DNA from: Planctomycetota bacterium
Lineage (GTDB): Bacteria > Planctomycetota > Phycisphaerae > Phycisphaerales > SM1A02
Assembly: GCA_016873115.1 (NCBI GenBank)
Contig: VGYB01000006.1
Coordinates: 1 to 64,000, forward strand
Reading direction: 5' to 3'
Length of the DNA: 64,000 nucleotides
Part shown: in pieces, positions 1 through 64,000 of the stretch
Layout of the letters: every line of letters begins with the position of its first letter
Position numbering within the stretch: position 1 is the stretch's first letter
Made by a program: the position numbers and the translations under genes
The notes under the pieces: generated by a model
The model's database searches: none
Told to the model about the DNA's origin: nothing
Seen by the model: only the letters and a program-made list of their open reading frames with translations

Positions 1-239
1 CACGCGGCGTGCGTCCGGTCGACGACGAGCGAAGCACGGTCCAGATCGCAGACATCGGCGACGCACGGGAAGATGGTGGCCGTCGGCACGCGCTCGCGAA
101 TCAGCGCGGCCGTCCCCTCGAGCGCAAGCGCCGTGCGCCCCACGAGCGTGACGCGGTGACCGTGCTCAGCCAACATGATGGCCGTCGCGCGACCGATGCC
201 GCTGCCTGCGCCGGTGATGATCGAGACGGGTTGGTCCAT
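1..239 (-). CDS. SDR-family oxidoreductase, N-terminal part (cut by window edge)
   Basis: The first 79 codons of a short-chain dehydrogenase/reductase. The protein opens with a beta strand followed by TGAGSGIG, the classic Rossmann NAD(P)-binding TGxxxGxG motif at about residues 9-16, then a helix and an LVGRT segment typical of cofactor selection in this family. The substrate cannot be told because the catalytic Ser-Tyr-Lys part lies outside the window. The ATG at 239 is preceded by GAAGG about 8 bases upstream. The gene follows rseP after 36 bases on the same strand, so it is probably the last visible gene of the rne-dxr-rseP unit. Confidence 0.85.
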   Translation of the reverse strand, partial: MDQPVSIITGAGSGIGRATAIMLAEHGHRVTLVGRTALALEGTAALIRERVPTATIFPCVADVCDLDRASLVVDRTHAA

Positions 240-275
240 GGCGATGCCTTCGTGCGCGGGGAGCGGCTGGTTTCG

Positions 276-2408
276 TCAACCCATCACGAGCCTGGTGACA
301 TCGTTGTAGAAGGTCACCACGAAGAGTGCACCGAACAGGAGCAGCCCCGCGAGGAAGGCGAGGTTCTGGAAGAGCACGCTGGGCTCGCGGCCAGTGATGC
401 GCTCATAGATGAGGTAGCACATGTGGCCGCCGTCGGCGATCGGCAGGGGCAGGAAGTTCAGCACCGCCAGATTCACGCTGATCACGGCCAGGAAGAACAC
501 CAGATAGGTCCATCCGCGGTCGGCCACCTGCGTGCCGATCTGGACGATGCCCACGGGGCCGCGCAGTTGCTTCACGGCCACCGTGCCTCGGACCAACCGG
601 TCGATCGTGAGCCAGGTCATGATCGCGAGCTTGCGCGTTTCCCTGAAGCCCATCGCGACCGCCTGCAGCGGGTTGCCGTTCGCGCCGATCGTGACCATGA
701 GTGGCTCGAACCACTCCGGGCCGATCGGGCTTGACCACGCCAGGGCCGTGATCGTTGCCGCCTGGCCATCGTTGAAGCGCAGCTCGGCATCGACGGTGGC
801 CTCGGTGGCGCCCGGCATGCGCACGGTGATCGGCACCGACCGCGCACCCGTGGCGAGCATGCGCTGGATGGCGGCACGCATCGATGCCCAGTCACGCACG
901 GTCTCGCCGCCGACTGCCACGACCGTGCTGCACGGGACAAGACCCAGCCCCGCAGCCGGCGTGCTCACGATCGCATCGCCATCCTGCGTCGATTCGATCG
1001 GACCGGCGATCATGGGAAGGTTCGTGGCGTAGCCGACCATCACCTCGAGCCGTCCGCTTGCATCGACACGCGCGTTGACCGGGACGCGCTCACCATCTCG
1101 CAGGACGACCAGCGGCACGACCGAGCCTGCACGCTTGCCCAGGAGCGCGCGGAACTCATCCATGCGCGGTCCCGACTCATCACCCGCGGCAAGGATCGCG
1201 TCGCCGGCCTTGAGGATCGCGGCGTTCGCGCTCCCCGGCAGCACATCCCGCACCATGACCAAGGGAACGAGGCCCGCCACGCCGAGTTCAAGATCGGCAG
1301 TGCCGGCACTCGATCCGGGGGCGTAGAGGATCGGCTCGAGATCGGCGATGGGTTCGAGCGCCACGGAGATCGTGGCCGCGCCGTTGGCCCACATCAGATC
1401 CCAGGTCGTGGGGATCCGGGCGCCACCGCCGGACTGCGCTGCGGTGCGCAGGCCTGCGGCACTCGTGGCGTCACGGCCATCGATCGTCCGCAGCGTGGCA
1501 CCGCCCCAGTGCCGCACGAACGCATCGCGGTCGCCCGCACACTCGAACCAGCCTGCAGGGGCGCCCTCGACGCGCGACCGATCGAAGAAGCCCGCGGTGA
1601 TCAGGGCTTGGTGCAGGAGGGGGATGCTCTCGCGGTCCACGGCCAGCGACACGCCTTCGGCCGGTGCCAGGCCCAGCCGCTGCAGGCCTGCTGCAGCCTC
1701 GTACTCGGGCAGCGCCTTCAGGTCGACGCTCTTGCCGCCACGATCGACCATGATGTGCAGGGGCTGCGTGCCCACATGCATCGCACCGCCCAGGATGACA
1801 TCGGTGAAGGTTGCGGTGGGCGTGCCATCGATCGACTCGATGCGGTCGCCCGCCATGATGCCCGCGCGGGCCGCCGGAGAACCCGGCGCCACGGCGCCGA
1901 CGACAGGAGCTTCGGCCTTCACGCCCGCGAGGAACGCGATCATGAAGAAGAGGATGCCGAAGAGGATGTTCATCGCGACCCCGCCCGAGATCACCACCAT
2001 GCGCTTGCCGACCGGCGCGCTGCGATAACTGCGCGGATCACGCTCCGTGGTGTCGGCATCACCAGGCGCGGCGTCGTCCTGCCCGAGCATCCGCACGAAT
2101 CCCCCCAGAGGAAGGAGCCGAAGGGTCCACTCGGTTTCGCCGAGTCCGGCTTCGCGCAGGGCGGCTTCGGGGATCACCACCGTCGTCGCCGTGCCGAATC
2201 GTCGGCAGAGTTCCGGCTGCGAGCTGCCGAACTGCACCCCCAGGCCTCGCCGCCACGAGCAGACCACCGGTCCCATGCCGACCGCGAAGTTGTCCACGCG
2301 GATCCCCGCCCAGCGCGCAGCGAGGTAGTGCCCCAACTCATGCACGAGGATCAGGAACCCGAACCCCAGGATCACGACGAAGAGGTTCAGCCCGCCGATG
2401 AGGTCCAT
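276..2408 (-). CDS. rseP: RIP (site-2) zinc metalloprotease RseP, enlarged
   Basis: An intramembrane protease of the S2P family, expected to cut membrane-bound anti-sigma factors or signal peptides within the inner membrane. The first transmembrane helix carries the zinc site HELGH at residues 23-27. The C-terminal helix carries the N-x-L-P-x-P...DGGH metal-ligand motif. At least two PDZ-like segments lie between them (about 165-210 and 375-415). At 710 residues it is much longer than the roughly 450 residues of E. coli RseP, because the periplasmic PDZ region is expanded. It lies 62 bases after dxr, a common pairing. It also has its own TAGACT box at 2415-2420, 6 bases before the ATG, suggesting a leaderless start. 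Confidence 0.93.
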   Translation of the reverse strand: MDLIGGLNLFVVILGFGFLILVHELGHYLAARWAGIRVDNFAVGMGPVVCSWRRGLGVQFGSSQPELCRRFGTATTVVIPEAALREAGLGETEWTLRLLPLGGFVRMLGQDDAAPGDADTTERDPRSYRSAPVGKRMVVISGGVAMNILFGILFFMIAFLAGVKAEAPVVGAVAPGSPAARAGIMAGDRIESIDGTPTATFTDVILGGAMHVGTQPLHIMVDRGGKSVDLKALPEYEAAAGLQRLGLAPAEGVSLAVDRESIPLLHQALITAGFFDRSRVEGAPAGWFECAGDRDAFVRHWGGATLRTIDGRDATSAAGLRTAAQSGGGARIPTTWDLMWANGAATISVALEPIADLEPILYAPGSSAGTADLELGVAGLVPLVMVRDVLPGSANAAILKAGDAILAAGDESGPRMDEFRALLGKRAGSVVPLVVLRDGERVPVNARVDASGRLEVMVGYATNLPMIAGPIESTQDGDAIVSTPAAGLGLVPCSTVVAVGGETVRDWASMRAAIQRMLATGARSVPITVRMPGATEATVDAELRFNDGQAATITALAWSSPIGPEWFEPLMVTIGANGNPLQAVAMGFRETRKLAIMTWLTIDRLVRGTVAVKQLRGPVGIVQIGTQVADRGWTYLVFFLAVISVNLAVLNFLPLPIADGGHMCYLIYERITGREPSVLFQNLAFLAGLLLFGALFVVTFYNDVTRLVMG

Positions 2409-2414
2409 GCCCGC

Positions 2415-2420
2415 AGTCTA
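2415..2420 (-). promoter_or_regulatory. -10 box of a leaderless rseP promoter
   Basis: TAGACT read on the minus strand, exactly 6 bases before the rseP ATG. The same hexamer at the same or one-base-longer spacing precedes trmB (26416-26421) and the HIT gene (40866-40871), which argues that it is a real promoter and not chance. Confidence 0.6.
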
Positions 2421-2470
2421 GTGATGCTGCAGAGCCGCGGTTCGGGACGGCCCTGCGGTGCAGAGCCGAT

Positions 2471-3667
2471 TCAGGTGCGCAGCGCGGCCGATCGCCCCAG
2501 CCGAGTCATGCACCACTCGCGCGCAGCCGCATCGGCAGTGAGCACCGCATCGAGCGATGATGCCGGGCTGCATGGCATGGCTGCCATGCACTCGCCAACG
2601 AGTTCCGCGATCCCCATGAACGGCAGGCGGCCATCGATGAAGCCCTGTACGGCGATCTCGTTGGCCGCATTGAGCGTGCAGCCGGCTGTGCCGCCGCGCC
2701 CGATCGCATCGAGCGCAAGGCCCGGTGCCGGGAATCGTTCGTGATCGATGGGCTCGAACTGGAACGAGCCGAGCTGTGCCCAATCGACGCGCCGCGTGGG
2801 GCCATCCACCCGGCGCGGATGCGCGAGCGCGATCTGGATGGGCAGTCGCATGTCCGGCGGGCTGATCTGGGCCACCACGCTGCCGTCGATGAACTCGACC
2901 ATCGCGTGGACCATGCTCTGTGGATGCACGATCGCGCCGAGCCGGTCGCGGCCCACGCCGAAGAGCCAGTGGGCCTCGAGCAGTTCAAGGCCCTTGTTCA
3001 TCATCGTCGCGCTGTCGATGGTGACCTTGCGGCCCATCGTCCAGGTCGGGTGCTTGAGGGCATCCGCCAGCGTGATCGAAGCCATCCGCACGCGATCCCA
3101 GGTTCGGAACGGTCCACCGCTCGCGGTGAGCACGATGCGCGCGACCTCGCTGGTCGGTCGTTCGCCCAGGCACTGGAAGACGCCGCTGTGCTCGCTGTCG
3201 ACCGGGAGCAGTGCCACGCGTCGCTCGCGGATGCGCGCCATGACGAGTTCGCCCGCTGCGACCAAGGTCTCCTTGTTGGCCAGGGCGATGTCGCAGCCTG
3301 CATCGATGGCGGCAAGCGTGGGCGCGATCCCGGCTGCACCCACCATCGCCGCGAGCACCAGATCGCCGGGCCGCGCGATGGCCTGGATGAGATCACGCGC
3401 GGCGTGCTCACCCGTGAAGACCGTGAAGCCTGCAAGCTCCGCGGGATCACTTGGCACCGCTGCCGCCACATGACGCACGCCGAACTCCGCGGCCTGCTTC
3501 GCAAGGAGCGCCACATTGCTGTGCGCGGCAAGACCCACGACCTCCATGCGTGGACCGCCGTGATCGCGCCAACGCCGCACGACCTCCATGGTGGAGGTGC
3601 CGATCGAGCCGGTGCTCCCGAGCACGATCAGCCGGCGCACCGGCGCATCAGCATGCAGCGCGGTCAT
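2471..3667 (-). CDS. dxr: 1-deoxy-D-xylulose-5-phosphate reductoisomerase
   Basis: Catalyses the NADPH-dependent rearrangement and reduction of DXP to 2-C-methyl-D-erythritol 4-phosphate, the committed step of the MEP isoprenoid pathway, in the cytosol. The NADPH-binding GSTGSIG is at residues 17-23. The metal-site stretch PVDSEHSG and the KVTIDSATMMNKG segment are typical of DXR, and 398 residues is the usual family length. The start at 3667 has GGAG 9 bases upstream. It begins 6 bases after the rne stop and is followed by rseP, so it is likely co-transcribed with rne. Confidence 0.97.
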   Translation of the reverse strand: MTALHADAPVRRLIVLGSTGSIGTSTMEVVRRWRDHGGPRMEVVGLAAHSNVALLAKQAAEFGVRHVAAAVPSDPAELAGFTVFTGEHAARDLIQAIARPGDLVLAAMVGAAGIAPTLAAIDAGCDIALANKETLVAAGELVMARIRERRVALLPVDSEHSGVFQCLGERPTSEVARIVLTASGGPFRTWDRVRMASITLADALKHPTWTMGRKVTIDSATMMNKGLELLEAHWLFGVGRDRLGAIVHPQSMVHAMVEFIDGSVVAQISPPDMRLPIQIALAHPRRVDGPTRRVDWAQLGSFQFEPIDHERFPAPGLALDAIGRGGTAGCTLNAANEIAVQGFIDGRLPFMGIAELVGECMAAMPCSPASSLDAVLTADAAAREWCMTRLGRSAALRT

Positions 3668-3673
3668 GGCGGA

Positions 3674-6600
3674 TCACTCCGCCCGGCCCTTGGGGGCCTC
3701 GCTGGGCTTCAGGCGACGGGTGGTCGCGCCGTACAGCGAACGACGCTTGGGCTGCGCCGGTGCGGCTGCATCGGCTGCGGGTGCAGGACTCGCTGACTCA
3801 GCAGGTGCCGGTGACGAGGGCGAAGTCGCCGCCGCCGCACCGCCCGATGAGTCGCCACCATCGGCGCTGCCGGTCGAACCGCCGTGGTCACCGCCATCGG
3901 TGCGTCGTGCTCCGCGCGGTCCCCGCTCGTCGCGGTCGCGGCGCCCGCGACCACCACGGCGACGGCGCTTGCGCCGCTTGCCGTCCTCATGTTCGCCATC
4001 GCGCTGGCCGCCTTCGCCGCCTTCGCCGTCGCCCTGACCTGCGGCACCGCGGCCGTCGGTGTCGCCGGTACCGGCATCGGTCACGGCACCATCCTCGCTG
4101 GCCGCGGCACGCTCGGTGCGATCATCGTGGCTGGCCTTGCCGGCTTCGGTGGACTCGCCGTCAGCGCTCCCTTCAGCTTCACCCGCATCACGCTCACGGG
4201 ATCCACGCTCGGCACCGTCACGGTCACGACGGTTGCGACCGCCACGGCGACGATGCTTCTTGCGTCGTCTGCCTTCGCGATCATCGCCATCGGTGCGCTC
4301 GGGACGAGCGTTGGCGGAGCCTTCGCTCGATTCGCCATTGCCGGCACCCTCGCTCTCGGCACCCTCGTCGCTGGCCTGGCCACCGGCTGCGGGGGCCGGT
4401 GCGCCCAGGATCGGCACATTGAACACATGTCGGGCGACGGCCACGAGCTCCGGTGTGAGCATCTCAAGACCGTCAGTCACCATGGGCGCGACTTCCGCAT
4501 GGGCAGCGCGGAGCTGCTCGAGCATCGCGGCCGGCTCAACGCCGCAGAGCGCGGCGGCCTCGGCCACCGAGACCGGCTGCGGCAGCGCCGGAGCGTTGCG
4601 GCGACGGCGGCGCTTGCGGCCACCGCGGCGGCCACGGTCGTCGTGGCTGCCGCGTTCGCCACGCTCAGAGCGCTCGTCATCGTCGCCATCGTCTTCGTCG
4701 CGATCGTCATCACGGGACTCGGCCTTCGCGGTCTTGCGCGCAGCGCGCTTGTCGTCCTCGGCTTCGCGGATGACATGCATCAGCGGGCGTTCGTCCTCGA
4801 TCACGGCCGGCAGGTCGTCGAAACCACCAGCGAGCAGGATGGCGTTCGCATCGGCTGGAGCCGGCTTGCGGCGACGGCGTCGTCGGCGCTTCACGCGCTC
4901 GTCGGTGTCCTCATCGTCCACATACTCGGGGATCTCGGTGTAGAGGTCCGCAAGCAGCGGGCGCGGCGGACGCGGCAGCCGATCAAGTTCGATCGCGTGA
5001 TTGCGCTCGTCGAAGGCCGCTGCCTTGAACTGATCGGCGCGCAGGTGGTCGTCGATGGTGACCTCGACCTGCTTGCCGAACTTCTCCTCGAGTTCCAGCA
5101 GCGCACGGCGTCGCACGCTGAGCAGCTCGCCGGCCACGCGCGAGGTCACGGTGAGGTGCACGCGCTTCACGGCCAGATAGGCAAAGAGCAGCGAGATGCG
5201 GCGCAGCGCATCGGCCGCCACCACATCGGGCATGCGCACCTCACCGGTGCCGGCGCAGTGCGGGCAATCGATGTAGTGCGTCTTGCGCATGCTCGGGCGC
5301 ATGCGCTGGCGGGTCATCTCGACCATGCCGAACTCGCTGATCGACAGGTGTGTGGCCTTGGCGCGGTCGCGCTTGAGCTCCTCCTCGATGCGGGCCTCGA
5401 TGTCCTTGCGGTGCTTGGACATGCGCATGTCGATGAGGTCGTTCACGATCAGGCCGCCGAGGTCGCGCAGGCGCAGTTGCCGGCAGATCTCGCGGACCGC
5501 CTCGATGTTGGTCTGGTAGGCGTTGGTCTCGGAGTCGCGTGCCGAGCGGCTGCGGCCGCTGTTCACATCGATCGCCACCATGGCCTCGGTCTGGTCGATG
5601 ACGAGCGCCCCGCCCGAGGGCAGCGGAACTTCGCGCTGGTGGATCAGCTCGACCTGCTCCTCGATGCCGAACGCGCTGAAGATCGGGATCGGGCGGTCGT
5701 AGTAGTAGACGGCCGGGGCATGCGCCGGCGCGACGACATCGAGGTACTGCGTGGCGCGGTCGAAGGCGCTCACCGAGTCGACCACGATGCCCTTCATGCA
5801 CGGATCGCCAGAGTCCCGGATCGTTCGGATGAGCAGGTCACCCTCGGTGTAGAGCGCGCAGGGGCCGCTGGTCTTGGCGGTGCGGGACTGCATTGCCTCC
5901 CACAGGCGAGTGAGGTACGCCGCATCGCGCTTGAGTTCCGAATGCGAGCGCTCGTAGCCCGCGGTGCGCATGATGAAGCCGAAGCCCTCGGGCAAGTCGA
6001 GGCTGTCGAGCATGCGGCGCATCGAGCGGCGCTCGTCCTCGTCCTCGACCTTGCGCGAGACGCCCACGCGGCCCATGTCCGGCATCATCACGAGCAGGCG
6101 TCCCGGGATCGAGATGTAGCTCGTCAAGGTCGGTCCCTTGGAACCGATGCCTTCCTTGATGACCTGGACGGTGATCTCCTGGCCCTTCTTGAGTGCGTCC
6201 TGGATCAGCGGGCGTTCACGGCGGGGGATCTTCTTGCCCACTCGCTCGGTGCGCTCCTTCCCGGGGAAGTACTTGGGGTGCAGATCGCTGATGTGGAGGA
6301 AGCCGCTGGCGCCCTCACCGAAGTCCACGAACGCCGCCTGGATGGCAGGCTCGATGTTGAGCACCCGGCCCTTGTAGATGTTGCCGACATTCGTGGCGGT
6401 CGCGGTGCGCTCGGCGAAGTAGGCCTGCAGCACATTCTCCTCGAGGATGCCGATGCGGCACTCGTCGGGCGTGTCGTTGACGATCATCACCTGCGGCTTG
6501 GCCGCGGGCTTGGAGCGGCCGTGGCGATGGGTCGAGCGGTCGGTCCGATCCGCCGCATCGCTCACGGCGGCCATGCTCTTCTCGGCGGCCTCGTCGTGCC

Positions 6601-6997
6601 CGTCGTGGCTCTCGTCGTCAGTCTCGTCGTGGGTCGCCACCGCCTCGTCGTCCATGAGATTGGTGGGCGCCATCACCGGTTCGATCGGCAGGAGTTCGGC
6701 GTCGCCATCCTCGCCGGCCGACGGTGTACGGAGGTCATCGGTCGAGTGCTGGGCATCAAGACGGTCGACCACGCGATCGATCGCCGCAGGATCGGGCTCG
6801 ATCGGTTCGTCGTCGCCGGCATCGGTCATCTCGGCCATCGCCTGCTCGGCGCCGTGCGATGGTTCATGCGAGGCATCCTCCTCGTGGTGCGAGGTGGTGG
6901 ATGCGGGGGTCTGGTCTGGTTCGGTCTGCCCGGCTGTGGGCTGTTCGGCCGAGAGCTTGCGGCTCTCAGCGGTCGTGTCGTCGTGTGAGTCTGCCAT
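3674..6997 (-). CDS. rne: Ribonuclease E/G family endoribonuclease
   Basis: An RNA-processing and decay endonuclease of 1107 residues. An acidic low-complexity N-terminus (about 1-150) is followed by an S1 RNA-binding domain. The DVNSGRS catalytic segment lies near residue 475 and the zinc-link CPHC near 575, so the catalytic core is complete. The C-terminal 400 residues are disordered, alternating Arg-rich and Asp/Glu-rich blocks, as in the scaffold half of RNase E. The ATG at 6997 is chosen because AGGA lies about 10 bases upstream; an upstream in-frame ATG at 7102 lacks such support. It heads the rne-dxr-rseP group. Calling it E and not G rests on the long tails. Confidence 0.93.
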   Translation of the reverse strand: MADSHDDTTAESRKLSAEQPTAGQTEPDQTPASTTSHHEEDASHEPSHGAEQAMAEMTDAGDDEPIEPDPAAIDRVVDRLDAQHSTDDLRTPSAGEDGDAELLPIEPVMAPTNLMDDEAVATHDETDDESHDGHDEAAEKSMAAVSDAADRTDRSTHRHGRSKPAAKPQVMIVNDTPDECRIGILEENVLQAYFAERTATATNVGNIYKGRVLNIEPAIQAAFVDFGEGASGFLHISDLHPKYFPGKERTERVGKKIPRRERPLIQDALKKGQEITVQVIKEGIGSKGPTLTSYISIPGRLLVMMPDMGRVGVSRKVEDEDERRSMRRMLDSLDLPEGFGFIMRTAGYERSHSELKRDAAYLTRLWEAMQSRTAKTSGPCALYTEGDLLIRTIRDSGDPCMKGIVVDSVSAFDRATQYLDVVAPAHAPAVYYYDRPIPIFSAFGIEEQVELIHQREVPLPSGGALVIDQTEAMVAIDVNSGRSRSARDSETNAYQTNIEAVREICRQLRLRDLGGLIVNDLIDMRMSKHRKDIEARIEEELKRDRAKATHLSISEFGMVEMTRQRMRPSMRKTHYIDCPHCAGTGEVRMPDVVAADALRRISLLFAYLAVKRVHLTVTSRVAGELLSVRRRALLELEEKFGKQVEVTIDDHLRADQFKAAAFDERNHAIELDRLPRPPRPLLADLYTEIPEYVDDEDTDERVKRRRRRRRKPAPADANAILLAGGFDDLPAVIEDERPLMHVIREAEDDKRAARKTAKAESRDDDRDEDDGDDDERSERGERGSHDDRGRRGGRKRRRRRNAPALPQPVSVAEAAALCGVEPAAMLEQLRAAHAEVAPMVTDGLEMLTPELVAVARHVFNVPILGAPAPAAGGQASDEGAESEGAGNGESSEGSANARPERTDGDDREGRRRKKHRRRGGRNRRDRDGAERGSRERDAGEAEGSADGESTEAGKASHDDRTERAAASEDGAVTDAGTGDTDGRGAAGQGDGEGGEGGQRDGEHEDGKRRKRRRRGGRGRRDRDERGPRGARRTDGGDHGGSTGSADGGDSSGGAAAATSPSSPAPAESASPAPAADAAAPAQPKRRSLYGATTRRLKPSEAPKGRAE

Positions 6998-7273
6998 GAA
7001 TGAGTCCTGCCGCGGTGTCGCGGCGAGCATGGCAGTCGGGGTGATGTGCGCCTTGGGATCCGCACGATGCGGATGGGTCACCATGATCACGACGCGCCAC
7101 ATGCGCGTGTTGTGCGCGTGACGGGTGATCGTTGTCGGTGCCGTTCAAGGTGTTCATCGCCGCCGTCTGCCCGCGCCGCTCGCACGCCCGGGCGCTGTCC
7201 TGCGGCGGGCCATTGGCCCGGCGGTTTTCAGCGGGGGGCGGCGCGAGGGGCGCCTGTTCCGTTGCGTCGACCG

Positions 7274-9025
7274 TCAGCCGTCGAGGTTCACGGCGTCGGG
7301 GTCGACCTTTCGTAGTTCGTCCCGCAGGTACGAGAGTACCTGCCTGTCTGAGTCGAACGAGCCCACCTTCCTCGCGATGAGCTCGCACTGTTCGACCGTG
7401 GTCGCGCGCACGACCCGCTTGACGACGGGAATCTGCGCAGGAGCCATGGAGAGTGTACGGAACCCGAACCCCAACAGCAAGCAGGTAAACAGGGGTTCTC
7501 CGGCCAATTCCCCACACAGGCTGCAGTCGATGCCGGCATTCGCCGCGGCCCGGGCGCTTGCCTTGATCAGCGTCAGGACCGCGGGATTGGCCCCATTGTA
7601 GAGCTGTGCGACCCGTTCATTGCCCCGATCGACGGCGAGCGTGTACTGGATCAGGTCGTTGGAGCCCACGCTGAAGAATGCGCTCTCGGTCGCCAAGGTC
7701 CGGGCCATGAGTGCCGCGCTGGGAACCTCGATCATGATCCCGATCTGCAGGTTGCCGTCGTAGCGAATGCCCTCCTCCTCGAGATCCTCGCAGAGGTCGT
7801 TGACCATCATGCGGGTCTGGCGGAGTTCCATCACATTGCTCACCAAGGGCAGCATCACCTTGATCGGCCCCAGGGCACTTGCCCTCAGCAGTGCTCGCAA
7901 CTGGGTCCGGAACAGTGCCGGATTCTGAAGGCAGAAGCGAATGCTCCGCAGGCCAAGGAACGGATTGCGCTCGGGCTCGTCGAGGTGTTCCTGGGTGTAC
8001 TTGTCCGCACCGAGATCGAGCGTACGGATGACCAGCGTGCGGCCAGCGCAGAGTTCGACCGCGCGCGCATAGGCGCGGTAGTGCTCTTCCTCCGTGGGTA
8101 CGCGCGGACTCGTGAGGTGGAGGAACTCCGTTCGGTAGAGCCCGACGCCGCTGCCGCCATTGGCGAGCACCACCGTGATTTCTTCGGGAAACTCGATGTT
8201 CCCGAGCAGTTCGATCGCCGTGCCGTCGCGAGTCACGCTTGGCAGGTCAACGCCCTGGCGCAAGGCGCCGCGCCGGGCCTCATTGCGACGGGCGAGCGCG
8301 CGGTAGTGGGCCAGCACGGTCTCGTCGGGTCGAATGACCAACTGCCCCGCATCGCCGTCGACGATGACGAGGTCGCCATCCTCGACCTGTGCGGTGGCAT
8401 CCATGCAGCCGACGACGGCGGGCATCGACAGCGCGCGCGCGATGATGCTGGTGTGGCCGGTGAGGCCGCCCGCATCGGTCGCAAAGGCGATCACCTTGGC
8501 GCGGTGGAACTCCGCGGTCTGGCTCGGGGTGAGTTCGTGGGCGATCACGACGGCCGGTCCGTCGAGGTCCTTGAGGCGCTTGCCGCTGGCACCGATCAGT
8601 TTGCTGACCACGCGACGCTCAAGATCCACGATGTCACCGGCGCGTTCCTGGAACATCGGGTCGGGCAGCGCACGAAGACGATCGGCAAACTTCACGAAGT
8701 TCTCGCTGGCCGCGTACTCCGCGCAGACCTGCTCACGCTCGATGTCGGCCACCATCGCCCCGACCAGCGAACGGTCATGAAGGAGGCCAAGGTGAAAGTC
8801 GAAGATCGCGGCAGCCTCGCGCCCCATGGTGGCGGTGCTGGCGTCACGGAGTTCCGCCAGTTCGGCGATGCTCTCCGTGAGGGCGGCCTCGAGCCGGGTC
8901 CGCTCGTCGGCGACGTCTTCGGGGGCGACCTGGCGGAAGCTGACTTGACTCAGGCTTTCGGCGACGATGACAGCCGAGCCGATGGCGATTCCCGGGCTCG
9001 CAGCGATGCCTCGTATGGCGTTCAT
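7274..9025 (-). CDS. ptsI: Phosphoenolpyruvate-protein phosphotransferase (PTS enzyme I)
   Basis: Transfers phosphate from PEP to HPr in the cytosol. The phospho-histidine is H191 in GGLTGHTS. The PEP-binding domain has SVGSNDLIQYTLAVDR and the conserved Cys in GIDCSLCGELA near the C-terminus. At 583 residues it is standard length. The ATG at 9025 follows AGGAG at 7-8 bases; an upstream in-frame ATG (9181) has no such site. No HPr or enzyme II gene is within the window, so whether it serves sugar uptake or only regulatory phosphorylation cannot be judged. Confidence 0.95.
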   Translation of the reverse strand: MNAIRGIAASPGIAIGSAVIVAESLSQVSFRQVAPEDVADERTRLEAALTESIAELAELRDASTATMGREAAAIFDFHLGLLHDRSLVGAMVADIEREQVCAEYAASENFVKFADRLRALPDPMFQERAGDIVDLERRVVSKLIGASGKRLKDLDGPAVVIAHELTPSQTAEFHRAKVIAFATDAGGLTGHTSIIARALSMPAVVGCMDATAQVEDGDLVIVDGDAGQLVIRPDETVLAHYRALARRNEARRGALRQGVDLPSVTRDGTAIELLGNIEFPEEITVVLANGGSGVGLYRTEFLHLTSPRVPTEEEHYRAYARAVELCAGRTLVIRTLDLGADKYTQEHLDEPERNPFLGLRSIRFCLQNPALFRTQLRALLRASALGPIKVMLPLVSNVMELRQTRMMVNDLCEDLEEEGIRYDGNLQIGIMIEVPSAALMARTLATESAFFSVGSNDLIQYTLAVDRGNERVAQLYNGANPAVLTLIKASARAAANAGIDCSLCGELAGEPLFTCLLLGFGFRTLSMAPAQIPVVKRVVRATTVEQCELIARKVGSFDSDRQVLSYLRDELRKVDPDAVNLDG

Positions 9026-9214
9026 GGCGACTCCTGATGCAGTCTCCGAGCCCCGAAGCACCGGCCTCGGTCCAGGGGAGACGGTCTGGCGAAGGCGTAA
9101 CCCTAGCAGGTCGGGGGGGATCTGTCGATGCGCTGGAATCCCTGTTTTGGGCACCCCGGTTCGCGCAGCGTTGAAAGGCACGGAGAATCCTGACTGTTCG
9201 TTCGGGGCCTTCGC

Positions 9215-9242
9215 TTGATTGGCCGAGCGCCGGTGGTAGAGT
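9215..9242 (+). promoter_or_regulatory. Sigma-70-like promoter for the small RNA at 9251
   Basis: TTGATT (9215-9220), a 16-base spacer and TAGAGT (9237-9242) on the plus strand, in the intergenic region between ptsI and dnaK, which are both on the minus strand. It faces away from both and towards a structured segment ending in a terminator. Confidence 0.5.
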
Positions 9243-9250
9243 CCCGTGAT

Positions 9251-9356
9251 GGGCCGCGCGCTGTAACGGTGCGCCCGACGAACCTCTCGCTCGCACCTCC
9301 CTGCGGGCGCTAGGGAAAGGGACGGCCGCGGCCCATGGGGGCCGCGGCTCAGTTTT
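9251..9356 (+). ncRNA. Predicted small structured RNA (about 105 nt)
   Basis: No open frame explains this segment. The 5' end GGGCCGCG (9251-9258) is perfectly complementary to CGCGGCCC (9327-9334), forming a closing helix. Inside it GCGCCCG (9271-9277) pairs with CGGGCGC (9304-9310). A promoter-like pair of boxes ends 8 bases before it and a terminator hairpin ends it. The length resembles the small SRP RNA, but the conserved GGAAG/AGCAG apical motif is absent, so the family is not recognised. The 3' helix strand is shared with the terminator hairpin, so the two structures exclude each other. Confidence 0.5.
9325..9356 (+). terminator. Rho-independent terminator of the small RNA
   Basis: A perfect 10-bp stem, GCCGCGGCCC (9325-9334) with GGGCCGCGGC (9339-9348), a 4-base loop ATGG, and TTTT at 9353-9356 on the plus strand. 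No protein gene on the plus strand ends here. Confidence 0.6.
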
Positions 9357-9391
9357 GCCCTGTTCAGGGGCCCTGCCTTGGGAAGCCCCGT

Positions 9392-9410
9392 GCCATCAAT
9401 CGATGATGGC
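9392..9410 (-). terminator. Hairpin downstream of dnaK, possible terminator
   Basis: GCCATCA/TGATGGC inverted repeat (7 bp, 5-base loop), 30 bases after the dnaK stop. There is no T-run, so a role in termination or mRNA 3'-end protection is only possible. Confidence 0.3.
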
Positions 9411-9439
9411 TCACCGAGGCCGTAGCGACAACCACGCGG

Positions 9440-11332
<1,893 letters not shown>

Positions 11333-11383
11333 GGTTCGTGTTCCTTCTGCGCCGACGGGGTTGCCGCGAGCGCGACCCTCCTA

Positions 11384-11399
11384 TGCAACAGCCATGCCA
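11384..11399 (-). promoter_or_regulatory. Sigma-54 (RpoN) type promoter of dnaK
   Basis: TGGCAT (11394-11399), a 5-base spacer, then TTGCA (11384-11388) on the minus strand. This matches the -24 GG/-12 GC consensus TGGCAC-N5-TTGCA at all but one base. Transcription would start near 11372-11374, giving a leader of about 40 nt that carries AGAAGGAAC before the dnaK ATG. Such promoters need an enhancer-binding ATPase, which is not encoded in this window. Confidence 0.65.
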
Positions 11400-11499
11400 A
11401 TCCGGGGCGACCCTTTGGCAGTCCAATAACGTTCCGTTGACTGATCCCGGGTTCTCCATGTCACGGGGTGCGGTCAGCGACCCACCTATGCTCTGCCCG

Positions 11500-12492
11500 A
11501 TGTTGTCCACTCCGCTCCTCGAAACCGCCCTGCGCGCCGTGAGCGCCAGCGTGCGGGCCATCGCCTTGGTGACGCAACACCCCCTCGGCCGCGTTCCCTG
11601 CATCAAGTCGGATGGCTCGCCTGTGACCGCGGGCGATGTGGCAGCACAGGCCGCCGCCGCCATCGTCTTGCGCAGGGAACTCGGGCTCGCAGGCGTGGTT
11701 GGTGAGGAGTCGCCCACGAGCCTCGAGGGCCCCGATGCCCAGGCGATGCGCGCGCTGGCGAGCACTGCGGTCGCTCGAGCGGTCGGAGGCTTCGATGGTG
11801 ATCCGCTTGAGGCCCTCGCGTGGAGGGCACCGGCCGATGCGCGTACTGGCTTCTGGACCCTCGATCCCATCGATGGCACCAAGGGCTACCGCAGCAGCCG
11901 TCACTATGCAGTGTGCCTGGCGCATGTGGATGCGCACGGCGTCACCCACGGCGTGCTCGGACTGCCCACGCTTGTCGCGGACATGGATCTGTCTCGGGTC
12001 GGTGAACCGCCCGGGGTGCTGATCGCCGCGACGCGCGGTGGTGGTTCTTGGCTGCATGATCCTGCCACCTTGGCACCACTGCGCCGCGTACAGCGCGGCC
12101 CGATGCAGGGAGCGCTCCGACTGCTGAACAGCGTCGAACCCGGTGGCCGAACGGCTCGGGCTGCCGCGGTGGTCGAGTCGCTGGGCCGTCCGTGGGAGAC
12201 GGTCGCGGTGGATTCGCAGCTCAAGTACGCACTCGTTGCACTGGGGGCTGGCGACTGCATCGTCCGGGTTCCCGGCAGCGTGCCGCGTGCCGAGCACAGT
12301 TGGGATCATGCGGCCGGTGTGCTGGTCGCGACCGAGGCAGGAGCCGTTGCAAGCGATGCCGATGGCCGCGCGCTCGACTTCACGCTGGGCGAAGCCCTGA
12401 CGGCCAATGAAGGCATCATCGTCTGTGATCCCAGCGTCCACTCGGCGCTGGTCGATGCTGTGCGTGCCCGGCGCGCTCTACCGCGCGCCTGA
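11500..12492 (+). CDS. HAL2/CysQ-like inositol monophosphatase family phosphatase
   Basis: A lithium-sensitive phosphatase fold. Metal-binding residues are visible in GEES (residues 68-71), DPIDGTKG (122-129) and a WDHAAG motif near residue 270. The DPIDGTKGY form together with KSDGSPVT near residue 36 favours the 3'(2'),5'-bisphosphate nucleotidase (HAL2) branch, which removes the 3'-phosphate of PAP from sulfate assimilation. The ATG at 11500 is chosen because TATGCT (11487-11492) ends 7 bases upstream, the leaderless arrangement seen across the window; an in-frame ATG at 11488 overlaps that box. The next gene starts 2 bases after its stop. Confidence 0.85.
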   Translation: MLSTPLLETALRAVSASVRAIALVTQHPLGRVPCIKSDGSPVTAGDVAAQAAAAIVLRRELGLAGVVGEESPTSLEGPDAQAMRALASTAVARAVGGFDGDPLEALAWRAPADARTGFWTLDPIDGTKGYRSSRHYAVCLAHVDAHGVTHGVLGLPTLVADMDLSRVGEPPGVLIAATRGGGSWLHDPATLAPLRRVQRGPMQGALRLLNSVEPGGRTARAAAVVESLGRPWETVAVDSQLKYALVALGAGDCIVRVPGSVPRAEHSWDHAAGVLVATEAGAVASDADGRALDFTLGEALTANEGIIVCDPSVHSALVDAVRARRALPRA

Positions 12493-12494
12493 TC

Positions 12495-13421
12495 ATGCTG
12501 CGTGGACTGGTCATCCTGCCCTGTGCCGGTGCGGCTCTGCTCTGTCTGGCGTGGGCCGCAGGCTGCCTGTTGAACGATCGATGGGCCTGGTCGCAGTGGT
12601 TGTGGTGGATCCCAGCACCCGTGGCCGTGATGGCTGCTCTGGCCTGCCTTGCGTTTGCGCGGCTCTTGGCAAGGGGGGCACTGCGCCGCGCCGTGACGGT
12701 CGTCGGCTGGTCGGCACTGGTGATCGCATTCGGTGCGTCGTTGCGGTCACTCTCGGTGATCAATCGAGCCTATGGGCCGGACTCGTTGCACATCGTGTGC
12801 TGGAATGCGCGCTGGCCGGGCGAGCGGGCCCAGGCGAGCGCGCAGGCCTTGGTGCCTTGGGCCGGCCGCGTCATGATCATCTCGAATCCCGGTCGCATGG
12901 CTGCGCACGCCCCGATCTGGATGCGTGAAGGCGAGGAACGCGCCGAGGCAGGCACATTCCTCTTGACTGGTCCGGTCAAGGTGATCGAAGCTCGGCCCGT
13001 CGTCCAGGGCGACGATGGGTTCGCCACGCTCTTCAGGTTCGAGGCATCGGGTACCGGCGAGACCAGCGTTCTGGCGATTGACTTGCCATCCAATCCGATG
13101 CGTGCGCGACACGCCGCCATGGAGCGCTTCGCCTCGCAAGTCCGCACGGCAGTCGACCTGCAGACGGTCGACCTGATCGTCGGTGACTTCAACTGCACGC
13201 GCGGCAGCGCGAGCGTTCACGATGCCTTCCCCGGCTTCAGCGACGCATGGTCCACGGCCGGGCAGGGTTGGGGTGCCAGCTGGCCTCGCGAGATGCCGAT
13301 CCTGCACATCGACCTGATGCTCGTCACGGAGCGACTCCATGTCGAGCGCTGTGAACTGCACGACCCCGGCGTTGGCCATCATCGACTGAACACGCTGTCG
13401 TGCTCACGACCGCAGCGTTGA
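12495..13421 (+). CDS. Membrane protein with a degenerate endonuclease/exonuclease/phosphatase domain
   Basis: 308 residues: about three N-terminal hydrophobic helices (to about residue 85), then an EEP-like domain. Recognisable pieces are CWNARWPG (motif I, Asn present), VGDFNCT (Asp and Asn present) and HIDLMLV. The Mg-binding Glu normally in a LQE motif is missing (the corresponding strand reads RVMIISNPG). The C-terminal SDH motif is replaced by GHH. It may therefore be inactive or have changed chemistry. It begins 2 bases after the phosphatase gene upstream, with which it is likely co-translated. Confidence 0.7.
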   Translation: MLRGLVILPCAGAALLCLAWAAGCLLNDRWAWSQWLWWIPAPVAVMAALACLAFARLLARGALRRAVTVVGWSALVIAFGASLRSLSVINRAYGPDSLHIVCWNARWPGERAQASAQALVPWAGRVMIISNPGRMAAHAPIWMREGEERAEAGTFLLTGPVKVIEARPVVQGDDGFATLFRFEASGTGETSVLAIDLPSNPMRARHAAMERFASQVRTAVDLQTVDLIVGDFNCTRGSASVHDAFPGFSDAWSTAGQGWGASWPREMPILHIDLMLVTERLHVERCELHDPGVGHHRLNTLSCSRPQR

Positions 13422-13462
13422 GTGCCGCGCGTCACGCCATGATGAACGGGGATCGTCCGGTG

Positions 13463-14254
13463 TCAGGGCGCCGACAGGTCAGCCCAGAATTCGTCGTACC
13501 ACAGGGTGGTCTGCGAAGGGCTGGACATGAGGAGTTCGCGCGGCGTGGTGAGGCGGGCAAGCTCGTCGTACCACCAACTGGTGGAGCCGTCGGCGTGGAG
13601 CGCACAGCAGCCGCAACTGTGGTTGATGTCGCTGACATCGCGCATGCCGTCGGCCACGATGGCGATGCGGGGATTCATCCAGAGCCGGCGCACCGTGCCT
13701 CGGACGCGGTCGGTGTCGCCGCAGTAGTGGTAGTTGATCGCGATCTTCTCTTGTCCCCCCGCATTCCAAGCCGGTTCGTAGCGCTCGTAGTCATGCTGGC
13801 CGTGATGGCTCGGGCAGTAGAGATTGCGCGGCAGGATGTAGTTCATGGGTCCTGCCAGGATGCCCAGGCCGTCCCAGCGTGACCCCTCCTCGTTCTGGAA
13901 GATCTGCTCCGAGCCCAAGCCCGGAGGCAGGGGATCGGAGATGACCACATTGGCCGCCATCATTTCCGAGGGCAGTCCCTGCCCGCGCGAGTACACCGAT
14001 TCAGGAAGGCGGTCTTCGTACGAGGACCCGTACATCGTCACGGCAAGGCCAATCTGGTGGAGGTTCGCACTGCACTCGATGCGACGGGCCTGCTCGCGCG
14101 CCGCTCGCACGGCAGGCATGAGCATGCCCAGCAGCAGGGCCGTAATGCCCATCGTGACCAGCAGTTCGAACAGAGTGAACGCGCGCGCGGACGGATCGGC
14201 TCCGCGCCCACGGGATCGGCAAGGCCCAGACTGTCGCAAGGACGGTGCTGGCAT
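13463..14254 (-). CDS. Prepilin-type N-terminal methylation domain protein (DUF1559-like)
   Basis: A type IV pilin-like exported protein of the kind abundant in planctomycetes. The cleavage segment AFTLFELLV is near residue 25, followed by a hydrophobic helix and by [15 protein letters not shown], typical of this family. Near the C-terminus is HADGSTSWW, matching the H-x-DG signature. The residue before the cleaved Phe is Ala instead of the usual Gly. The pilin Glu at +5 is kept. GAGGA lies 4 bases before the ATG. It converges with the preceding gene after a 41-base gap. Its role (pseudopilus or surface filament) is unknown. Confidence 0.8.
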
Positions 14255-14532
14255 TGGGTCCTCTGGCCATTATTGGCCCCCTTTGACCCCTCCAGACCGT
14301 CAAGACTATGCCACGGTTGCCCCATGGGGCGAAAGATTTCCGGCAAGTATTTGCTCAACCCATTGGCGGTGGCATGATCCTTTCCAGAGTGGAGAACGAT
14401 GTCGCTTCGCGTGATCGGGAGGGCATCACGGAGTCGAGGTCGCCGTGTGTGGCGAACTGAAGTTTGGAACTGCCGCCACGGTGGATTGGAGTGGGTAGAG
14501 CTTGGGTTGTCCAGGCAGGAAGAGGGAACAAG

Positions 14533-15087
14533 ATGACCGACACGGACCGGCTGCTCATGCAGCGCGTTGCTCAGACGGACGAAGAGGCCGTCTTGGAGTT
14601 GTTTGATCGATTTGGCGCCTTGGTCTACAAGAGTTGCCTGACCACCCTGCGAGTGCGTGCCGAGGCCGAAGATGCGGCTCAGGATGTGTTCGTCCAGATC
14701 TGGCGCACCGCCGACAAGTACGACCCGCAACGCGCCAAGTTGGTGACGTGGGTCATGCTGATCACCCGCCGTTGCCTCATCGACCGCTTGCGGCGCAAGA
14801 AGGTGCGCCCCACGATGGCCGGGCTGACCCCCGAAATGGCCAACGAGGTCCGTGACGAGTCATCCCAGGAACCTGTGCCGAGCGACCTGTCGCCTGACAC
14901 GCGTCGTCGCCTGGCCGACCTTCCGGAACAGCAGAGGGTGGTGATCGAGCGCGTCTACATGCAGGGCTTCAGCTTGCGCGAAGTCTCGGAACAGACCGGC
15001 TTGCCGTTGGGGACCGTCAAGAGCGCCCTCAGCCGCGGCCTGCATCGCCTCAGGGACCGATATGGAATTGATCGCGCAATTGGGTGA
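14533..15087 (+). CDS. ECF-type RNA polymerase sigma factor
   Basis: 184 residues with the two-domain layout of group IV sigma factors. Region 2 lies at about residues 20-85 (AEDAAQDVFVQIW, then TWVMLITRRCLIDRLRRKK). Region 4 has the helix-turn-helix FSLREVSEQTGLPLGTVKS at about residues 140-165. The ATG at 14533 follows AGGAAGAGGG; upstream codons in the same frame have no site. It is followed after 129 bases by a putative membrane anti-sigma factor, so its activity is probably released by an envelope signal. Confidence 0.93.
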   Translation: MTDTDRLLMQRVAQTDEEAVLELFDRFGALVYKSCLTTLRVRAEAEDAAQDVFVQIWRTADKYDPQRAKLVTWVMLITRRCLIDRLRRKKVRPTMAGLTPEMANEVRDESSQEPVPSDLSPDTRRRLADLPEQQRVVIERVYMQGFSLREVSEQTGLPLGTVKSALSRGLHRLRDRYGIDRAIG

Positions 15088-15182
15088 TTGCCGCCCCTGA
15101 CGGAACAGGCCTGCGTATAGGCAGGCGAAGACAGATGGGTTGGGCGGCCGTGCCCTCGGCCGGGAAGAGAGAGGTCATGCGT

Positions 15183-15199
15183 CGTGCCATTGTGGCACG
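15183..15199 (+). promoter_or_regulatory. Inverted repeat before the anti-sigma gene
   Basis: CGTGCCA-TTG-TGGCACG, a perfect 7-bp inverted repeat with a 3-base spacer, ending a few bases before the GGGAG ribosome-binding site of the anti-sigma gene. It could be an operator or an mRNA hairpin tuning the sigma to anti-sigma ratio. The function is inferred. Confidence 0.4.
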
Positions 15200-15216
15200 C
15201 GCAGGGAGTTGTGACC

Positions 15217-16140
15217 ATGACCGTGCCACCGACCCGCGACGAACTACTCGAACTTGCTGAACTGGATGCGCTTGGCGCGCTCGAACCTGCCGAACAGGCG
15301 CGGTTCGAACGAGGCCTTCGTGATGCAGCGCCCGCGTTGCGGGCCGAACTGCAGGCGATCCAGGATGCCGCAGTGCTTGGTCCCATCGGCCTGTGCGATG
15401 AGGAGCCCGAGGCCGCCCTCAAGTACAAGGTCATGGCTCGCATCGCTGATGCGGTCTCGGAGAGCGAGGCTGAACTCGCACCGATCGCCTCGATCGGTCG
15501 CCCTGCGATGCCGGAGCGCCCGGTGCCGGCTGTGGCGCCGATCGTGGCCGCAGACCTCGCTGCGCGCGATGTCGATGTGCTGCAGCGCGTGACGCAGGCA
15601 GCCGAACAGACCGAACTCGAGCGGCTCCGTGCGAGGCTGGACCACGCTCGTGGCCATGGCTACATGCTGCGCGCGGCGTGCATTGCGCTGGCTGCGTGCC
15701 TTGTGGTGGCGGGCTACGCGCTCGTTCGGCAGGACAGTTACGCCAAGCAGATCACGCTCTTGGCGATCTCCCAGTCGTCGACTGATGACCTCAAGGCCTT
15801 GCTCGGCCCGACGATCGAGCCGTTCCTTCGCGATGGCGTGTCCACGGGAGCCCTCACCGTGATGGCGCCCAAGGCGACCGGCGGTGCGTTGATTTGGGTC
15901 GATCCTGCGACCGGGAATGGCTTTGTGGCCTTCGCGGGAGCGGACCCGACCCGTTCCTACGACCTGGTTGCGGTGGTCCCGGGACCCGAGAGCAATGAGC
16001 GCGGCCTGGCCACCGGCCTGAAGGCCTTCGGGGCCTTCTCAGGGCTCATGCTCGAGGACATCCCGTACCTGAAGGGTTGGCACTACCAGTTGCGGGACAG
16101 TGCCACGGGCGATGTCATCTACGCGGGACCGGTGAAGTAA
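15217..16140 (+). CDS. Putative membrane anti-sigma factor (RskA-like)
   Basis: 307 residues. A helical, acidic N-terminal cytoplasmic part (ELLELAELDALGALEPAE, typical of anti-sigma domains of the RskA group) is followed by one transmembrane helix at about residues 150-170 (CIALAACLVVAGYALV). The C-terminal extracytoplasmic domain is rich in Gly and resembles RskA C-terminal domains (PKATGGALIWVDPATGNGFVAFAG). No HxxxCxxC zinc anti-sigma motif is present. The position directly after the ECF sigma gene supports the call. The ATG at 15217 has GGAG 8 bases upstream. Confidence 0.75.
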   Translation: MTVPPTRDELLELAELDALGALEPAEQARFERGLRDAAPALRAELQAIQDAAVLGPIGLCDEEPEAALKYKVMARIADAVSESEAELAPIASIGRPAMPERPVPAVAPIVAADLAARDVDVLQRVTQAAEQTELERLRARLDHARGHGYMLRAACIALAACLVVAGYALVRQDSYAKQITLLAISQSSTDDLKALLGPTIEPFLRDGVSTGALTVMAPKATGGALIWVDPATGNGFVAFAGADPTRSYDLVAVVPGPESNERGLATGLKAFGAFSGLMLEDIPYLKGWHYQLRDSATGDVIYAGPVK

Positions 16141-16174
16141 CCGCGGCGATCACGCTCCGACCGCAAGGCAGCGT

Positions 16175-18196
16175 TCAGTTCGCCCGGCGCAGCCACTCAT
16201 CCTCAAGCTCGGACAGCCGCGCCTGCAACGAGGAACGTTCCTCGTTCAGGCGCTTGACCTTGTCGCCGTCGCGGTAGACCGCTGGATCGGCCAGATCGGC
16301 ATCGAGGGCTTCCATCCGATCGGTTGCCTTGGCGATCTCGGCGTTGAGTTTGTCATCCGAGAGCTTGGAGTGCGCGCCCTTGGGTGCAGGCGGCTTGGCC
16401 GTGGGAACGGCCTTCGAGTCCTGCATGGGTGCCGTGGCAGGTTCGGCGGTACCGGGCGCACCGGTGGGAGCGGGAGCCGAAGCCCGTGCCGCCTTGCGTC
16501 GGTCCCGCTCGGCGTCGGCGCGTCGGAGGGTCTCGGCCTCCTTCGCACGATCGTCGCGCTTGGCTTCCCACTCGGAGTAGCGGCCCTGGAACAACTCGAC
16601 ATGACCTTCACCATCGAAGGCGATCAATCGGTTGCAGGTCGTCTCAAGCAGCGCACGGTCGTGGCTGATCAGGAGCAGTGCGCCGTCGTAGCCGCCATGC
16701 TCCGAGCGCGGGGCAAGTGCCTGCTCAAGCCGCTCGGCGCTGGGGATGTCGAGGTGGTTCGTTGGCTCGTCGAGGACGAGGATGTTGTTGGCGCCGGCAA
16801 CCAGTCCAGCGATGACCGCGCGCGTTCGCTCGCCACCTGAGAGCGCACCCAGTGGCTTCTCCTGCGCCTCGCCGCTGAAGAGGAACGCACCTGCGAGGTT
16901 CCGCGCTTCCTGCTCGTTGAGCTTGAGTCCGCTGGATCGCGGGGGCACGGCCTGCTGGAGGAATTGCCAGACGGTCAACGAGCCATCGAGGTGATCGTGG
17001 GTCTGGCGGAACCAGCCGCTGCGCAGCCGCGGTGCCCGCTTGATCTCGCCGCCATCGGGCTCGAGCTCACCAAGCAGGATCTTCACCAGCGTGGTCTTGC
17101 CGCAGCCGTTGGGCCCGATGATCCCGATGCGCTCGCCGGGCTTGACGAGCATGTCGAGCCCGCCGAAGAGGGTGCGGTGTCCGTACGACTTGCCGAGGCC
17201 GTGCGCCTCGATCGCCCGATCGCCCAACTCGGGAGCACTGGGCAGGTCGATGTCCATCGCATCGAGCTCCATCGGCCGCTCGACGAGTTCGCTCTCCTTG
17301 TAGCGCTCCAGGCGCGTGGCTCGACCGCGGGCCTGCTTGGCGCGCTGGCCCGCCTTGTAGCGAAGGATGTACTCGGTCTCGGCGCGGATGCGGTCCTGCT
17401 GCTTCTCATGCACGCGCGCCTGCAGTTCCATGCGCTCGCGGCGCAGGTTCACGAAGTCCGCGTAGTTGCCCGGATACTCATGGATCACGCCCTGATCGAT
17501 CTCGATGATGCGGTGCACCACGCGATCGAGCAGCCACCGGTCGTGGCTCACCACGAGCACGGCACCCTTGAACTCGTCAGCGAGGAAGTCCTCGAGCCAG
17601 CGACGCCCATCGATGTCAAGGTGGTTCGTCGGTTCGTCGAGCATGAGCAGGTCGGGTTGCTCCAGGAGGAGCTTCGCCAGGCCAAGGCGTGCACGCTGGC
17701 CACCGCTGAGCGAGGTCACCGGCGTGGAAAACTGCTCATCGACGAAACCCAGGCCATGCAGGACGGTGTCGACCTGGTGGTCAGTGGCGTGACCACCGAG
17801 ACGGTCGAACTCCGACTCGAGCACGGTCTGGCGGGCCATGAGCCGATCGAGCTCTGCGCCCTGCGCGGTGGTCATGCCCTCGAACAGCCCGTCGAGTTCC
17901 TTCTGGATTTCGTCGAGCCGGCCGAAGGCGGCGGCAGCGGCGCTGCGCAGCGTGTGCGTGGGATCGAGCTTGGGTTCCTGCTCCAGATAGCCGATGCGCA
18001 TGCCGCGCTGCAGGCCCACGCTCCCTTGATCGGGTTGGATCCGGCCCCCGATGATCTTGAGCAGCGTGCTCTTCCCGCAACCGTTACGGCCGACCAGGCC
18101 GATCTTCTGGCCTTCCTCGATGCCAAGCACCACATCCTCGAGGAGGATGTTGATGCCGTGTCCGAAGCGGACATGGTTGATGGTGACCAAGCTCAT
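16175..18196 (-). CDS. ABC-F family ATPase (Uup/EttA-like)
   Basis: A soluble protein with two ABC domains and no membrane part, the ABC-F class that acts on ribosomes. Walker A motifs are GRNGCGKST (about residue 36) and GPNGCGKTT (about 365). Signatures are LSGGQ and LSGGE, each followed by LDEPTNHLD. The inter-domain linker at about 240-320 is basic. The C-terminal 100 residues form a charged coiled coil as in Uup. Its exact role (translation factor or DNA-linked Uup) cannot be decided. TACACT at 18207-18212, 10 bases before the ATG, is a probable -10 box, divergent from the next gene. Confidence 0.92.
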   Translation of the reverse strand: MSLVTINHVRFGHGINILLEDVVLGIEEGQKIGLVGRNGCGKSTLLKIIGGRIQPDQGSVGLQRGMRIGYLEQEPKLDPTHTLRSAAAAAFGRLDEIQKELDGLFEGMTTAQGAELDRLMARQTVLESEFDRLGGHATDHQVDTVLHGLGFVDEQFSTPVTSLSGGQRARLGLAKLLLEQPDLLMLDEPTNHLDIDGRRWLEDFLADEFKGAVLVVSHDRWLLDRVVHRIIEIDQGVIHEYPGNYADFVNLRRERMELQARVHEKQQDRIRAETEYILRYKAGQRAKQARGRATRLERYKESELVERPMELDAMDIDLPSAPELGDRAIEAHGLGKSYGHRTLFGGLDMLVKPGERIGIIGPNGCGKTTLVKILLGELEPDGGEIKRAPRLRSGWFRQTHDHLDGSLTVWQFLQQAVPPRSSGLKLNEQEARNLAGAFLFSGEAQEKPLGALSGGERTRAVIAGLVAGANNILVLDEPTNHLDIPSAERLEQALAPRSEHGGYDGALLLISHDRALLETTCNRLIAFDGEGHVELFQGRYSEWEAKRDDRAKEAETLRRADAERDRRKAARASAPAPTGAPGTAEPATAPMQDSKAVPTAKPPAPKGAHSKLSDDKLNAEIAKATDRMEALDADLADPAVYRDGDKVKRLNEERSSLQARLSELEDEWLRRAN

Positions 18197-18206
18197 CGGG
18201 GCGGAG

Positions 18207-18225
18207 AGTGTAAGGGTGCTACATT
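18207..18225. promoter_or_regulatory. Divergent -10 boxes between the ABC-F gene and 18232
   Basis: TACACT on the minus strand (18207-18212) serves the ABC-F gene. TACATT on the plus strand (18220-18225) lies exactly 6 bases before the GTG at 18232. TACATTCGC recurs at the dnaE promoter (19698-19706). Confidence 0.5.
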
Positions 18226-18231
18226 CGCAGC

Positions 18232-18771
18232 GTGACCATCCCCGAGACGCAGGATGCCGCGAAGTCCCGTCGCGACCGCGCGACGCGACTGCGCCGCATG
18301 CTGATCATGCCGGTGCTGGTCCTTGGGATCGGGCTCTGGCTCAGCGATGCCTACAGTGGCCGCAAGGTGGACCACGAGCGGTTCGCGGTCTCGCGCGTCC
18401 GTGAGCTGGCCACGCAGTACTGGACGAAGCGGATCGTGAGCCCCGGCACGCTGCCAACGACCGCGGCGATCGCACCGATCGATCCGAACCTGGCGCAATG
18501 GCTGGTGGCACGCTGGGATGCGGCGGACCCGGTGCACGGGGGTGGCACGATCGTGGTCGAGCCGATCCAATCCCCGCCCGCGGCGGTGGCTGGCGTGGCC
18601 GTCACCCTTCGTGTGGTCTTTCCCGGCGATACCCCCATCGAGATTGATGCGGACGTGATCGACGGGATCGTGCATGTGCTTGCGGTGCGTGATGCGCCAG
18701 TGCCCGCCACGACCGACGGTGCGCCGCCCTTGCCGGGTGCGGCACCAGCGGGATCTGCCACGGAGCCCTGA
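18232..18771 (+). CDS. Hypothetical single-pass membrane protein
   Basis: 179 residues, not recognised. A basic N-terminus is followed by one hydrophobic helix at about residues 24-38 (LIMPVLVLGIGLWLS), then a soluble mostly beta domain and a Pro/Ala-rich tail, so it is probably anchored with its bulk outside the cytoplasm. It starts with GTG, placed 6 bases after TACATT, the leaderless pattern. The next gene starts 3 bases after its stop, suggesting co-expression with the aminotransferase and perhaps dnaE. Confidence 0.7.
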   Translation: MTIPETQDAAKSRRDRATRLRRMLIMPVLVLGIGLWLSDAYSGRKVDHERFAVSRVRELATQYWTKRIVSPGTLPTTAAIAPIDPNLAQWLVARWDAADPVHGGGTIVVEPIQSPPAAVAGVAVTLRVVFPGDTPIEIDADVIDGIVHVLAVRDAPVPATTDGAPPLPGAAPAGSATEP

Positions 18772-18774
18772 CGC

Positions 18775-19665
18775 GTGCAGGTCTGGATCAACGGACAATT
18801 CCACGATGCCAACTCCGCCACGGTGGGGTTCTTCGATGCGGGGTTCCAGCATGGCGTTGGGCTCTTCGAGACGCTTCGGGCATGCGACGGGCGGGCCTTC
18901 CGTCCGTTGGCGCACCTGGAGCGCCTGCGTGCGAGCGCGATGGCGCTGCGACTGGTCGAGCGCCTGAACATCGAGGCGATTGCCGAGGCGATCGACATGA
19001 CGCTCGCTCGCAACGGACTTCGCGATGCGCGTGTGCGCGTGACGCTGACGGGCGGCGATCTGAACATGCTCGCCCGCGCACGCGAGGGCGGCGCTGCCGA
19101 GGCGATGCACCCCACCATCGCGATCGTGGCCCAGCCACCCACGCCGTACCCCGAGGCGATGTTCACCGAGGGGGTGCGCGTGATGGTGGCCGAAGGCCGC
19201 ATGAATCCATGGGACCCGATGGCCGGGCACAAGACGCTCTCGTACTGGCCACGGCTGCTGGCGCTGCAGCAGGCTGCCGCGCATGGCTGCGGCGAGGCGC
19301 TCTGGTTCGATGTCGCCAACGCGCTCGGGTGCGGCTGCGTGAGCAACGCCTTCATCGTCAAGGATGGCATCGTGCGCACGCCGGTGGCGCGCGGCGACAG
19401 CGAGGCCTCGCCGATTCCCAGTGCGGTGCTGCCTGGCATCACGCGTGCGTTCGTGATCGAGGCGGCCCGTGCGCGTGGCATGGAGGTGCGGATCGAGCGC
19501 GTCTGCGTCGATGACATCCTGTCCGCCGATGAGTGCTTCCTGACCAATGCCTCGTGGGGTGTGCTGCCGGTGACCCGGCTTGAACAGGAGTCGATCGGCC
19601 GCGGCGAGCCGGGGGATGTGGCGGCGAGCCTCCGCGAGGCCTGGATCGAGGCCGGAACAGGCTGA
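18775..19665 (+). CDS. Class IV PLP aminotransferase (branched-chain aminotransferase / aminodeoxychorismate lyase type)
   Basis: A fold-type IV PLP enzyme of 296 residues. The PLP lysine is K153 in AGHKTLSYW. FDAGFQHGVGLFETLR near residue 20 and DECFLTNASWGVLPV near residue 255 are class signatures. The family includes IlvE, PabC and D-amino acid aminotransferases. GLFETLR without further substrate-specific residues does not separate these, although the GFFDAGFQHGVGLFET style is common in PabC-like proteins. It starts with GTG 3 bases after the preceding stop. Confidence 0.88.
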   Translation: MQVWINGQFHDANSATVGFFDAGFQHGVGLFETLRACDGRAFRPLAHLERLRASAMALRLVERLNIEAIAEAIDMTLARNGLRDARVRVTLTGGDLNMLARAREGGAAEAMHPTIAIVAQPPTPYPEAMFTEGVRVMVAEGRMNPWDPMAGHKTLSYWPRLLALQQAAAHGCGEALWFDVANALGCGCVSNAFIVKDGIVRTPVARGDSEASPIPSAVLPGITRAFVIEAARARGMEVRIERVCVDDILSADECFLTNASWGVLPVTRLEQESIGRGEPGDVAASLREAWIEAGTG

Positions 19666-19697
19666 TTCCGCAGTACGGTGACTGCCGCCGCGGGCGG

Positions 19698-19703
19698 TAC
19701 ATT
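19698..19703 (+). promoter_or_regulatory. -10 box of dnaE
   Basis: TACATT followed by CGCGGCC and then GGAG. Transcription is expected near 19710, leaving a leader of only about 13 bases whose first bases are the Shine-Dalgarno GGAG. Confidence 0.45.
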
Positions 19704-19722
19704 CGCGGCCGGAGAACGATGC

Positions 19723-22700
19723 ATGGACGCGACTGCTCCATCCCATGACCCTGTGCCGGGTGGCTTCGTCCACCTGCACCTGCACAGCGAGTACTCGCTC
19801 CTCGATGGCGGCAATCGCCTCGACCGTCTCGTCAAGCGCGTCAAGGAACTGGGCATGGACGCGGTGGCGGTCACGGACCACGGGAACCTGCACGGCGCCG
19901 GCGAGTTCTACGCCGCGGCCAAGGCGGCGGGCATCAAGCCGATCCTGGGCATCGAGGCGTATGTGGCGCCTGACCGCAATGGCCTGGCGGGCGATCGCCG
20001 TGACCGGACGAGCGTCATGGGTAACGACGGCGGGTTCCATCTCGTGCTGCTTGCCGAGACGCAGGTGGGCTGGCGCAACCTGATGCGCCTCTCGTCCGAC
20101 GCCTTCGAGCACGGCTTCTACTACAAGCCGCGCATGGACAAGTCGACGCTGGCCCAGTGGAACGAGGGCCTGATCGCGATCAATGGCCACCTCGGTTCGA
20201 GCCTCGCTGAGTACCTCGAGCAGTTTGCGTTGACGAACGAGCGTCGCTGGTGGGACCGTGCCGTCGAGGAGGCGCGCTGGCATGCGGCGACCTTCGGGCC
20301 CAACGAGCAGGGCGAGCCGCGCTTCTATGTCGAGCTGCAGCGGCACAATGCCGAGCAGGAGCGGATCAACCCACTGTTGCGCAAGCTCGCGCGCGAACTC
20401 GGCCTGCCCACGGTCTGCGACAACGACGCGCACTTCCTGCGCGCCGAGGACCACGATGTGCACGACACGCTGTGCTGCATCTCGATGGGCAAGAACAAGG
20501 ACGACCCGGACCGGTACCACTATCCCGAGTCGCTCTATGTGAAGAGCCCGGCCGAGATGCACGCGCTCTTTCCCGAGGATCCCGAGGCGCTGGCCAACAC
20601 CGTGCGCATCGCGGCGCGCTGCAAGGTCACCCTGCCCAAGGGCGAGAGCCACCTGCCCATCGTCGACATCGTCGGCCCGGAGTCGGTGCCGGAGTACCGC
20701 GGCGGCGACCTGACCGAGTGGTTCAAGGCCTACTGCGCCCAGTTCGAGCTGCGACCCGCCGGAGGCGCCGACCGGGCCACGCTGAAGCAAGGCTGTGACC
20801 GAGCGCTGCGCAATCTCTGCGAGGCCGGGCTCGTGTGGCGCTACGGTCCGGGCAAGGGTGGGCCGCAGGTCCGCGACCGGCTCGAGCGTGAGTTCAAGGT
20901 CCTGTCCGACAAGTTCATCAGTCCGTACTTCCTCATCGTGTGGGACTTCGTGAACTGGGCGCGCCAGCATGGGATTCCAGCGCTTGCCCGTGGCTCGGGC
21001 GTGGGCACCATGACCGGTTACGTGCTTGGCCTTTCGAACGCCTGCCCGGAGCGGTATGGCTTGCTCTTCGAGCGATTCACCGATCCCGATCGCACCGAGT
21101 ACCCCGACATCGACATCGACATCTGCCAGGATGGCCGTGGCCGCGTGATTGAGTATGTGCGGCAGAAGTACCGCCATGTCGCGCAGATCATCACCTTCGG
21201 GCGACTCAAGGCGAAGGCGGCGATCAAGGATGTCGCCCGCGTGATGGGCCTGCCGCCCGCCGAGGGACAGCGACTGGCGAACCTGGTGCCGGACAAGCTC
21301 GACATCACGATCGCGGAGGCCCTTGCGCAGGAACCCCGGCTTGCCGAGGAGTCCTCGCGCGATCCTCTCATCCGTCGCGTGCTGGTGCAGGCGCAGGCGC
21401 TCGAGGACCACGCGCGCAACGCAGGGATCCATGCAGCCGGCGTGGTCATCGCCACGCAGCCGCTGGAGTCGATCGTGCCGCTTGGCCGTGCGGCCGGATC
21501 GGGCCAGGAGATCGTGACCCAGTGGGATGCCCCGACCTGCGAGAAGGCGGGCCTGCTCAAGATGGACTTCCTTGGCCTGCGCACGCTCTCGACGATCGAG
21601 CGCGCCAAGGCCAACATCCGCGACTCGCTCACCCCGGACGGGATCCTGCGTGCGGTGGGGCGCGTCGCCGGTGACGGCGGCGCCGATCCCCTCGATCTCG
21701 ACCGCATCAGGCTCGATGACCAGCGCGTGCTGGCGCTCTTCCGCCGGGGCGAGACCAGCGGCATCTTCCAGTTCGAATCAGGCGGCATGCGTCGGCTGCT
21801 CGTCGACATGCAGCCTGACCGCATCGAGGACCTGATCGCGGCCAACGCGCTCTTCCGGCCGGGCCCGATGGACCTGATCCCCGACTACAACGCTCGCAAG
21901 AACGGGCGCCAGCACGTGCCCAGTGTGCACGAGGTCGTCGATCGCTTCACCGCCGAGACCTACGGGATCATGGTCTACCAGGAGCAGGTGATGCAGGTCC
22001 TGCATCACCTCGGCAGCATCCCGCTGCGCGAGGCGTACTCGATCATCAAGGCGATCTCGAAGAAGAAGCAGGATGTGATCAATGGTGCGCGTGCCGCATT
22101 CGTGAAGGGCGCTGGGGAGCGCGGCATGGATGCACAGCAGGCCGACGCACTCTTCAACCTCGTCCTGCGCTTCGCCGGCTACGGCTTCAACAAGAGCCAC
22201 TCGAGCGGATACGCGATCGTGGCCTACCAGACGGCCTACCTGAAGACCTACTTCCCGGCCCAGTACATGTCCGCCGTGCTGAGCTTCGAGAGCCAGGCCC
22301 GCAAGATCGAGGAGTGGTCGGTCTACCTCGATGAGTGCCGCCGTGCGCCGTGGCCCGATCACGAGGCGGCCCGCCCGCATGTGGGCATCGAGGTCCGTCC
22401 GCCGGACCTGAACCTGTCCCAGCAGGACTTCGCCGTCGTCTTCGGGGCCGATGAGCCGCGCGATGCCTGCCACGGCCACATCCGCTTCGGGCTGCAGGCG
22501 ATCAAGGGCGCGGGCGAGTCGGCGATCCGCGCCATCCTCAAGGCGCGCGAGGCCGGTCCGTTCCGCGATCTCTTCGACTTCTGCGAGCGTTGCGACATGC
22601 GCTCGGTCAACAAGGCCACGCTCGAGGCGCTCGTGAAGGCCGGTGCCTTCGATGGCCTGCATGGGCTCGATGCCCGAGCCAGCCTCGCGGCGAGCATCGA

Positions 22701-23586
22701 GGAGGCGATGCGCAGCGGCCAGCGCATGGCGAGCGATGCGGCCAGCGGGCAGGGGGCGCTCTTCGGTGGCTTCGATGCGGCCCCGACCGCGACCAGCGGT
22801 GGCAGTGCGGGTGCTCTGCGCAAGGTTGCACCGTGGGATCGCCTGACGACGCTCCGCTTCGAGAAGGAAGCGCTCGGTTTCCACGCCAGCGGCCATCCGC
22901 TCGATGCGTGGAAGCACGTGATCGGCTCGATGTGCTCGTGCGACATCGTGGGCATCGCGTCGCGCGGAGCGGAGGAACCCGTGGTCGTGGGCGGACTGCT
23001 CACGCGCGTGCGCCAAGTCGTGACGCAGAAGGGCAAGGACCCCGGACGAAAGATGGCGGTGATCGCGATCGAGGACGCGGGCGGCAGCATGGAGTGCGTG
23101 CTGTTCCCCGATCAGTACGCGCGCTTCGGCGAGCTGCTGCAGCCCGACCGCGTGATCGTGCTCGCTGGCTTCGTCGACCGCAGCCGCGCCGAGCCGCAGG
23201 TGAAGATCGATCATGTGATTCCCATCGAGGACGCCACCGCGCACCTGGCCAAGGGCCTCGAGATCAGGCTCGATGCATCGCTCTGTGCGGCTGTCGACGA
23301 GCCGGTTGCACCGATGCTGCAGATGCTCTCGGGCGCACTGCGCCAGGCTGCCGGCAGCATGGCTGCGCTGCAGGGGCGCCCCGTCGAAGTCAGCGTGATC
23401 GTCGAGTTCCCCGAAGCCGAGGTCGTGCACGGCGTTGCGGGCTGCCGCGTGGTCGCCACGAATGCGCTGCTCCACAAGCTGCATGGGCTCGTGAAGGGCG
23501 TGGGCAGCGTGGCACCGATCGGTGGATGGCTGCCGCCGAGAGCGGAGCGCCCGCGATGGCGCAGCCGCGAGGCCATCGAGGCCTGA
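19723..23586 (+). CDS. dnaE: DNA polymerase III alpha subunit (DnaE)
   Basis: The catalytic subunit of the replicative polymerase, 1287 residues. The N-terminal PHP domain begins with HLHLHSEYSLLDG (about residue 17) and has VTDHGNLHG. The polymerase active site shows P-D462-I-D464-I-D466. The fingers and palm follow with ETYGIMVYQEQVMQ. The helix-hairpin-helix region is near 930-980 (GAGESAIRAIL). An OB-fold lies near 1080-1160 (VVGGLLTRVRQVVTQKGKD). The ATG at 19723 has GGAG 8 bases before it, better than an in-frame ATG at 19678. It is full length, with no intein. Confidence 0.97.
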   Translation: MDATAPSHDPVPGGFVHLHLHSEYSLLDGGNRLDRLVKRVKELGMDAVAVTDHGNLHGAGEFYAAAKAAGIKPILGIEAYVAPDRNGLAGDRRDRTSVMGNDGGFHLVLLAETQVGWRNLMRLSSDAFEHGFYYKPRMDKSTLAQWNEGLIAINGHLGSSLAEYLEQFALTNERRWWDRAVEEARWHAATFGPNEQGEPRFYVELQRHNAEQERINPLLRKLARELGLPTVCDNDAHFLRAEDHDVHDTLCCISMGKNKDDPDRYHYPESLYVKSPAEMHALFPEDPEALANTVRIAARCKVTLPKGESHLPIVDIVGPESVPEYRGGDLTEWFKAYCAQFELRPAGGADRATLKQGCDRALRNLCEAGLVWRYGPGKGGPQVRDRLEREFKVLSDKFISPYFLIVWDFVNWARQHGIPALARGSGVGTMTGYVLGLSNACPERYGLLFERFTDPDRTEYPDIDIDICQDGRGRVIEYVRQKYRHVAQIITFGRLKAKAAIKDVARVMGLPPAEGQRLANLVPDKLDITIAEALAQEPRLAEESSRDPLIRRVLVQAQALEDHARNAGIHAAGVVIATQPLESIVPLGRAAGSGQEIVTQWDAPTCEKAGLLKMDFLGLRTLSTIERAKANIRDSLTPDGILRAVGRVAGDGGADPLDLDRIRLDDQRVLALFRRGETSGIFQFESGGMRRLLVDMQPDRIEDLIAANALFRPGPMDLIPDYNARKNGRQHVPSVHEVVDRFTAETYGIMVYQEQVMQVLHHLGSIPLREAYSIIKAISKKKQDVINGARAAFVKGAGERGMDAQQADALFNLVLRFAGYGFNKSHSSGYAIVAYQTAYLKTYFPAQYMSAVLSFESQARKIEEWSVYLDECRRAPWPDHEAARPHVGIEVRPPDLNLSQQDFAVVFGADEPRDACHGHIRFGLQAIKGAGESAIRAILKAREAGPFRDLFDFCERCDMRSVNKATLEALVKAGAFDGLHGLDARASLAASIEEAMRSGQRMASDAASGQGALFGGFDAAPTATSGGSAGALRKVAPWDRLTTLRFEKEALGFHASGHPLDAWKHVIGSMCSCDIVGIASRGAEEPVVVGGLLTRVRQVVTQKGKDPGRKMAVIAIEDAGGSMECVLFPDQYARFGELLQPDRVIVLAGFVDRSRAEPQVKIDHVIPIEDATAHLAKGLEIRLDASLCAAVDEPVAPMLQMLSGALRQAAGSMAALQGRPVEVSVIVEFPEAEVVHGVAGCRVVATNALLHKLHGLVKGVGSVAPIGGWLPPRAERPRWRSREAIEA

Positions 23587-23657
23587 GGCCATCGCTGTAA
23601 CGACGGGGCATCGGGGCCCGACGCCGTCTGCGCCTTGCGTCGACACGGCGATGGCAG

Positions 23658-24314
23658 TCAGGGCATCAGTCGCGTCACGGTCCAACCGGTTCCGGTGCGC
23701 GTGTAGACCACGCGGTCGTGGAAACGGCACGGATCACCCTGCCAGAACTCCATGCGCTCCAGTGCGATGCGGTACCCGCCCCAGTGGGGAGGTCGCGGCA
23801 CGGGCTTGCCCTCGAATCGTGCGTGCGCCTGCCGCTGCCGTTCACGCATCGCCGCCATGCCCGACACGGGTCGGCTCTGGTCACTCGCCCATGCGTTGAG
23901 TTGCGCGTCGCGAGGCCGCTGCGCGAAGTACGCATCACTCTCGGCTTCCGTGGTGTGGGTCACGGCACCTTCGATCCGCACCTGCCGGTCGAGGTGGTCC
24001 CAGTGCAGGAGCAGCGCGGCGCGATGCGTGGCTTCGAGCGCGCGGCCCTTGTCGCTCTGCCGGTTGGTGAAGAAGACCGCGCCGTTTGCATCGAAGGAGC
24101 GCAGGAGGACCGTGCGCACCGAGGGCCGGCCATCGCCGGAGATGGTCGCGAGGTAGAGCGAGTTGGGATTGGGCGTGGGCAACTGCATCGCTTCATCGAG
24201 CCAACGCATCATCCAACCCACTGGATCGGCCGGCGGGTGTTCGAAGTCGGTGGGAGCGGGGGTGATGCCCGCCGGGGCGACGGTGCGGTTGGGGTGGGGG
24301 CGGATGAAGCTCAT
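23658..24314 (-). CDS. pdxH: Pyridoxamine 5'-phosphate oxidase
   Basis: An FMN-dependent enzyme oxidising pyridoxamine or pyridoxine 5'-phosphate to pyridoxal 5'-phosphate. RPSVRTVLLRSFD and FFTNRQSDKGRAL form the FMN and substrate site. RVEGAV-like (QVRIEGAV), W-x-SDQSRPVS and the C-terminal WTVTRLMP (usually RLAP/RLSP) are family hallmarks. At 218 residues it is normal length. Its ATG overlaps the stop of the upstream NYN-domain gene (ATGA at 24311-24314), so the two are translationally coupled. Confidence 0.95.
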   Translation of the reverse strand: MSFIRPHPNRTVAPAGITPAPTDFEHPPADPVGWMMRWLDEAMQLPTPNPNSLYLATISGDGRPSVRTVLLRSFDANGAVFFTNRQSDKGRALEATHRAALLLHWDHLDRQVRIEGAVTHTTEAESDAYFAQRPRDAQLNAWASDQSRPVSGMAAMRERQRQAHARFEGKPVPRPPHWGGYRIALERMEFWQGDPCRFHDRVVYTRTGTGWTVTRLMP

Positions 24315-24919
24315 GCTCGGGGCCTTCGTGTTCGGCGTGGTGCTGGGCCATGGTTGGTGACGCGCAGTTGGGGAAGTGGCGGTGCCACCGGTTTGGATGG
24401 TGGCTCGATCGGCTCGACGCCGAAGTATCGCAGCCAGGCCTGCACCTGGTCGCGCGAGAGCGGTCCGCTTGGCTTGCTGCCGAGCCGATCGCGCGGGGGG
24501 CCGTGCCGCGCGTCATGCACGAGCTGCTGCAGGAAGGTCCCGCTGTCGACCACCTTGCATCGACGACGGCGTGCGGTGCGCTGCACGGCGTGATCACTGC
24601 TCACCACGAGCAGCCGCGTTGGGGCGCTGCTGCGCGTCACGAGCTCGGCGATGACCGCATCTGCAGTCGAACGCGGACCGCTGAAGTGGTAGACGGCATC
24701 GCCGACTTCCATCGGCGCGGGCCGGTAGGCATCGATCATGCGTGGTGACTGGCCGAGGATCGTGGTGGGGAGGCCATCGAAGACCATCCAGACTGGCTGG
24801 CCGCGGTATCGGGAACCTGCGATGGCTTCGGCGAGGTCGTGCGGCCCCATGCCGGCCATGTCCGGAGGAAGCACCCCCGACACATGCAGCACGTTATAGG
24901 CATCAAGGACCAAGGGCAT
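24311..24919 (-). CDS. NYN-domain (YacP-like) putative nuclease
   Basis: 202 residues. It begins MPLVLDAYNVLH, the acidic beta-strand motif of PIN/NYN nucleases. Further acidic and polar residues are in VWMVFDGLPTT, GPRSTADAVIAELV and LLVVSSDHAVQ, which together form the YacP (DUF901) metal site. YacP-like proteins act as RNA nucleases in other bacteria; the substrate here is unknown. A basic tail (about 170-202) may bind nucleic acid. GGAGG precedes the ATG at 24919, with TAGGCT (24939-24944) upstream giving a leader of about 13 bases. It overlaps pdxH by 4 bases. Confidence 0.85.
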   Translation of the reverse strand: MPLVLDAYNVLHVSGVLPPDMAGMGPHDLAEAIAGSRYRGQPVWMVFDGLPTTILGQSPRMIDAYRPAPMEVGDAVYHFSGPRSTADAVIAELVTRSSAPTRLLVVSSDHAVQRTARRRRCKVVDSGTFLQQLVHDARHGPPRDRLGSKPSGPLSRDQVQAWLRYFGVEPIEPPSKPVAPPLPQLRVTNHGPAPRRTRRPRA

Positions 24920-25025
24920 GCCGACCTCCGCGACCGAAAGCCTAGCCTGCGTGGGGTTGCGGCGGCGACCCGGTCGTGGTCTACTGCCCGGCTCGGAATT
25001 CCTGAATACCCCTGAGGACGAACGA

Positions 25026-25313
25026 ATGCCCATTCGAGTGAAGTCACGCGGCAATGAGACGGTCGAGCAGATGGTCCGTCGCTTCAAGAAGCTGTGCGAG
25101 AAGGAAGGCCTGACCAAGGATCTGAAGGCTCGCCAGTTCCACGAGAAGCCCTCGGAAGTCAAGCGCCGCATGGACATTCGCCGCGAGGGACTGCGCATGG
25201 CGGCCCGCCGCGCCGCCGCAGCCAAGGCTGCAGGTCGCTCGGCCCGTCCGGTCCAGCCCGCCAAGTCCAAGTTGAAGCGCGGCCCCGGTGGCCGTGGCCG
25301 CAGCAAGGACTGA
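25026..25313 (+). CDS. rpsU: 30S ribosomal protein S21
   Basis: 95 residues. The N-terminal 65 match bS21 (PIRVKSRGNETVEQMVRRFKK start, then RQFHEKPSEVKRRM), a small basic protein of the 30S platform near the anti-Shine-Dalgarno end of 16S rRNA. The C-terminal 30 residues are an Ala/Lys/Arg/Gly-rich extension. ATG at 25026 follows GAGGA at about 7 bases. It is followed after 9 bases by rsfS, so two ribosome-associated genes share an operon. Confidence 0.95.
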   Translation: MPIRVKSRGNETVEQMVRRFKKLCEKEGLTKDLKARQFHEKPSEVKRRMDIRREGLRMAARRAAAAKAAGRSARPVQPAKSKLKRGPGGRGRSKD

Positions 25314-25322
25314 TCCGCCGGC

Positions 25323-25721
25323 ATGGCCAGGCGGACTGCCAAGCCCGACACCTCGGCATCGCGCGCGCTGGCCATCGAGCTGGCGCGGCTCGCGCACGAG
25401 CTCAAGTGCACCGATGTGCTGCTGCTGTCGGTTGGCGCACAGAGTCAGGTGTGTGATTACTTCCTGATCGCTTCGGGTACCAGCGCGCGCCAGCTTGCTG
25501 GCGTTGGCGAGCAGTTGATGAAGCTCGGCAAGGCGCAGGGTTCTCCCGCGTTCCGATCGAGCGCCGACACAGGATCCAGTTGGATCATCATCGACTTCGT
25601 GTCGGTGGTGGTGCATCTCTTCGAGCCCAACCAGCGTGCCTACTACGACCTCGAGGGCCTCTGGGGCGATGCAGAGCGCGTCACTTGGCGCACGGGCAGC
25701 GGAGCCGGCGAGGCGGCGTGA
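25323..25721 (+). CDS. rsfS: Ribosomal silencing factor RsfS
   Basis: 132 residues of the Iojap/RsfS family, which binds uL14 on the 50S subunit and blocks subunit joining when nutrients are scarce. DYFLIASGTSARQL and WIIIDFVSVVVHLFEP...YYDLEGLWGDA are the defining motifs, including the conserved Trp, Asp and Leu-Glu-x-Leu-Trp. It lies 9 bases after rpsU and converges with trmB, 4 bases between the two stops. Confidence 0.95.
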   Translation: MARRTAKPDTSASRALAIELARLAHELKCTDVLLLSVGAQSQVCDYFLIASGTSARQLAGVGEQLMKLGKAQGSPAFRSSADTGSSWIIIDFVSVVVHLFEPNQRAYYDLEGLWGDAERVTWRTGSGAGEAA

Positions 25722-25725
25722 GCCG

Positions 25726-26409
25726 CTACGGGCCTTGACCGGCGGCTGCGATTGGTTCACGCCGTCGTAGCGTCATCGCGTGGAACGGTCGGCCTTCGCG
25801 GCGGAACTTGCGTTCGAAATTGGTGCCGATCACCTCGCCCTCGCCGGCACTGGACGGGCGATCGAAGGCCAGACGCTCGAAGAGCCGCTCGTTGCGCGCT
25901 GCGTGCTCCTCGTACCACGCCCAGAGTCCGACATGGTCGGTGACGATGCGCAGCTCGCCGCCGGAGGTGAGCGCAGTGTGCATGTCGGAAAGCGTCTGGT
26001 CCTGCACCACACGCCGCTTGTGATGGCGGGTCTTCGGCCACGGATCGCTGAAGTAGAGATGGATCACCGAGCAGATTCCTGCGGGGCACCAATGCCGGAT
26101 GAACTCCACGGCATTCGCGCGCATGAGCCGCGCATTGGCGACCTGATGGCGGCGGAGGCGGTCTGCGGCGTAGAGGTAGAACGCGTTGGTCCACTCCATG
26201 CCAAGGAAGTTGGTCATCGGCTCCAGGGGGGCCTGCTGCAGCAGGAAGGTGCCCTTGCCGGAGCCGATCTCGAGTTCGAAGGTGCGCTCGGGATGGGCGA
26301 ACCACCGGCGGGGATCCCACTTCCCCCGGTCGATGGGCGGCAGGTCCTTCTGGTCCATGCCCCAGTCGCCGGGGTCGAGATCGCGTCCATGTCCAAGGCC
26401 GAAGCTCAT
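25726..26409 (-). CDS. trmB: tRNA (guanine-N7-)-methyltransferase TrmB
   Basis: Methylates G46 of tRNA using S-adenosylmethionine. The SAM-binding motif I is ELEIGSGKGTFL at about residues 45-56. The TrmB signature HLYFSDPWPKTRHHKRRVVQ is at about 118-137. TNFERKF at the C-terminal end matches the family. At 227 residues it is normal length. TAGACT at 26416-26421 lies exactly 6 bases before the ATG and there is no Shine-Dalgarno, so the mRNA is probably leaderless. Confidence 0.96.
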   Translation of the reverse strand: MSFGLGHGRDLDPGDWGMDQKDLPPIDRGKWDPRRWFAHPERTFELEIGSGKGTFLLQQAPLEPMTNFLGMEWTNAFYLYAADRLRRHQVANARLMRANAVEFIRHWCPAGICSVIHLYFSDPWPKTRHHKRRVVQDQTLSDMHTALTSGGELRIVTDHVGLWAWYEEHAARNERLFERLAFDRPSSAGEGEVIGTNFERKFRREGRPFHAMTLRRREPIAAAGQGP

Positions 26410-26443
26410 GCAGCGAGTCTACGGAAGGCCGGAGTCCGGGCAC

Positions 26444-26785
26444 TCATGCTTCGGGTCGGGACCAGCCAGCATCGGGATCACGCTCGAGCACGACCGCGGC
26501 CATGCGCGCGCAGCGTCGGCAGATCCGGGCCGCCTCCCGGGCAGGACTCTGCCAGTGCGGCTCGCCACGGTCCTCGAGGCACATCGTGCACGGACCCTGC
26601 CCAATCGGCTGGCGCGCCGGTTGCGGCGTGAGTTCGGCATACGCAACCGCCAGACAGGCATGGCAGATGCATGAACCACGGTGCCCCTCGACCATCGCGA
26701 GGTCCTCGGTCCAGGCGGCGGTGCAGAAGTCGCAGAGCACATCGTCCATGCGAAGGTCATTGGGATTGGCGCCGGGTCGGTGCAC
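26444..26785 (-). CDS. Small four-CxxC putative zinc-binding protein
   Basis: 113 residues, function unknown. Four Cys pairs (CDFC, CHAC, CTMC and CRRC) are spaced as two treble-clef-like or ClpX-C4-like zinc sites; the C-H-A-C and C-R-R-C pairs sit before helices. It reads GTG as start at 26785, supported by TAGGCT (26792-26797) 6 bases upstream; an internal ATG (residue 13) is an alternative. It is divergent from the histidine kinase, with the two -10 boxes 10 bases apart. Confidence 0.7.
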   Translation of the reverse strand: MHRPGANPNDLRMDDVLCDFCTAAWTEDLAMVEGHRGSCICHACLAVAYAELTPQPARQPIGQGPCTMCLEDRGEPHWQSPAREAARICRRCARMAAVVLERDPDAGWSRPEA

Positions 26786-26791
26786 GGGAGG

Positions 26792-26812
26792 AGCCTAGCC
26801 ACCCACTATGCT
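26792..26812. promoter_or_regulatory. Divergent -10 boxes for the CxxC protein and histidine kinase
   Basis: TAGGCT on the minus strand (26792-26797), 6 bases before GTG 26785. TATGCT on the plus strand (26807-26812), 9 bases before ATG 26822. TATGCT is also the box of the gene at 11500. Confidence 0.5.
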
Positions 26813-26821
26813 CCCTGCGCG

Positions 26822-28369
26822 ATGCGGCGCGGCATCTCACTCTCCAACAGCGCGACGCTCCTCTTCGGCGCGGCGTCGGCTGCCATCCTCGCCGCGGCGC
26901 TGTGGGTGCCTTGGAATCGCTTCACGATCACGGTTGCCGAGAGCCAGCGCGAGATCGCACGACAGGTCGCCGAGACCTGGCTGTCCAATGGCTTCGCGCT
27001 CGGCAGCACGCAGGATGTGCCCATGGCGATGCGGCTGGTCGAAGCATCGAGGCTCTCGACCGATGAACCGTGGATCGCTGACGCTGCCGAGGAGTTCGAG
27101 CGCGATGGGTCGTCACGCGAGCGCTTCAACTGGGTGACCGCGGATGGGCGAACGACCTACCGCTATGCCCGCGCCGTGCGCGAGGCGGAGTGGCGCCGCG
27201 TGCTCGATCCGTCACGCATTGACTTCTCGACGGCCGTTCGCAGCGACCAGGCGCTCCGGGCGGTCATCGTGATCGAGCGCAGCAGCCCCATCAGCGATGG
27301 ACTTGTGATCGCCAACCGAGTGATGGTTGTCGGGGTCGGGCTGGGTGCCGCGGCGGCGCTGGTGGCCGTGTCGATGGTGATCCAGCGACGGGTGTACGGT
27401 CCGCCGCTTGAGCGCCTGCGCGAGACCGCGGAACGCGCAGCGCGCGGTGATCTCTCGGCGCGCTCGGCGATCGAGACCGGGGACTCCATCGGGCGGCTCT
27501 CGGCTGCGCTTGACGCGATGCTCACCGAGATGCAGCGTGCCCAGGCACAACTGCGGCAACTCAACGAAGGCCTTGACTTGAAAGTGGTCGAGCTCAAGGA
27601 AGCCAATATCGGTCTGTTCGAGAGCAATCGGCTCAAGAGCGAGTTCCTGGCCAACGTCAGCCACGAATTGCGCACGCCGCTGAACTCGATCATCGGATTC
27701 GCCGAGCTGCTCGACGAGATCGCACGCAACGATCCCAACGCCGATCCCAAGCGCCGCCGCTACATCACGAACATCCTGCAGAGCGGCCGCATGCTGCTCG
27801 ACATGATCAACGAATTGCTCGACATGGCCAAGATCGAGGCGGGCCGCGTGGAGGTCACGGTGGCACCGACCTCGGTCGCGGATGTGGTTGAAGGGCTGCA
27901 GGCCCTGATGCGGCCGCAGGCGATGGCGAGGAAGATCGAGGTCGAGACGCAGGTCGAGGATGGCTTGCCACCGGTCGAGACCGATGGCGGCAAGGTCCGG
28001 CAGGTGCTGTACAACTTCCTGTCCAACGCCATCAAGTTCAGCCCTGAAGGATCGACAGTGCGCGTGGTGGCGCAGTTGGTCCGCTCGGGCGAACAGGGGC
28101 AGTCGGTCCGGCTGAGTGTGGTGGATCATGGCCCTGGCATCCCACCCGACATGCAGGAGTCGATCTTCGAGAAGTTCCGGCAGGTCGATGCAAGCCACAC
28201 GCGCCGCCACAGCGGGACCGGCCTTGGCCTGTCGATCTGCAAGGAATTGGCGGGGCTCCTTGGCGCGACGGTCGCGCTGAACTCCGTGCCGGGCCAAGGC
28301 AGTACCTTTTCGCTTGAGGTACCGGTCTTCTTCAGGCGCCGCGAGTTGCCACCATTGATGAAGGCCTGA
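26822..28369 (+). CDS. Membrane sensor histidine kinase
   Basis: 515 residues. Transmembrane helices lie at about 10-30 and 160-188, flanking an extracytoplasmic sensor of about 130 residues. A HAMP domain follows (about 188-240), then a coiled linker, HisKA with phospho-acceptor H281 in FLANVSHELRTPLN, and HATPase_c with an N box (NFLSNAIKFSPEG), DHGPGIP and GTGLGLSI. All ATP-binding motifs are intact. No response regulator is adjacent, so it is an orphan kinase here. Start at 26822 follows a TATGCT box by 9 bases. Confidence 0.95.
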   Translation: MRRGISLSNSATLLFGAASAAILAAALWVPWNRFTITVAESQREIARQVAETWLSNGFALGSTQDVPMAMRLVEASRLSTDEPWIADAAEEFERDGSSRERFNWVTADGRTTYRYARAVREAEWRRVLDPSRIDFSTAVRSDQALRAVIVIERSSPISDGLVIANRVMVVGVGLGAAAALVAVSMVIQRRVYGPPLERLRETAERAARGDLSARSAIETGDSIGRLSAALDAMLTEMQRAQAQLRQLNEGLDLKVVELKEANIGLFESNRLKSEFLANVSHELRTPLNSIIGFAELLDEIARNDPNADPKRRRYITNILQSGRMLLDMINELLDMAKIEAGRVEVTVAPTSVADVVEGLQALMRPQAMARKIEVETQVEDGLPPVETDGGKVRQVLYNFLSNAIKFSPEGSTVRVVAQLVRSGEQGQSVRLSVVDHGPGIPPDMQESIFEKFRQVDASHTRRHSGTGLGLSICKELAGLLGATVALNSVPGQGSTFSLEVPVFFRRRELPPLMKA

Positions 28370-28403
28370 TCCGGTGAGGCGCTCGAACCGCTGGCGCGTC
28401 GGC

Positions 28404-28715
28404 TCAGGGACCGCTGCCGGAACCGAGCCTGCGGCGGATGAGCGCATCCGCGTCGTCAACGCGCCGGCGCACCGTGGCGGCATCGAAGCGCGGCGGCAGG
28501 GGTTGCCCACCGAGTGCGTGGTGCATGACCTCGGCCACGGCCAGGGCGACGCGGCTGGGTTCGTGGATGCCTTCGGGGCTCCACCAGTCATAGTCGGCCC
28601 ACGACAGGTTCATGTCGTGGCTCATGCAGGCTCCGTCCGCACCGAGCGAGCGCAGCATGAAGTGCCAGCCGCGATCGGCATCGGCTTCCGTGACGACTTC
28701 GACCAGCGCTGGCAT
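28404..28715 (-). CDS. Small hypothetical protein
   Basis: 103 residues, not recognised. It is soluble, with alternating acidic and Trp-rich segments (SWADYDWWSPEGIHEP) and a helical C-terminus; no signal peptide. Its reality is supported by TAGCAT at 28723-28728, 7 bases before the ATG, the leaderless pattern, and by the absence of any competing gene. It sits between the histidine kinase, with which it converges (34 bases), and the permease gene upstream, 26 bases away on the same strand. Confidence 0.65.
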   Translation of the reverse strand: MPALVEVVTEADADRGWHFMLRSLGADGACMSHDMNLSWADYDWWSPEGIHEPSRVALAVAEVMHHALGGQPLPPRFDAATVRRRVDDADALIRRRLGSGSGP

Positions 28716-28741
28716 GCAGCCGATGCTACGGCGCGCATGGA

Positions 28742-30073
28742 TCAGTCGTGCCGCAGCGCCTGGATGGGATCCTTGCGGCTTGCGACGATGGCGGGATAGA
28801 TCCCGAACACGATGCCCACTCCGCCGGCCACGGCCACGCTGGCGACGATCGACCAGAGCGTGACCTCGGGCTGCAGGGAGAAGCGATCGTTGAAGGCACC
28901 CTTCAGGCCAGGCATCCGGCTCGCGATGCCCACGATCGTCTCGAGCAGTCGGCTCGTGATCACGCCGGTCATGATGCCGATGAGCCCGCCCAGGATGCTG
29001 AGCGATCCCGTCTCGACCATGAACTGCGTGACGATGTCGCGGCGCGTGGCACCGAGCGCACGGCGGATGCCGATTTCACGGGTGCGCTCGGTCACGCTGG
29101 CGAGCATGATGTTCATGATGCCGATGCCCCCGACGAGCAGGCTGATCGCCGCGATCGCGATGAGCATGATGTTCCAGACGAGCAGCGCCTTCTTCGCGTT
29201 CTCCAGCAGTTCCCACGGCACGATGACTTGCGCGTCGCCGGTTGCCTCGTGCCCGACATCGATGATGCGTTCGACGCGCGAGGCGATCTCGGTCACGACA
29301 TCGGTGTTTGGCGCCACGACATAGATCTCGTAGAGCTCGACTTCCTCGGCGCTGAAGGAACCGGCGGCTCGCTTCTGCACGACATTGCCGAACTGCCGTT
29401 CGGCGGTCGTCAGCGGCATGTGGATGTCCTTGTTCAGGTCGCGCCCCACAAGCACGCTGCCCGCGCCACCCGCAAGGCCGATCGGCGCCAGGACACCCAC
29501 CACGCGCAGGACCTGCTGATCCACGCGGATGTCCTGGCCGATCGGGTCGAGGTTCGGGAAGAACTGCTTGGCGATCTCGCCGCCGATGACGGCGACGGGC
29601 GCCTGCGCCGTCATGTCCTCATCAGTCAGGTAGCGGCCGGACTGGATCCGCAAGCGGGCCACCGTAGCGAGCGCTGGTGTCGTCCCGAAGGCCTGGGCGA
29701 GTGCGCGCTGGGAGTCGAAGCTGACTTCGCTGCCTGCGCTCTTGACCGGCACCACGCGGTCGGCGTCGGTCATCGATGCTTCGATGCGTCGCAGGTCTTC
29801 AAAGGTCAGCCCATACTTGATGACCATGGATCGCATGCCGCCGCCGCCGGGCGTGGCGCTCTCAGGCGGCTTCTGGCTGCGGATGATGATGTTGTTGGCG
29901 CCGAGCGCGCTGATGTCGCGCAGTGCCGCACGCTTGTTGCCCTCGCCGATCGCGACGACCACGATCACCGCAGCCACGCCCAGGATCACGCCAAGGCTCG
30001 TCAGCACGCTGCGCAGCTTGTGGCGACGCAAATTTCCCAGACCGAGCCGGGTGACTTCGAGCAGGTACGACAT
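28742..30073 (-). CDS. MacB/FtsX-type ABC transporter permease
   Basis: 443 residues with the MacB layout. The first transmembrane helix is at about 20-42 (LRSVLTSLGVILGVAAVIVVVAIG), then a large periplasmic domain (about 45-310) and three more helices in the C-terminal FtsX domain with ERTREIGIRRALGATRRDI. Such permeases pair with a LolD/MacB-type ATPase for lipoprotein, peptide or macrolide export by mechanotransmission. No ATPase gene is adjacent, so the partner is elsewhere. TAGGCT (30080-30085) lies 6 bases before the ATG. Confidence 0.92.
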   Translation of the reverse strand: MSYLLEVTRLGLGNLRRHKLRSVLTSLGVILGVAAVIVVVAIGEGNKRAALRDISALGANNIIIRSQKPPESATPGGGGMRSMVIKYGLTFEDLRRIEASMTDADRVVPVKSAGSEVSFDSQRALAQAFGTTPALATVARLRIQSGRYLTDEDMTAQAPVAVIGGEIAKQFFPNLDPIGQDIRVDQQVLRVVGVLAPIGLAGGAGSVLVGRDLNKDIHMPLTTAERQFGNVVQKRAAGSFSAEEVELYEIYVVAPNTDVVTEIASRVERIIDVGHEATGDAQVIVPWELLENAKKALLVWNIMLIAIAAISLLVGGIGIMNIMLASVTERTREIGIRRALGATRRDIVTQFMVETGSLSILGGLIGIMTGVITSRLLETIVGIASRMPGLKGAFNDRFSLQPEVTLWSIVASVAVAGGVGIVFGIYPAIVASRKDPIQALRHD

Positions 30074-30136
30074 ACATGGAGCCTACGCCCTTGCAGGACC
30101 ATGAGCGGGGCAGGACATCTCGCGCAAGCCACGGAC

Positions 30137-31954
30137 CTATCGCGTTGGAGGTGTGCGATCGCGCGGTGCGTGCAGTTCGACCGCACCGGCGCCCCAGTCA
30201 GCCCAGCCCGGCAGCGCATGCGTACGGGTCATTGATGCACCATCCAGCGCACGCCACACACCAGGAGGCATGGCCTCGGGATAGAGGACCAGCACACGCG
30301 CCAGAGGCATGGACTCGAGCAGCGCGACCAGATCCGAACCGTAGGGCTTGGCGTAGCGGGCATCGATGCCCATCGGTTCGGCGTAGAAGCGAGCAACTTC
30401 GTCGGGAAGGCCAACGACGATGACGGGTCCGGGCTCCCGTGCGGCGATCGCGAGCAGGTCGCGCAGGGGTTGCTTGGGCGGCAGCTTGCCGAGCACCGCG
30501 AGCCACGCGGCCGCCAGTGCCGTGGCCATGAGGATCGCGTAGGCCCGTCGCCGATCGAGCATGCGATCGAGGCCGATGCCCCAGGCGAGTGCTGCACCGG
30601 GCAGCGCGAACGACACGAAGCGTGCGTAGATCCAACTGCCTGCAAGGGGAATCACGAGCGCGAGCAGGAAGGGGAGCGTGACCAGGACGATGGCGAAGCG
30701 ATGGCGTGTGTCCCAGCGCCACGCCTGCACGATGCCGACGATGGCCAACGCACCGCCCAAGATCGATGGCCGCCATGGCCACGCGCCGCCCCAGGTGCCC
30801 AGGATCGCCACACCCTCGCGCGACCAGAGCGTGGGTTCGTTGCCGTCAAGGGCGGCGAGCTCCGAACGCCGCTCAAGGATCCATGGCACCATGGGTGCCA
30901 CGAGTGCGAGCGTGAACGCGGCAGCAAGCACGAGCGCCACGAACCAACGCAGGCCGCCGCGCCTGTCGCCGCGCAGCGCGAGCCCCACGGCGATCACGCC
31001 ATGCGCGACCGGCACGACCACCGTGGTGAAGTGCGCCCAGACGCCGAGCGATGCGACGATGGCGTAGGCGGTCCACCACCACATCGAGCCATGCTGCACA
31101 CGATCGCGATCGATGGCGCGCCACGCCAGACCCGTCAGCAGCGCGCCGGCGAGCATCATCATGGAGTAGCCGCGAGCCTCCACGCTGCCAAGCACGGCGG
31201 CCGGCGCGATCGCCATCCCTGCTGCGGCGATCAGCGCACTGCGCGCGCCCGCCATGGGCCGCGCCATCCACCAGGTTGCGATCACGGTGAGGAGTGCAGC
31301 GACCAAGGATGGCAATCGGAGGGTGAGTTCGTTGACCGCCCCGAGGGTCGTGAACGAGCACCACGACAGGAGTGACTGCAGCGGATGGTTGGCCGGGCTG
31401 AACCAGGTGGCCACGATCGGGCCCGGTCCGTGCTGCGCGTAGTCCATGAAGGCAGCGATCTCGTCGTACCACAGGCTCTCGATTGCACGGTCGACCCGGA
31501 CGAGCGCCGCCACCAGCACGATGGCCACGAGCACGAGCGACTCGGTACGCACCGCTGGGTCACCGGGTGCAGCGGCGATGGTTCCGGCGCTGCGTGAAGT
31601 CCTGCCGCGGCGATCGATGACCGTGGGTGCCGTGCCACCGGATGGAGCGATGGTCGAGTCAGGGGTCATGCGCGACTGATCGGTCCGCCACAGCACGATG
31701 ATCATGGCCACAGCGAGCAGGAGTGCCCCGGGAACGAGCGATTGCGTCCACTCGGCACTGCGCGTGGCCATCGCCACGCCTCGCTCGCCAAGTGCAGGGT
31801 GCCCGAACCAACGCGCCAGCGCCGCTGGATCCAGCACGACCCAGACGATCGCGGCCATCACGAGCAGCACCATCGACAGGCCAAGCGTGCTGATGTTGGA
31901 GCACTGCGCTCGGGCGTCGTGCCTGCGTACGGTGATCGATGGCGCGTGCTTCAT
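30137..31954 (-). CDS. GT-C family membrane glycosyltransferase (ArnT/PMT-like)
   Basis: 605 residues with about a dozen hydrophobic helices. The first external loop carries SLWYDEIAAF, the acidic D-E motif that binds the metal and polyprenyl-phosphate sugar donor in GT39/GT83-like enzymes. NHPLQSLLSW and EARGYSMMM follow as in related dolichyl/undecaprenyl-phosphate-mannose type enzymes. The acceptor (protein, lipid or glycan) is not evident. Its start overlaps the stop of the upstream MFS gene by 4 bases (31951-31954), so the two are coupled. Confidence 0.82.
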   Translation of the reverse strand: MKHAPSITVRRHDARAQCSNISTLGLSMVLLVMAAIVWVVLDPAALARWFGHPALGERGVAMATRSAEWTQSLVPGALLLAVAMIIVLWRTDQSRMTPDSTIAPSGGTAPTVIDRRGRTSRSAGTIAAAPGDPAVRTESLVLVAIVLVAALVRVDRAIESLWYDEIAAFMDYAQHGPGPIVATWFSPANHPLQSLLSWCSFTTLGAVNELTLRLPSLVAALLTVIATWWMARPMAGARSALIAAAGMAIAPAAVLGSVEARGYSMMMLAGALLTGLAWRAIDRDRVQHGSMWWWTAYAIVASLGVWAHFTTVVVPVAHGVIAVGLALRGDRRGGLRWFVALVLAAAFTLALVAPMVPWILERRSELAALDGNEPTLWSREGVAILGTWGGAWPWRPSILGGALAIVGIVQAWRWDTRHRFAIVLVTLPFLLALVIPLAGSWIYARFVSFALPGAALAWGIGLDRMLDRRRAYAILMATALAAAWLAVLGKLPPKQPLRDLLAIAAREPGPVIVVGLPDEVARFYAEPMGIDARYAKPYGSDLVALLESMPLARVLVLYPEAMPPGVWRALDGASMTRTHALPGWADWGAGAVELHAPRDRTPPTR

Positions 31955-33297
31955 GTGCGGCTCTCCGAGACAGGCCGTGTTGCGATGATGGGCTCATCCA
32001 TGGCACCGGACTCGGTCCCGATCTCGATCGCGACCACGGGGACGGTACGCTCGTGGCCGTGGCGAGGGATCCGAAGCATGAGCGGGATCGCCGCGAACCT
32101 CAGCAACGCCGAGGCACCGAAGACCCACCAGTAGGCGGTGACCCCGCCGCCGAGCGCATCGATCGCTGCCGCACCGAGGAAGGAACCGATGACCGTGACG
32201 ATCGCATTGAAGAAGTAGTACGCCGCATACATCGCGGTGCGTTCTTCCTCGCGGATGTGCTCAAGCAGCAGCAGGAACAGTGCCATCTCGTAGGCCGCCC
32301 AGCCGGCACCGCTCACGAGCTGCATCGCATAGATCCACGCTGGAGCCGTGGACACGATCCACAGTCCGCTCGCCGCGGCGACAACCACGGCGCCAGCCAT
32401 GAGCAGTCGTCGCGCGCCCCACGATCCAGCGAGTCGGCCCACCAGCGGCAACGCCAGGCTCTTGGCCGCGAAGAGCGTGACGATCGAGATCGTGAACTGA
32501 TCCTTGTCCATGGCGAGTCCGCGCAGGATGTACGGCGTGACGAAGGGACTTGAGATCTGCACGGCGAGCATGAAGACGAGCAGCGCGGCCACGACCCGGC
32601 CCTCGGGTGCGCCGCGGATTCGCCTCAGGAACTCGATCGGACTCACATGCCGCGCAGGTGGCAGGTGCCGCGGCTCCGACTGCGCCACGAGTGCCGGCGT
32701 ACTCAACGCACGGCTCAGGCTGGCGGCCATGAAGAGCAGGGCGAACGAGGCCAGCTCGAGCGGCGTGTGCTCGAAACGCGAGATCAGGACACCGCCGAAC
32801 AAGAGCCCCGCGAGCAGCGCGATCTGGCAGATCCTGCTGCGCCTGCTGAAGTACACCGCACGGATGCGTGCAGGGAACAGTGCACCGACCCACGCGGTCC
32901 AGGCAGGCCCAGCTCCCAGATTCACGGTCCAGTAGATCGATGCGCACACATAGACCAAGAGCAGCGGCACCGTGCCAACCACGGCTGCGATCGCCATCGG
33001 GATGAAGCACAGCGCCTGGATCGTGGCGCACAGCAGGATCCACTTGCGTGGCGAGCCGAGGCGCTCGACCCCCGCTGGCGTGAGGAGCTGCACCGTCGCC
33101 CCGATCAGGAAGGGAATGGTGTAGACGAGGCCGCCATGGACTTGCGCTGCTCCGGCTGCGAGGGCGAATGCCGGGATGAAGGTCTCGCCCACACCGACCA
33201 TGAAGGCATGCGTGATCCCATCGTCCGTGCAAGCACGGAGGTCGTTGCGGAGGGTGAGGTGACTCGCACGCCGAGGGGCGCTCATGGGGCTGGCCAT
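31951..33297 (-). CDS. Major facilitator superfamily transporter
   Basis: 448 residues with about 12 predicted helices and a charged central loop (about 205-235: EPRHLPPARHVSPIEFLRRIRG). FGGVLISRFEHTPLELASFALLF and KSLALPLVGRLAGSWGARRLL resemble MFS helices 5-8. The loop after helix 2 lacks a strict GxxxDRxGRR motif (VERLGSPRKW instead). The substrate is unknown. TAGCCT (33323-33328) is a possible -10 box. It is coupled to a GT-C glycosyltransferase by a 4-base overlap, so a link to glycan metabolism is possible. Confidence 0.85.
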   Translation of the reverse strand: MASPMSAPRRASHLTLRNDLRACTDDGITHAFMVGVGETFIPAFALAAGAAQVHGGLVYTIPFLIGATVQLLTPAGVERLGSPRKWILLCATIQALCFIPMAIAAVVGTVPLLLVYVCASIYWTVNLGAGPAWTAWVGALFPARIRAVYFSRRSRICQIALLAGLLFGGVLISRFEHTPLELASFALLFMAASLSRALSTPALVAQSEPRHLPPARHVSPIEFLRRIRGAPEGRVVAALLVFMLAVQISSPFVTPYILRGLAMDKDQFTISIVTLFAAKSLALPLVGRLAGSWGARRLLMAGAVVVAAASGLWIVSTAPAWIYAMQLVSGAGWAAYEMALFLLLLEHIREEERTAMYAAYYFFNAIVTVIGSFLGAAAIDALGGGVTAYWWVFGASALLRFAAIPLMLRIPRHGHERTVPVVAIEIGTESGAMDEPIIATRPVSESRT

Positions 33298-33360
33298 TCC
33301 CCAAACAAGAACGGCCAGCGCAAGGCTAGCCGTTCGATCGATCGAGGTTGAAGCCTGTGG

Positions 33361-34422
33361 TCAGGGCGCGCCGCTGACGGTCGAGGTACGGAACCCCACG
33401 AGCTGGTTGTAGCCGATGCGTGGGCTCAGCATGACATAGCGACGACGGTCACTGGACTCGGCCGAAGCCTGCGGGGCATCAGCCGCCTTGGCCGGCGTGG
33501 CGGAACGGGCCGGAATGACTGGGGCGAAGGAGTAGCCACCGAGCGCACGGTGCACGAAGTCAGGCGCGTTGACGATGAACATGCCTTCGTAGTACTGCAA
33601 CTTGCAGGGGCCGCCTTCGCCGTCCTCCCAAGCTGTGGGTTCGACGAAGGCGACGATCACATCCTTGAGCTTATCAGCCTTTTCCTCGTCGGTCAGTTCT
33701 TCGGGATCTTCGCCCTTGCTACCGAAGACACCGCCGCCACCGCCACCGCCGCCACCGCCGCCGCCACTGCCACCGCCACCGCCACCGAAGCCGCCGCCAC
33801 CGCCACCGCTACCGCCACCACCGCTGCCGCCACCGCCGCCACCGCCCTGTCCACCTTGGTTGATGGACGAGTTCAGGTTGAAGTCAGGGGCATTGGTCCA
33901 CTGCGGAGCCTTGAAGAGCAGATCCTTGATGTTGTACATCTTGACTTCGCGACGGTTCCAGAGGATGTTCTTCGGCCCGATCTGGACGGCGTTGCGCGAG
34001 AGTTGCCATGTCCAGGCGGTGTCGGCCGCCGGGTCATCCGAGCACTCGATGAGCACGGCCTTCAGGACTTCGATCGCGGTGCCACTGACCGTGGTTTCCC
34101 ATGTGCGCTCACCGTCGTCGGGCAAGGCCGCCGCCACACGCTCCTTCATGTCTTCACCGGCTTCCACGAGGATCGTGGTCTTGATGCCGCGCTTGTTCAG
34201 GTCATCGACGAGGGCCATGACCACGTCGACCAGGGGCTGACCGGCTTCGGCCTTGAAATCATCCATGTAGAGCAGACCGCCGAGGAGGCGGGACTTGGTG
34301 TCGGAGCCCGCGGCCTGCTGGTTGGCGGCTACGGCCGTGAGCCGATCGTGCATGTTCTGGGCGAGGGCCGGAGCGGCCACGCAGAGGCTGGACAGGGCGA
34401 AGGCAAGCGTCGAGATGCGCAT
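33361..34422 (-). CDS. Exported glycine-rich protein with STN-like N-terminus
   Basis: 353 residues. The signal peptide (1-21) ends ALA before QNMHD. The N-terminal domain has AGQPLVDVVMALVDDLNKRG, reminiscent of the STN/secretin short domain that binds periplasmic partners, and LLFKAPQWTNAPDFN. A Gly/Ser low-complexity stretch of about 45 residues (near 190-235) separates it from a C-terminal domain of about 120 residues. No secretin beta-barrel is present. ATG 34422 follows GAGGAA by 6 bases, and TATAGT upstream is a probable -10 box. The function is unknown; a surface or secretion accessory role is a guess. Confidence 0.75.
   Translation of the reverse strand: MRISTLAFALSSLCVAAPALAQNMHDRLTAVAANQQAAGSDTKSRLLGGLLYMDDFKAEAGQPLVDVVMALVDDLNKRGIKTTILVEAGEDMKERVAAALPDDGERTWETTVSGTAIEVLKAVLIECSDDPAADTAWTWQLSRNAVQIGPKNILWNRREVKMYNIKDLLFKAPQWTNAPDFNLNSSINQGGQGGGGGGGSGGGGSGGGGGGFGGGGGGSGGGGGGGGGGGGVFGSKGEDPEELTDEEKADKLKDVIVAFVEPTAWEDGEGGPCKLQYYEGMFIVNAPDFVHRALGGYSFAPVIPARSATPAKAADAPQASAESSDRRRYVMLSPRIGYNQLVGFRTSTVSGAP
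33727..33860. repeat. GCC/ACC trinucleotide low-complexity tract
   Basis: A nearly uninterrupted run of ccg/cca triplets on the plus strand, encoding the Gly/Ser stretch of the minus-strand gene. Such tracts are prone to slippage and may vary in length between strains. Confidence 0.85.
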
Positions 34423-34562
34423 GGGAATTCCTCGTGGGGCGAACAGAAGACTATACCACGGTGTGTTGCGGCTGGATCCATCCAAGTTCACGCTTGGCGG
34501 CCCAGTTCAGCGATACCGCGACCACCAACATGTGACCGGAGCGGCGCGTTCGTGACGTCCGA

Positions 34563-36296
34563 TCACGAAGGATCCTGGAGATTTTCGGCTGGCGACAGTG
34601 TTTGGGCGAGGTCCAGCAGGACCAGGATCGCTGCGGCTGTCCCAGCGACCCGGATTCGGGGCTCCCACATCGATTCCCGGATCCCACCCACGCAACGGCG
34701 AGGTTGCCGCAGGAGCGAGGCCCCGTCGGTGGACACTTGCAGTTGGAGGACGAATCGAGCCCCGGCGCGGCAGGCTTCCCGGACCCGCGAGCGGGTGTCG
34801 GGGTCGGGGGCGGCATCCACCATGCGCACGAGCGCAGCCAGCGGGCGAAGTCCCGTCGCGCCGACCGAAGGCTGGCCGTTGGAGGCAGCGAGTTGGAACG
34901 CCCCCACGAGGTCCGAGGGCAACTCCCTCGAGGCGCTGCCGATCCCGAGTTGCACCCGCATGAGCACATCGCGCAGGGCATCCTGCACGAGCGGGGACGG
35001 CGGGGGTGCGAGCTCCGCCCATGCGGCGGCGCGAAGGAGCCACTCGGCTTCGGTGACGAGCGAGGCGCGTGGCAACTCGTCCCACGCCCGAGCGATGGCA
35101 CCATGCAGTGCCGTGGGCTCGAGTACGCGGGCACCGGTCGACTGCGCACACGCCGCAGCAGCGAGTTCGAGTGCGCGGACGGCATCGGCGGGCGCCTCTT
35201 CAGGGACAGCCTTGGCCAGGCTCGTGGCGAGCGCATTCACCTCTGCATGCGCTGCGCGGCGCTCGTCATCGCTGCCCGAGCGCGTCAATGCGCACCACGC
35301 GATCATGCGCAGTGCAACCGCGCGCCGCACGGAGAGCATGTCGAGGTCGGCATCGCTCGCCTGTGCTGCAAGCATGGCAGCGCGCCCGCGCCACGACAAT
35401 GCCTCTTCAACGGGTTTCGCGGCAAGTTCCGCGAAGGCCCAGGCCGCCATGAGGCGATCGATCGTTCCCGCCACCATCGGTTGGCGACGGTCGGCAATCG
35501 TGCCGTAGTCGCCAAGCAGGACGGGCGTCGGCGAGCCGGGTTCTTCGAGAATGCAACCGTTCAGCCAAGCTGCGGCGCGTTCGGCTGCGGCGATGCAGGT
35601 GTCATGCGAGACGGCACTCGTGGGCACGGGCCGCTCACCGTGCAGGACCAGCCATGGAGCCGCGCCGGGAGTCGATTGCGCGAGCCGGATCGTCTGCATG
35701 CGATAGACCGCCACGCTCTCGGCGGGATCGATCGACGGCAGGTCGGTGTCGGCCAAGCCGGCTCGGCGCATGAGGAGGCCCAGTCCGTCGGTCGGTTTCG
35801 CCGCGAGGCCCATCGACTGGAGCCTGCTCGCCGGCATCCAGTGCATGGTGGTGCCGCGACGCACGGCCATCGCATCAAGCGCAGGCCGCAGCGATTGCGC
35901 GCAGTCAGCGAGCGTGCGACCGGTGAGCGGCTCGGGTTCGCCCGTGAGCTCGAGTTCGAGCGTGACGGCTTCGGCGAGGGTGGGGGGGCGGGAGGTCCAG
36001 GCAAGCCACGAAGCATCGTTCTGGGCTTGGAGGATTGCTTGTGCGATCGCCACATCCACGCACGGTCGATCGGCGCTGGCGAGGGCTGAGCCATGGCCAA
36101 GAACCCGGCCATCCAGGCGCAGGATGGCGCTTGCGCCGGGCGCGGGGGGTGCAGGATCCTGCGCAGGGATGCCGGCCAAAGCGGCCTGCATGCGCTGCCA
36201 CGCGGCAGCAGCCATGTCCGCATCCGGCGCACTTGCCCCCAGCAGGGTCGCTGTAAGAGGCAAAAAAGCGAGGGGCGCGGTGGACGGACTCCACAT
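34563..36296 (-). CDS. Exported protein with AMMECR1-like N-terminal and helical C-terminal domain
   Basis: 577 residues. The ATG at 36296 is chosen because TAGGAT (36304-36309) lies 7 bases upstream and a signal peptide follows directly (ends near LGASA). Residues about 40-190 resemble AMMECR1 proteins: RLDGRVLGHGSA, a helical DVAIAQAILQA segment, VTLELELTGEPEPL, ALDAMAVRRG and GLGLLMRRAGL. The remaining 380 residues are almost all helical, Ala-rich, and end in GGIRESMWEPRIRV, suggestive of an alpha/alpha barrel. The catalytic role of AMMECR1 is itself unknown. The similarity was judged by eye. Confidence 0.55.
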   Translation of the reverse strand: MWSPSTAPLAFLPLTATLLGASAPDADMAAAAWQRMQAALAGIPAQDPAPPAPGASAILRLDGRVLGHGSALASADRPCVDVAIAQAILQAQNDASWLAWTSRPPTLAEAVTLELELTGEPEPLTGRTLADCAQSLRPALDAMAVRRGTTMHWMPASRLQSMGLAAKPTDGLGLLMRRAGLADTDLPSIDPAESVAVYRMQTIRLAQSTPGAAPWLVLHGERPVPTSAVSHDTCIAAAERAAAWLNGCILEEPGSPTPVLLGDYGTIADRRQPMVAGTIDRLMAAWAFAELAAKPVEEALSWRGRAAMLAAQASDADLDMLSVRRAVALRMIAWCALTRSGSDDERRAAHAEVNALATSLAKAVPEEAPADAVRALELAAAACAQSTGARVLEPTALHGAIARAWDELPRASLVTEAEWLLRAAAWAELAPPPSPLVQDALRDVLMRVQLGIGSASRELPSDLVGAFQLAASNGQPSVGATGLRPLAALVRMVDAAPDPDTRSRVREACRAGARFVLQLQVSTDGASLLRQPRRCVGGIRESMWEPRIRVAGTAAAILVLLDLAQTLSPAENLQDPS

Positions 36297-36360
36297 CCGT
36301 GGCATCCTACGGGCAGCGGGACACGCGTTCTGCATGGCCCCACCCAGAGAGGAAACAGCG

Positions 36361-36444
36361 ATGCTCGGCAGAGTTGTGACGTTCGAGACGCAATATCAGC
36401 GACTGGCCCTTCTCGCCGTGATCAGCTTCATCGCTCTCTGCTGA
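36361..36444 (+). CDS. 27-residue putative membrane peptide
   Basis: A short frame, MLGRVVTFETQY followed by a hydrophobic helix (RLALLAVISFIALC), starting 8 bases after a strong Shine-Dalgarno AGAGGAAA. It lies in a gap between two minus-strand genes and is followed by three hairpins and a good terminator, so it appears to have its own transcript. It ends in Cys. It could be a small inner-membrane protein or a leader peptide; no gene downstream on the same strand would be controlled. The promoter is only weakly visible (TGGACG...CATCCT near 36281-36308). Confidence 0.45.
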   Translation: MLGRVVTFETQYQRLALLAVISFIALC

Positions 36445-36585
36445 CCGATCCTCTTCCCACGAGGTTTGAAGTGCCCGAAAGGGCATCCGCCACCCCCAAG
36501 GCCGCTTCGGCGGCCGTATGCGGGGCGGAAGAGGTTGGAAAGGGACAACGGCCCCGCGGCTCACGCCGCGGGGTCTTTTTCTTTG
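36445..36585 (+). ncRNA. Structured RNA segment (3' UTR of the peptide mRNA or an independent RNA)
   Basis: Several stable elements lie in order: CCTCTTCC (36450-36457) complementary to GGAAGAGG (36527-36534); a hairpin TGCCC-GAAA-GGGCA (36472-36485) with a GNRA tetraloop; a hairpin GGCCGC-TTCG-GCGGCC (36500-36515) with a UUCG tetraloop; and then the terminator. The combination of a long-range helix and two ideal tetraloops indicates a selected RNA fold. The family is not recognised. Confidence 0.5.
36552..36580 (+). terminator. Rho-independent terminator, plus strand
   Basis: A 9-bp perfect stem, CCCCGCGGC (36552-36560) with GCCGCGGGG (36565-36573), loop TCAC, followed by TCTTTTTCTTT. It is the clearest intrinsic terminator in the window, and the only plus-strand gene before it is the 27-residue peptide. 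Confidence 0.8.
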
Positions 36586-36610
36586 CTGCGTGGTCGCGAT
36601 CCAACGACAA

Positions 36611-36636
36611 GGCGGGCCCCCATGTGGAGGCCCGCC
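36611..36636 (-). terminator. Probable terminator of rpsA
   Basis: An 8-bp perfect stem GGCGGGCC/GGCCCGCC with a 10-base loop, 28 bases after the rpsA stop, followed on the minus strand by TTGTCGTT. It is placed tail-to-tail with the plus-strand terminator. Confidence 0.55.
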
Positions 36637-36664
36637 GTGATGGGCGTTGGTGCGGTATTCAGAC

Positions 36665-38422
<1,758 letters not shown>

Positions 38423-38604
38423 GATGTCGTTGGGGTCCTAAGTGCCGTGTGCGGGAGCCATGCACCGTGCATGACGAACTTCCCGCGGTCGCGGCGGTTG
38501 CGAACCGGCACTGGACCGTCCAGTGCCGGGTCGGCGAGACTAGCGGAGCCGGTGCGCGTCGGCGGTGCGGATAACGACAAAGGGGCGAAGATTCGTGGGA
38601 GCCG

Positions 38605-39966
38605 TCAGGCCGCGTGCGCGGGGCCCGGCCGATGCAGCGCGCTGACGCGTCGCGAGAGGGAGATGAAGCCCACCATGCCCGCCACGTTGACCACGGTGCA
38701 GAGCGCGAAGACCCAGTGGCGGCCGTCCGGCGGCATGAGGGCGTAGAGCGGAGCCGCGATGAAGGGTGCCATGAGGCCGCGGAGGCCGTTCAGCGTGACG
38801 TGAACCGCCATGTACTCGGCGTCGCGGTGCGGCGGTGCGAAGTCGTGGTGGCCGAGGTTCCACGCGAGCACGCCGCCAGCGAAGCCAATGCCGAGCGCCA
38901 CGCTGGCTGCGTAGAAGAGCGGCAGGCTGTGGACGAGCGCCGCCAGCCAGAGCAGCACCGAGGCTGCGACGAACGACCATCCATGGATCGATCGGAAGCG
39001 GGTGATGTGCGAGCGGTCCATGAGTCGTGACCACATGGGGATCGCCAACGGCATGATGGCAGTCGGGATGATGGTGGTTGCCAGGATCCCCTCGAGGTAG
39101 GAGAGCCCGAACTCGTCTTGCATGAGCGAGATCTGGGGCTGCGTGAGCATGAGGTTGCCCAGCCCGAAGACGAACATGTACAACATGAAACTGCGGTAGA
39201 GCGGATCCTCGCGCAAGACCGTGATGATGTGCCGGGGATCGAGCGTGGGGCGCTCGTCCCGGTCGGTGCCGGCGCGCTCGGCCGCGACGATCTCGTTCTC
39301 GTTGAGCAGCGTGACCTTGCGGTAGATGGCGTTGCCGATCAGGCCGATCGCCGCGAGTGCGGGGAACAGGATGATCGAGTTCCGCGGCCCGAGGTCCATC
39401 GCCTGGCCGACGGCGGCGCCGGAGAGCGCCAGCACCACGGCCTGCATCGTCGCCATCTTGCCGGCGACGCTCGCGCGGCGGCCCTTGGGCCAGTTGTGTC
39501 GCCAGACCGCGGTGCGCACGGTGATGACACCGGTCCAGCACATTCTGGCGAGCAGGACGAGCGCGCACAGCGCGACGAGGCCGCCTTCGTTCACGGGAAT
39601 GACCGCCACGAGGCCGACGCAGAGGCATGTGGCCAGTTGCAGCGCGGCGATGAAGGGGACCTTGCGCCGTCCGTGGGCAAGGCTTGCCCAGATGAACGAA
39701 CAGAGGTTGGCCACATTCGGCGCAGCTGTGACGATGGCGACCGCCATGTCGAGCTTCCACGGATCGACGGTGCCATCGAAGGCCTTCTTGACGACCACGC
39801 CCATCGTTCCGCCCTCGATCGCACCCAGCGCAAAGGGCAGGAAGCACCACGACACGAGCTCGTGCACATAGTTGCGGCGCATCGCCGGCGTGAGGTCCTT
39901 CGGATTGAAGGATCCGATCACATCCAGCAGGAACCGCTGGAGGATACTCACTCGTGTGCTGATCAT
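38605..39966 (-). CDS. Major facilitator superfamily transporter
   Basis: 453 residues, about 12 helices. The N-terminal region (NPKDLTPAMRRNYVHELVSWCFLPFALGAIEGG) and the FGLGNLMLTQPQISLMQDEFGLS segment are MFS-like; a charged central loop lies near 225-260. The substrate is unknown, and the protein is not closely similar to the other MFS gene at 31951. The ATG at 39966 is preferred over one at 40008 because TACGAT (39976-39981) lies 9 bases upstream, and the more distant start would overlap the promoter of the RNA gene on the opposite strand. Confidence 0.85.
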   Translation of the reverse strand: MISTRVSILQRFLLDVIGSFNPKDLTPAMRRNYVHELVSWCFLPFALGAIEGGTMGVVVKKAFDGTVDPWKLDMAVAIVTAAPNVANLCSFIWASLAHGRRKVPFIAALQLATCLCVGLVAVIPVNEGGLVALCALVLLARMCWTGVITVRTAVWRHNWPKGRRASVAGKMATMQAVVLALSGAAVGQAMDLGPRNSIILFPALAAIGLIGNAIYRKVTLLNENEIVAAERAGTDRDERPTLDPRHIITVLREDPLYRSFMLYMFVFGLGNLMLTQPQISLMQDEFGLSYLEGILATTIIPTAIMPLAIPMWSRLMDRSHITRFRSIHGWSFVAASVLLWLAALVHSLPLFYAASVALGIGFAGGVLAWNLGHHDFAPPHRDAEYMAVHVTLNGLRGLMAPFIAAPLYALMPPDGRHWVFALCTVVNVAGMVGFISLSRRVSALHRPGPAHAA

Positions 39967-40001
39967 GAGGGGAAAATCGTAGGTCGTTCTCGCGATGCGC
40001 G

Positions 40002-40029
40002 TGGACATGCGCGAGGCCTGGGCTACGAT
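40002..40029 (+). promoter_or_regulatory. Promoter of the 217-nt RNA gene
   Basis: TGGACA (40002-40007; five of six bases of TTGACA), a 16-base spacer and TACGAT (40024-40029) on the plus strand. The 22-bp terminal helix of the predicted RNA begins 6 bases later, exactly where transcription should start. Confidence 0.6.
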
Positions 40030-40035
40030 TGATCT

Positions 40036-40252
40036 GCGCCCGGTCCTCTGGGCGGCGGACCATCCCCGACGCGCTCGAACCTATGCGCGAACCCAAGGGA
40101 TCGCTGTGCTCCGCGACGAAGGCCATGCCTCCCTCGAGTGGAAGGCCGGGATCGTCGGACAGCGAACCCACCTCACGGAAGGGTTCGGGCAACTTCAGGG
40201 TGGTTTGGCTTCGGCCTGGTGCTCGCACCGCGCCGCCCGGAGGACCGGGCGC
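40036..40252 (+). ncRNA. Predicted structured RNA gene (about 217 nt) with a 22-bp terminal helix
   Basis: Positions 40036-40057 pair with 40231-40252 over 22 consecutive bases, with one G-U and no mismatch. Inside are CGCGC/GCGCG (40070-40089); a domain closed by 40098-40108 with 40159-40169 (one mismatch) that holds CGACGA/TCGTCG; an alternative GAACCC/GGGTTC hairpin (40164-40186); GGC-TTCG-GCC (40207-40216); and GGTG-CTCG-CACC (40218-40229). A good promoter lies directly upstream and no protein frame is convincing. Size and a rod-like closed shape recall 6S RNA, but no conserved 6S sequence was recognised. A MITE with 22-bp inverted ends is the main alternative. Confidence 0.55.
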
Positions 40253-40327
40253 GTTGCGTTCTGGTTGTGCGCGGCTGCGCAGCAAGGACCCGAGGGAGCG
40301 CAAGGTCGAGCGCAAGTGCTCGCGCGG

Positions 40328-40858
40328 TCAGGGGAGCGACGCCAGCGTGCGCGCGTAGGCCTCGTGCACGGCATCGAGGCTGTCGGGAATCATGCGCAAG
40401 CCACCGATCGCGGCCATGAAGTTGACATCGCCCGACCATCGCGGCACGAGGTGCACATGCAGGTGCTCGGGCACGCCCGCACCGGCCGCGCGTCCCTCGT
40501 TCACGCCGATGTTGAGCCCCTGGGGATTCAGCGTGCGGCGCACGAGCAATGCAGCGAGATCGACGAGCGCCCAGAGTTCCGCCCGCTGCGCCGGCGTGTA
40601 GTCCAGGAGCGTGGGCCGGGCCTCACCGAGCGCGACCAGCAGGTGGCCGTTCGAGTAGGGGTAGCGGTTGAGCAGGACGATGCCGTGTTCGTTGCGGTGG
40701 ATGACATGGTGCTCTCGGTCGAGCGCTGGGTGTTGCCAGTACTCGGCAAGGAAGTTGCGGTGCGATTCCTCGCCGGTCAGGCGCTCGGCACCCGCTCGTT
40801 CATCGAGGCCACGCAGGTAGGCCATGCGCCACGGTGCCCAGAGCGACTGGTGATTCAT
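40328..40858 (-). CDS. HIT-family nucleotide hydrolase/transferase
   Basis: 176 residues. The catalytic histidine triad is EHLHVHLVPRW near residue 140, and the N-terminal LWAPWRMAYL plus LLNRYPYSNGHLLV match the Ap4A phosphorylase-like branch of the HIT superfamily, which cleaves dinucleoside polyphosphates or nucleoside phosphoramidates. The ATG at 40858 is preferred over a GTG two codons upstream because TAGACT (40866-40871) lies 7 bases before it. It is followed 69 bases before its start by the ABC exporter genes on the same strand (ending 40892). Confidence 0.92.
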   Translation of the reverse strand: MNHQSLWAPWRMAYLRGLDERAGAERLTGEESHRNFLAEYWQHPALDREHHVIHRNEHGIVLLNRYPYSNGHLLVALGEARPTLLDYTPAQRAELWALVDLAALLVRRTLNPQGLNIGVNEGRAAGAGVPEHLHVHLVPRWSGDVNFMAAIGGLRMIPDSLDAVHEAYARTLASLP

Positions 40859-40891
40859 GGTCACCAGTCTATGGGCGCGATCAGGCGGCCA

Positions 40892-42238
40892 TCAGCGGTA
40901 GCGCGCCCAGCGCAGGAGTTCGCGTGGGGTCGGCGGCTTGCCTTGCATGAGGATGCCCACGCGGAAGATCCGCGAAGCAAGCCAGAGGAACGCGACGCTC
41001 GAGGCGGCGCTCAGGGCGAGCGAGAGCGCGACCTGCCAGCCGGGAACAGGTTCACTCGTGCCGGTGGCCCGCAGCACCATGATGAACGGGCTGATTGGCG
41101 GGAGGAAGGAGCACGCGATCGCGAATGCGCCGTTGGGATTTTCGGTGATCGGCAGCCAGAGCATGAGCGGCACGATGAGCACGATCATCACCGGTCCCAC
41201 GAGCGCCTGCGCTTCCTGCAGGTTGGTGACGGCACTGCCGACCGCGGTGAGCATGCTTGCGATCATCAGGTAGGCCGTGAGGGCGAAGGCGACCATGAGC
41301 ACGAGGCTCGAGACCGGAACCAAGTCCATCATGGCCAGTGCCGAGAGCCCCGCGATCCCCGCCAGTCCGTACATGCCGAGCATGACCGCGGTCGAGCCCA
41401 GTTGGCCCAGGATCTTGCCGGCCAGCAGCTCCATGGGACTGACGGCGGCCAGAAGCACCTCGATGACCTTGCTGCCCTTCTCCTCGATCGTGTTCGTGAG
41501 GAGGTAGTTCGCACCGGTGAAGGTCGTGATCCACATCAGGAGCATGAAGGCGCCCGGCACGAGCATGCGGCCTTCGAGCCGCTCCTTCGCCTCGGTGCCA
41601 TCAACCGTCAGCCGGAGAATGTTGGGCTCGGGCCGCTTCAAGAGGTCCATCGTGCGCTGGTAGTCAGCACCTGAGGCTTGTACGCGCAGACGAACGATCG
41701 CCTCGCGCACGGAGCGGCTCACGATCGAGGTGTGCTTGGGGCTCGTCTTGGTGGCGACGAAGAGCTCGTAGGTCGGGTCCTTCGCCTGTGCATCGAGCGA
41801 TGCGGGCGGGATGATGACCAGGGCCAGTGCATCGCCGCTGCGCACGCGCCCCTTCGCGGCCTCGATCTGGTCCGCTGCGATCGGCTCGATCAGCGACTCG
41901 ATCGGCGTGAGGACGGCGGTGGCCTCGTCGAGCCCGAACTCCTCGCCGCGCTCCCCGCGCGCGCGAAGGGATGTCGCCGGATCCTTGGCCGTGCGCTCGA
42001 GCTCGGCACGCATGGCCTCGGTCGCGGCGGTGGGGGCATGAACGAGGATGGCGCCCGTCATCGGCTGGATGCTCGTGGCCATCAGGATCGGCAACAGCAT
42101 CGAGACGCCCACCATGAGCAGTGGGAACACGAGGGCCGTGAAGAGGAATCCCTTGGTGAGGACCGTGGTACGGAACTCGCGCCAGGCGATCGAGAGCACG
42201 CGACGCGACGCGCCAGCGTGGCGGGGTGCATCAGGCAT
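40892..42238 (-). CDS. ABC-2 type transporter permease (NatB-like)
   Basis: 448 residues. The first transmembrane helix is at about 28-55 (LVFPLLMVGVSMLLPILMA), followed by a large external domain to about 240, then five or six helices with NTIEEKGSKVIEVLLAAVSPMELLAGKILG, the conserved ABC-2 segment of NatB-type permeases. Its start overlaps the end of the ATPase gene by 8 bases, so the two make one exporter. The substrate is unknown; family members export Na+, lipids or antibiotics. Confidence 0.92.
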   Translation of the reverse strand: MPDAPRHAGASRRVLSIAWREFRTTVLTKGFLFTALVFPLLMVGVSMLLPILMATSIQPMTGAILVHAPTAATEAMRAELERTAKDPATSLRARGERGEEFGLDEATAVLTPIESLIEPIAADQIEAAKGRVRSGDALALVIIPPASLDAQAKDPTYELFVATKTSPKHTSIVSRSVREAIVRLRVQASGADYQRTMDLLKRPEPNILRLTVDGTEAKERLEGRMLVPGAFMLLMWITTFTGANYLLTNTIEEKGSKVIEVLLAAVSPMELLAGKILGQLGSTAVMLGMYGLAGIAGLSALAMMDLVPVSSLVLMVAFALTAYLMIASMLTAVGSAVTNLQEAQALVGPVMIVLIVPLMLWLPITENPNGAFAIACSFLPPISPFIMVLRATGTSEPVPGWQVALSLALSAASSVAFLWLASRIFRVGILMQGKPPTPRELLRWARYR

Positions 42239-43178
42239 GGTTGGGCTCCGGATGGCGGGCGTGGCCGCCGTGGGCGGTGACGAGCTCGACGAAGATGTCA
42301 TCGAGCGTCGGGCGCTTGAGGCTCACGCTGCTGAAGAGCCGCGTGGCCGCGAGCGGCGCGAGGAGGTCGATCGCATCGGTGCGGTCGTCGGCGTGCGCGA
42401 GCACGCTCCCATCCTCGGCGCACTCGACCGAGGCCACGCCCGGGACACGCGCCGCCGCTGCAGCCGCCGTCTCGAACGGTCCTTCCATGCGGGCAATCAC
42501 GGTCGTTGGCCGGTGGCACGCATGCACGGCCTCGAGCGATTCATCGAGCAGTTTCTCGCCGCGATTGATCAGCACCACGCGGTCGCAGAGGCTCTCTGCG
42601 TGGTGCATCTGGTGCGTGCTGAAGAGGATCGTGCGGCCCCCGGCGTGCAACTCGGTCACGATCCGCGCGAGCACGCGCGAGTTGACCGGATCGAGGCCGC
42701 TGAAGGGCTCATCGAGGATGATGAGTTCGGGGTCGTGCATCACCGCGGCGATGAACTGCACCTTCTGCTGCATGCCCTTGGAGAGTTCCTCGCAGCGCTT
42801 GCGCTCGACGCCAGGGAGCTCGATGCGCTCGAGCCAGGCGAGGGAGCGCCTGCGGCTCTCGGCGCCGCCGAGTCCCTTGAGCGCTCCGATGTAGGCGAGG
42901 TACTCAAGGACGCGCATCTTCTTGTAGAGCCCCCGCTCCTCCGGCAGGTAGCCGATCCGATCCTTCATCGAGATCGCATCCGAGCCAAGCACGCAGATCG
43001 AACCTTGGTCGGGATAGATGATCGACATGAGCATCCGGATGGTCGTGCTCTTGCCGGCACCGTTGGGACCCAGCACGCCACAGAGGCAGCCCGCGGGGAT
43101 GGTCAGGTCGATGCCGCGCACCGCTTCGGTCGAGCCGAAGCGCTTGCGAACCCCTTGGAGCACGACGGACGCGTTCAT
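42231..43178 (-). CDS. ABC transporter ATP-binding protein (NatA-like)
   Basis: 315 residues. Walker A is GPNGAGKST (about residue 39). The signature is ELSKGMQQKVQ, the LSKGMxQ form typical of NatA/DrrA-type exporters. Walker B is LIILDEPFSGLDPVN, followed by an H-loop (FSTHQM). A C-terminal domain of about 90 residues is usual for this branch. TAGGCT at 43185-43190 lies exactly 6 bases before the ATG, so the exporter operon is probably leaderless. The permease follows with an 8-base overlap. Confidence 0.95.
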   Translation of the reverse strand: MNASVVLQGVRKRFGSTEAVRGIDLTIPAGCLCGVLGPNGAGKSTTIRMLMSIIYPDQGSICVLGSDAISMKDRIGYLPEERGLYKKMRVLEYLAYIGALKGLGGAESRRRSLAWLERIELPGVERKRCEELSKGMQQKVQFIAAVMHDPELIILDEPFSGLDPVNSRVLARIVTELHAGGRTILFSTHQMHHAESLCDRVVLINRGEKLLDESLEAVHACHRPTTVIARMEGPFETAAAAAARVPGVASVECAEDGSVLAHADDRTDAIDLLAPLAATRLFSSVSLKRPTLDDIFVELVTAHGGHARHPEPNHA

Positions 43179-43254
43179 CGGCGCAGCCTAGGTGAAGCGG
43201 CGATGGCCGTCGGGGTCCTTGACGGTCGACACAGCACCATGGTGGAGGAGGTGC

Positions 43255-44148
43255 TCACGGTCGGTCGGCGGGGCGCTCGTCGGCGGGAACACTGGGGATG
43301 GCCGGAGCCGGTGCCGGCGGCGGTGGATCCATGCGCGCGATGGGATCGCCTGCCATGACCAACGCGATGACCTCGGGCGGCAAGGCCGTCTCCGCGGGCA
43401 TGCCGGGAGAGAAGGACGCCTTCAGCACCAAGAGCCCAACGGAGCCCTGGTCCGAGCGTGTGTCGATGATCGTGGGCCATCGCCGTCCATCCGATGACTG
43501 CCACTGCAGCCAACGGCTTTCGGTCACGCGTGGTCCCGACTCGCCGGGAACGGAGAACGAAAGCGTCATGGGGCGGCCGGTGGTGCGTTCGCAGACGAAG
43601 TCGCAGAGCAGGCCCTCGGCTCCGTGAAGCCTCACGGCATCGCACTCGACAGAACCGATGCTGCGTGACTCGAGCAGTTCGGCATGCAGCCAGCCCGTGC
43701 CGAGCACGGAACCGAGTGCGTTCAAGGCGTGCACGATCGTGGCGCGCCGACGCACCTCATCGGCATCGACGAGGATGGGTTCCGGGCGACCAGCGCGGAA
43801 CATCCAGCCCACGCCGCCGTGCGCACCCATGGTTTCCGTGAAGCGGTTGGGTTCGCCGTGGCGCACCATGACGACGGAACCGTCGGCTCCCATGGTGCAG
43901 TCATGCAGCACGCTGCCCGAGCCACGGTTGACCCGCATCGAGGTGGTCACGGCACCGATGTCAGCGAACGCACCGGGCCCACCGATCCAGTCGAGCGACT
44001 TGGCGAGGACTGGCCGTGCCGGCTCCGGGATGCCCTCGAGCCGATTGGGCAGGAAGACCGACTTCGTGGCGGGCTTCGCCGCCGAGCCATCGCCGCACGC
44101 GACCACGAGCAGGGCCGTGAGTAGCACGAACAGGATCCGGGGCATCAT
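43255..44148 (-). CDS. Lipoprotein of unknown function
   Basis: 297 residues. A short signal sequence ends with the lipobox LVVAC (Cys 18), so it is a membrane-anchored lipoprotein. The rest is mostly beta and contains WLQWQSSDGRRWPTIIDTRSD and a final Pro-rich tail. No family was recognised; LolA/MucB-like outer-membrane lipid-binding folds are possible but unproven. TACACT lies 10 bases before the ATG at 44148. It is upstream of the NatAB-like exporter on the same strand (76 bases). Confidence 0.75.
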   Translation of the reverse strand: MMPRILFVLLTALLVVACGDGSAAKPATKSVFLPNRLEGIPEPARPVLAKSLDWIGGPGAFADIGAVTTSMRVNRGSGSVLHDCTMGADGSVVMVRHGEPNRFTETMGAHGGVGWMFRAGRPEPILVDADEVRRRATIVHALNALGSVLGTGWLHAELLESRSIGSVECDAVRLHGAEGLLCDFVCERTTGRPMTLSFSVPGESGPRVTESRWLQWQSSDGRRWPTIIDTRSDQGSVGLLVLKASFSPGMPAETALPPEVIALVMAGDPIARMDPPPPAPAPAIPSVPADERPADRP

Positions 44149-44228
44149 GAGGGCCGAAAGTGTAGGGCTGCGGGGTGGAGCCGCAGGATGAGGGGCAGGG
44201 CTGCGTGTCCTGTTCCATCCGTCTATCC

Positions 44229-44267
44229 GGTTGAACGGTTGAACGAAGGCGGGTTCGAGACTAACCT
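44229..44267 (+). promoter_or_regulatory. metH promoter with tandem GGTTGAAC
   Basis: Two directly adjacent copies of GGTTGAAC (44229-44236 and 44237-44244). The second supplies the -35 TTGAAC (44239-44244), 17 bases before TAACCT (44262-44267), which lies 6 bases before the metH ATG. No cobalamin or SAM riboswitch elements were seen. Confidence 0.5.
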
Positions 44268-44273
44268 TCTCCC

Positions 44274-47200
44274 ATGGCCAGCACGCTCCTGGGCATCATG
44301 GATCGCCGCACCGTGCTCTTCGACGGTGCCATGGGGACCTCGATCCACTCGTGCGAGGACTGCCGCCCCCAGGACTGGCTCGGCCGGGACAACTGCACGG
44401 ACATCCTCGTGCGCAGCCGCCCGGACCTGATCCAGCGCATCCATGAGTCGATGCTCGCCGCCGGAGCCGACATCGTCGAGACGGACACCTTCGGCTCCAA
44501 CCGGCTGGTTGCTGCGGAGTTCGACGAGGAGATGGTCGGCTGGGTGCACTCCCTCAACGAGCAGGCTGCGCGCATCGCGCGTGCTGCCTGCGACCGCCAT
44601 GCGTCGCCGGGGCGACCGCGCTTCGTCGCCGGCTCGATCGGGCCGGGCACGAAGCTCATCTCACTCGGCCAGACGAGTTGGGATCTGATGCTGGCGAGCT
44701 ACCGCGAGCAGGCCCGCGGGCTCCTCGATGGCGGCGTCGATTGCTTCATGATCGAGACATGCCAGGACCTGCTGCAAGTGAAGTGCGCGATCAACGCGTG
44801 CCTCGATGCGCTCGAGTCGGCGCGCCGCAGCGTGAAGGACTGCCCGATCTTCGTGAGCGTGACGATGGAGACGACCGGCACCATGCTGCTGGGCAGCGAG
44901 ATCGCCGCAGTCGTCAACGCCCTGCGGCCGTTCCCGGTCGAGAGCCTGGGCCTGAACTGCGCGACCGGTCCCGTCGAGATGACGCCGCATGTGGCGTACT
45001 TGGCCAAGCACTGGGATCGTCGCGTCAGCGTGGTGCCCAACGCCGGGCTGCCCATCCTGCAGGACGGCAAGACCGTCTACCCGCTGCAGCCCGCGGGATT
45101 CGTCGAAGCGATGCGGCGCTTCATGGAGGAGCACCGCGTGGATGCGCTCGGCGGTTGCTGCGGCACCACCACGAAACACATCGGCGCGCTCGCGACGGCG
45201 CTCAAGGACCGCGAGCCGGTACGCACGCCCAAGGCACCGCAGGCGCCCGGCTGCAGCAGCCTCTACGGCTACACCGAGTTCGAGCAGGAGAACTCCTTCC
45301 TGATCGTCGCCGAGCGCACCAACGCCAACGGCAGCCGGAAGTTCAAGCGCCTGCTCGACGAGGAGCATTGGGACGGTCTCGTGAGCATGGCCCGCGAGGA
45401 AGTGCGCGATGGCGGCCAGGTGCTCGACCTGTGCGTGGACTTCGTGGGCCGCGACGGCGTGCGCGACATGGGCGAAGTCGTGAGCCGGTATGTGCGCCAG
45501 GTCAACGCGCCGCTCATGCTCGACTCGACCGATGCCAAGGTGCTCGAGGCGGGCCTGCAGCGTTCCGGCGGTCGTTGCATCGTGAACTCGATCAACCTCG
45601 AGGACGGCGAGGAACGCATGGCCCGCGTCTGCCCGATGCTGCGCCGCTACGGCGCCGCCTGCGTGGCGCTGACGATCGACGAGGATCCGCAGGCCGGCAT
45701 GGCGAAGACCGCCGCCCGCAAGATCGAGATCGCGGAGCGAATCCATTCGCTCTACACCGGCCGCTGGGAGTTGCCCGAAGAGGACCTCTTCTTCGATCCG
45801 CTCACCTTCACGATCGCCACCGGCAATGATGACGACCGTCGCCTCGGCCTCGAGACGCTCGACGGGATCGAACTCATCGCGAAGCGCTTTCCGCGGTGCG
45901 GGACGATCCTCGGTCTCTCGAACATCTCCTTTGGCCTCAAGCCCACCGCACGGGCCGTGCTCAACAGCGTCTTCCTTCACGAGGCGCGCCTGCGCGGACT
46001 GAGCGCGGCCATCGTGCACGCGAGCAAGATCCTCCCGCAGGACCGCATCGCGCCAGAGCGGTGGGAAGCGGCGCAGTGGCTCGTCTACGACCGCCGGGGC
46101 GATGCCCGACCCGAGGGCAAGCCAGCGGAGTTCGATCCCTTGCTCCACTTCATCGGCCTCTTCCCCGAGGGTGAGGAGGCGGTCACGGAGAAGACGAGCC
46201 TGGCCGACCTGCCGGTCAAGGAGCGTCTGCAGCGCCACATCATCGACGGCGAGGACAAGGATCTCGAAGGATCGCTCGACGAGGCGTTGCAGCAGTACGC
46301 GCCGCTGGACATCATCAACAATGACCTGCTCGCCGGGATGAAGGTCGTGGGTGAGCTCTTCGGGGCCGGCCGCATGCAGCTGCCGTTCGTGCTGCAGAGC
46401 GCGGCCGTCATGAAGAAGGCCGTCGCCCACCTGCAGCCGCACATGGAGCGCCACGGCATCGGCGGGCCGTCGAAGGCGAGCATCGTGCTGGCGACCGTGG
46501 CCGGCGATGTGCATGACATCGGCAAGAACCTCGTTGACATCATCCTGACCAACAACGGCTTCACGGTCCACAACATCGGCATCAAGCAGCCCCTGACGCA
46601 GATCGTCGAGGCGCTGCGGTCGACCGGCGCGGATGCGATCGGCATGAGCGGCTTGCTCGTGAAGAGCGTGGCGGTCATGGAGGAGAACCTGCACGAGATG
46701 AACCGGCAGGGGATCACCGTGCCGGTCATGCTCGGCGGCGCGGCGCTCACCCGCCACTACGCCGAGGGGCACCTGCGCTCGATCTACAAGGGGCCGCTGT
46801 ATTACGGCCGCGACGCGTTCGAGGGCCTGCAGGTCTGCGACGCGCTCGCCACGCGCACGCTCGAGGCGCTCGACCGCCAGGTCGAGGAGCGCCTGGCCAA
46901 GCGCGAAGCGGCCGATCGCGTCGTCGCGAGCCGCACGATCCGTCAGCAGGCTGCGAGTGCGCAGCAACTGGCCGAGCGCAGCCATGTCCGTCAGGATGTC
47001 GAGGTCCCCGCGCCACCCTTCTGGGGAAGTCGCCTGGTCGAAGGGCTCCCACTCGAGCAGATCTACCCATACCTGAACCTCGTGGCGCTCTTCCGCGGGC
47101 AGTGGGGCTTCAAGAAGGGCGACATGGACGACGCACGCTACGAGGCCTTCCTCGAGGAACACGCGTACCCCGTGCTCGATCGACTGAAGGTCGAGTGCCG

Positions 47201-47798
47201 CGACGAGAAGATCCTGCGTCCGGCCGTCGTGTGGGGCTACTACCCGTGCAACGCCGATGGTGATGAGCTCGTGGTGTTCGATGCCGTCGACCGGGACCGC
47301 GAGATCGAGCGCTTCAGGTTCCCCCGGCAGGAGGGCCGCGAGCGCCTGTGCATCAGCGATTTCTTCCGACCGATGTCAGGTGGCGCGCGCGATGTGCTCG
47401 CCCTGCACTGCGTGACGATGGGCAGCGAGGCGAGCCACCGCGCGAAGCAGCTCTTCGAACGCAACCAGTACACCGACTACCTCTTCCTGCACGGCTTCGG
47501 CGTGGAGTGCGCCGAGGCGCTCGCCGAGCTCTGGCACAAGCGCATCCGCGCCGAGCTCGGCATCGGGCATGACGATGATCCCGAGGTTCGTCGGCTCTTC
47601 ACCCAGCACTATCGCGGCAGCCGGTACAGCTTCGGCTACCCCGCGTGCCCGGACATGAGCGATCAGGAGAAGCTCTTCCGCCTGCTCGAGCCCCAGCGCA
47701 TCGGCTGCGTGCTCACCGAGAACTGGCAGATCGATCCTGAGCAGTCGACGAGCGCGATCATCGTGCACCACCCGCAGGCGAAGTACTTCGCGGTCTGA
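44274..47798 (+). CDS. metH: Cobalamin-dependent methionine synthase
   Basis: Transfers a methyl group from methyltetrahydrofolate via cobalamin to homocysteine. All four modules are present in 1174 residues. The homocysteine domain (1-310) has zinc cysteines in GGCCGTT. The pterin domain lies at about 340-600. The cobalamin cap and binding module have D745-V-H747-D-I-G750, H747 being the cobalt ligand. The C-terminal SAM activation domain (about 890-1174) has RPAVVWGYYPCNADGDE and RYSFGYPACPD. It is a complete single-chain enzyme. There is no Shine-Dalgarno and TAACCT lies 6 bases upstream, so the mRNA is predicted leaderless. No B12 riboswitch precedes it. Confidence 0.97.
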   Translation: MASTLLGIMDRRTVLFDGAMGTSIHSCEDCRPQDWLGRDNCTDILVRSRPDLIQRIHESMLAAGADIVETDTFGSNRLVAAEFDEEMVGWVHSLNEQAARIARAACDRHASPGRPRFVAGSIGPGTKLISLGQTSWDLMLASYREQARGLLDGGVDCFMIETCQDLLQVKCAINACLDALESARRSVKDCPIFVSVTMETTGTMLLGSEIAAVVNALRPFPVESLGLNCATGPVEMTPHVAYLAKHWDRRVSVVPNAGLPILQDGKTVYPLQPAGFVEAMRRFMEEHRVDALGGCCGTTTKHIGALATALKDREPVRTPKAPQAPGCSSLYGYTEFEQENSFLIVAERTNANGSRKFKRLLDEEHWDGLVSMAREEVRDGGQVLDLCVDFVGRDGVRDMGEVVSRYVRQVNAPLMLDSTDAKVLEAGLQRSGGRCIVNSINLEDGEERMARVCPMLRRYGAACVALTIDEDPQAGMAKTAARKIEIAERIHSLYTGRWELPEEDLFFDPLTFTIATGNDDDRRLGLETLDGIELIAKRFPRCGTILGLSNISFGLKPTARAVLNSVFLHEARLRGLSAAIVHASKILPQDRIAPERWEAAQWLVYDRRGDARPEGKPAEFDPLLHFIGLFPEGEEAVTEKTSLADLPVKERLQRHIIDGEDKDLEGSLDEALQQYAPLDIINNDLLAGMKVVGELFGAGRMQLPFVLQSAAVMKKAVAHLQPHMERHGIGGPSKASIVLATVAGDVHDIGKNLVDIILTNNGFTVHNIGIKQPLTQIVEALRSTGADAIGMSGLLVKSVAVMEENLHEMNRQGITVPVMLGGAALTRHYAEGHLRSIYKGPLYYGRDAFEGLQVCDALATRTLEALDRQVEERLAKREAADRVVASRTIRQQAASAQQLAERSHVRQDVEVPAPPFWGSRLVEGLPLEQIYPYLNLVALFRGQWGFKKGDMDDARYEAFLEEHAYPVLDRLKVECRDEKILRPAVVWGYYPCNADGDELVVFDAVDRDREIERFRFPRQEGRERLCISDFFRPMSGGARDVLALHCVTMGSEASHRAKQLFERNQYTDYLFLHGFGVECAEALAELWHKRIRAELGIGHDDDPEVRRLFTQHYRGSRYSFGYPACPDMSDQEKLFRLLEPQRIGCVLTENWQIDPEQSTSAIIVHHPQAKYFAV

Positions 47799-47871
47799 GC
47801 CGAGTTCCGCGCGCCGCCGAGTGGGCCGTCACCGGCGAAGCGAACTGCGGCCTCGCATTCGTCCGGGCCGA

Positions 47872-49347
47872 TCACGCCAGCAACTGCCTGATCGGCTCGG
47901 CCCCTTCGACGCCGACGAGCTTCTGTGCGAGTCCGCCGTAGAAGTAGGTCAACGCGTTCGGGTCGACACCAAGCCGGTCAAGCACCGTCGCGTGCAGGTG
48001 CTTCACATGGAAGCGATCGCCCACGCCGATCGATCCGAGCTCATCGGTCTGGCCGACCGTGATGCCTCCCTTGATGCCACCGCCGGCCATCCACATGGTG
48101 AAGCCGAAGGAGTTGTGGTCGCGCCCCGTGCCCATGGCGTACTCGGCGGTGGGCTGTCGGCCGAACTCGCCGCCCCAGATGACGAGTGTCTCGTCGAGCA
48201 GTCCGCGCCGCTTCAGGTCCTTGAGCAGCCCCGCGACCGGCTTGTCGGTGCGGCCGGCGTGATAGTCGTGGTTCTTCTTGAGGTCGTCATGGGCATCCCA
48301 GTTGTCATCGTTGTGGGAGCCGCCTGAGTAGAGCTGCACGAAGCGGACACCGCGCTCGACGAGGCGCCGGGCGAGCAGGCACTTGCGCCCGAACTCCTCC
48401 GTGCGTGGGTCATCGATGCCGTAGAGCTCCTGGGTGTCCTTCGTCTCCTGCGCGAGTTCGACGGCTTCGGGTGCAGTGGCCTGCATGCGGTAGGCGAGCT
48501 CGTAGCCCTCGATGCGGCTCTCGAGATCGGGATTCCCGCTGCGCAGGAGCGCATGGCGCGTGTTCCAGTCCTTGAGTTCATCGAGCACCACGCGCTGCAC
48601 ACGCTGCGTGCGGTCCTCGGGCGTGGCGAGGTCGAGGATCGGATCGCCTTGGCCGCGCAGCACGCAGCCTTGGTAGACCGCAGGCATGTAGCCGCTCGAC
48701 CAGTTCTTCGCGCCCGAGATCGGGCCGCCGGTCGAGTCGAGCATGACCACGAAGCCGGGAAGGTTCTGGTTGACGGTGCCGAGTCCGTAGTTGACCCACG
48801 AGCCCATGCAGGGTGCGCCGCCGAGCAGCTTGCCTGAGTTCATCATCAGCATCGCGCTGCCGTGGATCGGGCTCTCGGCATACATGCTCTTGATGAAGGC
48901 GATGTCATCGACGCAGGTCGCCAGGTGGGGGAAGAGGTCGCTCACCCACGCACCGCACTGCCCGTGCTGGCGGAAGTTCCACTTCGGTCCGACGATGCGT
49001 CCTTCGTTGCGATCGCCGCCGCGCCCCTTGGTCTTCACCTTGATCGTCTGCCCGTCGTACTTGTAGAGCTCGGGCTTGTAGTCGAAGGTGTCGACATGGC
49101 TCGGACCGCCGTACATGAAGAGGAAGATCACGCTCTTGGCCCGGCCGGGCAAGAGGGGCGTCTTGGACGCCAGCGGGCCATTGGGCAGGGGCGTCGCACC
49201 ATCGAACGCCGTGGCTTGGCGCTGCAGGAATCCGTCGCGCGCGAGCAGATCAGCCAGCGCCACGCTGGTGAACGCACCGCCGGCCTGCCACATGAACTCG
49301 CGGCGGGTGCGTCGGCAGAAGCTCGCTGCGTGGTGAGGGTGGTGCAT
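47872..49347 (-). CDS. DUF1501 protein with Tat signal
   Basis: 491 residues. The N-terminus has a twin-arginine signal (RRTRREFMW, then a hydrophobic stretch and ADLLA). The DUF1501 body is sulfatase-like: SVIFLFMYGGPSHVDTFDYKP, GSHNDDNWDAHDDLKKNH, and VIWGGEFGRQPTAE with the HN residues expected in the alkaline-phosphatase fold. The family is typical of Planctomycetota and its substrate is not established. It starts 6 bases after the stop of the DUF1549/DUF1553 gene, the usual partner order, implying joint export and a shared function. Confidence 0.93.
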   Translation of the reverse strand: MHHPHHAASFCRRTRREFMWQAGGAFTSVALADLLARDGFLQRQATAFDGATPLPNGPLASKTPLLPGRAKSVIFLFMYGGPSHVDTFDYKPELYKYDGQTIKVKTKGRGGDRNEGRIVGPKWNFRQHGQCGAWVSDLFPHLATCVDDIAFIKSMYAESPIHGSAMLMMNSGKLLGGAPCMGSWVNYGLGTVNQNLPGFVVMLDSTGGPISGAKNWSSGYMPAVYQGCVLRGQGDPILDLATPEDRTQRVQRVVLDELKDWNTRHALLRSGNPDLESRIEGYELAYRMQATAPEAVELAQETKDTQELYGIDDPRTEEFGRKCLLARRLVERGVRFVQLYSGGSHNDDNWDAHDDLKKNHDYHAGRTDKPVAGLLKDLKRRGLLDETLVIWGGEFGRQPTAEYAMGTGRDHNSFGFTMWMAGGGIKGGITVGQTDELGSIGVGDRFHVKHLHATVLDRLGVDPNALTYFYGGLAQKLVGVEGAEPIRQLLA

Positions 49348-49353
49348 GGCTCG

Positions 49354-52227
49354 TCAGTCGATGTGGAGGAACTCGTTGCTGTTCACCAGCATGAGCGCGA
49401 AGAGGTCCAGCGCGCGATCGGCATCGGGCACGCCTTCGTCGGCCAGGCGGGCCATGAAGCGTTCGGCGGCGTCGAGCTCTGTCACGGTCGCTGTGCGGCC
49501 GTACGCGAAGCGGATCGCGGCGCCGGCGCGGTCGCGACCGCTGCCGGGGGCTTCACGGCGCGCACGCTCGGCCAGCTTCCTCGCCTGATCGTTGGCGAAC
49601 TCCCCGTTGAAAAGGATGAGGCTCTGCGTGGGCTGCACCGTCGCAAAGCGCACGGGGCACGGATTGTCGATGTCGGCCTGATCGAAGACCGCCAGCAGCG
49701 GGTCCTGGATCGAACGCTTCTGGTGCATGTACACGCTTCGGCGCGTCCAACTCGGCTCAGGCGTGAGCGGCCAGACTTCGTGGGGGCGGCTGCTGGTCGC
49801 CAGCACGGCCTCGGGAAGCGGCGGGCGTATGCCGGGTCCGCCGACTTCAAGGTTGATCGTGCCGTTGGCCGCCAGCAGGCTGTCGCGGAGTTCCTCGGCC
49901 GAGAGCCGGCGCAGGCGGAAGCGCGAGAGCCGCTCGTTGCCCGGATCGGCAGTGAGCGCCGCGTCGCTCGGCACGCTCGACATGCGGTAGGTCGCGCTCG
50001 TCATCATCAATCTGTGCATCGACTTGATGCTCCAGCCATCAGCCATCAGCCGTCGCGCGAGCCAGTCGAGCAGCTCGGGATGCGTTGGCTTGTCGCCCAG
50101 GCGACCGAAGTCATTGCTGCTGGGCACGATGCCCACGCCGAAGTGATGCTGCCAGAGCCTGTTCACCATCACGCGCGACGCAAGGCGATTGCGCGGATCG
50201 GTGATCCACGAGGCAAGCGCCGTGCGGCGTCCGGTTGATTCACCATGCGCAACCGATGCTGCCGGCGGTTCAAAGGTCGCCAGCACGCCGGGCACACCCG
50301 GCTCGACCTGTTCAGCCGGGGCATGCGGGCTCCCACGCGTGAGCACATGGACCGGCGCGGGCGCAAGCCCCGCCTCGGAAACCGAGAGCACCACCTTGCC
50401 GTGCCGAGAAGGCGGCCGCAGGGCGAGGAGTTCCGTGCGGGCTGTCGTCCACTGCTGCGCTGCGTCGACGCGTCCCATGGAAGCGATCGAGTCACTGGTG
50501 TTCGCCGGACCAACCCCGGTGGCGGCGCAGAGCACCTCATCAGGCGTGAGCACGCGTTGGTGGAACCGGACCTCGTCGATCTGCCCGCTGAACGGGCCAC
50601 CCCCGGGGAGCATGCCGCCGATCACGAGTTGACGCGGCGAGTCGAGCCTGCGCGTGCTGCCGGTCGCGCGATCGACCTCGACGCCATCGAGGTAGAGCAC
50701 GACCGTGCCGCTGGCGCGCTCACGCGTGAGCGCGAGGTGGTGCCACTGGCCGTCGTGGTGGCCGGGCGAGCTGTTGAGGAAGGTCTCCGGATTGCCGACG
50801 CCCGCGGCGACGATGCCGTTGCCGATGATCGAGATGCCGAAGTCATCCACGATGCCCGGGACCTCACCATCGACGATGCCAGAGCCCAGGAACCAGCGCG
50901 GGTCGCCGTCATCACCGGCAGCGACACGGTCGGTACGAAACCATGTGGAGATCGTGAAGTCGTCCGCGACCGGACGGTCGAGCAGCAGGCGATCGTCACC
51001 GCCATCGAACGAGCCCCCGAGTCCGAAGCGGCCTCGCTCACCCCAGCGCAGGTCCTTGACCTTCGCTACGGGGCCCGGCACGGTCGAGCGAAGCACGGCG
51101 CGATCCGCCTCCGGCGCGGTGGCCTCGGTCTCGAACGCATAGTGCGCCACGAGGCCGTCGGACGGGGCACGATCCGGCGCAGTGCCCGATGAACCGTTCG
51201 CCGGCGGCAAGATGCCGGCGGCGGCTTCGATCGCCAGCAGCGACTCGACCAGCGACGAGCGGCGCTCGCGGAAGGCGATGCGCTCGGCTTCGAGGTCGCG
51301 GCATCCGAACTCCGGGTCGATCGAGCGCGTGATGTTGCGGGACTCGATGCTGTTGCCGGCATGCGACTTGTATGGGCGCACACCCGCGAAGAAGGCGCTG
51401 AAGGCGTAGTAGTCGCGCTGCGGGATCGGATCGCCCTTGTGGTCGTGGCAGCGAGCGCAGCCGAGCCCGACGCCGAGCATGGTGCGCGCGGTGACATCGA
51501 CGATGCCATCCATGTCGTCGGCGAGGGCCTGCTTGAGGTCGGGTACTTCATCGTCCCACATCCCGAGCCGGTAGTAGCCCGTGGCGACCATCGTGGAGAA
51601 GTCACGGTCAGGCAGTTCGTCGCCGGCCAGTTGCTCGATGATGAAGCGGTCGTAGGGCTTGTCCTGGTTCATCGCGCCGATGACCCAGTCTCGGTAGCGC
51701 CAGGTTCCGGGCTTGTCGCCGTCGCGCTCGAAGCCGTTCGTATCCGCGTACCGCACCAGGTCGAGCCAGTGGCGGCCCCATCGTTCCCCGTAGTGGGGGC
51801 TCGCCAAGAGCCGCTCGATCACGCGCTCCCATGCCTGGGGATCCGCGTCGGCGAGAAACGCATCGATTTCGGCGGGCGACGGCGGCAGCCCGGTCAGGTC
51901 GTAGGTCGCCCGGCGGATGAGGGCGACACGATCGGCCTCGGGGGCGGGTACGAGTCCATCGGCCTCAAGCCGAGCGAGGATGAAGCGGTCGATGTCGTTG
52001 CGGACCCACGCGGTCTCACGCACGGCTGGCGGGGCCGCATCGGCGATGGGTCGGTATGACCACCATGCCCGGGCCTTCTCCATGTCGATCACACGCGGAG
52101 CGGCATGCCCCTCGTCCGCATGGGTGTCGCCCGGCTCCACGCCCTTCGCAGGAGTCGTGTCCGTGCCGTGGGCGAGGCAACTGGCGCAGGTGAGCGCGAA
52201 GGCGGTGACGGTGGTGATCGTCCTCAC
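49354..52227 (-). CDS. DUF1549/DUF1553 exported protein with an inserted LamG-like domain
   Basis: 957 residues, exported by a signal peptide ending near CLAHG. The DUF1549 domain (about 60-300) has RNDIDRFILARLE, YGERWGRHWLDLVRYADTNGFE and the heme-like CARCHDHKGDP. A concanavalin/LamG-like insert (about 410-620) has FTISTWFRTDR and QIDEVRFHQRVLTPDEV. The DUF1553 domain (about 690-950) has RNRLASRVMVNRLWQHHFG and RFRLRRLSAEELRDSLL. There is no separate N-terminal cytochrome domain. The GTG at 52227 is supported by TACCAT 6 bases upstream and by a GTGA overlap with the upstream PAP2 gene. Confidence 0.92.
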   Translation of the reverse strand: MRTITTVTAFALTCASCLAHGTDTTPAKGVEPGDTHADEGHAAPRVIDMEKARAWWSYRPIADAAPPAVRETAWVRNDIDRFILARLEADGLVPAPEADRVALIRRATYDLTGLPPSPAEIDAFLADADPQAWERVIERLLASPHYGERWGRHWLDLVRYADTNGFERDGDKPGTWRYRDWVIGAMNQDKPYDRFIIEQLAGDELPDRDFSTMVATGYYRLGMWDDEVPDLKQALADDMDGIVDVTARTMLGVGLGCARCHDHKGDPIPQRDYYAFSAFFAGVRPYKSHAGNSIESRNITRSIDPEFGCRDLEAERIAFRERRSSLVESLLAIEAAAGILPPANGSSGTAPDRAPSDGLVAHYAFETEATAPEADRAVLRSTVPGPVAKVKDLRWGERGRFGLGGSFDGGDDRLLLDRPVADDFTISTWFRTDRVAAGDDGDPRWFLGSGIVDGEVPGIVDDFGISIIGNGIVAAGVGNPETFLNSSPGHHDGQWHHLALTRERASGTVVLYLDGVEVDRATGSTRRLDSPRQLVIGGMLPGGGPFSGQIDEVRFHQRVLTPDEVLCAATGVGPANTSDSIASMGRVDAAQQWTTARTELLALRPPSRHGKVVLSVSEAGLAPAPVHVLTRGSPHAPAEQVEPGVPGVLATFEPPAASVAHGESTGRRTALASWITDPRNRLASRVMVNRLWQHHFGVGIVPSSNDFGRLGDKPTHPELLDWLARRLMADGWSIKSMHRLMMTSATYRMSSVPSDAALTADPGNERLSRFRLRRLSAEELRDSLLAANGTINLEVGGPGIRPPLPEAVLATSSRPHEVWPLTPEPSWTRRSVYMHQKRSIQDPLLAVFDQADIDNPCPVRFATVQPTQSLILFNGEFANDQARKLAERARREAPGSGRDRAGAAIRFAYGRTATVTELDAAERFMARLADEGVPDADRALDLFALMLVNSNEFLHID

Positions 52228-52937
52228 AAGGACATGGTAGGACCAACCGAGGCCGAGGCAACCGTTCGCGGCCGGATCACGAGAGCAAGCACGATGCCCG
52301 ACACGATGTCCGCGACATGGTGCTCCTGCACCATCCATGTGCTGGCGATGACGGCCACGCACCAGGTCCAGAGTGCCGCGGCGCCTGCGCGACCCAGTCG
52401 CGGCGCGAAGAACATGGAGATCGCGATGATGCCCGCGACATGCATGCTCGGTGCGTAGGAGTAGAGGCCCGGGTGCGGCATGCCGGTGCGTCCCGACAGC
52501 CAGTCCCACACCGCGCCGGTCTGGGTCGTCGAGAAGGCCAGTTGCTGAGGCAGGATGATGTAGATCGTGCACGAGATGGCCGTCTGCAGCAGGATGGTGC
52601 GCCCAAGGACCGCGTAGTCGCGCCATCCCCGGCAGAAGAGCGGAAGCAACACAGCGACGAGGTCATAGCTCATGTAGATGGGACTCATCCAGTACATCGG
52701 CGCAGCCGTGCGTTCGAATGGCAGCGCGAGCTCGATGCGGTGCGTCCAGAACGACGACAGCCAGGCCGAGCCGAACCAGATGGTGGCCCAGAGCGTGACC
52801 CACCACGCACAGCAGACTGCGGGAGCTGCGCGTGGGTTCGCATCCAGCCACGCATGCCATGCGTGGGGAATCCAGCGCACGGCCGTAGCATCAGGTGATG
52901 ATTCCATCGATCGCGGTCCTTGCGGCAGTGCTGTCAT
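52224..52937 (-). CDS. PAP2-superfamily membrane phosphatase
   Basis: 237 residues, about six helices. The phosphatase signature appears as YSYAPSMHVAGIIAIS and VQEHHVADIVSG, giving the two catalytic histidines and Asp; the first motif (K-x6-RP) is not clear, as in inositolphosphotransferase-like (DUF/PAP2_3) members. The substrate is probably an undecaprenyl or phospholipid phosphate. The ATG at 52937 has TACCGT 9 bases upstream; an ATG at 52907 with AAGGA is the alternative. Its 5' end overlaps the start of the divergent small gene at 52898. Its stop overlaps the GTG of the DUF1549 gene (GTGA). Confidence 0.85.
   Translation of the reverse strand: MTALPQGPRSMESSPDATAVRWIPHAWHAWLDANPRAAPAVCCAWWVTLWATIWFGSAWLSSFWTHRIELALPFERTAAPMYWMSPIYMSYDLVAVLLPLFCRGWRDYAVLGRTILLQTAISCTIYIILPQQLAFSTTQTGAVWDWLSGRTGMPHPGLYSYAPSMHVAGIIAISMFFAPRLGRAGAAALWTWCVAVIASTWMVQEHHVADIVSGIVLALVIRPRTVASASVGPTMSL
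52886..52891 (+). promoter_or_regulatory. -10 box for the small gene at 52898
   Basis: TAGCAT exactly 6 bases before the ATG at 52898, located inside the 5' coding part of the PAP2 gene on the other strand. A second TAGCAT at 53147-53152 may serve the lipoprotein gene at 53250. Confidence 0.45.
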
Positions 52938-53128
52938 GTTCGGCGCACGGTACGGCAACTCCTGGGCAGACGGCGTACCCCGTCGTGATCGGCCGGTCGG
53001 CTTCGACCGATCCCGCATGGCTTGGGGTGGCGGAAGCGCTGCGTGACAAGCATGGCGTCGATGCCCCCGTGATCGAGTTCGACGAGTCGAGCGCTGCGGG
53101 CCGTACCGTCGGGGCTGCCATCGGCTGA
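52898..53128 (+). pseudogene. Short exported protein, probable truncated remnant
   Basis: 76 residues: a signal-peptide-like start (MIPSIAVLAAVLSCSAHG) followed by YPVVIGRSASTDPAWLGVAEAL and a strand-helix that stops abruptly. The layout looks like the first domain of large secreted planctomycete proteins cut short soon after its first strand and helix, and only about 120 bases separate it from the next gene with no continuation in another frame. It retains a good -10 box (TAGCAT, 6 bases before the ATG), so it may still be expressed. The family resemblance is by eye only. Confidence 0.4.
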
Positions 53129-53249
53129 TGCTTCGTGATGCCGGGGTAGCATGCAGCATGATGCCGAGGGACTCCCAACCCCACGCGGCACACGAGCCAG
53201 GGTCCCACCGCGCGCTCGATGCAACAACCACTCCCCACAGGAGCAACGC

Positions 53250-54107
53250 ATGAATCAACATTCCGCCGCCGTGGTGCTCTCCGTCCTCGCGTGCTGGACA
53301 TGCCTTGCCTCGTGCAACGCTCCGAAACCCCGAGTGCAGCCCATCCACACTGCACCCGACGCCACCACCGCCGCCACCGCCGCCACTGCCGCCACCGCCG
53401 TCACTGCCGCCACTGCCACCACCGCCGTCGATGACCTTCACGCGCGCAGCAAGACTGAAGTGGCCGAACTGGTGAAGCACGCGAACGCCGAGATGGACGC
53501 CACACGCCGCCAGGCGGTGGCCGAACTCGAGGCCCATGTTGCCGCCGCGACTTCGGAGCCTCCGTCCAAGGCACCTCCACCAAGGAGCGAGGGTCTCGTC
53601 GTTGGCGTCATGGCTCCGGACTTCACGCTGTCCGATGCCACGGGTGCACACCCCGTCACGCTGCACTCGCTCCGCGGCAAGCCAACCGTGGTCATCTTCG
53701 GCAGCTGCACCTGCCCACCGTTCGTACGCTCGACGCGCCCCCTCGGAGCGCTCCACCAGCGCTACCGCGAACGCGTGAACTTTCTCCTGGTCTATGGACG
53801 CGAGGCGCACCCAACCGATGGCTGGGCCCTCGAGCGCAACCGCTTCACCGTGAAGCAGGCGACCAGCATGGATGAGCGCCGCGCCGCCGCTCGCGACTTC
53901 GCCGAGGAGATCGGCATCTCGATGCCGCTCGTGGTCGACACGATGGATGGTGATGCAGAGCGCCTGTACGGCTGCTTCCCGAATCGATTGGTGGTGATCG
54001 ATGCAGACGGTCGCATCGCCCACATCGGTGCGCGCGGTCCTCAGTCGACACTCAACAGCGCGCGCGAGGCGCCCGGAGTGCTCGACCGGCTGCTCGGCAG
54101 CCCGTGA
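53250..54107 (+). CDS. Deiodinase-like thioredoxin-fold lipoprotein
   Basis: 285 residues. A signal peptide with lipobox LASC (Cys 22) is followed by an Ala/Thr-rich linker, a short coiled coil (about 65-105) and a peroxiredoxin/TlpA-like domain. The active region FGSCTCPPF (C153, C155) and the downstream EAHPTDGWAL match the iodothyronine deiodinase family, where the second position is selenocysteine (FGSCTUPxF...EAHxSDGWA); here it is the Cys codon TGC. Bacterial members are uncharacterised, and a thiol redox role at the membrane is likeliest. ATG 53250 follows AGGAG. Confidence 0.75.
   Translation: MNQHSAAVVLSVLACWTCLASCNAPKPRVQPIHTAPDATTAATAATAATAVTAATATTAVDDLHARSKTEVAELVKHANAEMDATRRQAVAELEAHVAAATSEPPSKAPPPRSEGLVVGVMAPDFTLSDATGAHPVTLHSLRGKPTVVIFGSCTCPPFVRSTRPLGALHQRYRERVNFLLVYGREAHPTDGWALERNRFTVKQATSMDERRAAARDFAEEIGISMPLVVDTMDGDAERLYGCFPNRLVVIDADGRIAHIGARGPQSTLNSAREAPGVLDRLLGSP
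53361..53430. repeat. GCC/ACC/ACT triplet tract
   Basis: A run of gcc and acc/act triplets encoding an Ala/Thr linker just after the lipidated Cys. It is similar in base sequence to the tract at 33727-33860, but read in another frame and sense. Confidence 0.8.
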
Positions 54108-54252
54108 TCACCGCGCCCATCGTGCGCGGTGAGCCGCGCGCCGCGATGCCCCGTCCAGGGTGCAGCCCCGGGCGTCCGAGAGGCGTCATCGAGGCTGCTT
54201 CGTGCCGTCCCCCTCTCTGGCCCCGACGCAGCCGGCTGTGTAGAGTCCATGC

Positions 54253-55743
54253 ATGGTGCATCACGGAGCGCTCTTTCTGGTCATGAGCCTTGGCTTGGTC
54301 GTTGCGGCGGGGGGCGATCTCCCGGAGAGCGCACGCTTGGAGCCGTGGTTCCGGCTGATGGGACGCCTGCACCCGATCCTGGTGCACTTCCCGATCGGTC
54401 TGGTGCTCGCCGCCGCCGCCGTCGAAGCCTGGCGCTGGACCCGGCGTGAGCGCGGCCTCTCGGAGTTCACCAGCGTGGCCATGTTCCTGGCGGGGATCTC
54501 GGCCGTCGGTGCGGTGGCGACTGGTTGGATCAATGCGTGGCAGGAAGGCGAGGATGCATCGCGCACGCTGGACCTGCACAGTTGGTTGGGAACATCCATG
54601 GCTGTGGTGCTGCTGGCCGTGGCGTGGAAGACGCGCCGTCGCGCCGAGTCGCCGGCAGCCGCCGAGGCACGCTTGATGCCTGCTCGGGTGCTGACCATGG
54701 TGAGCGCCCTCGGCGTGGGTCTCGTGGGCCACTTCGGCGGTGAGCTCGTGTACGGCGATCGATATGTCGAGAAGGCCCTCTTCGCTGCCCTCGGTGTCGA
54801 TGGCTCGGACGAAGAAGCGGTGCCGCCAGCCATGGCGAGCGACGCGGGCGCACATCCTGCGTCCGGAGCCGTTGCGGTCGTCTCCCGTACAGCCAAGGCC
54901 GGCAGCGTTGACTTCGCCACGCAGGTTCGCCCGATCTTCGAGTCCCGCTGCTTCGAATGCCACGGCAACGGCAAGCGCAAGGGTGGCTTGGCGGTGGACT
55001 CGGCTGCTTCGATGACCGAGGTCGACGATGACGGCGTGGCCGTGAAGGCTGGCGATCCGGACGGAAGCCTGATCGTGCAGCGCATCACCCTGCCGGCAAG
55101 CGATCCCGACTCGATGCCGCCCAAAGGCGAGCGCCTGACGGAGGCCGAGCGTGAGTTGATCAGGACCTGGATCAAGGAAGGTGGCGTGATGGATGCTGTG
55201 ACGGCAGGCGTGGCCGCTGCGCCGGGAGCCGTGGAGGATTCGGCGACGGCGGTCGATGCTGATCTGGCTCGCCGAGCGGTCGAAGTCGCGAAGGCACTGC
55301 GGGCCCGTGGCGTGATCGCGCAACCGCTTGCGCAGGATGACCCTCGCCTGGACATCAACGCGAGTCTGGCCACGCCGCCCTTCGGTGACGCGGACCTGGT
55401 GCTGCTGCAGCCCGCAGCAGCAGCGATCGTCAACCTGAACCTGGCGCGCTCACAGGTGACCGATGCCGGTGTGGCCGGGCTGAAGGGGTTCGCGTTGCTG
55501 GAGTCGCTTCGTCTGGATTCGACGAATGTGGGCGATGCTGCGCTCGCATGCATACCGGCCATGCCGCGGCTGAAGGTGCTCAATGTGCACAGCACGAAAG
55601 TCAGCGACGCGGGGCTCGATGGCTTGAAGCAGGCTCCCGCGCTGGAACGCGTGTTCGCGTGGAACAGCCAAGTCACCCCGACTGGTGCGAGTGCGCTTGC
55701 CTCGTCGCGCCCAACTCTGCGCATCAATGTGGGGCAGGAGTAG
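54253..55743 (+). CDS. Membrane cytochrome-like protein with leucine-rich repeats (DUF2231 - PSCyt1 - LRR)
   Basis: 496 residues. An N-terminal signal or helix is followed by a DUF2231-like four-helix membrane domain (35-165, starting GRLHPILVHFPIGLVLA). A planctomycete-type cytochrome c domain has heme motif C233-F-E-C236-H237 and the family's GKRKGGLAVDS and SMPPKGERLTEAE. The C-terminal leucine-rich repeats (about 395-495) read VTDAGVAGLKG and VSDAGLDGLKQ. Probably a membrane-anchored periplasmic heme protein. TAGAGT (54241-54246) lies exactly 6 bases before the ATG. Its 3' end overlaps the converging gene by 20 bases. Confidence 0.88.
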   Translation: MVHHGALFLVMSLGLVVAAGGDLPESARLEPWFRLMGRLHPILVHFPIGLVLAAAAVEAWRWTRRERGLSEFTSVAMFLAGISAVGAVATGWINAWQEGEDASRTLDLHSWLGTSMAVVLLAVAWKTRRRAESPAAAEARLMPARVLTMVSALGVGLVGHFGGELVYGDRYVEKALFAALGVDGSDEEAVPPAMASDAGAHPASGAVAVVSRTAKAGSVDFATQVRPIFESRCFECHGNGKRKGGLAVDSAASMTEVDDDGVAVKAGDPDGSLIVQRITLPASDPDSMPPKGERLTEAERELIRTWIKEGGVMDAVTAGVAAAPGAVEDSATAVDADLARRAVEVAKALRARGVIAQPLAQDDPRLDINASLATPPFGDADLVLLQPAAAAIVNLNLARSQVTDAGVAGLKGFALLESLRLDSTNVGDAALACIPAMPRLKVLNVHSTKVSDAGLDGLKQAPALERVFAWNSQVTPTGASALASSRPTLRINVGQE

Positions 55744-56212
55744 GAAGCCACTCGCACAGCAAGTCGTGTGCGTTCCGGGTCGTGAAGGGCTGAGGGGTGT
55801 CTCCGGGTGAAGGTCGATCGGACGGACGCGGATCGGAGGACTGGCGTTCGTCGGCGCCAGTGGTGTTCTGCTCCGGCGACCCCGCACCACCGACGAGCAC
55901 CGCCAGGACGGCATCGAGCTGGGCGGGGCTGAGTTGGAGCCCGTGTCGACCCACGGCAAGATGCGTGATCTGCTCAGCGATCCGTGCCATGGTCACGGCT
56001 CCGTCCTGATCGGGCCCGGGTGGTTGGCCTGCCATCCGCTCGATCCGGACCGCGAGGTCATGGGCCACGCCAGGAGGGCAGCCCGCAGTCACGAGCAGCA
56101 CTCGCCACGGCGCTGCTGGATCGAGCGCGGCGAGCGAAGGTGGTGCATGCATCGCAACACCGAGCGCCAAGGTCATCGCCACGAGGAGGGCCCCGCGCGC
56201 TCGACGGATCAT
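55724..56212 (-). CDS. Hypothetical exported protein
   Basis: 162 residues, not recognised. A signal peptide ends near SLAAL, then a helical domain (VAHDLAVRIERMAGQ, QLSPAQLDAVLAVLV) and a polar low-complexity tail. Its ATG overlaps the stop of the upstream gene by 4 bases (ATGA), so translation is coupled. It is the last gene of a three-gene operon and its stop lies 20 bases inside the end of the converging cytochrome-LRR gene. Confidence 0.65.
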   Translation of the reverse strand: MIRRARGALLVAMTLALGVAMHAPPSLAALDPAAPWRVLLVTAGCPPGVAHDLAVRIERMAGQPPGPDQDGAVTMARIAEQITHLAVGRHGLQLSPAQLDAVLAVLVGGAGSPEQNTTGADERQSSDPRPSDRPSPGDTPQPFTTRNAHDLLCEWLPTPAPH

Positions 56213-57804
56213 GGCAAGGTTCCCGCGCTGGCGGCAACGGCAACCGGCTCACCGAGGAGGATCGGTCGAAGCGCCCGGTCGCAGGCGAGCCGACGCGCCC
56301 CGAGTGGCGACTCATCCGCCGGAGGTTCGTGCAGCCAGGCCCAGAGCGAGGGCAGCGCCAGTGCGGCCCAGATGCGCTCGTCGGCACTGGCATGCTCATG
56401 CCGCGACAAGCGTGATGCAGCCAGCACGGCGAGTGTGCCACGGCTCGCCAGCGTTGCATCAAGCGTGAGTTGAGTGAGTTCAGCGGGTCTGAGTCGGCTC
56501 AGGCAGCGCTCAAGGAGGTCGGGCGCCACCCCGCGCAGGAGTTCGATGGTCCAGCCTGCCTCGACGGCCGCATCGAGGGCCTGGATCGCCAGCTCAATGC
56601 CCATGCGAGCACGCGCGTGGATGGTGCCAAGCCCATCCTGAGCACGGAGCACCAGAGCCGTGAGCGTGACCGCGTCACGCGCTTCGACGGCCTGGCGCAC
56701 GGCAAGCCATGGTGGTTCGTGGGCGATCTGATCGACGGCCGCGCCATGCGGGACGAGTTCGAACCGACCGAAGCTGACGATCGCCTGATCCCGATCGTGA
56801 CCCACGATCCGGACGCGGCGCGGTGCGCGCGATGGAGGATCGACTGGCTGCGGCGCGATGAACGGACCCGCCACATCGACTGGATCGACAGCCGGCGGCA
56901 AGGCAGCCGGTGGGGGACCAGCGGGCCACGGCTGCCACTCGATGATGGCGTGCAAGCCGGGAGTGGTTGGTATCCACCGCACGGGCCGGAATCGCTCGGC
57001 ACGGTCCGTGAGGGAGCCATGATGCACGAGCGTGTAGGCCGTGGGATCATGCCAGCGAAGAGGACCGCGATCGAGGTCGATCGACTGCAGGCACGACCGG
57101 ATCGGCGAAAGGGCCTGCGAGCCGGTCGATCGCCACCGTGACACCCACTGCTGCACACGCATCGCATCGAAGGTGTCGAACATGTCATCGGGGTTGGCAA
57201 GGATCGGGGCCGAGGCGGGCCATGGCTCGGTATGCGATTGCCCCGAGAAATCGAGTGCGTGTCCGCCCCCGCGATCCCATCGCAGCGTGAGCCCCCATGG
57301 CAAGAGCGGGAAATCGAGCTCGGCTGGCATGAGTGCCGGCTCGAAGCGTTCGGCGATGGCCGTGGTGGACGCGCCGTCACTTTCGATGATCCAGTCGATG
57401 GCGACCGCCGGTTCGGGCCCGGCGCTGCACAGCCGCTCGGTGGTGGCACGCACCCGCCAGACCATGCCCGGCGGGCAGGTCCAGCCGGGTTCGATGGACG
57501 CCCGCGAACCGAAGGGGTGCGGTGCCCAAGCGAAGGCCGATCGCCGCACCACCGCGGGTTCACCGTAGGTGTACGACATCGATTGGGCCAGGTCCTGGCT
57601 GGCGCATCCGTGCGCCAGGTCCTGGACGATGAAGGCGGGCAGCAGTGCCGCTTCGACCGACAGCTTGCGAGCGACCAGTCGCGCCCCATCGCGCTCCTCA
57701 TGTGCGCGCTGGAGCATGTCGCGTAGGCGCTCGGCCGCCAGGGCAGATGGGTGCGGTTCACCACCGAGCGCACACCACCAAAGCACCAAGAGAGGCGTGA
57801 CCAT
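56209..57804 (-). CDS. Hypothetical exported protein, second gene of the operon
   Basis: 531 residues, not recognised. The start at 57804 begins one base after the stop of the upstream gene and gives a short hydrophobic signal-like segment (VTPLLVLWWCALGG). The central part is mostly beta with many Trp and Pro; the last 150 residues are helical (ARMGIELAIQALDAAVEAGW, RLRPAELTQLTLDATLAS) and resemble helical-repeat packing. It overlaps the next gene by 4 bases. Position and secretion suggest the three products act together in the cell envelope. Confidence 0.65.
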   Translation of the reverse strand: MVTPLLVLWWCALGGEPHPSALAAERLRDMLQRAHEERDGARLVARKLSVEAALLPAFIVQDLAHGCASQDLAQSMSYTYGEPAVVRRSAFAWAPHPFGSRASIEPGWTCPPGMVWRVRATTERLCSAGPEPAVAIDWIIESDGASTTAIAERFEPALMPAELDFPLLPWGLTLRWDRGGGHALDFSGQSHTEPWPASAPILANPDDMFDTFDAMRVQQWVSRWRSTGSQALSPIRSCLQSIDLDRGPLRWHDPTAYTLVHHGSLTDRAERFRPVRWIPTTPGLHAIIEWQPWPAGPPPAALPPAVDPVDVAGPFIAPQPVDPPSRAPRRVRIVGHDRDQAIVSFGRFELVPHGAAVDQIAHEPPWLAVRQAVEARDAVTLTALVLRAQDGLGTIHARARMGIELAIQALDAAVEAGWTIELLRGVAPDLLERCLSRLRPAELTQLTLDATLASRGTLAVLAASRLSRHEHASADERIWAALALPSLWAWLHEPPADESPLGARRLACDRALRPILLGEPVAVAASAGTLP

Positions 57805-57805
57805 G

Positions 57806-58714
57806 TCACTGCACCGAGAGGCTGATGATGGCCATGCTTGACCAGCTCGCCGATCCATTGTGATCGACGCTGCCTGCACCACCTGCGATGGCCTGGCCTG
57901 CGGCCCGTGCCACATAGGGCCGGTTGGTGAACGCGCAGTACAGGCGGTCGGGGCGGACGGTGACCGAGGCCGAGCCACTGTGCGACCCCACGCCGCTCGT
58001 GGACCAGCTGGAGTTGGCACTCAGGCTGCCCTCGACCGAGTCGTTGAAGACCTCCACGAGGGGTCCGAAGTTGCCGGAGACATCGAAGGCGTTGGCGGCT
58101 TCGTCGTAGCCGACCGATCCGGCGATTGCGAGATCCTCGATCGATGCATTGGCAAGCCCGAGCGAACTGCACGCGCCTGAGGTGGCTGCACTGGCGAAGG
58201 CAGAGCAACCCTGCCGAGCTGCCGTACTGGCGCTGATGTGCAGCGTGGCACCACCCACAGCGGCAAGGCTCAGCAAGCGGGGACACGCCGGGAACCCACC
58301 CGACCAGATCTCACGGCGTGAAGACATGTAGTGCGCGAGGCTGTAGCGCGAGAAGCTGCCCGCGGCCCACATGTTGCTGCGCCCACGCACCGTGAGGCTG
58401 GCCATGGCCAGTTCGGGCTGCGCGGTGGCGCGAGTGGACCAGACCCAGCTCACGAGTCCCTCGTGCAGGCTTCGGTCCTCGGCAAGTGGAAGCGGTGGGT
58501 CGAGGCGTGGTGGTGGCACCTTCACGATCCACTGGCCGATGCCGCATCCGCAGGGGCCCGGTCCCTCGCCGGACGAACCACCGGTCGTGCTGCCATCGCA
58601 TGGCAGCTCCATGAGCGGAGGGCAGGGCGTGTAGCCGCTCGTGGCCAGCACGATGGATGAGGTCGGAACGATCGACAACAGGCAGCCAACGGCTGCGCGA
58701 GTGCATGATGGCAT
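57806..58714 (-). CDS. Hypothetical exported beta-rich protein, first gene of the operon
   Basis: 302 residues, not recognised. A signal peptide (about 1-25) is followed by a Cys/Pro/Gly-rich segment (PCDGSTTGGSSGEGPGPCGCG) and a Ser/Gly/Ala-rich beta region to the end, as in some surface or extracellular matrix proteins. GGGGGA precedes the ATG at 58714 by 6 bases. One base separates its stop from the next start. Codon use and composition are similar to the neighbours, so there is no sign of recent transfer. Confidence 0.6.
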   Translation of the reverse strand: MPSCTRAAVGCLLSIVPTSSIVLATSGYTPCPPLMELPCDGSTTGGSSGEGPGPCGCGIGQWIVKVPPPRLDPPLPLAEDRSLHEGLVSWVWSTRATAQPELAMASLTVRGRSNMWAAGSFSRYSLAHYMSSRREIWSGGFPACPRLLSLAAVGGATLHISASTAARQGCSAFASAATSGACSSLGLANASIEDLAIAGSVGYDEAANAFDVSGNFGPLVEVFNDSVEGSLSANSSWSTSGVGSHSGSASVTVRPDRLYCAFTNRPYVARAAGQAIAGGAGSVDHNGSASWSSMAIISLSVQ

Positions 58715-58830
58715 GTGTGGTCCCCCGAATGTGTGGCGATGGCAGGCCCGATGCCCACCGTTCGAGTCACCCTACGGCATGCACCGTGCCGCGCCGTGAA
58801 ACCCGCGGAAAATTCGCTGCATGAATCGAA

Positions 58831-58904
58831 CACCCCAGGACGGATTCGAACCGTCGACCTGCGGCTTAGAAGGCCGCTGCTCTATCCAACTGAGCTACCG
58901 GGGC
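58831..58904 (-). tRNA. tRNA-Arg (anticodon TCT)
   Basis: A cloverleaf read on the minus strand: acceptor GCCCCGG with CTGGGGT (two G-U pairs), D-arm GCTC/GAGC, anticodon arm GCGGC-CTTCTAA-GCCGC with anticodon TCT (58868-58870), and T-arm GACGG-TTCGAAT-CCGTC. CCA is not encoded. It reads AGA, a rare codon in this GC-rich sequence. Confidence 0.95.
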
Positions 58905-58932
58905 CCGTGCGCACTGTAGCCGCATGGACCGA

Positions 58933-59859
58933 TCATTCCACGGGGCACTCGATGACCCGGCACGAATCGTCGCCGGATTCGGTCTCGGCCTCGCGTGGAG
59001 GCGCAGGCAGGTCGCGAACCATCCATGATCGCGTGGCCGCCCTGGCGATGTTGCGCAGCCATCGATCACGGTTGGTGGGCGATGCCCCCAGATGCGGCGC
59101 CCCACGCACCGCGCGCAAGGGCAGCGGCACCTCGCGAGGCAGGCGTGCAGCGCCCGCCCGCAGTTCCCTTCGGCCGCACTCGATCAATCCCCAACCGGTC
59201 GGGACTTCCCATGGACGGACCATGCCGCGGGGGCAGAAGAGCACGCACCGATCAGCCAGGCGGTATCTGGGCAGCAGCCCGAACTTGATCTCGCCGTAGA
59301 GCGACTCTTCCGTACGACGGAGTTCCGCAAGCGCGGTCCGGTAGGCGGTGATGCGACTCGAGGCGAAGTCCCACTCATCCAGTCCATCGAAGAGCGACGA
59401 TCCCGATCGGCGCAGGTGGGGTTCGTAGACCTTGATGCGGGTTTCCTCGAGTTCGCGGCAGCGCCGCTCGAGGCGATCGCGCTCGGCGAGCAGTTCATCC
59501 ACCTTGCCGGTGTCGCGGAAGAAGTCGGCGCGCGACTGCTTGCACTCGACCGCGATCGTCATGATGGGCTCGCGTGCCGCAGCGGTGCCGTCGAAGAGCG
59601 GGGCATCGAGCTCGGGACGGTGGAAGCGGTGGTCGCGACCATCGAGCCAGCCGGCGACATCGACTCGCCAACGCGGGATCGGTGCGCTGACTTCGGTGGC
59701 GACCACTCGTGCGCCCTGGCGGATGAGCCATTCGCACGCGAGCCACTTCAGTTCCTGGTGGTCGATCGTCTCCAAGCGCTTCTTCAACGCATGCGCGGCC
59801 TCGCCGTGACGGGTTGAGCCCTCGGCACGAAGCATGGTGCAGCGCTCGCTCGATCCCAC
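58933..59859 (-). CDS. Putative PD-(D/E)XK nuclease-like protein
   Basis: 308 residues, not assigned to a named family. Residues about 35-130 look like a restriction-endonuclease fold: a helix with an ELKWLACEWLIRQG start, a strand with RWRVDVAGWL (catalytic Asp), and TIAVECKQSRADFFRDTGK (E-x-K with a following helix). A helical, charged middle (DELLAERDRLERRCRELEE) and a C-terminal domain with LADRCVLFCPRGMV follow. MmcB-like or other DNA-repair nucleases share this core. The start is uncertain (GTG 59859 or ATG 59835; neither has a clear ribosome site). It lies 27 bases downstream of nuoC. Confidence 0.65.
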   Translation of the reverse strand: MGSSERCTMLRAEGSTRHGEAAHALKKRLETIDHQELKWLACEWLIRQGARVVATEVSAPIPRWRVDVAGWLDGRDHRFHRPELDAPLFDGTAAAREPIMTIAVECKQSRADFFRDTGKVDELLAERDRLERRCRELEETRIKVYEPHLRRSGSSLFDGLDEWDFASSRITAYRTALAELRRTEESLYGEIKFGLLPRYRLADRCVLFCPRGMVRPWEVPTGWGLIECGRRELRAGAARLPREVPLPLRAVRGAPHLGASPTNRDRWLRNIARAATRSWMVRDLPAPPREAETESGDDSCRVIECPVE

Positions 59860-59886
59860 GCGCGGGATGACGACGGAGGCGTCCGT

Positions 59887-60447
59887 TCAGGTGCTCTGCC
59901 GCGTGATCGTCTGGTAGTACTCGCGTTCCCCGCGGCCGCGCAGCGGATAGTCCTTGCGCAGCGGGTGGGCGGGGAAGTCCTTCCAGAGCAGGATGCGTCG
60001 AAGGTCAGGGTGACCCTCGAAGCGGATGCCGAACATGTCGTAGACCTCGCGCTCGGGCCACTCCGCACCCGGCCACAGATCCACGACGCTCGGCACGGTC
60101 AAGCCAGGGTCCGGCTGGATGCCTTCGGTCGGCAGCGTCGGCTCGACATAGACCTTCAGGCGGATCCGCAGGTCATGCGCGTATGACGCCAGCAGGTAGA
60201 CGACCGCGAAGCGGCCTGGCTGCGGCGCCGGGTAGTTCAGGTAATCGACGCCGACGACATCACTCAGGAAGCAGTACGCGCAGGCTGGGTCGTCGCGCAG
60301 GAAGCGCGCCACGGCATGCAGGTGCTCCTTCGGCACCACGACGGTCACCTGATCGCGGTAGTTGGCGACGAGGAAGCTGGCATTCGGGAACGCCTTCTTC
60401 AGGAGCGGCAGCGTCGGGTGGTTCGGCACGGTGGGCGCGTCGGACAT
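59887..60447 (-). CDS. nuoC: NADH-quinone oxidoreductase subunit C
   Basis: 186 residues of the 30-kDa subunit of respiratory complex I (peripheral arm). [30 protein letters not shown] and [41 protein letters not shown] are the defining C-subunit motifs. ATG 60447 has TACACT (60456-60461) 8 bases upstream. No other nuo gene is within the window, so it is separated from any complex I operon. Confidence 0.95.
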
Positions 60448-60463
60448 GGGGCGAAAGTGTAGC

Positions 60464-60637
60464 CGGGCGCTGGGACGCCGGACGCAGTCCCTCCGGCGCT
60501 GGGACGCCGGACTCAACCTCTCCGGCGCTGGGACGCCGGACTCAACCTCTCCGGCGCTGGGACGCCGGACTCAATCTCTCCGGCGCTGGGACGCCGGACT
60601 CAATCTCTCCGGCGCTGGGACGCCGGACTCAATCAGT
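60464..60637. repeat. Six tandem 29-bp units, each a hairpin
   Basis: Copies start at 60464, 60493, 60522, 60551, 60580 and 60609, exactly 29 bases apart. Each consists of CCGGCG-CTGGGA-CGCCGG (6-bp stem, 6-base loop) plus an 11-base linker (ACTCAACCTCT or ACTCAATCTCT). The first copy is diverged (one stem base and most of the linker) and the last changes only at its end, where the purH stop codon lies. The array fills the space between purH and nuoC. It is not CRISPR: the linkers are nearly identical. Confidence 0.95.
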
Positions 60638-62252
60638 GCCGGAAGTGGCGATCACCCGTCAGGAGGCAGGTGATCCCGCGCGCAGCACAAAGATCCAGGG
60701 TGTCCTGATCGCGCTTGCTGCCGCCGGGGTGCACGATGCACCGCACGCCGGCGTCGGCCAGAAGTGCTGGGCCATCGGCGAATGGGAAGAACGCGTCGCT
60801 TGCCGCAATGGGAAGGCGCGCGGTCCCCAAGCGTGCCGATGCCTTCTCGACCGCGAGTCGGCAGCTGGCAACGCGGTCCATCTGGCCAGCCCCGGCTCCG
60901 AGCAGCGTCGTGCCGTCGGTGATGCAGACCGCATTCGACTTGAGGTGCTTGGCCACCGTGAAGGCGAACCCCGCTCCCGCCAGCATGGCTGCATCGGGAG
61001 CCGGCCCCGCCGCGTGCGTGAAGGCCGCGGGATCGATCGGCTTCGCATCGCGCTCCTGCACCAGCAGTCCGCCGGGCACGCTGCGCAGCGCCAACGCGCC
61101 CGCCAGCGCATGCCGTGTGGCACCGACCGGCAGGAGCCGCACATTCTTCCAGCGTTCACCGAGGATCTTCACCGCCTCGTCGTCAAAGCCCTCGGCCACG
61201 ACGACTTCGAGGAAGCGTTCGCCCTCAGCCATCAGCTTGGCTGCCGCAGCATCCACGCGACGGCTGAACGCCACGATCCCGCCGAACGCCGCGAGCGGAT
61301 CACCGCCGTACGCGCGGTCGAACGCTTCGCGTGCCGAGCCGGCAATCGAAGCCCCGCATGGATTCGTGTGCTTGATCACGGCGCAGGCCTGCGCGGCGGG
61401 ATCGATGTCGACGAGGTCACGCACGAGTTCGAGCGCGGCCGCAGCATCGAGCAGGTTGTTGTAGGAGAGCGGCTTGCCGTGCAGGAGGGGAGCGCCAACC
61501 ACGCTTGCCTCACGCGGGTCGGGATCGCGGTAGACCGCGGCGCGCTGGTGCGGGTTCTCGCCGTAGCGCAACTCTTCGCAGCGGACCCAGCGGCCCTCGA
61601 GGACCGGCGGGAAGTCCGTGTCTTGCGTGCGGCCGAACCACGCGCTGATGGCCGTGTCATAGGCGGCCGTCGCTCGGAACGCCTCGCGGGCCAGCGTGCG
61701 TCGCAGGTCCAGCGTGGTGCAGCCGTCGTGCGCGGCGAGTTCGTTGGCGACGGCGTCGTACTGCGAGGGGTCCGTCACGACCGCCACGAAGCCGTGGTTC
61801 TTTGCCGCGCTGCGCAGCATGCTTGGCCCGCCGATGTCGATGTTCTCGATCGCCTCGCGGTCCGTGCAGCCCGGGCGGCGCACCGTGGCCTCGAACGGGT
61901 AGAGGTTGACGCAGACCAGATCGATCGGCTCGATGCCGTGCTCGGTCATGCTCGCCGCATGCGCGGGATTCGTGCGCACGCCGAGCAGGCCGCCGTGCAC
62001 GCGCGGGTGCAGCGTCTTCACGCGGCCATCGAGCATTTCCGGGAAGCCCGTCAGGTCATCGATCGAGCGGACCTTCAGGCCCGCTGCGATGAGTGCGGCG
62101 GCCGTGCCGCCTGTGGAGACGAGTTCCACGCCTCGCGCCGCAAGCGCCTTGGCGAAGGGGACCAGGTCCCGCTTGTCACTCACGCTCAGGAGCGCTCGGG
62201 TGACGCGTACATGATCGACCACAGGGGCGTCGATGGAAGCGAGACTGGCCAT
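60633..62252 (-). CDS. purH: Bifunctional AICAR transformylase/IMP cyclohydrolase
   Basis: Catalyses the last two steps of de novo purine synthesis. The N-terminal cyclohydrolase (about 1-210) has LLSVSDKRDLVPFAKALA, STGGTAAAL and DGRVKTLHPRVHGG. The transformylase half has RYGENPHQRAA, AYGGDPLAAFGGIVAFSR and the C-terminal HPGGSKRDQD. At 539 residues it is a full-length fusion. AAGGA lies 10 bases before the ATG at 62252. The stop codon sits inside the last unit of the hairpin-repeat array. Confidence 0.97.
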   Translation of the reverse strand: MASLASIDAPVVDHVRVTRALLSVSDKRDLVPFAKALAARGVELVSTGGTAAALIAAGLKVRSIDDLTGFPEMLDGRVKTLHPRVHGGLLGVRTNPAHAASMTEHGIEPIDLVCVNLYPFEATVRRPGCTDREAIENIDIGGPSMLRSAAKNHGFVAVVTDPSQYDAVANELAAHDGCTTLDLRRTLAREAFRATAAYDTAISAWFGRTQDTDFPPVLEGRWVRCEELRYGENPHQRAAVYRDPDPREASVVGAPLLHGKPLSYNNLLDAAAALELVRDLVDIDPAAQACAVIKHTNPCGASIAGSAREAFDRAYGGDPLAAFGGIVAFSRRVDAAAAKLMAEGERFLEVVVAEGFDDEAVKILGERWKNVRLLPVGATRHALAGALALRSVPGGLLVQERDAKPIDPAAFTHAAGPAPDAAMLAGAGFAFTVAKHLKSNAVCITDGTTLLGAGAGQMDRVASCRLAVEKASARLGTARLPIAASDAFFPFADGPALLADAGVRCIVHPGGSKRDQDTLDLCAARGITCLLTGDRHFRH

Positions 62253-62270
62253 GCGATTGGGTCCTTGGGT

Positions 62271-63533
62271 TCAGGGTTCACCGGCATCGTCGTCGGCGGG
62301 TTCGTCGCTGCCTTCGCCTTCGGCCTCGGTGGGCTCAGCCGAGGGCTTCGATGCCGGAATGATCTTGAGGCTGGAGGGCTTGGGCTTCGCGCCCAGCGGC
62401 TCGAGCAGTTGCACGCGGCCGTCGGAGGCGACGATCAGCAGGTTGCCGTCGTTGCCCGCACCGATGGTGAGGTCGTGGGCCCCGCCCATGGGCAAGGTCG
62501 CGACCAGTCCGCCGCGCGAGAGTTCGAGCAGTCGCATCGTGCGGGTTGCACTGTCCACGACCACGATGTTCGGACCGATCGCACCGGCGATCGTGCCGGG
62601 TGCCTCGGCGGCCCAGCGCCGCACGCCGTCCATGTTGCCCTTGGAATCGGTCGCCAGGCAGACGAGGCCTTCTGAAGGGATCTGCACCAGCAGGGCATCA
62701 CCGAAGAGCGAGAGATCGCCGGTGATCGCGCTTTCGGTGAAGTACTTCCAGCGCGTCTTGCCGCTTTGCCGGTCGAGGCAGTACACCGACTGATCGGTGC
62801 TGGCGGCGTAGATGCCAGCCGTGTCTTCGGCGAGACGGCCGAAGACCGGGCCGATGTTGCGCCGCCAGAGCATGCGCGCGTCGTCCTTGATGAAGCCTGC
62901 GACCTCGCCGCTGGTGCCGGCGGCCACGATCTCGTTGCCCACGACCTGCGGGGTCCCTCGGATCGCGCCGTTCACGAGGCCCTGATGGTGGATGACGCCA
63001 AGCAGGGCGTGGAACCACACCACGCGGCCCGATGCACAGGCGAAGATCAGGTACGGCCAGGCCACGGCACAATCGGCGCTCAGGTACTCCTTCGATGGCT
63101 TGCGGCTGATGAGTCCGCCGGTCGTGCCGTCGAGCTGGATGAACTCACTGTCGATCACCACGAACACGCGGTCGCGGCCATCGAGGCGGCCACGATGGAC
63201 GCCCAACACGCGGTCTTGCGGACCGACGACTTCGCTGCGCCAGATCACGGCACCGTCCTGCAGCGAGAGCCGGCTCAATCCGCCGAGCGAGTCGAGCACG
63301 AAGGCACTGTCGCCGCGCATCCAGCCGCGCAGGGCGGTGGTCCCCTCGGTCATGATGAGGCGCTGCTGCCACAGGTGGCGCACGCCCATCTGCTCGATGG
63401 CGGTGGGGCCGAGCACCAGGCTCTTCTCAAGGCGCTCGCGCATCTCCTGAGCGGTCGGGGTCTGGGCCACGACGGGGCTGGCGATGGCGGCCGCGAGGAC
63501 GGCGGAGAGAGCGGCGGTGAGCAAGGTCTTCAT
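62271..63533 (-). CDS. Exported PQQ-like beta-propeller protein (BamB-like)
   Basis: 420 residues. The signal peptide ends VVA before QTPTA. At least seven WD/PQQ-like blades follow, such as YCLDRQSGKTRWKYF and LSLQDGAVIWRSEV. The C-terminal 45 residues are Lys/Pro then Glu/Asp-rich. BamB-type propellers help outer-membrane protein insertion, but the fold is shared with many enzymes, so this role is only possible. No lipobox is present, unlike BamB. TATAGT upstream is a probable -10 box with a leader of about 27 bases. purH follows after 18 bases. Confidence 0.8.
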   Translation of the reverse strand: MKTLLTAALSAVLAAAIASPVVAQTPTAQEMRERLEKSLVLGPTAIEQMGVRHLWQQRLIMTEGTTALRGWMRGDSAFVLDSLGGLSRLSLQDGAVIWRSEVVGPQDRVLGVHRGRLDGRDRVFVVIDSEFIQLDGTTGGLISRKPSKEYLSADCAVAWPYLIFACASGRVVWFHALLGVIHHQGLVNGAIRGTPQVVGNEIVAAGTSGEVAGFIKDDARMLWRRNIGPVFGRLAEDTAGIYAASTDQSVYCLDRQSGKTRWKYFTESAITGDLSLFGDALLVQIPSEGLVCLATDSKGNMDGVRRWAAEAPGTIAGAIGPNIVVVDSATRTMRLLELSRGGLVATLPMGGAHDLTIGAGNDGNLLIVASDGRVQLLEPLGAKPKPSSLKIIPASKPSAEPTEAEGEGSDEPADDDAGEP

Positions 63534-63610
63534 GGGGTTCCGTGGGGGAAGTCAGCACTATATCGGTTGGAGGGCTTGGCCCGGCCTTGCGTCCCATTAC
63601 GCTTGGCCCC

Positions 63611-64000
63611 GTGCGTGCGATCTGGATTCTGGGCATGGCTGCCATCATCGCCCCGGCGTTCCCGGGCCCCGCTGTGGCGTCCGATTCCTCGGCACCCGCA
63701 CAGGTCGTGCCCCAGGCATCGTGGTGGGACCGGACCGAGGGCACCGTCCGCCCCAGCCGCTTCTACGCCATCCGCAGCGACCTCGACCGAACGGTCACGG
63801 CCAGATACGCCGCGCTCCTGGACACGATGTACGGCGAATACACGAGCCGGCTCGAGCACCTGCCCCGGCGCCAGCCCGATGTGCTGGCCGTCTACATGTT
63901 CGCGCGCCAGCAGGACTACCTGAACACGCTGCGCTCTCGCTTTGGCATCGACGGGACCGGCTCGGGTGGCATGTTCTTCGTGAGCCCCAACGGTGCGGGG
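63611..64000 (+). CDS. DUF1570-like exported protein, N-terminal part (runs off the window)
   Basis: 130 codons open to the end of the window. A GTG start at 63611 with TACGCT (63598-63603) 7 bases upstream gives a signal peptide (ILGMAAIIAPAFPGPAVA). Then follow SRFYAIRSDLD, a helix with YAALLDTMYGEYTSRLEHL and VYMFARQQDYLNTLRSRFG...GTGSGGMFFVSP. This order, especially the strand-helix and the G-x-GGMFF turn, is typical of DUF1570 planctomycete proteins related to peptidase-MA-like enzymes. The catalytic HExxH, if present, lies beyond the window. Confidence 0.7.
   Translation, partial: MRAIWILGMAAIIAPAFPGPAVASDSSAPAQVVPQASWWDRTEGTVRPSRFYAIRSDLDRTVTARYAALLDTMYGEYTSRLEHLPRRQPDVLAVYMFARQQDYLNTLRSRFGIDGTGSGGMFFVSPNGAG

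Follow-up and report, generated by a model that had tools for sequence, protein, structure and literature searches.

What kind of gene lies at 40036-40252 of the window, by which we mean the whole 64,000-nucleotide stretch analysed here? The first-pass annotation had described an RNA gene resembling 6S RNA in size and overall shape, for which no known family was recognised. 6S RNA, a small RNA that is well known, mimics an open promoter and thereby shuts RNA polymerase down. As the best explanation of the evidence below, 40036-40252 on the plus strand is very probably ssrS, the gene for a diverged 6S RNA of a Phycisphaerales bacterium. Transcription and function of the predicted RNA are what we infer from this assignment. 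Its identity as a diverged 6S RNA, with an inserted structure that many members of its family share, is well supported; its kind is already known and ordinary. The locus comprises the following features.

38605-40008, minus strand: MFS gene, flanking the RNA gene
40002-40007, plus strand: -35-like hexamer TGGACA, 97% identity in 7 genomes of the genus
40024-40029, plus strand: -10-like hexamer TACGAT, 16 bases after the -35-like hexamer, 97% identity in the same 7 genomes
40036-40252, plus strand: predicted ssrS (6S RNA gene), 217 nt, ends placed from the extent of the closing helix and of the conservation
40328-40864, minus strand: HIT gene, flanking the RNA gene

The motif TGGACA-N16-TACGAT at 40002-40029 was the sole promoter-like site of the region (0.0 expected), and it stands 6 bases upstream of the terminal helix, where a promoter had been placed at first pass. 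Transcription would be expected to start near 40036. Across the 7 genomes of the genus, the spacer was more variable than the two hexamers. In the corresponding -10 zone, TANNNT was present in 60 of 65 distinct homologs versus 17.8 expected after shuffling, and several outer members carry a perfect TATAAT. Within the genus, only six of the 217 positions of 40036-40252 varied (about 99% identity, 98-100% per segment), while mean identity outside the RNA was 58% in 40030-40035 and 52% and 32% in 40253-40289, so that conservation begins and ends exactly at the helix ends. Judged from these alignments, the conservation footprint is that expected of an RNA gene that stands alone and has a promoter of its own. 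Fold, promoter-like site and conservation edges agree with the earlier description of a sharply bounded gene for a structured RNA under a separate promoter, and the two genes between which it had been located, MFS and HIT, are indeed both on the minus strand.

A coding reading of the stretch was set aside on the list of open reading frames, in which the overlapping frames are antisense or short; moreover, homologs of the RNA differ by indels of 1-3 bases. The RNA is situated directly before the start of the MFS gene, as would suit a cis-acting element such as a leader, riboswitch or attenuator that regulates one of the neighbours, a reading to which we assign next to no probability: the RNA lies on the strand opposite to both neighbours, no convincing plus-strand gene follows it, and its ends pair together and coincide with the conservation boundaries.

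Downstream of the RNA, a terminator-like hairpin with a T run was seen at loci of other families of the order (L032, about 1630-1680; L030, about 1650-1690); unlike in these, no such hairpin with a T run follows the RNA of the window. A short intergenic repeat, AAGGACCCGAGGGAGCGCAAGG, lies just downstream at 40284-40305 and has 4 copies in the genome at no more than 2 mismatches; the reversed control pattern had no copies in the genome.

The ends of the RNA form a closing stem, supported on both strands by complementarity, by the fold and by cognate versus non-cognate flank pairing.

40036-40057, plus strand: closing stem, 5' strand (22 bp), GCGCCCGGTCCTCTGGGCGGCG
40231-40252, plus strand: closing stem, 3' strand (22 bp), CGCCGCCCGGAGGACCGGGCGC

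As noted at first pass, this 22-bp helix has no mismatch (21 Watson-Crick pairs and one G-U). The 217-nt RNA had a folding energy of -130.5 kcal/mol (z = -6.5), and none of 200 shuffles folded as well. The antisense strand folds about equally well; therefore, folding alone gives no strand, and it is the promoter, homology and Rfam that point to the plus strand. The closing stem lies outside our model R1, which covers the core 40073-40190 and combines the window sequence with those of 23 DNA homologs. Here, the homologs' own flanks paired at a mean of -68.0 kcal/mol versus -50.8 kcal/mol for swapped flanks, and own pairing was stronger than all 20 swaps in 38 of 64 homologs. Complementarity was not lost in close relatives, where we saw isolated changes in the 3' strand of the outer helix, and in other genera the closing helix is kept with a different sequence.

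Further, the helices covary strongly in related genomes, which had been proposed as a check on the RNA gene. Among 65 distinct sequences, 95.9% of alignment cells pair versus 85.8% in shuffles, and both sides change in 15 of 27 pairs, with 144 double-change cells versus 32.6 after shuffling; these counts are inflated by relatedness, and the alignment was fitted to the tested structure. Sliding the partner by one column abolished the covariation signal, and double-sided changes are present in helices 1 to 4. The result is a covarying long hairpin with closing stem, P2, central bubble and apical arm, as is typical of 6S RNA.

At its curated cut-offs, Rfam returned nothing at the locus, and the whole window yielded only a tRNA. 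This alone would suit a new RNA family that is unrelated to 6S and merely similar-looking. A permissive scan (cmscan), however, aligned the locus on the plus strand to RF00013 (6S/SsrS) end to end (1-187 of 187; 29.0 bits; E = 3e-4 for 401 bases), and the match had a genome-wide E of 4.5e-4. The Rfam search suggested at first pass thus came out empty at gathering scores and positive in the permissive scan, full length and on the same strand as expected of a 6S homolog. The 29 bits of the window sequence do not reach the RF00013 gathering cut-off of 46.4 bits, which is a curated annotation threshold and not a biological trait. With the full Rfam library at E <= 10, only RF00013 and two insignificant families were listed.

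DNA homologs of the RNA were found in 24 of the 46 genera compared, which spanned near and far relatives, and RF00013 also matches many of these places. Four loci of other families exceed the RF00013 cut-off. Two of them (in genomes G041 and G060) were also picked up when the window was compared at the DNA level, with the homologs L031 and L032 lying at places that pass RF00013 (G041, 47.3 bits; G060, 51.3 bits). R1 scored 96.4 bits on L035, a locus not used in building it that scores 69.2 bits with the Rfam 6S model, and it recognises the 6S RNAs of distant planctomycetes at Rfam-called places. R1, the DNA homologs and the Rfam-called places thus connect the window without a gap to undisputed 6S RNA. 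With a full-length match, homologs that exceed the cut-off at corresponding aligned positions and Rfam matches at the places found by the model, a new family is highly improbable. The earlier impression that no known family fits is overturned, and the 6S-like shape noted with it is upheld: the RNA shows 6S homology and a conserved 6S architecture.

The interior of the predicted 6S RNA contains the elements on which its release from polymerase would depend.

40073-40081, plus strand: P2 helix, 5' strand GCUCGAACC, the expected pRNA template (covariation; base pairing)
40082-40096, plus strand: central bubble, 5' side (alignment to RF00013 and homologs)
40089-40094, plus strand: predicted collapse helix, 5' strand GAACCC, partner of 40181-40186 (cognate-strand pairing; masked folding)
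40097-40170, plus strand: apical arm with conserved GAAGGCCAUGCCUCC...GAGUGGAAGGCCGGG (homolog alignment; covariation)
40181-40186, plus strand: predicted collapse helix, 3' strand GGGUUC (cognate-strand pairing; masked folding)
40182-40190, plus strand: P2 helix, 3' strand GGUUCGGGC (covariation; base pairing)

Because GGGUUC overlaps the 3' strand of P2, P2 and the collapse helix are mutually exclusive. Cognate strands of the collapse helix paired at -15.5 kcal/mol versus -13.6 kcal/mol for permuted strands (sd 0.24; 0 of 2000 permutations), a comparison in which relatedness among the sequences remains. Clear compensatory cases were found at four loci (L014, L021, L046 and L090). In computed folding of the free window RNA, the probability of P2 was near 1 and that of the collapse helix 0; when the 5' strand of P2 was masked, as it would be by the pRNA, the collapse helix reached a probability of 1.0, and the same shift was computed for 44 of 65 homologs. 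In these computations, the P2 3' strand re-pairs with the distal part of the 5' bubble. A hairpin that RNAalifold placed in the 3' bubble strand was excluded from the model as a competitor of P2.

A "central bubble collapse helix" has been described for the 6S RNAs of Bacillus subtilis and Aquifex (PMC8876501). In the window RNA, too, the P2 3' strand has this alternative partner in the distal 5' bubble, as in Aquifex 6S RNA and B. subtilis 6S-1 (PMC8876501); the sequence differs from theirs, and when free the window RNA does not evidently form a stable hairpin on the 3' side of the bubble. With E. coli 6S RNA it shares the P2 type (GAGCC/GGUUC) and the order of elements, in line with the RF00013 consensus. 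E. coli 6S RNA refolds via a hairpin of the 3' bubble strand with the P2 3' strand, not via a collapse helix (PMC8876501). Taken together, P2 and the modelled collapse helix suggest a Bacillus-type, pRNA-triggered release from RNA polymerase.

By analogy with the 6S family, the RNA would accumulate in slow or stationary phase, and its long hairpin with central bubble would mimic an open promoter and occupy the RNA polymerase that carries the primary sigma factor. Once nucleotides are available again, this polymerase would transcribe a short pRNA, about 5'-AUAGGUUCGAGCGCG, toward the 5' end of the RNA; from the position in E. coli and B. subtilis, we would expect it to start at about 40082-40084. 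The pRNA would capture the 5' strand of P2, and the freed 3' strand would pair with GAACCC at 40089-40094, upon which the bubble would close and the RNA be ejected. Polymerase binding and pRNA synthesis on this RNA are presumed from the 6S family. With the conserved pair of P2 and collapse helix, a release switch studied in Aquifex and Bacillus would reach into a distant phylum, where it can be tested.

The same layout bears on whether the RNA could have another partner, for example as a 6S-like RNA of the Ms1 type that binds core RNA polymerase and does not serve for pRNA synthesis. Actinobacterial Ms1 contacts RNA polymerase and is described as structurally related to 6S RNA (PMC9130861), so the overall shape alone would fit, as would the score of the window sequence below the Rfam 6S cut-off. 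However, the full Rfam library gave no Ms1 match in the window RNA at E <= 10, listing RF00013 and nothing else of significance, and homologs keep the arrangement of P2, bubble and collapse helix that release by a pRNA would require. We therefore consider an Ms1-type RNA very improbable and retain the assignment as 6S RNA.

Beyond full-length alignment and the order of its helices, the window RNA shares with RF00013 a CCCACCU segment on the 3' side, single copy and an own promoter. It departs from RF00013 in its score, in its 22-bp closing helix and in two extra hairpins on the 3' side of the closing stem.

40206-40230, plus strand: two hairpins inserted in the closing stem, 3' side, with loops UUCG and CUCG

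Both hairpins had been noticed at first pass and are present as GGC-UUCG-GCC and GGUG-CUCG-CACC. At least one hairpin on this side was found in 17 of 21 folded members of the window's family, a count in which a few may be downstream hairpins. None was found in ten members of other families, and in several others downstream hairpins, some of them terminator-like, confuse the count. The RF00013 alignment stops at 40226 instead of 40252, i.e., inside the inserted hairpins, and the loss in Rfam score is plausibly caused by these extra arms. The RNA falls below the Rfam cut-off because it is diverged and, in the window's family, probably because of the extra hairpin arms. It appears unlikely to us that the added arm of this branched closing stem gives the RNA a role which ordinary 6S RNA lacks, by binding a further partner or by tuning its release from polymerase.

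R1 matched 215 of 300 genomes of the order (104 of 142 genera). On the same 300 genomes, RF00013 matched 70 at E <= 0.1 and 12 above its cut-off, so that, for the window's order, the lineage model raises the number of genomes recovered from 12 to 215, and a clade-specific model would mend annotation across many genomes. All listed matching genomes of the order but one carried a single copy. A second, partial copy in G005 lies at a contig end and was thus dismissed as an assembly break, not a duplicate. By sequence, the locus is a free-standing, single-copy gene with a housekeeping-type promoter, as is characteristic of 6S RNA genes.

In most family loci tested by tblastn of the neighbours, the RNA has MFS on one side and HIT on the other, which indicates orthology and counts against mobility. 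The long perfect inverted ends could be read as the terminal inverted repeats of a mobile or repeat element (MITE); single copy, the lack of scattered copies and synteny led us to reject it. The element occurs once in the genome and once in nearly every matching genome of the order, it keeps the same neighbours in most of these loci, and conservation is higher in its interior than in the proteins on either side, which leaves a MITE hardly any likelihood beside the 6S RNA gene.

In the phylum-wide search, R1 was confined to the order plus one weak match. RF00013 matched 167 of 344 sampled phylum genomes at E <= 0.01, 83 of them above the cut-off; 6S RNA is widespread in Planctomycetota. A genome paper reports no 6S RNA for Thermogutta (PMC5673643), and its absence from Pirellula staleyi and Rhodopirellula baltica has been reported (Wehner 2014, as cited in PMC5673643). 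Within the order, G008, of the same genus as the window, gave no match, and fourteen genomes without a match remained empty under laxer filters. In six nearly complete genomes of the order's family f2 (G037, G042, G046, G050, G054 and G091), R1 was likewise empty under laxer filters, as was RF00013 where listed. For the f2 genomes without a match, loss or extreme divergence of 6S RNA is possible.

A pattern scan of named genomes gave 38 loci; almost all record titles read Phycisphaerales, Phycisphaeraceae or Planctomycetota, and contigs of the window's genus were among them. Two loci titled "Bacteroidia bacterium" (L062) and "Singulisphaera sp." (L078) carry the 6S type of the window's genus, and the submitters' names look wrong. 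Additionally, contigs break inside the 6S gene at G001:C422, G005:C28, L062 and L082, perhaps due to near identity of the gene between co-occurring species.
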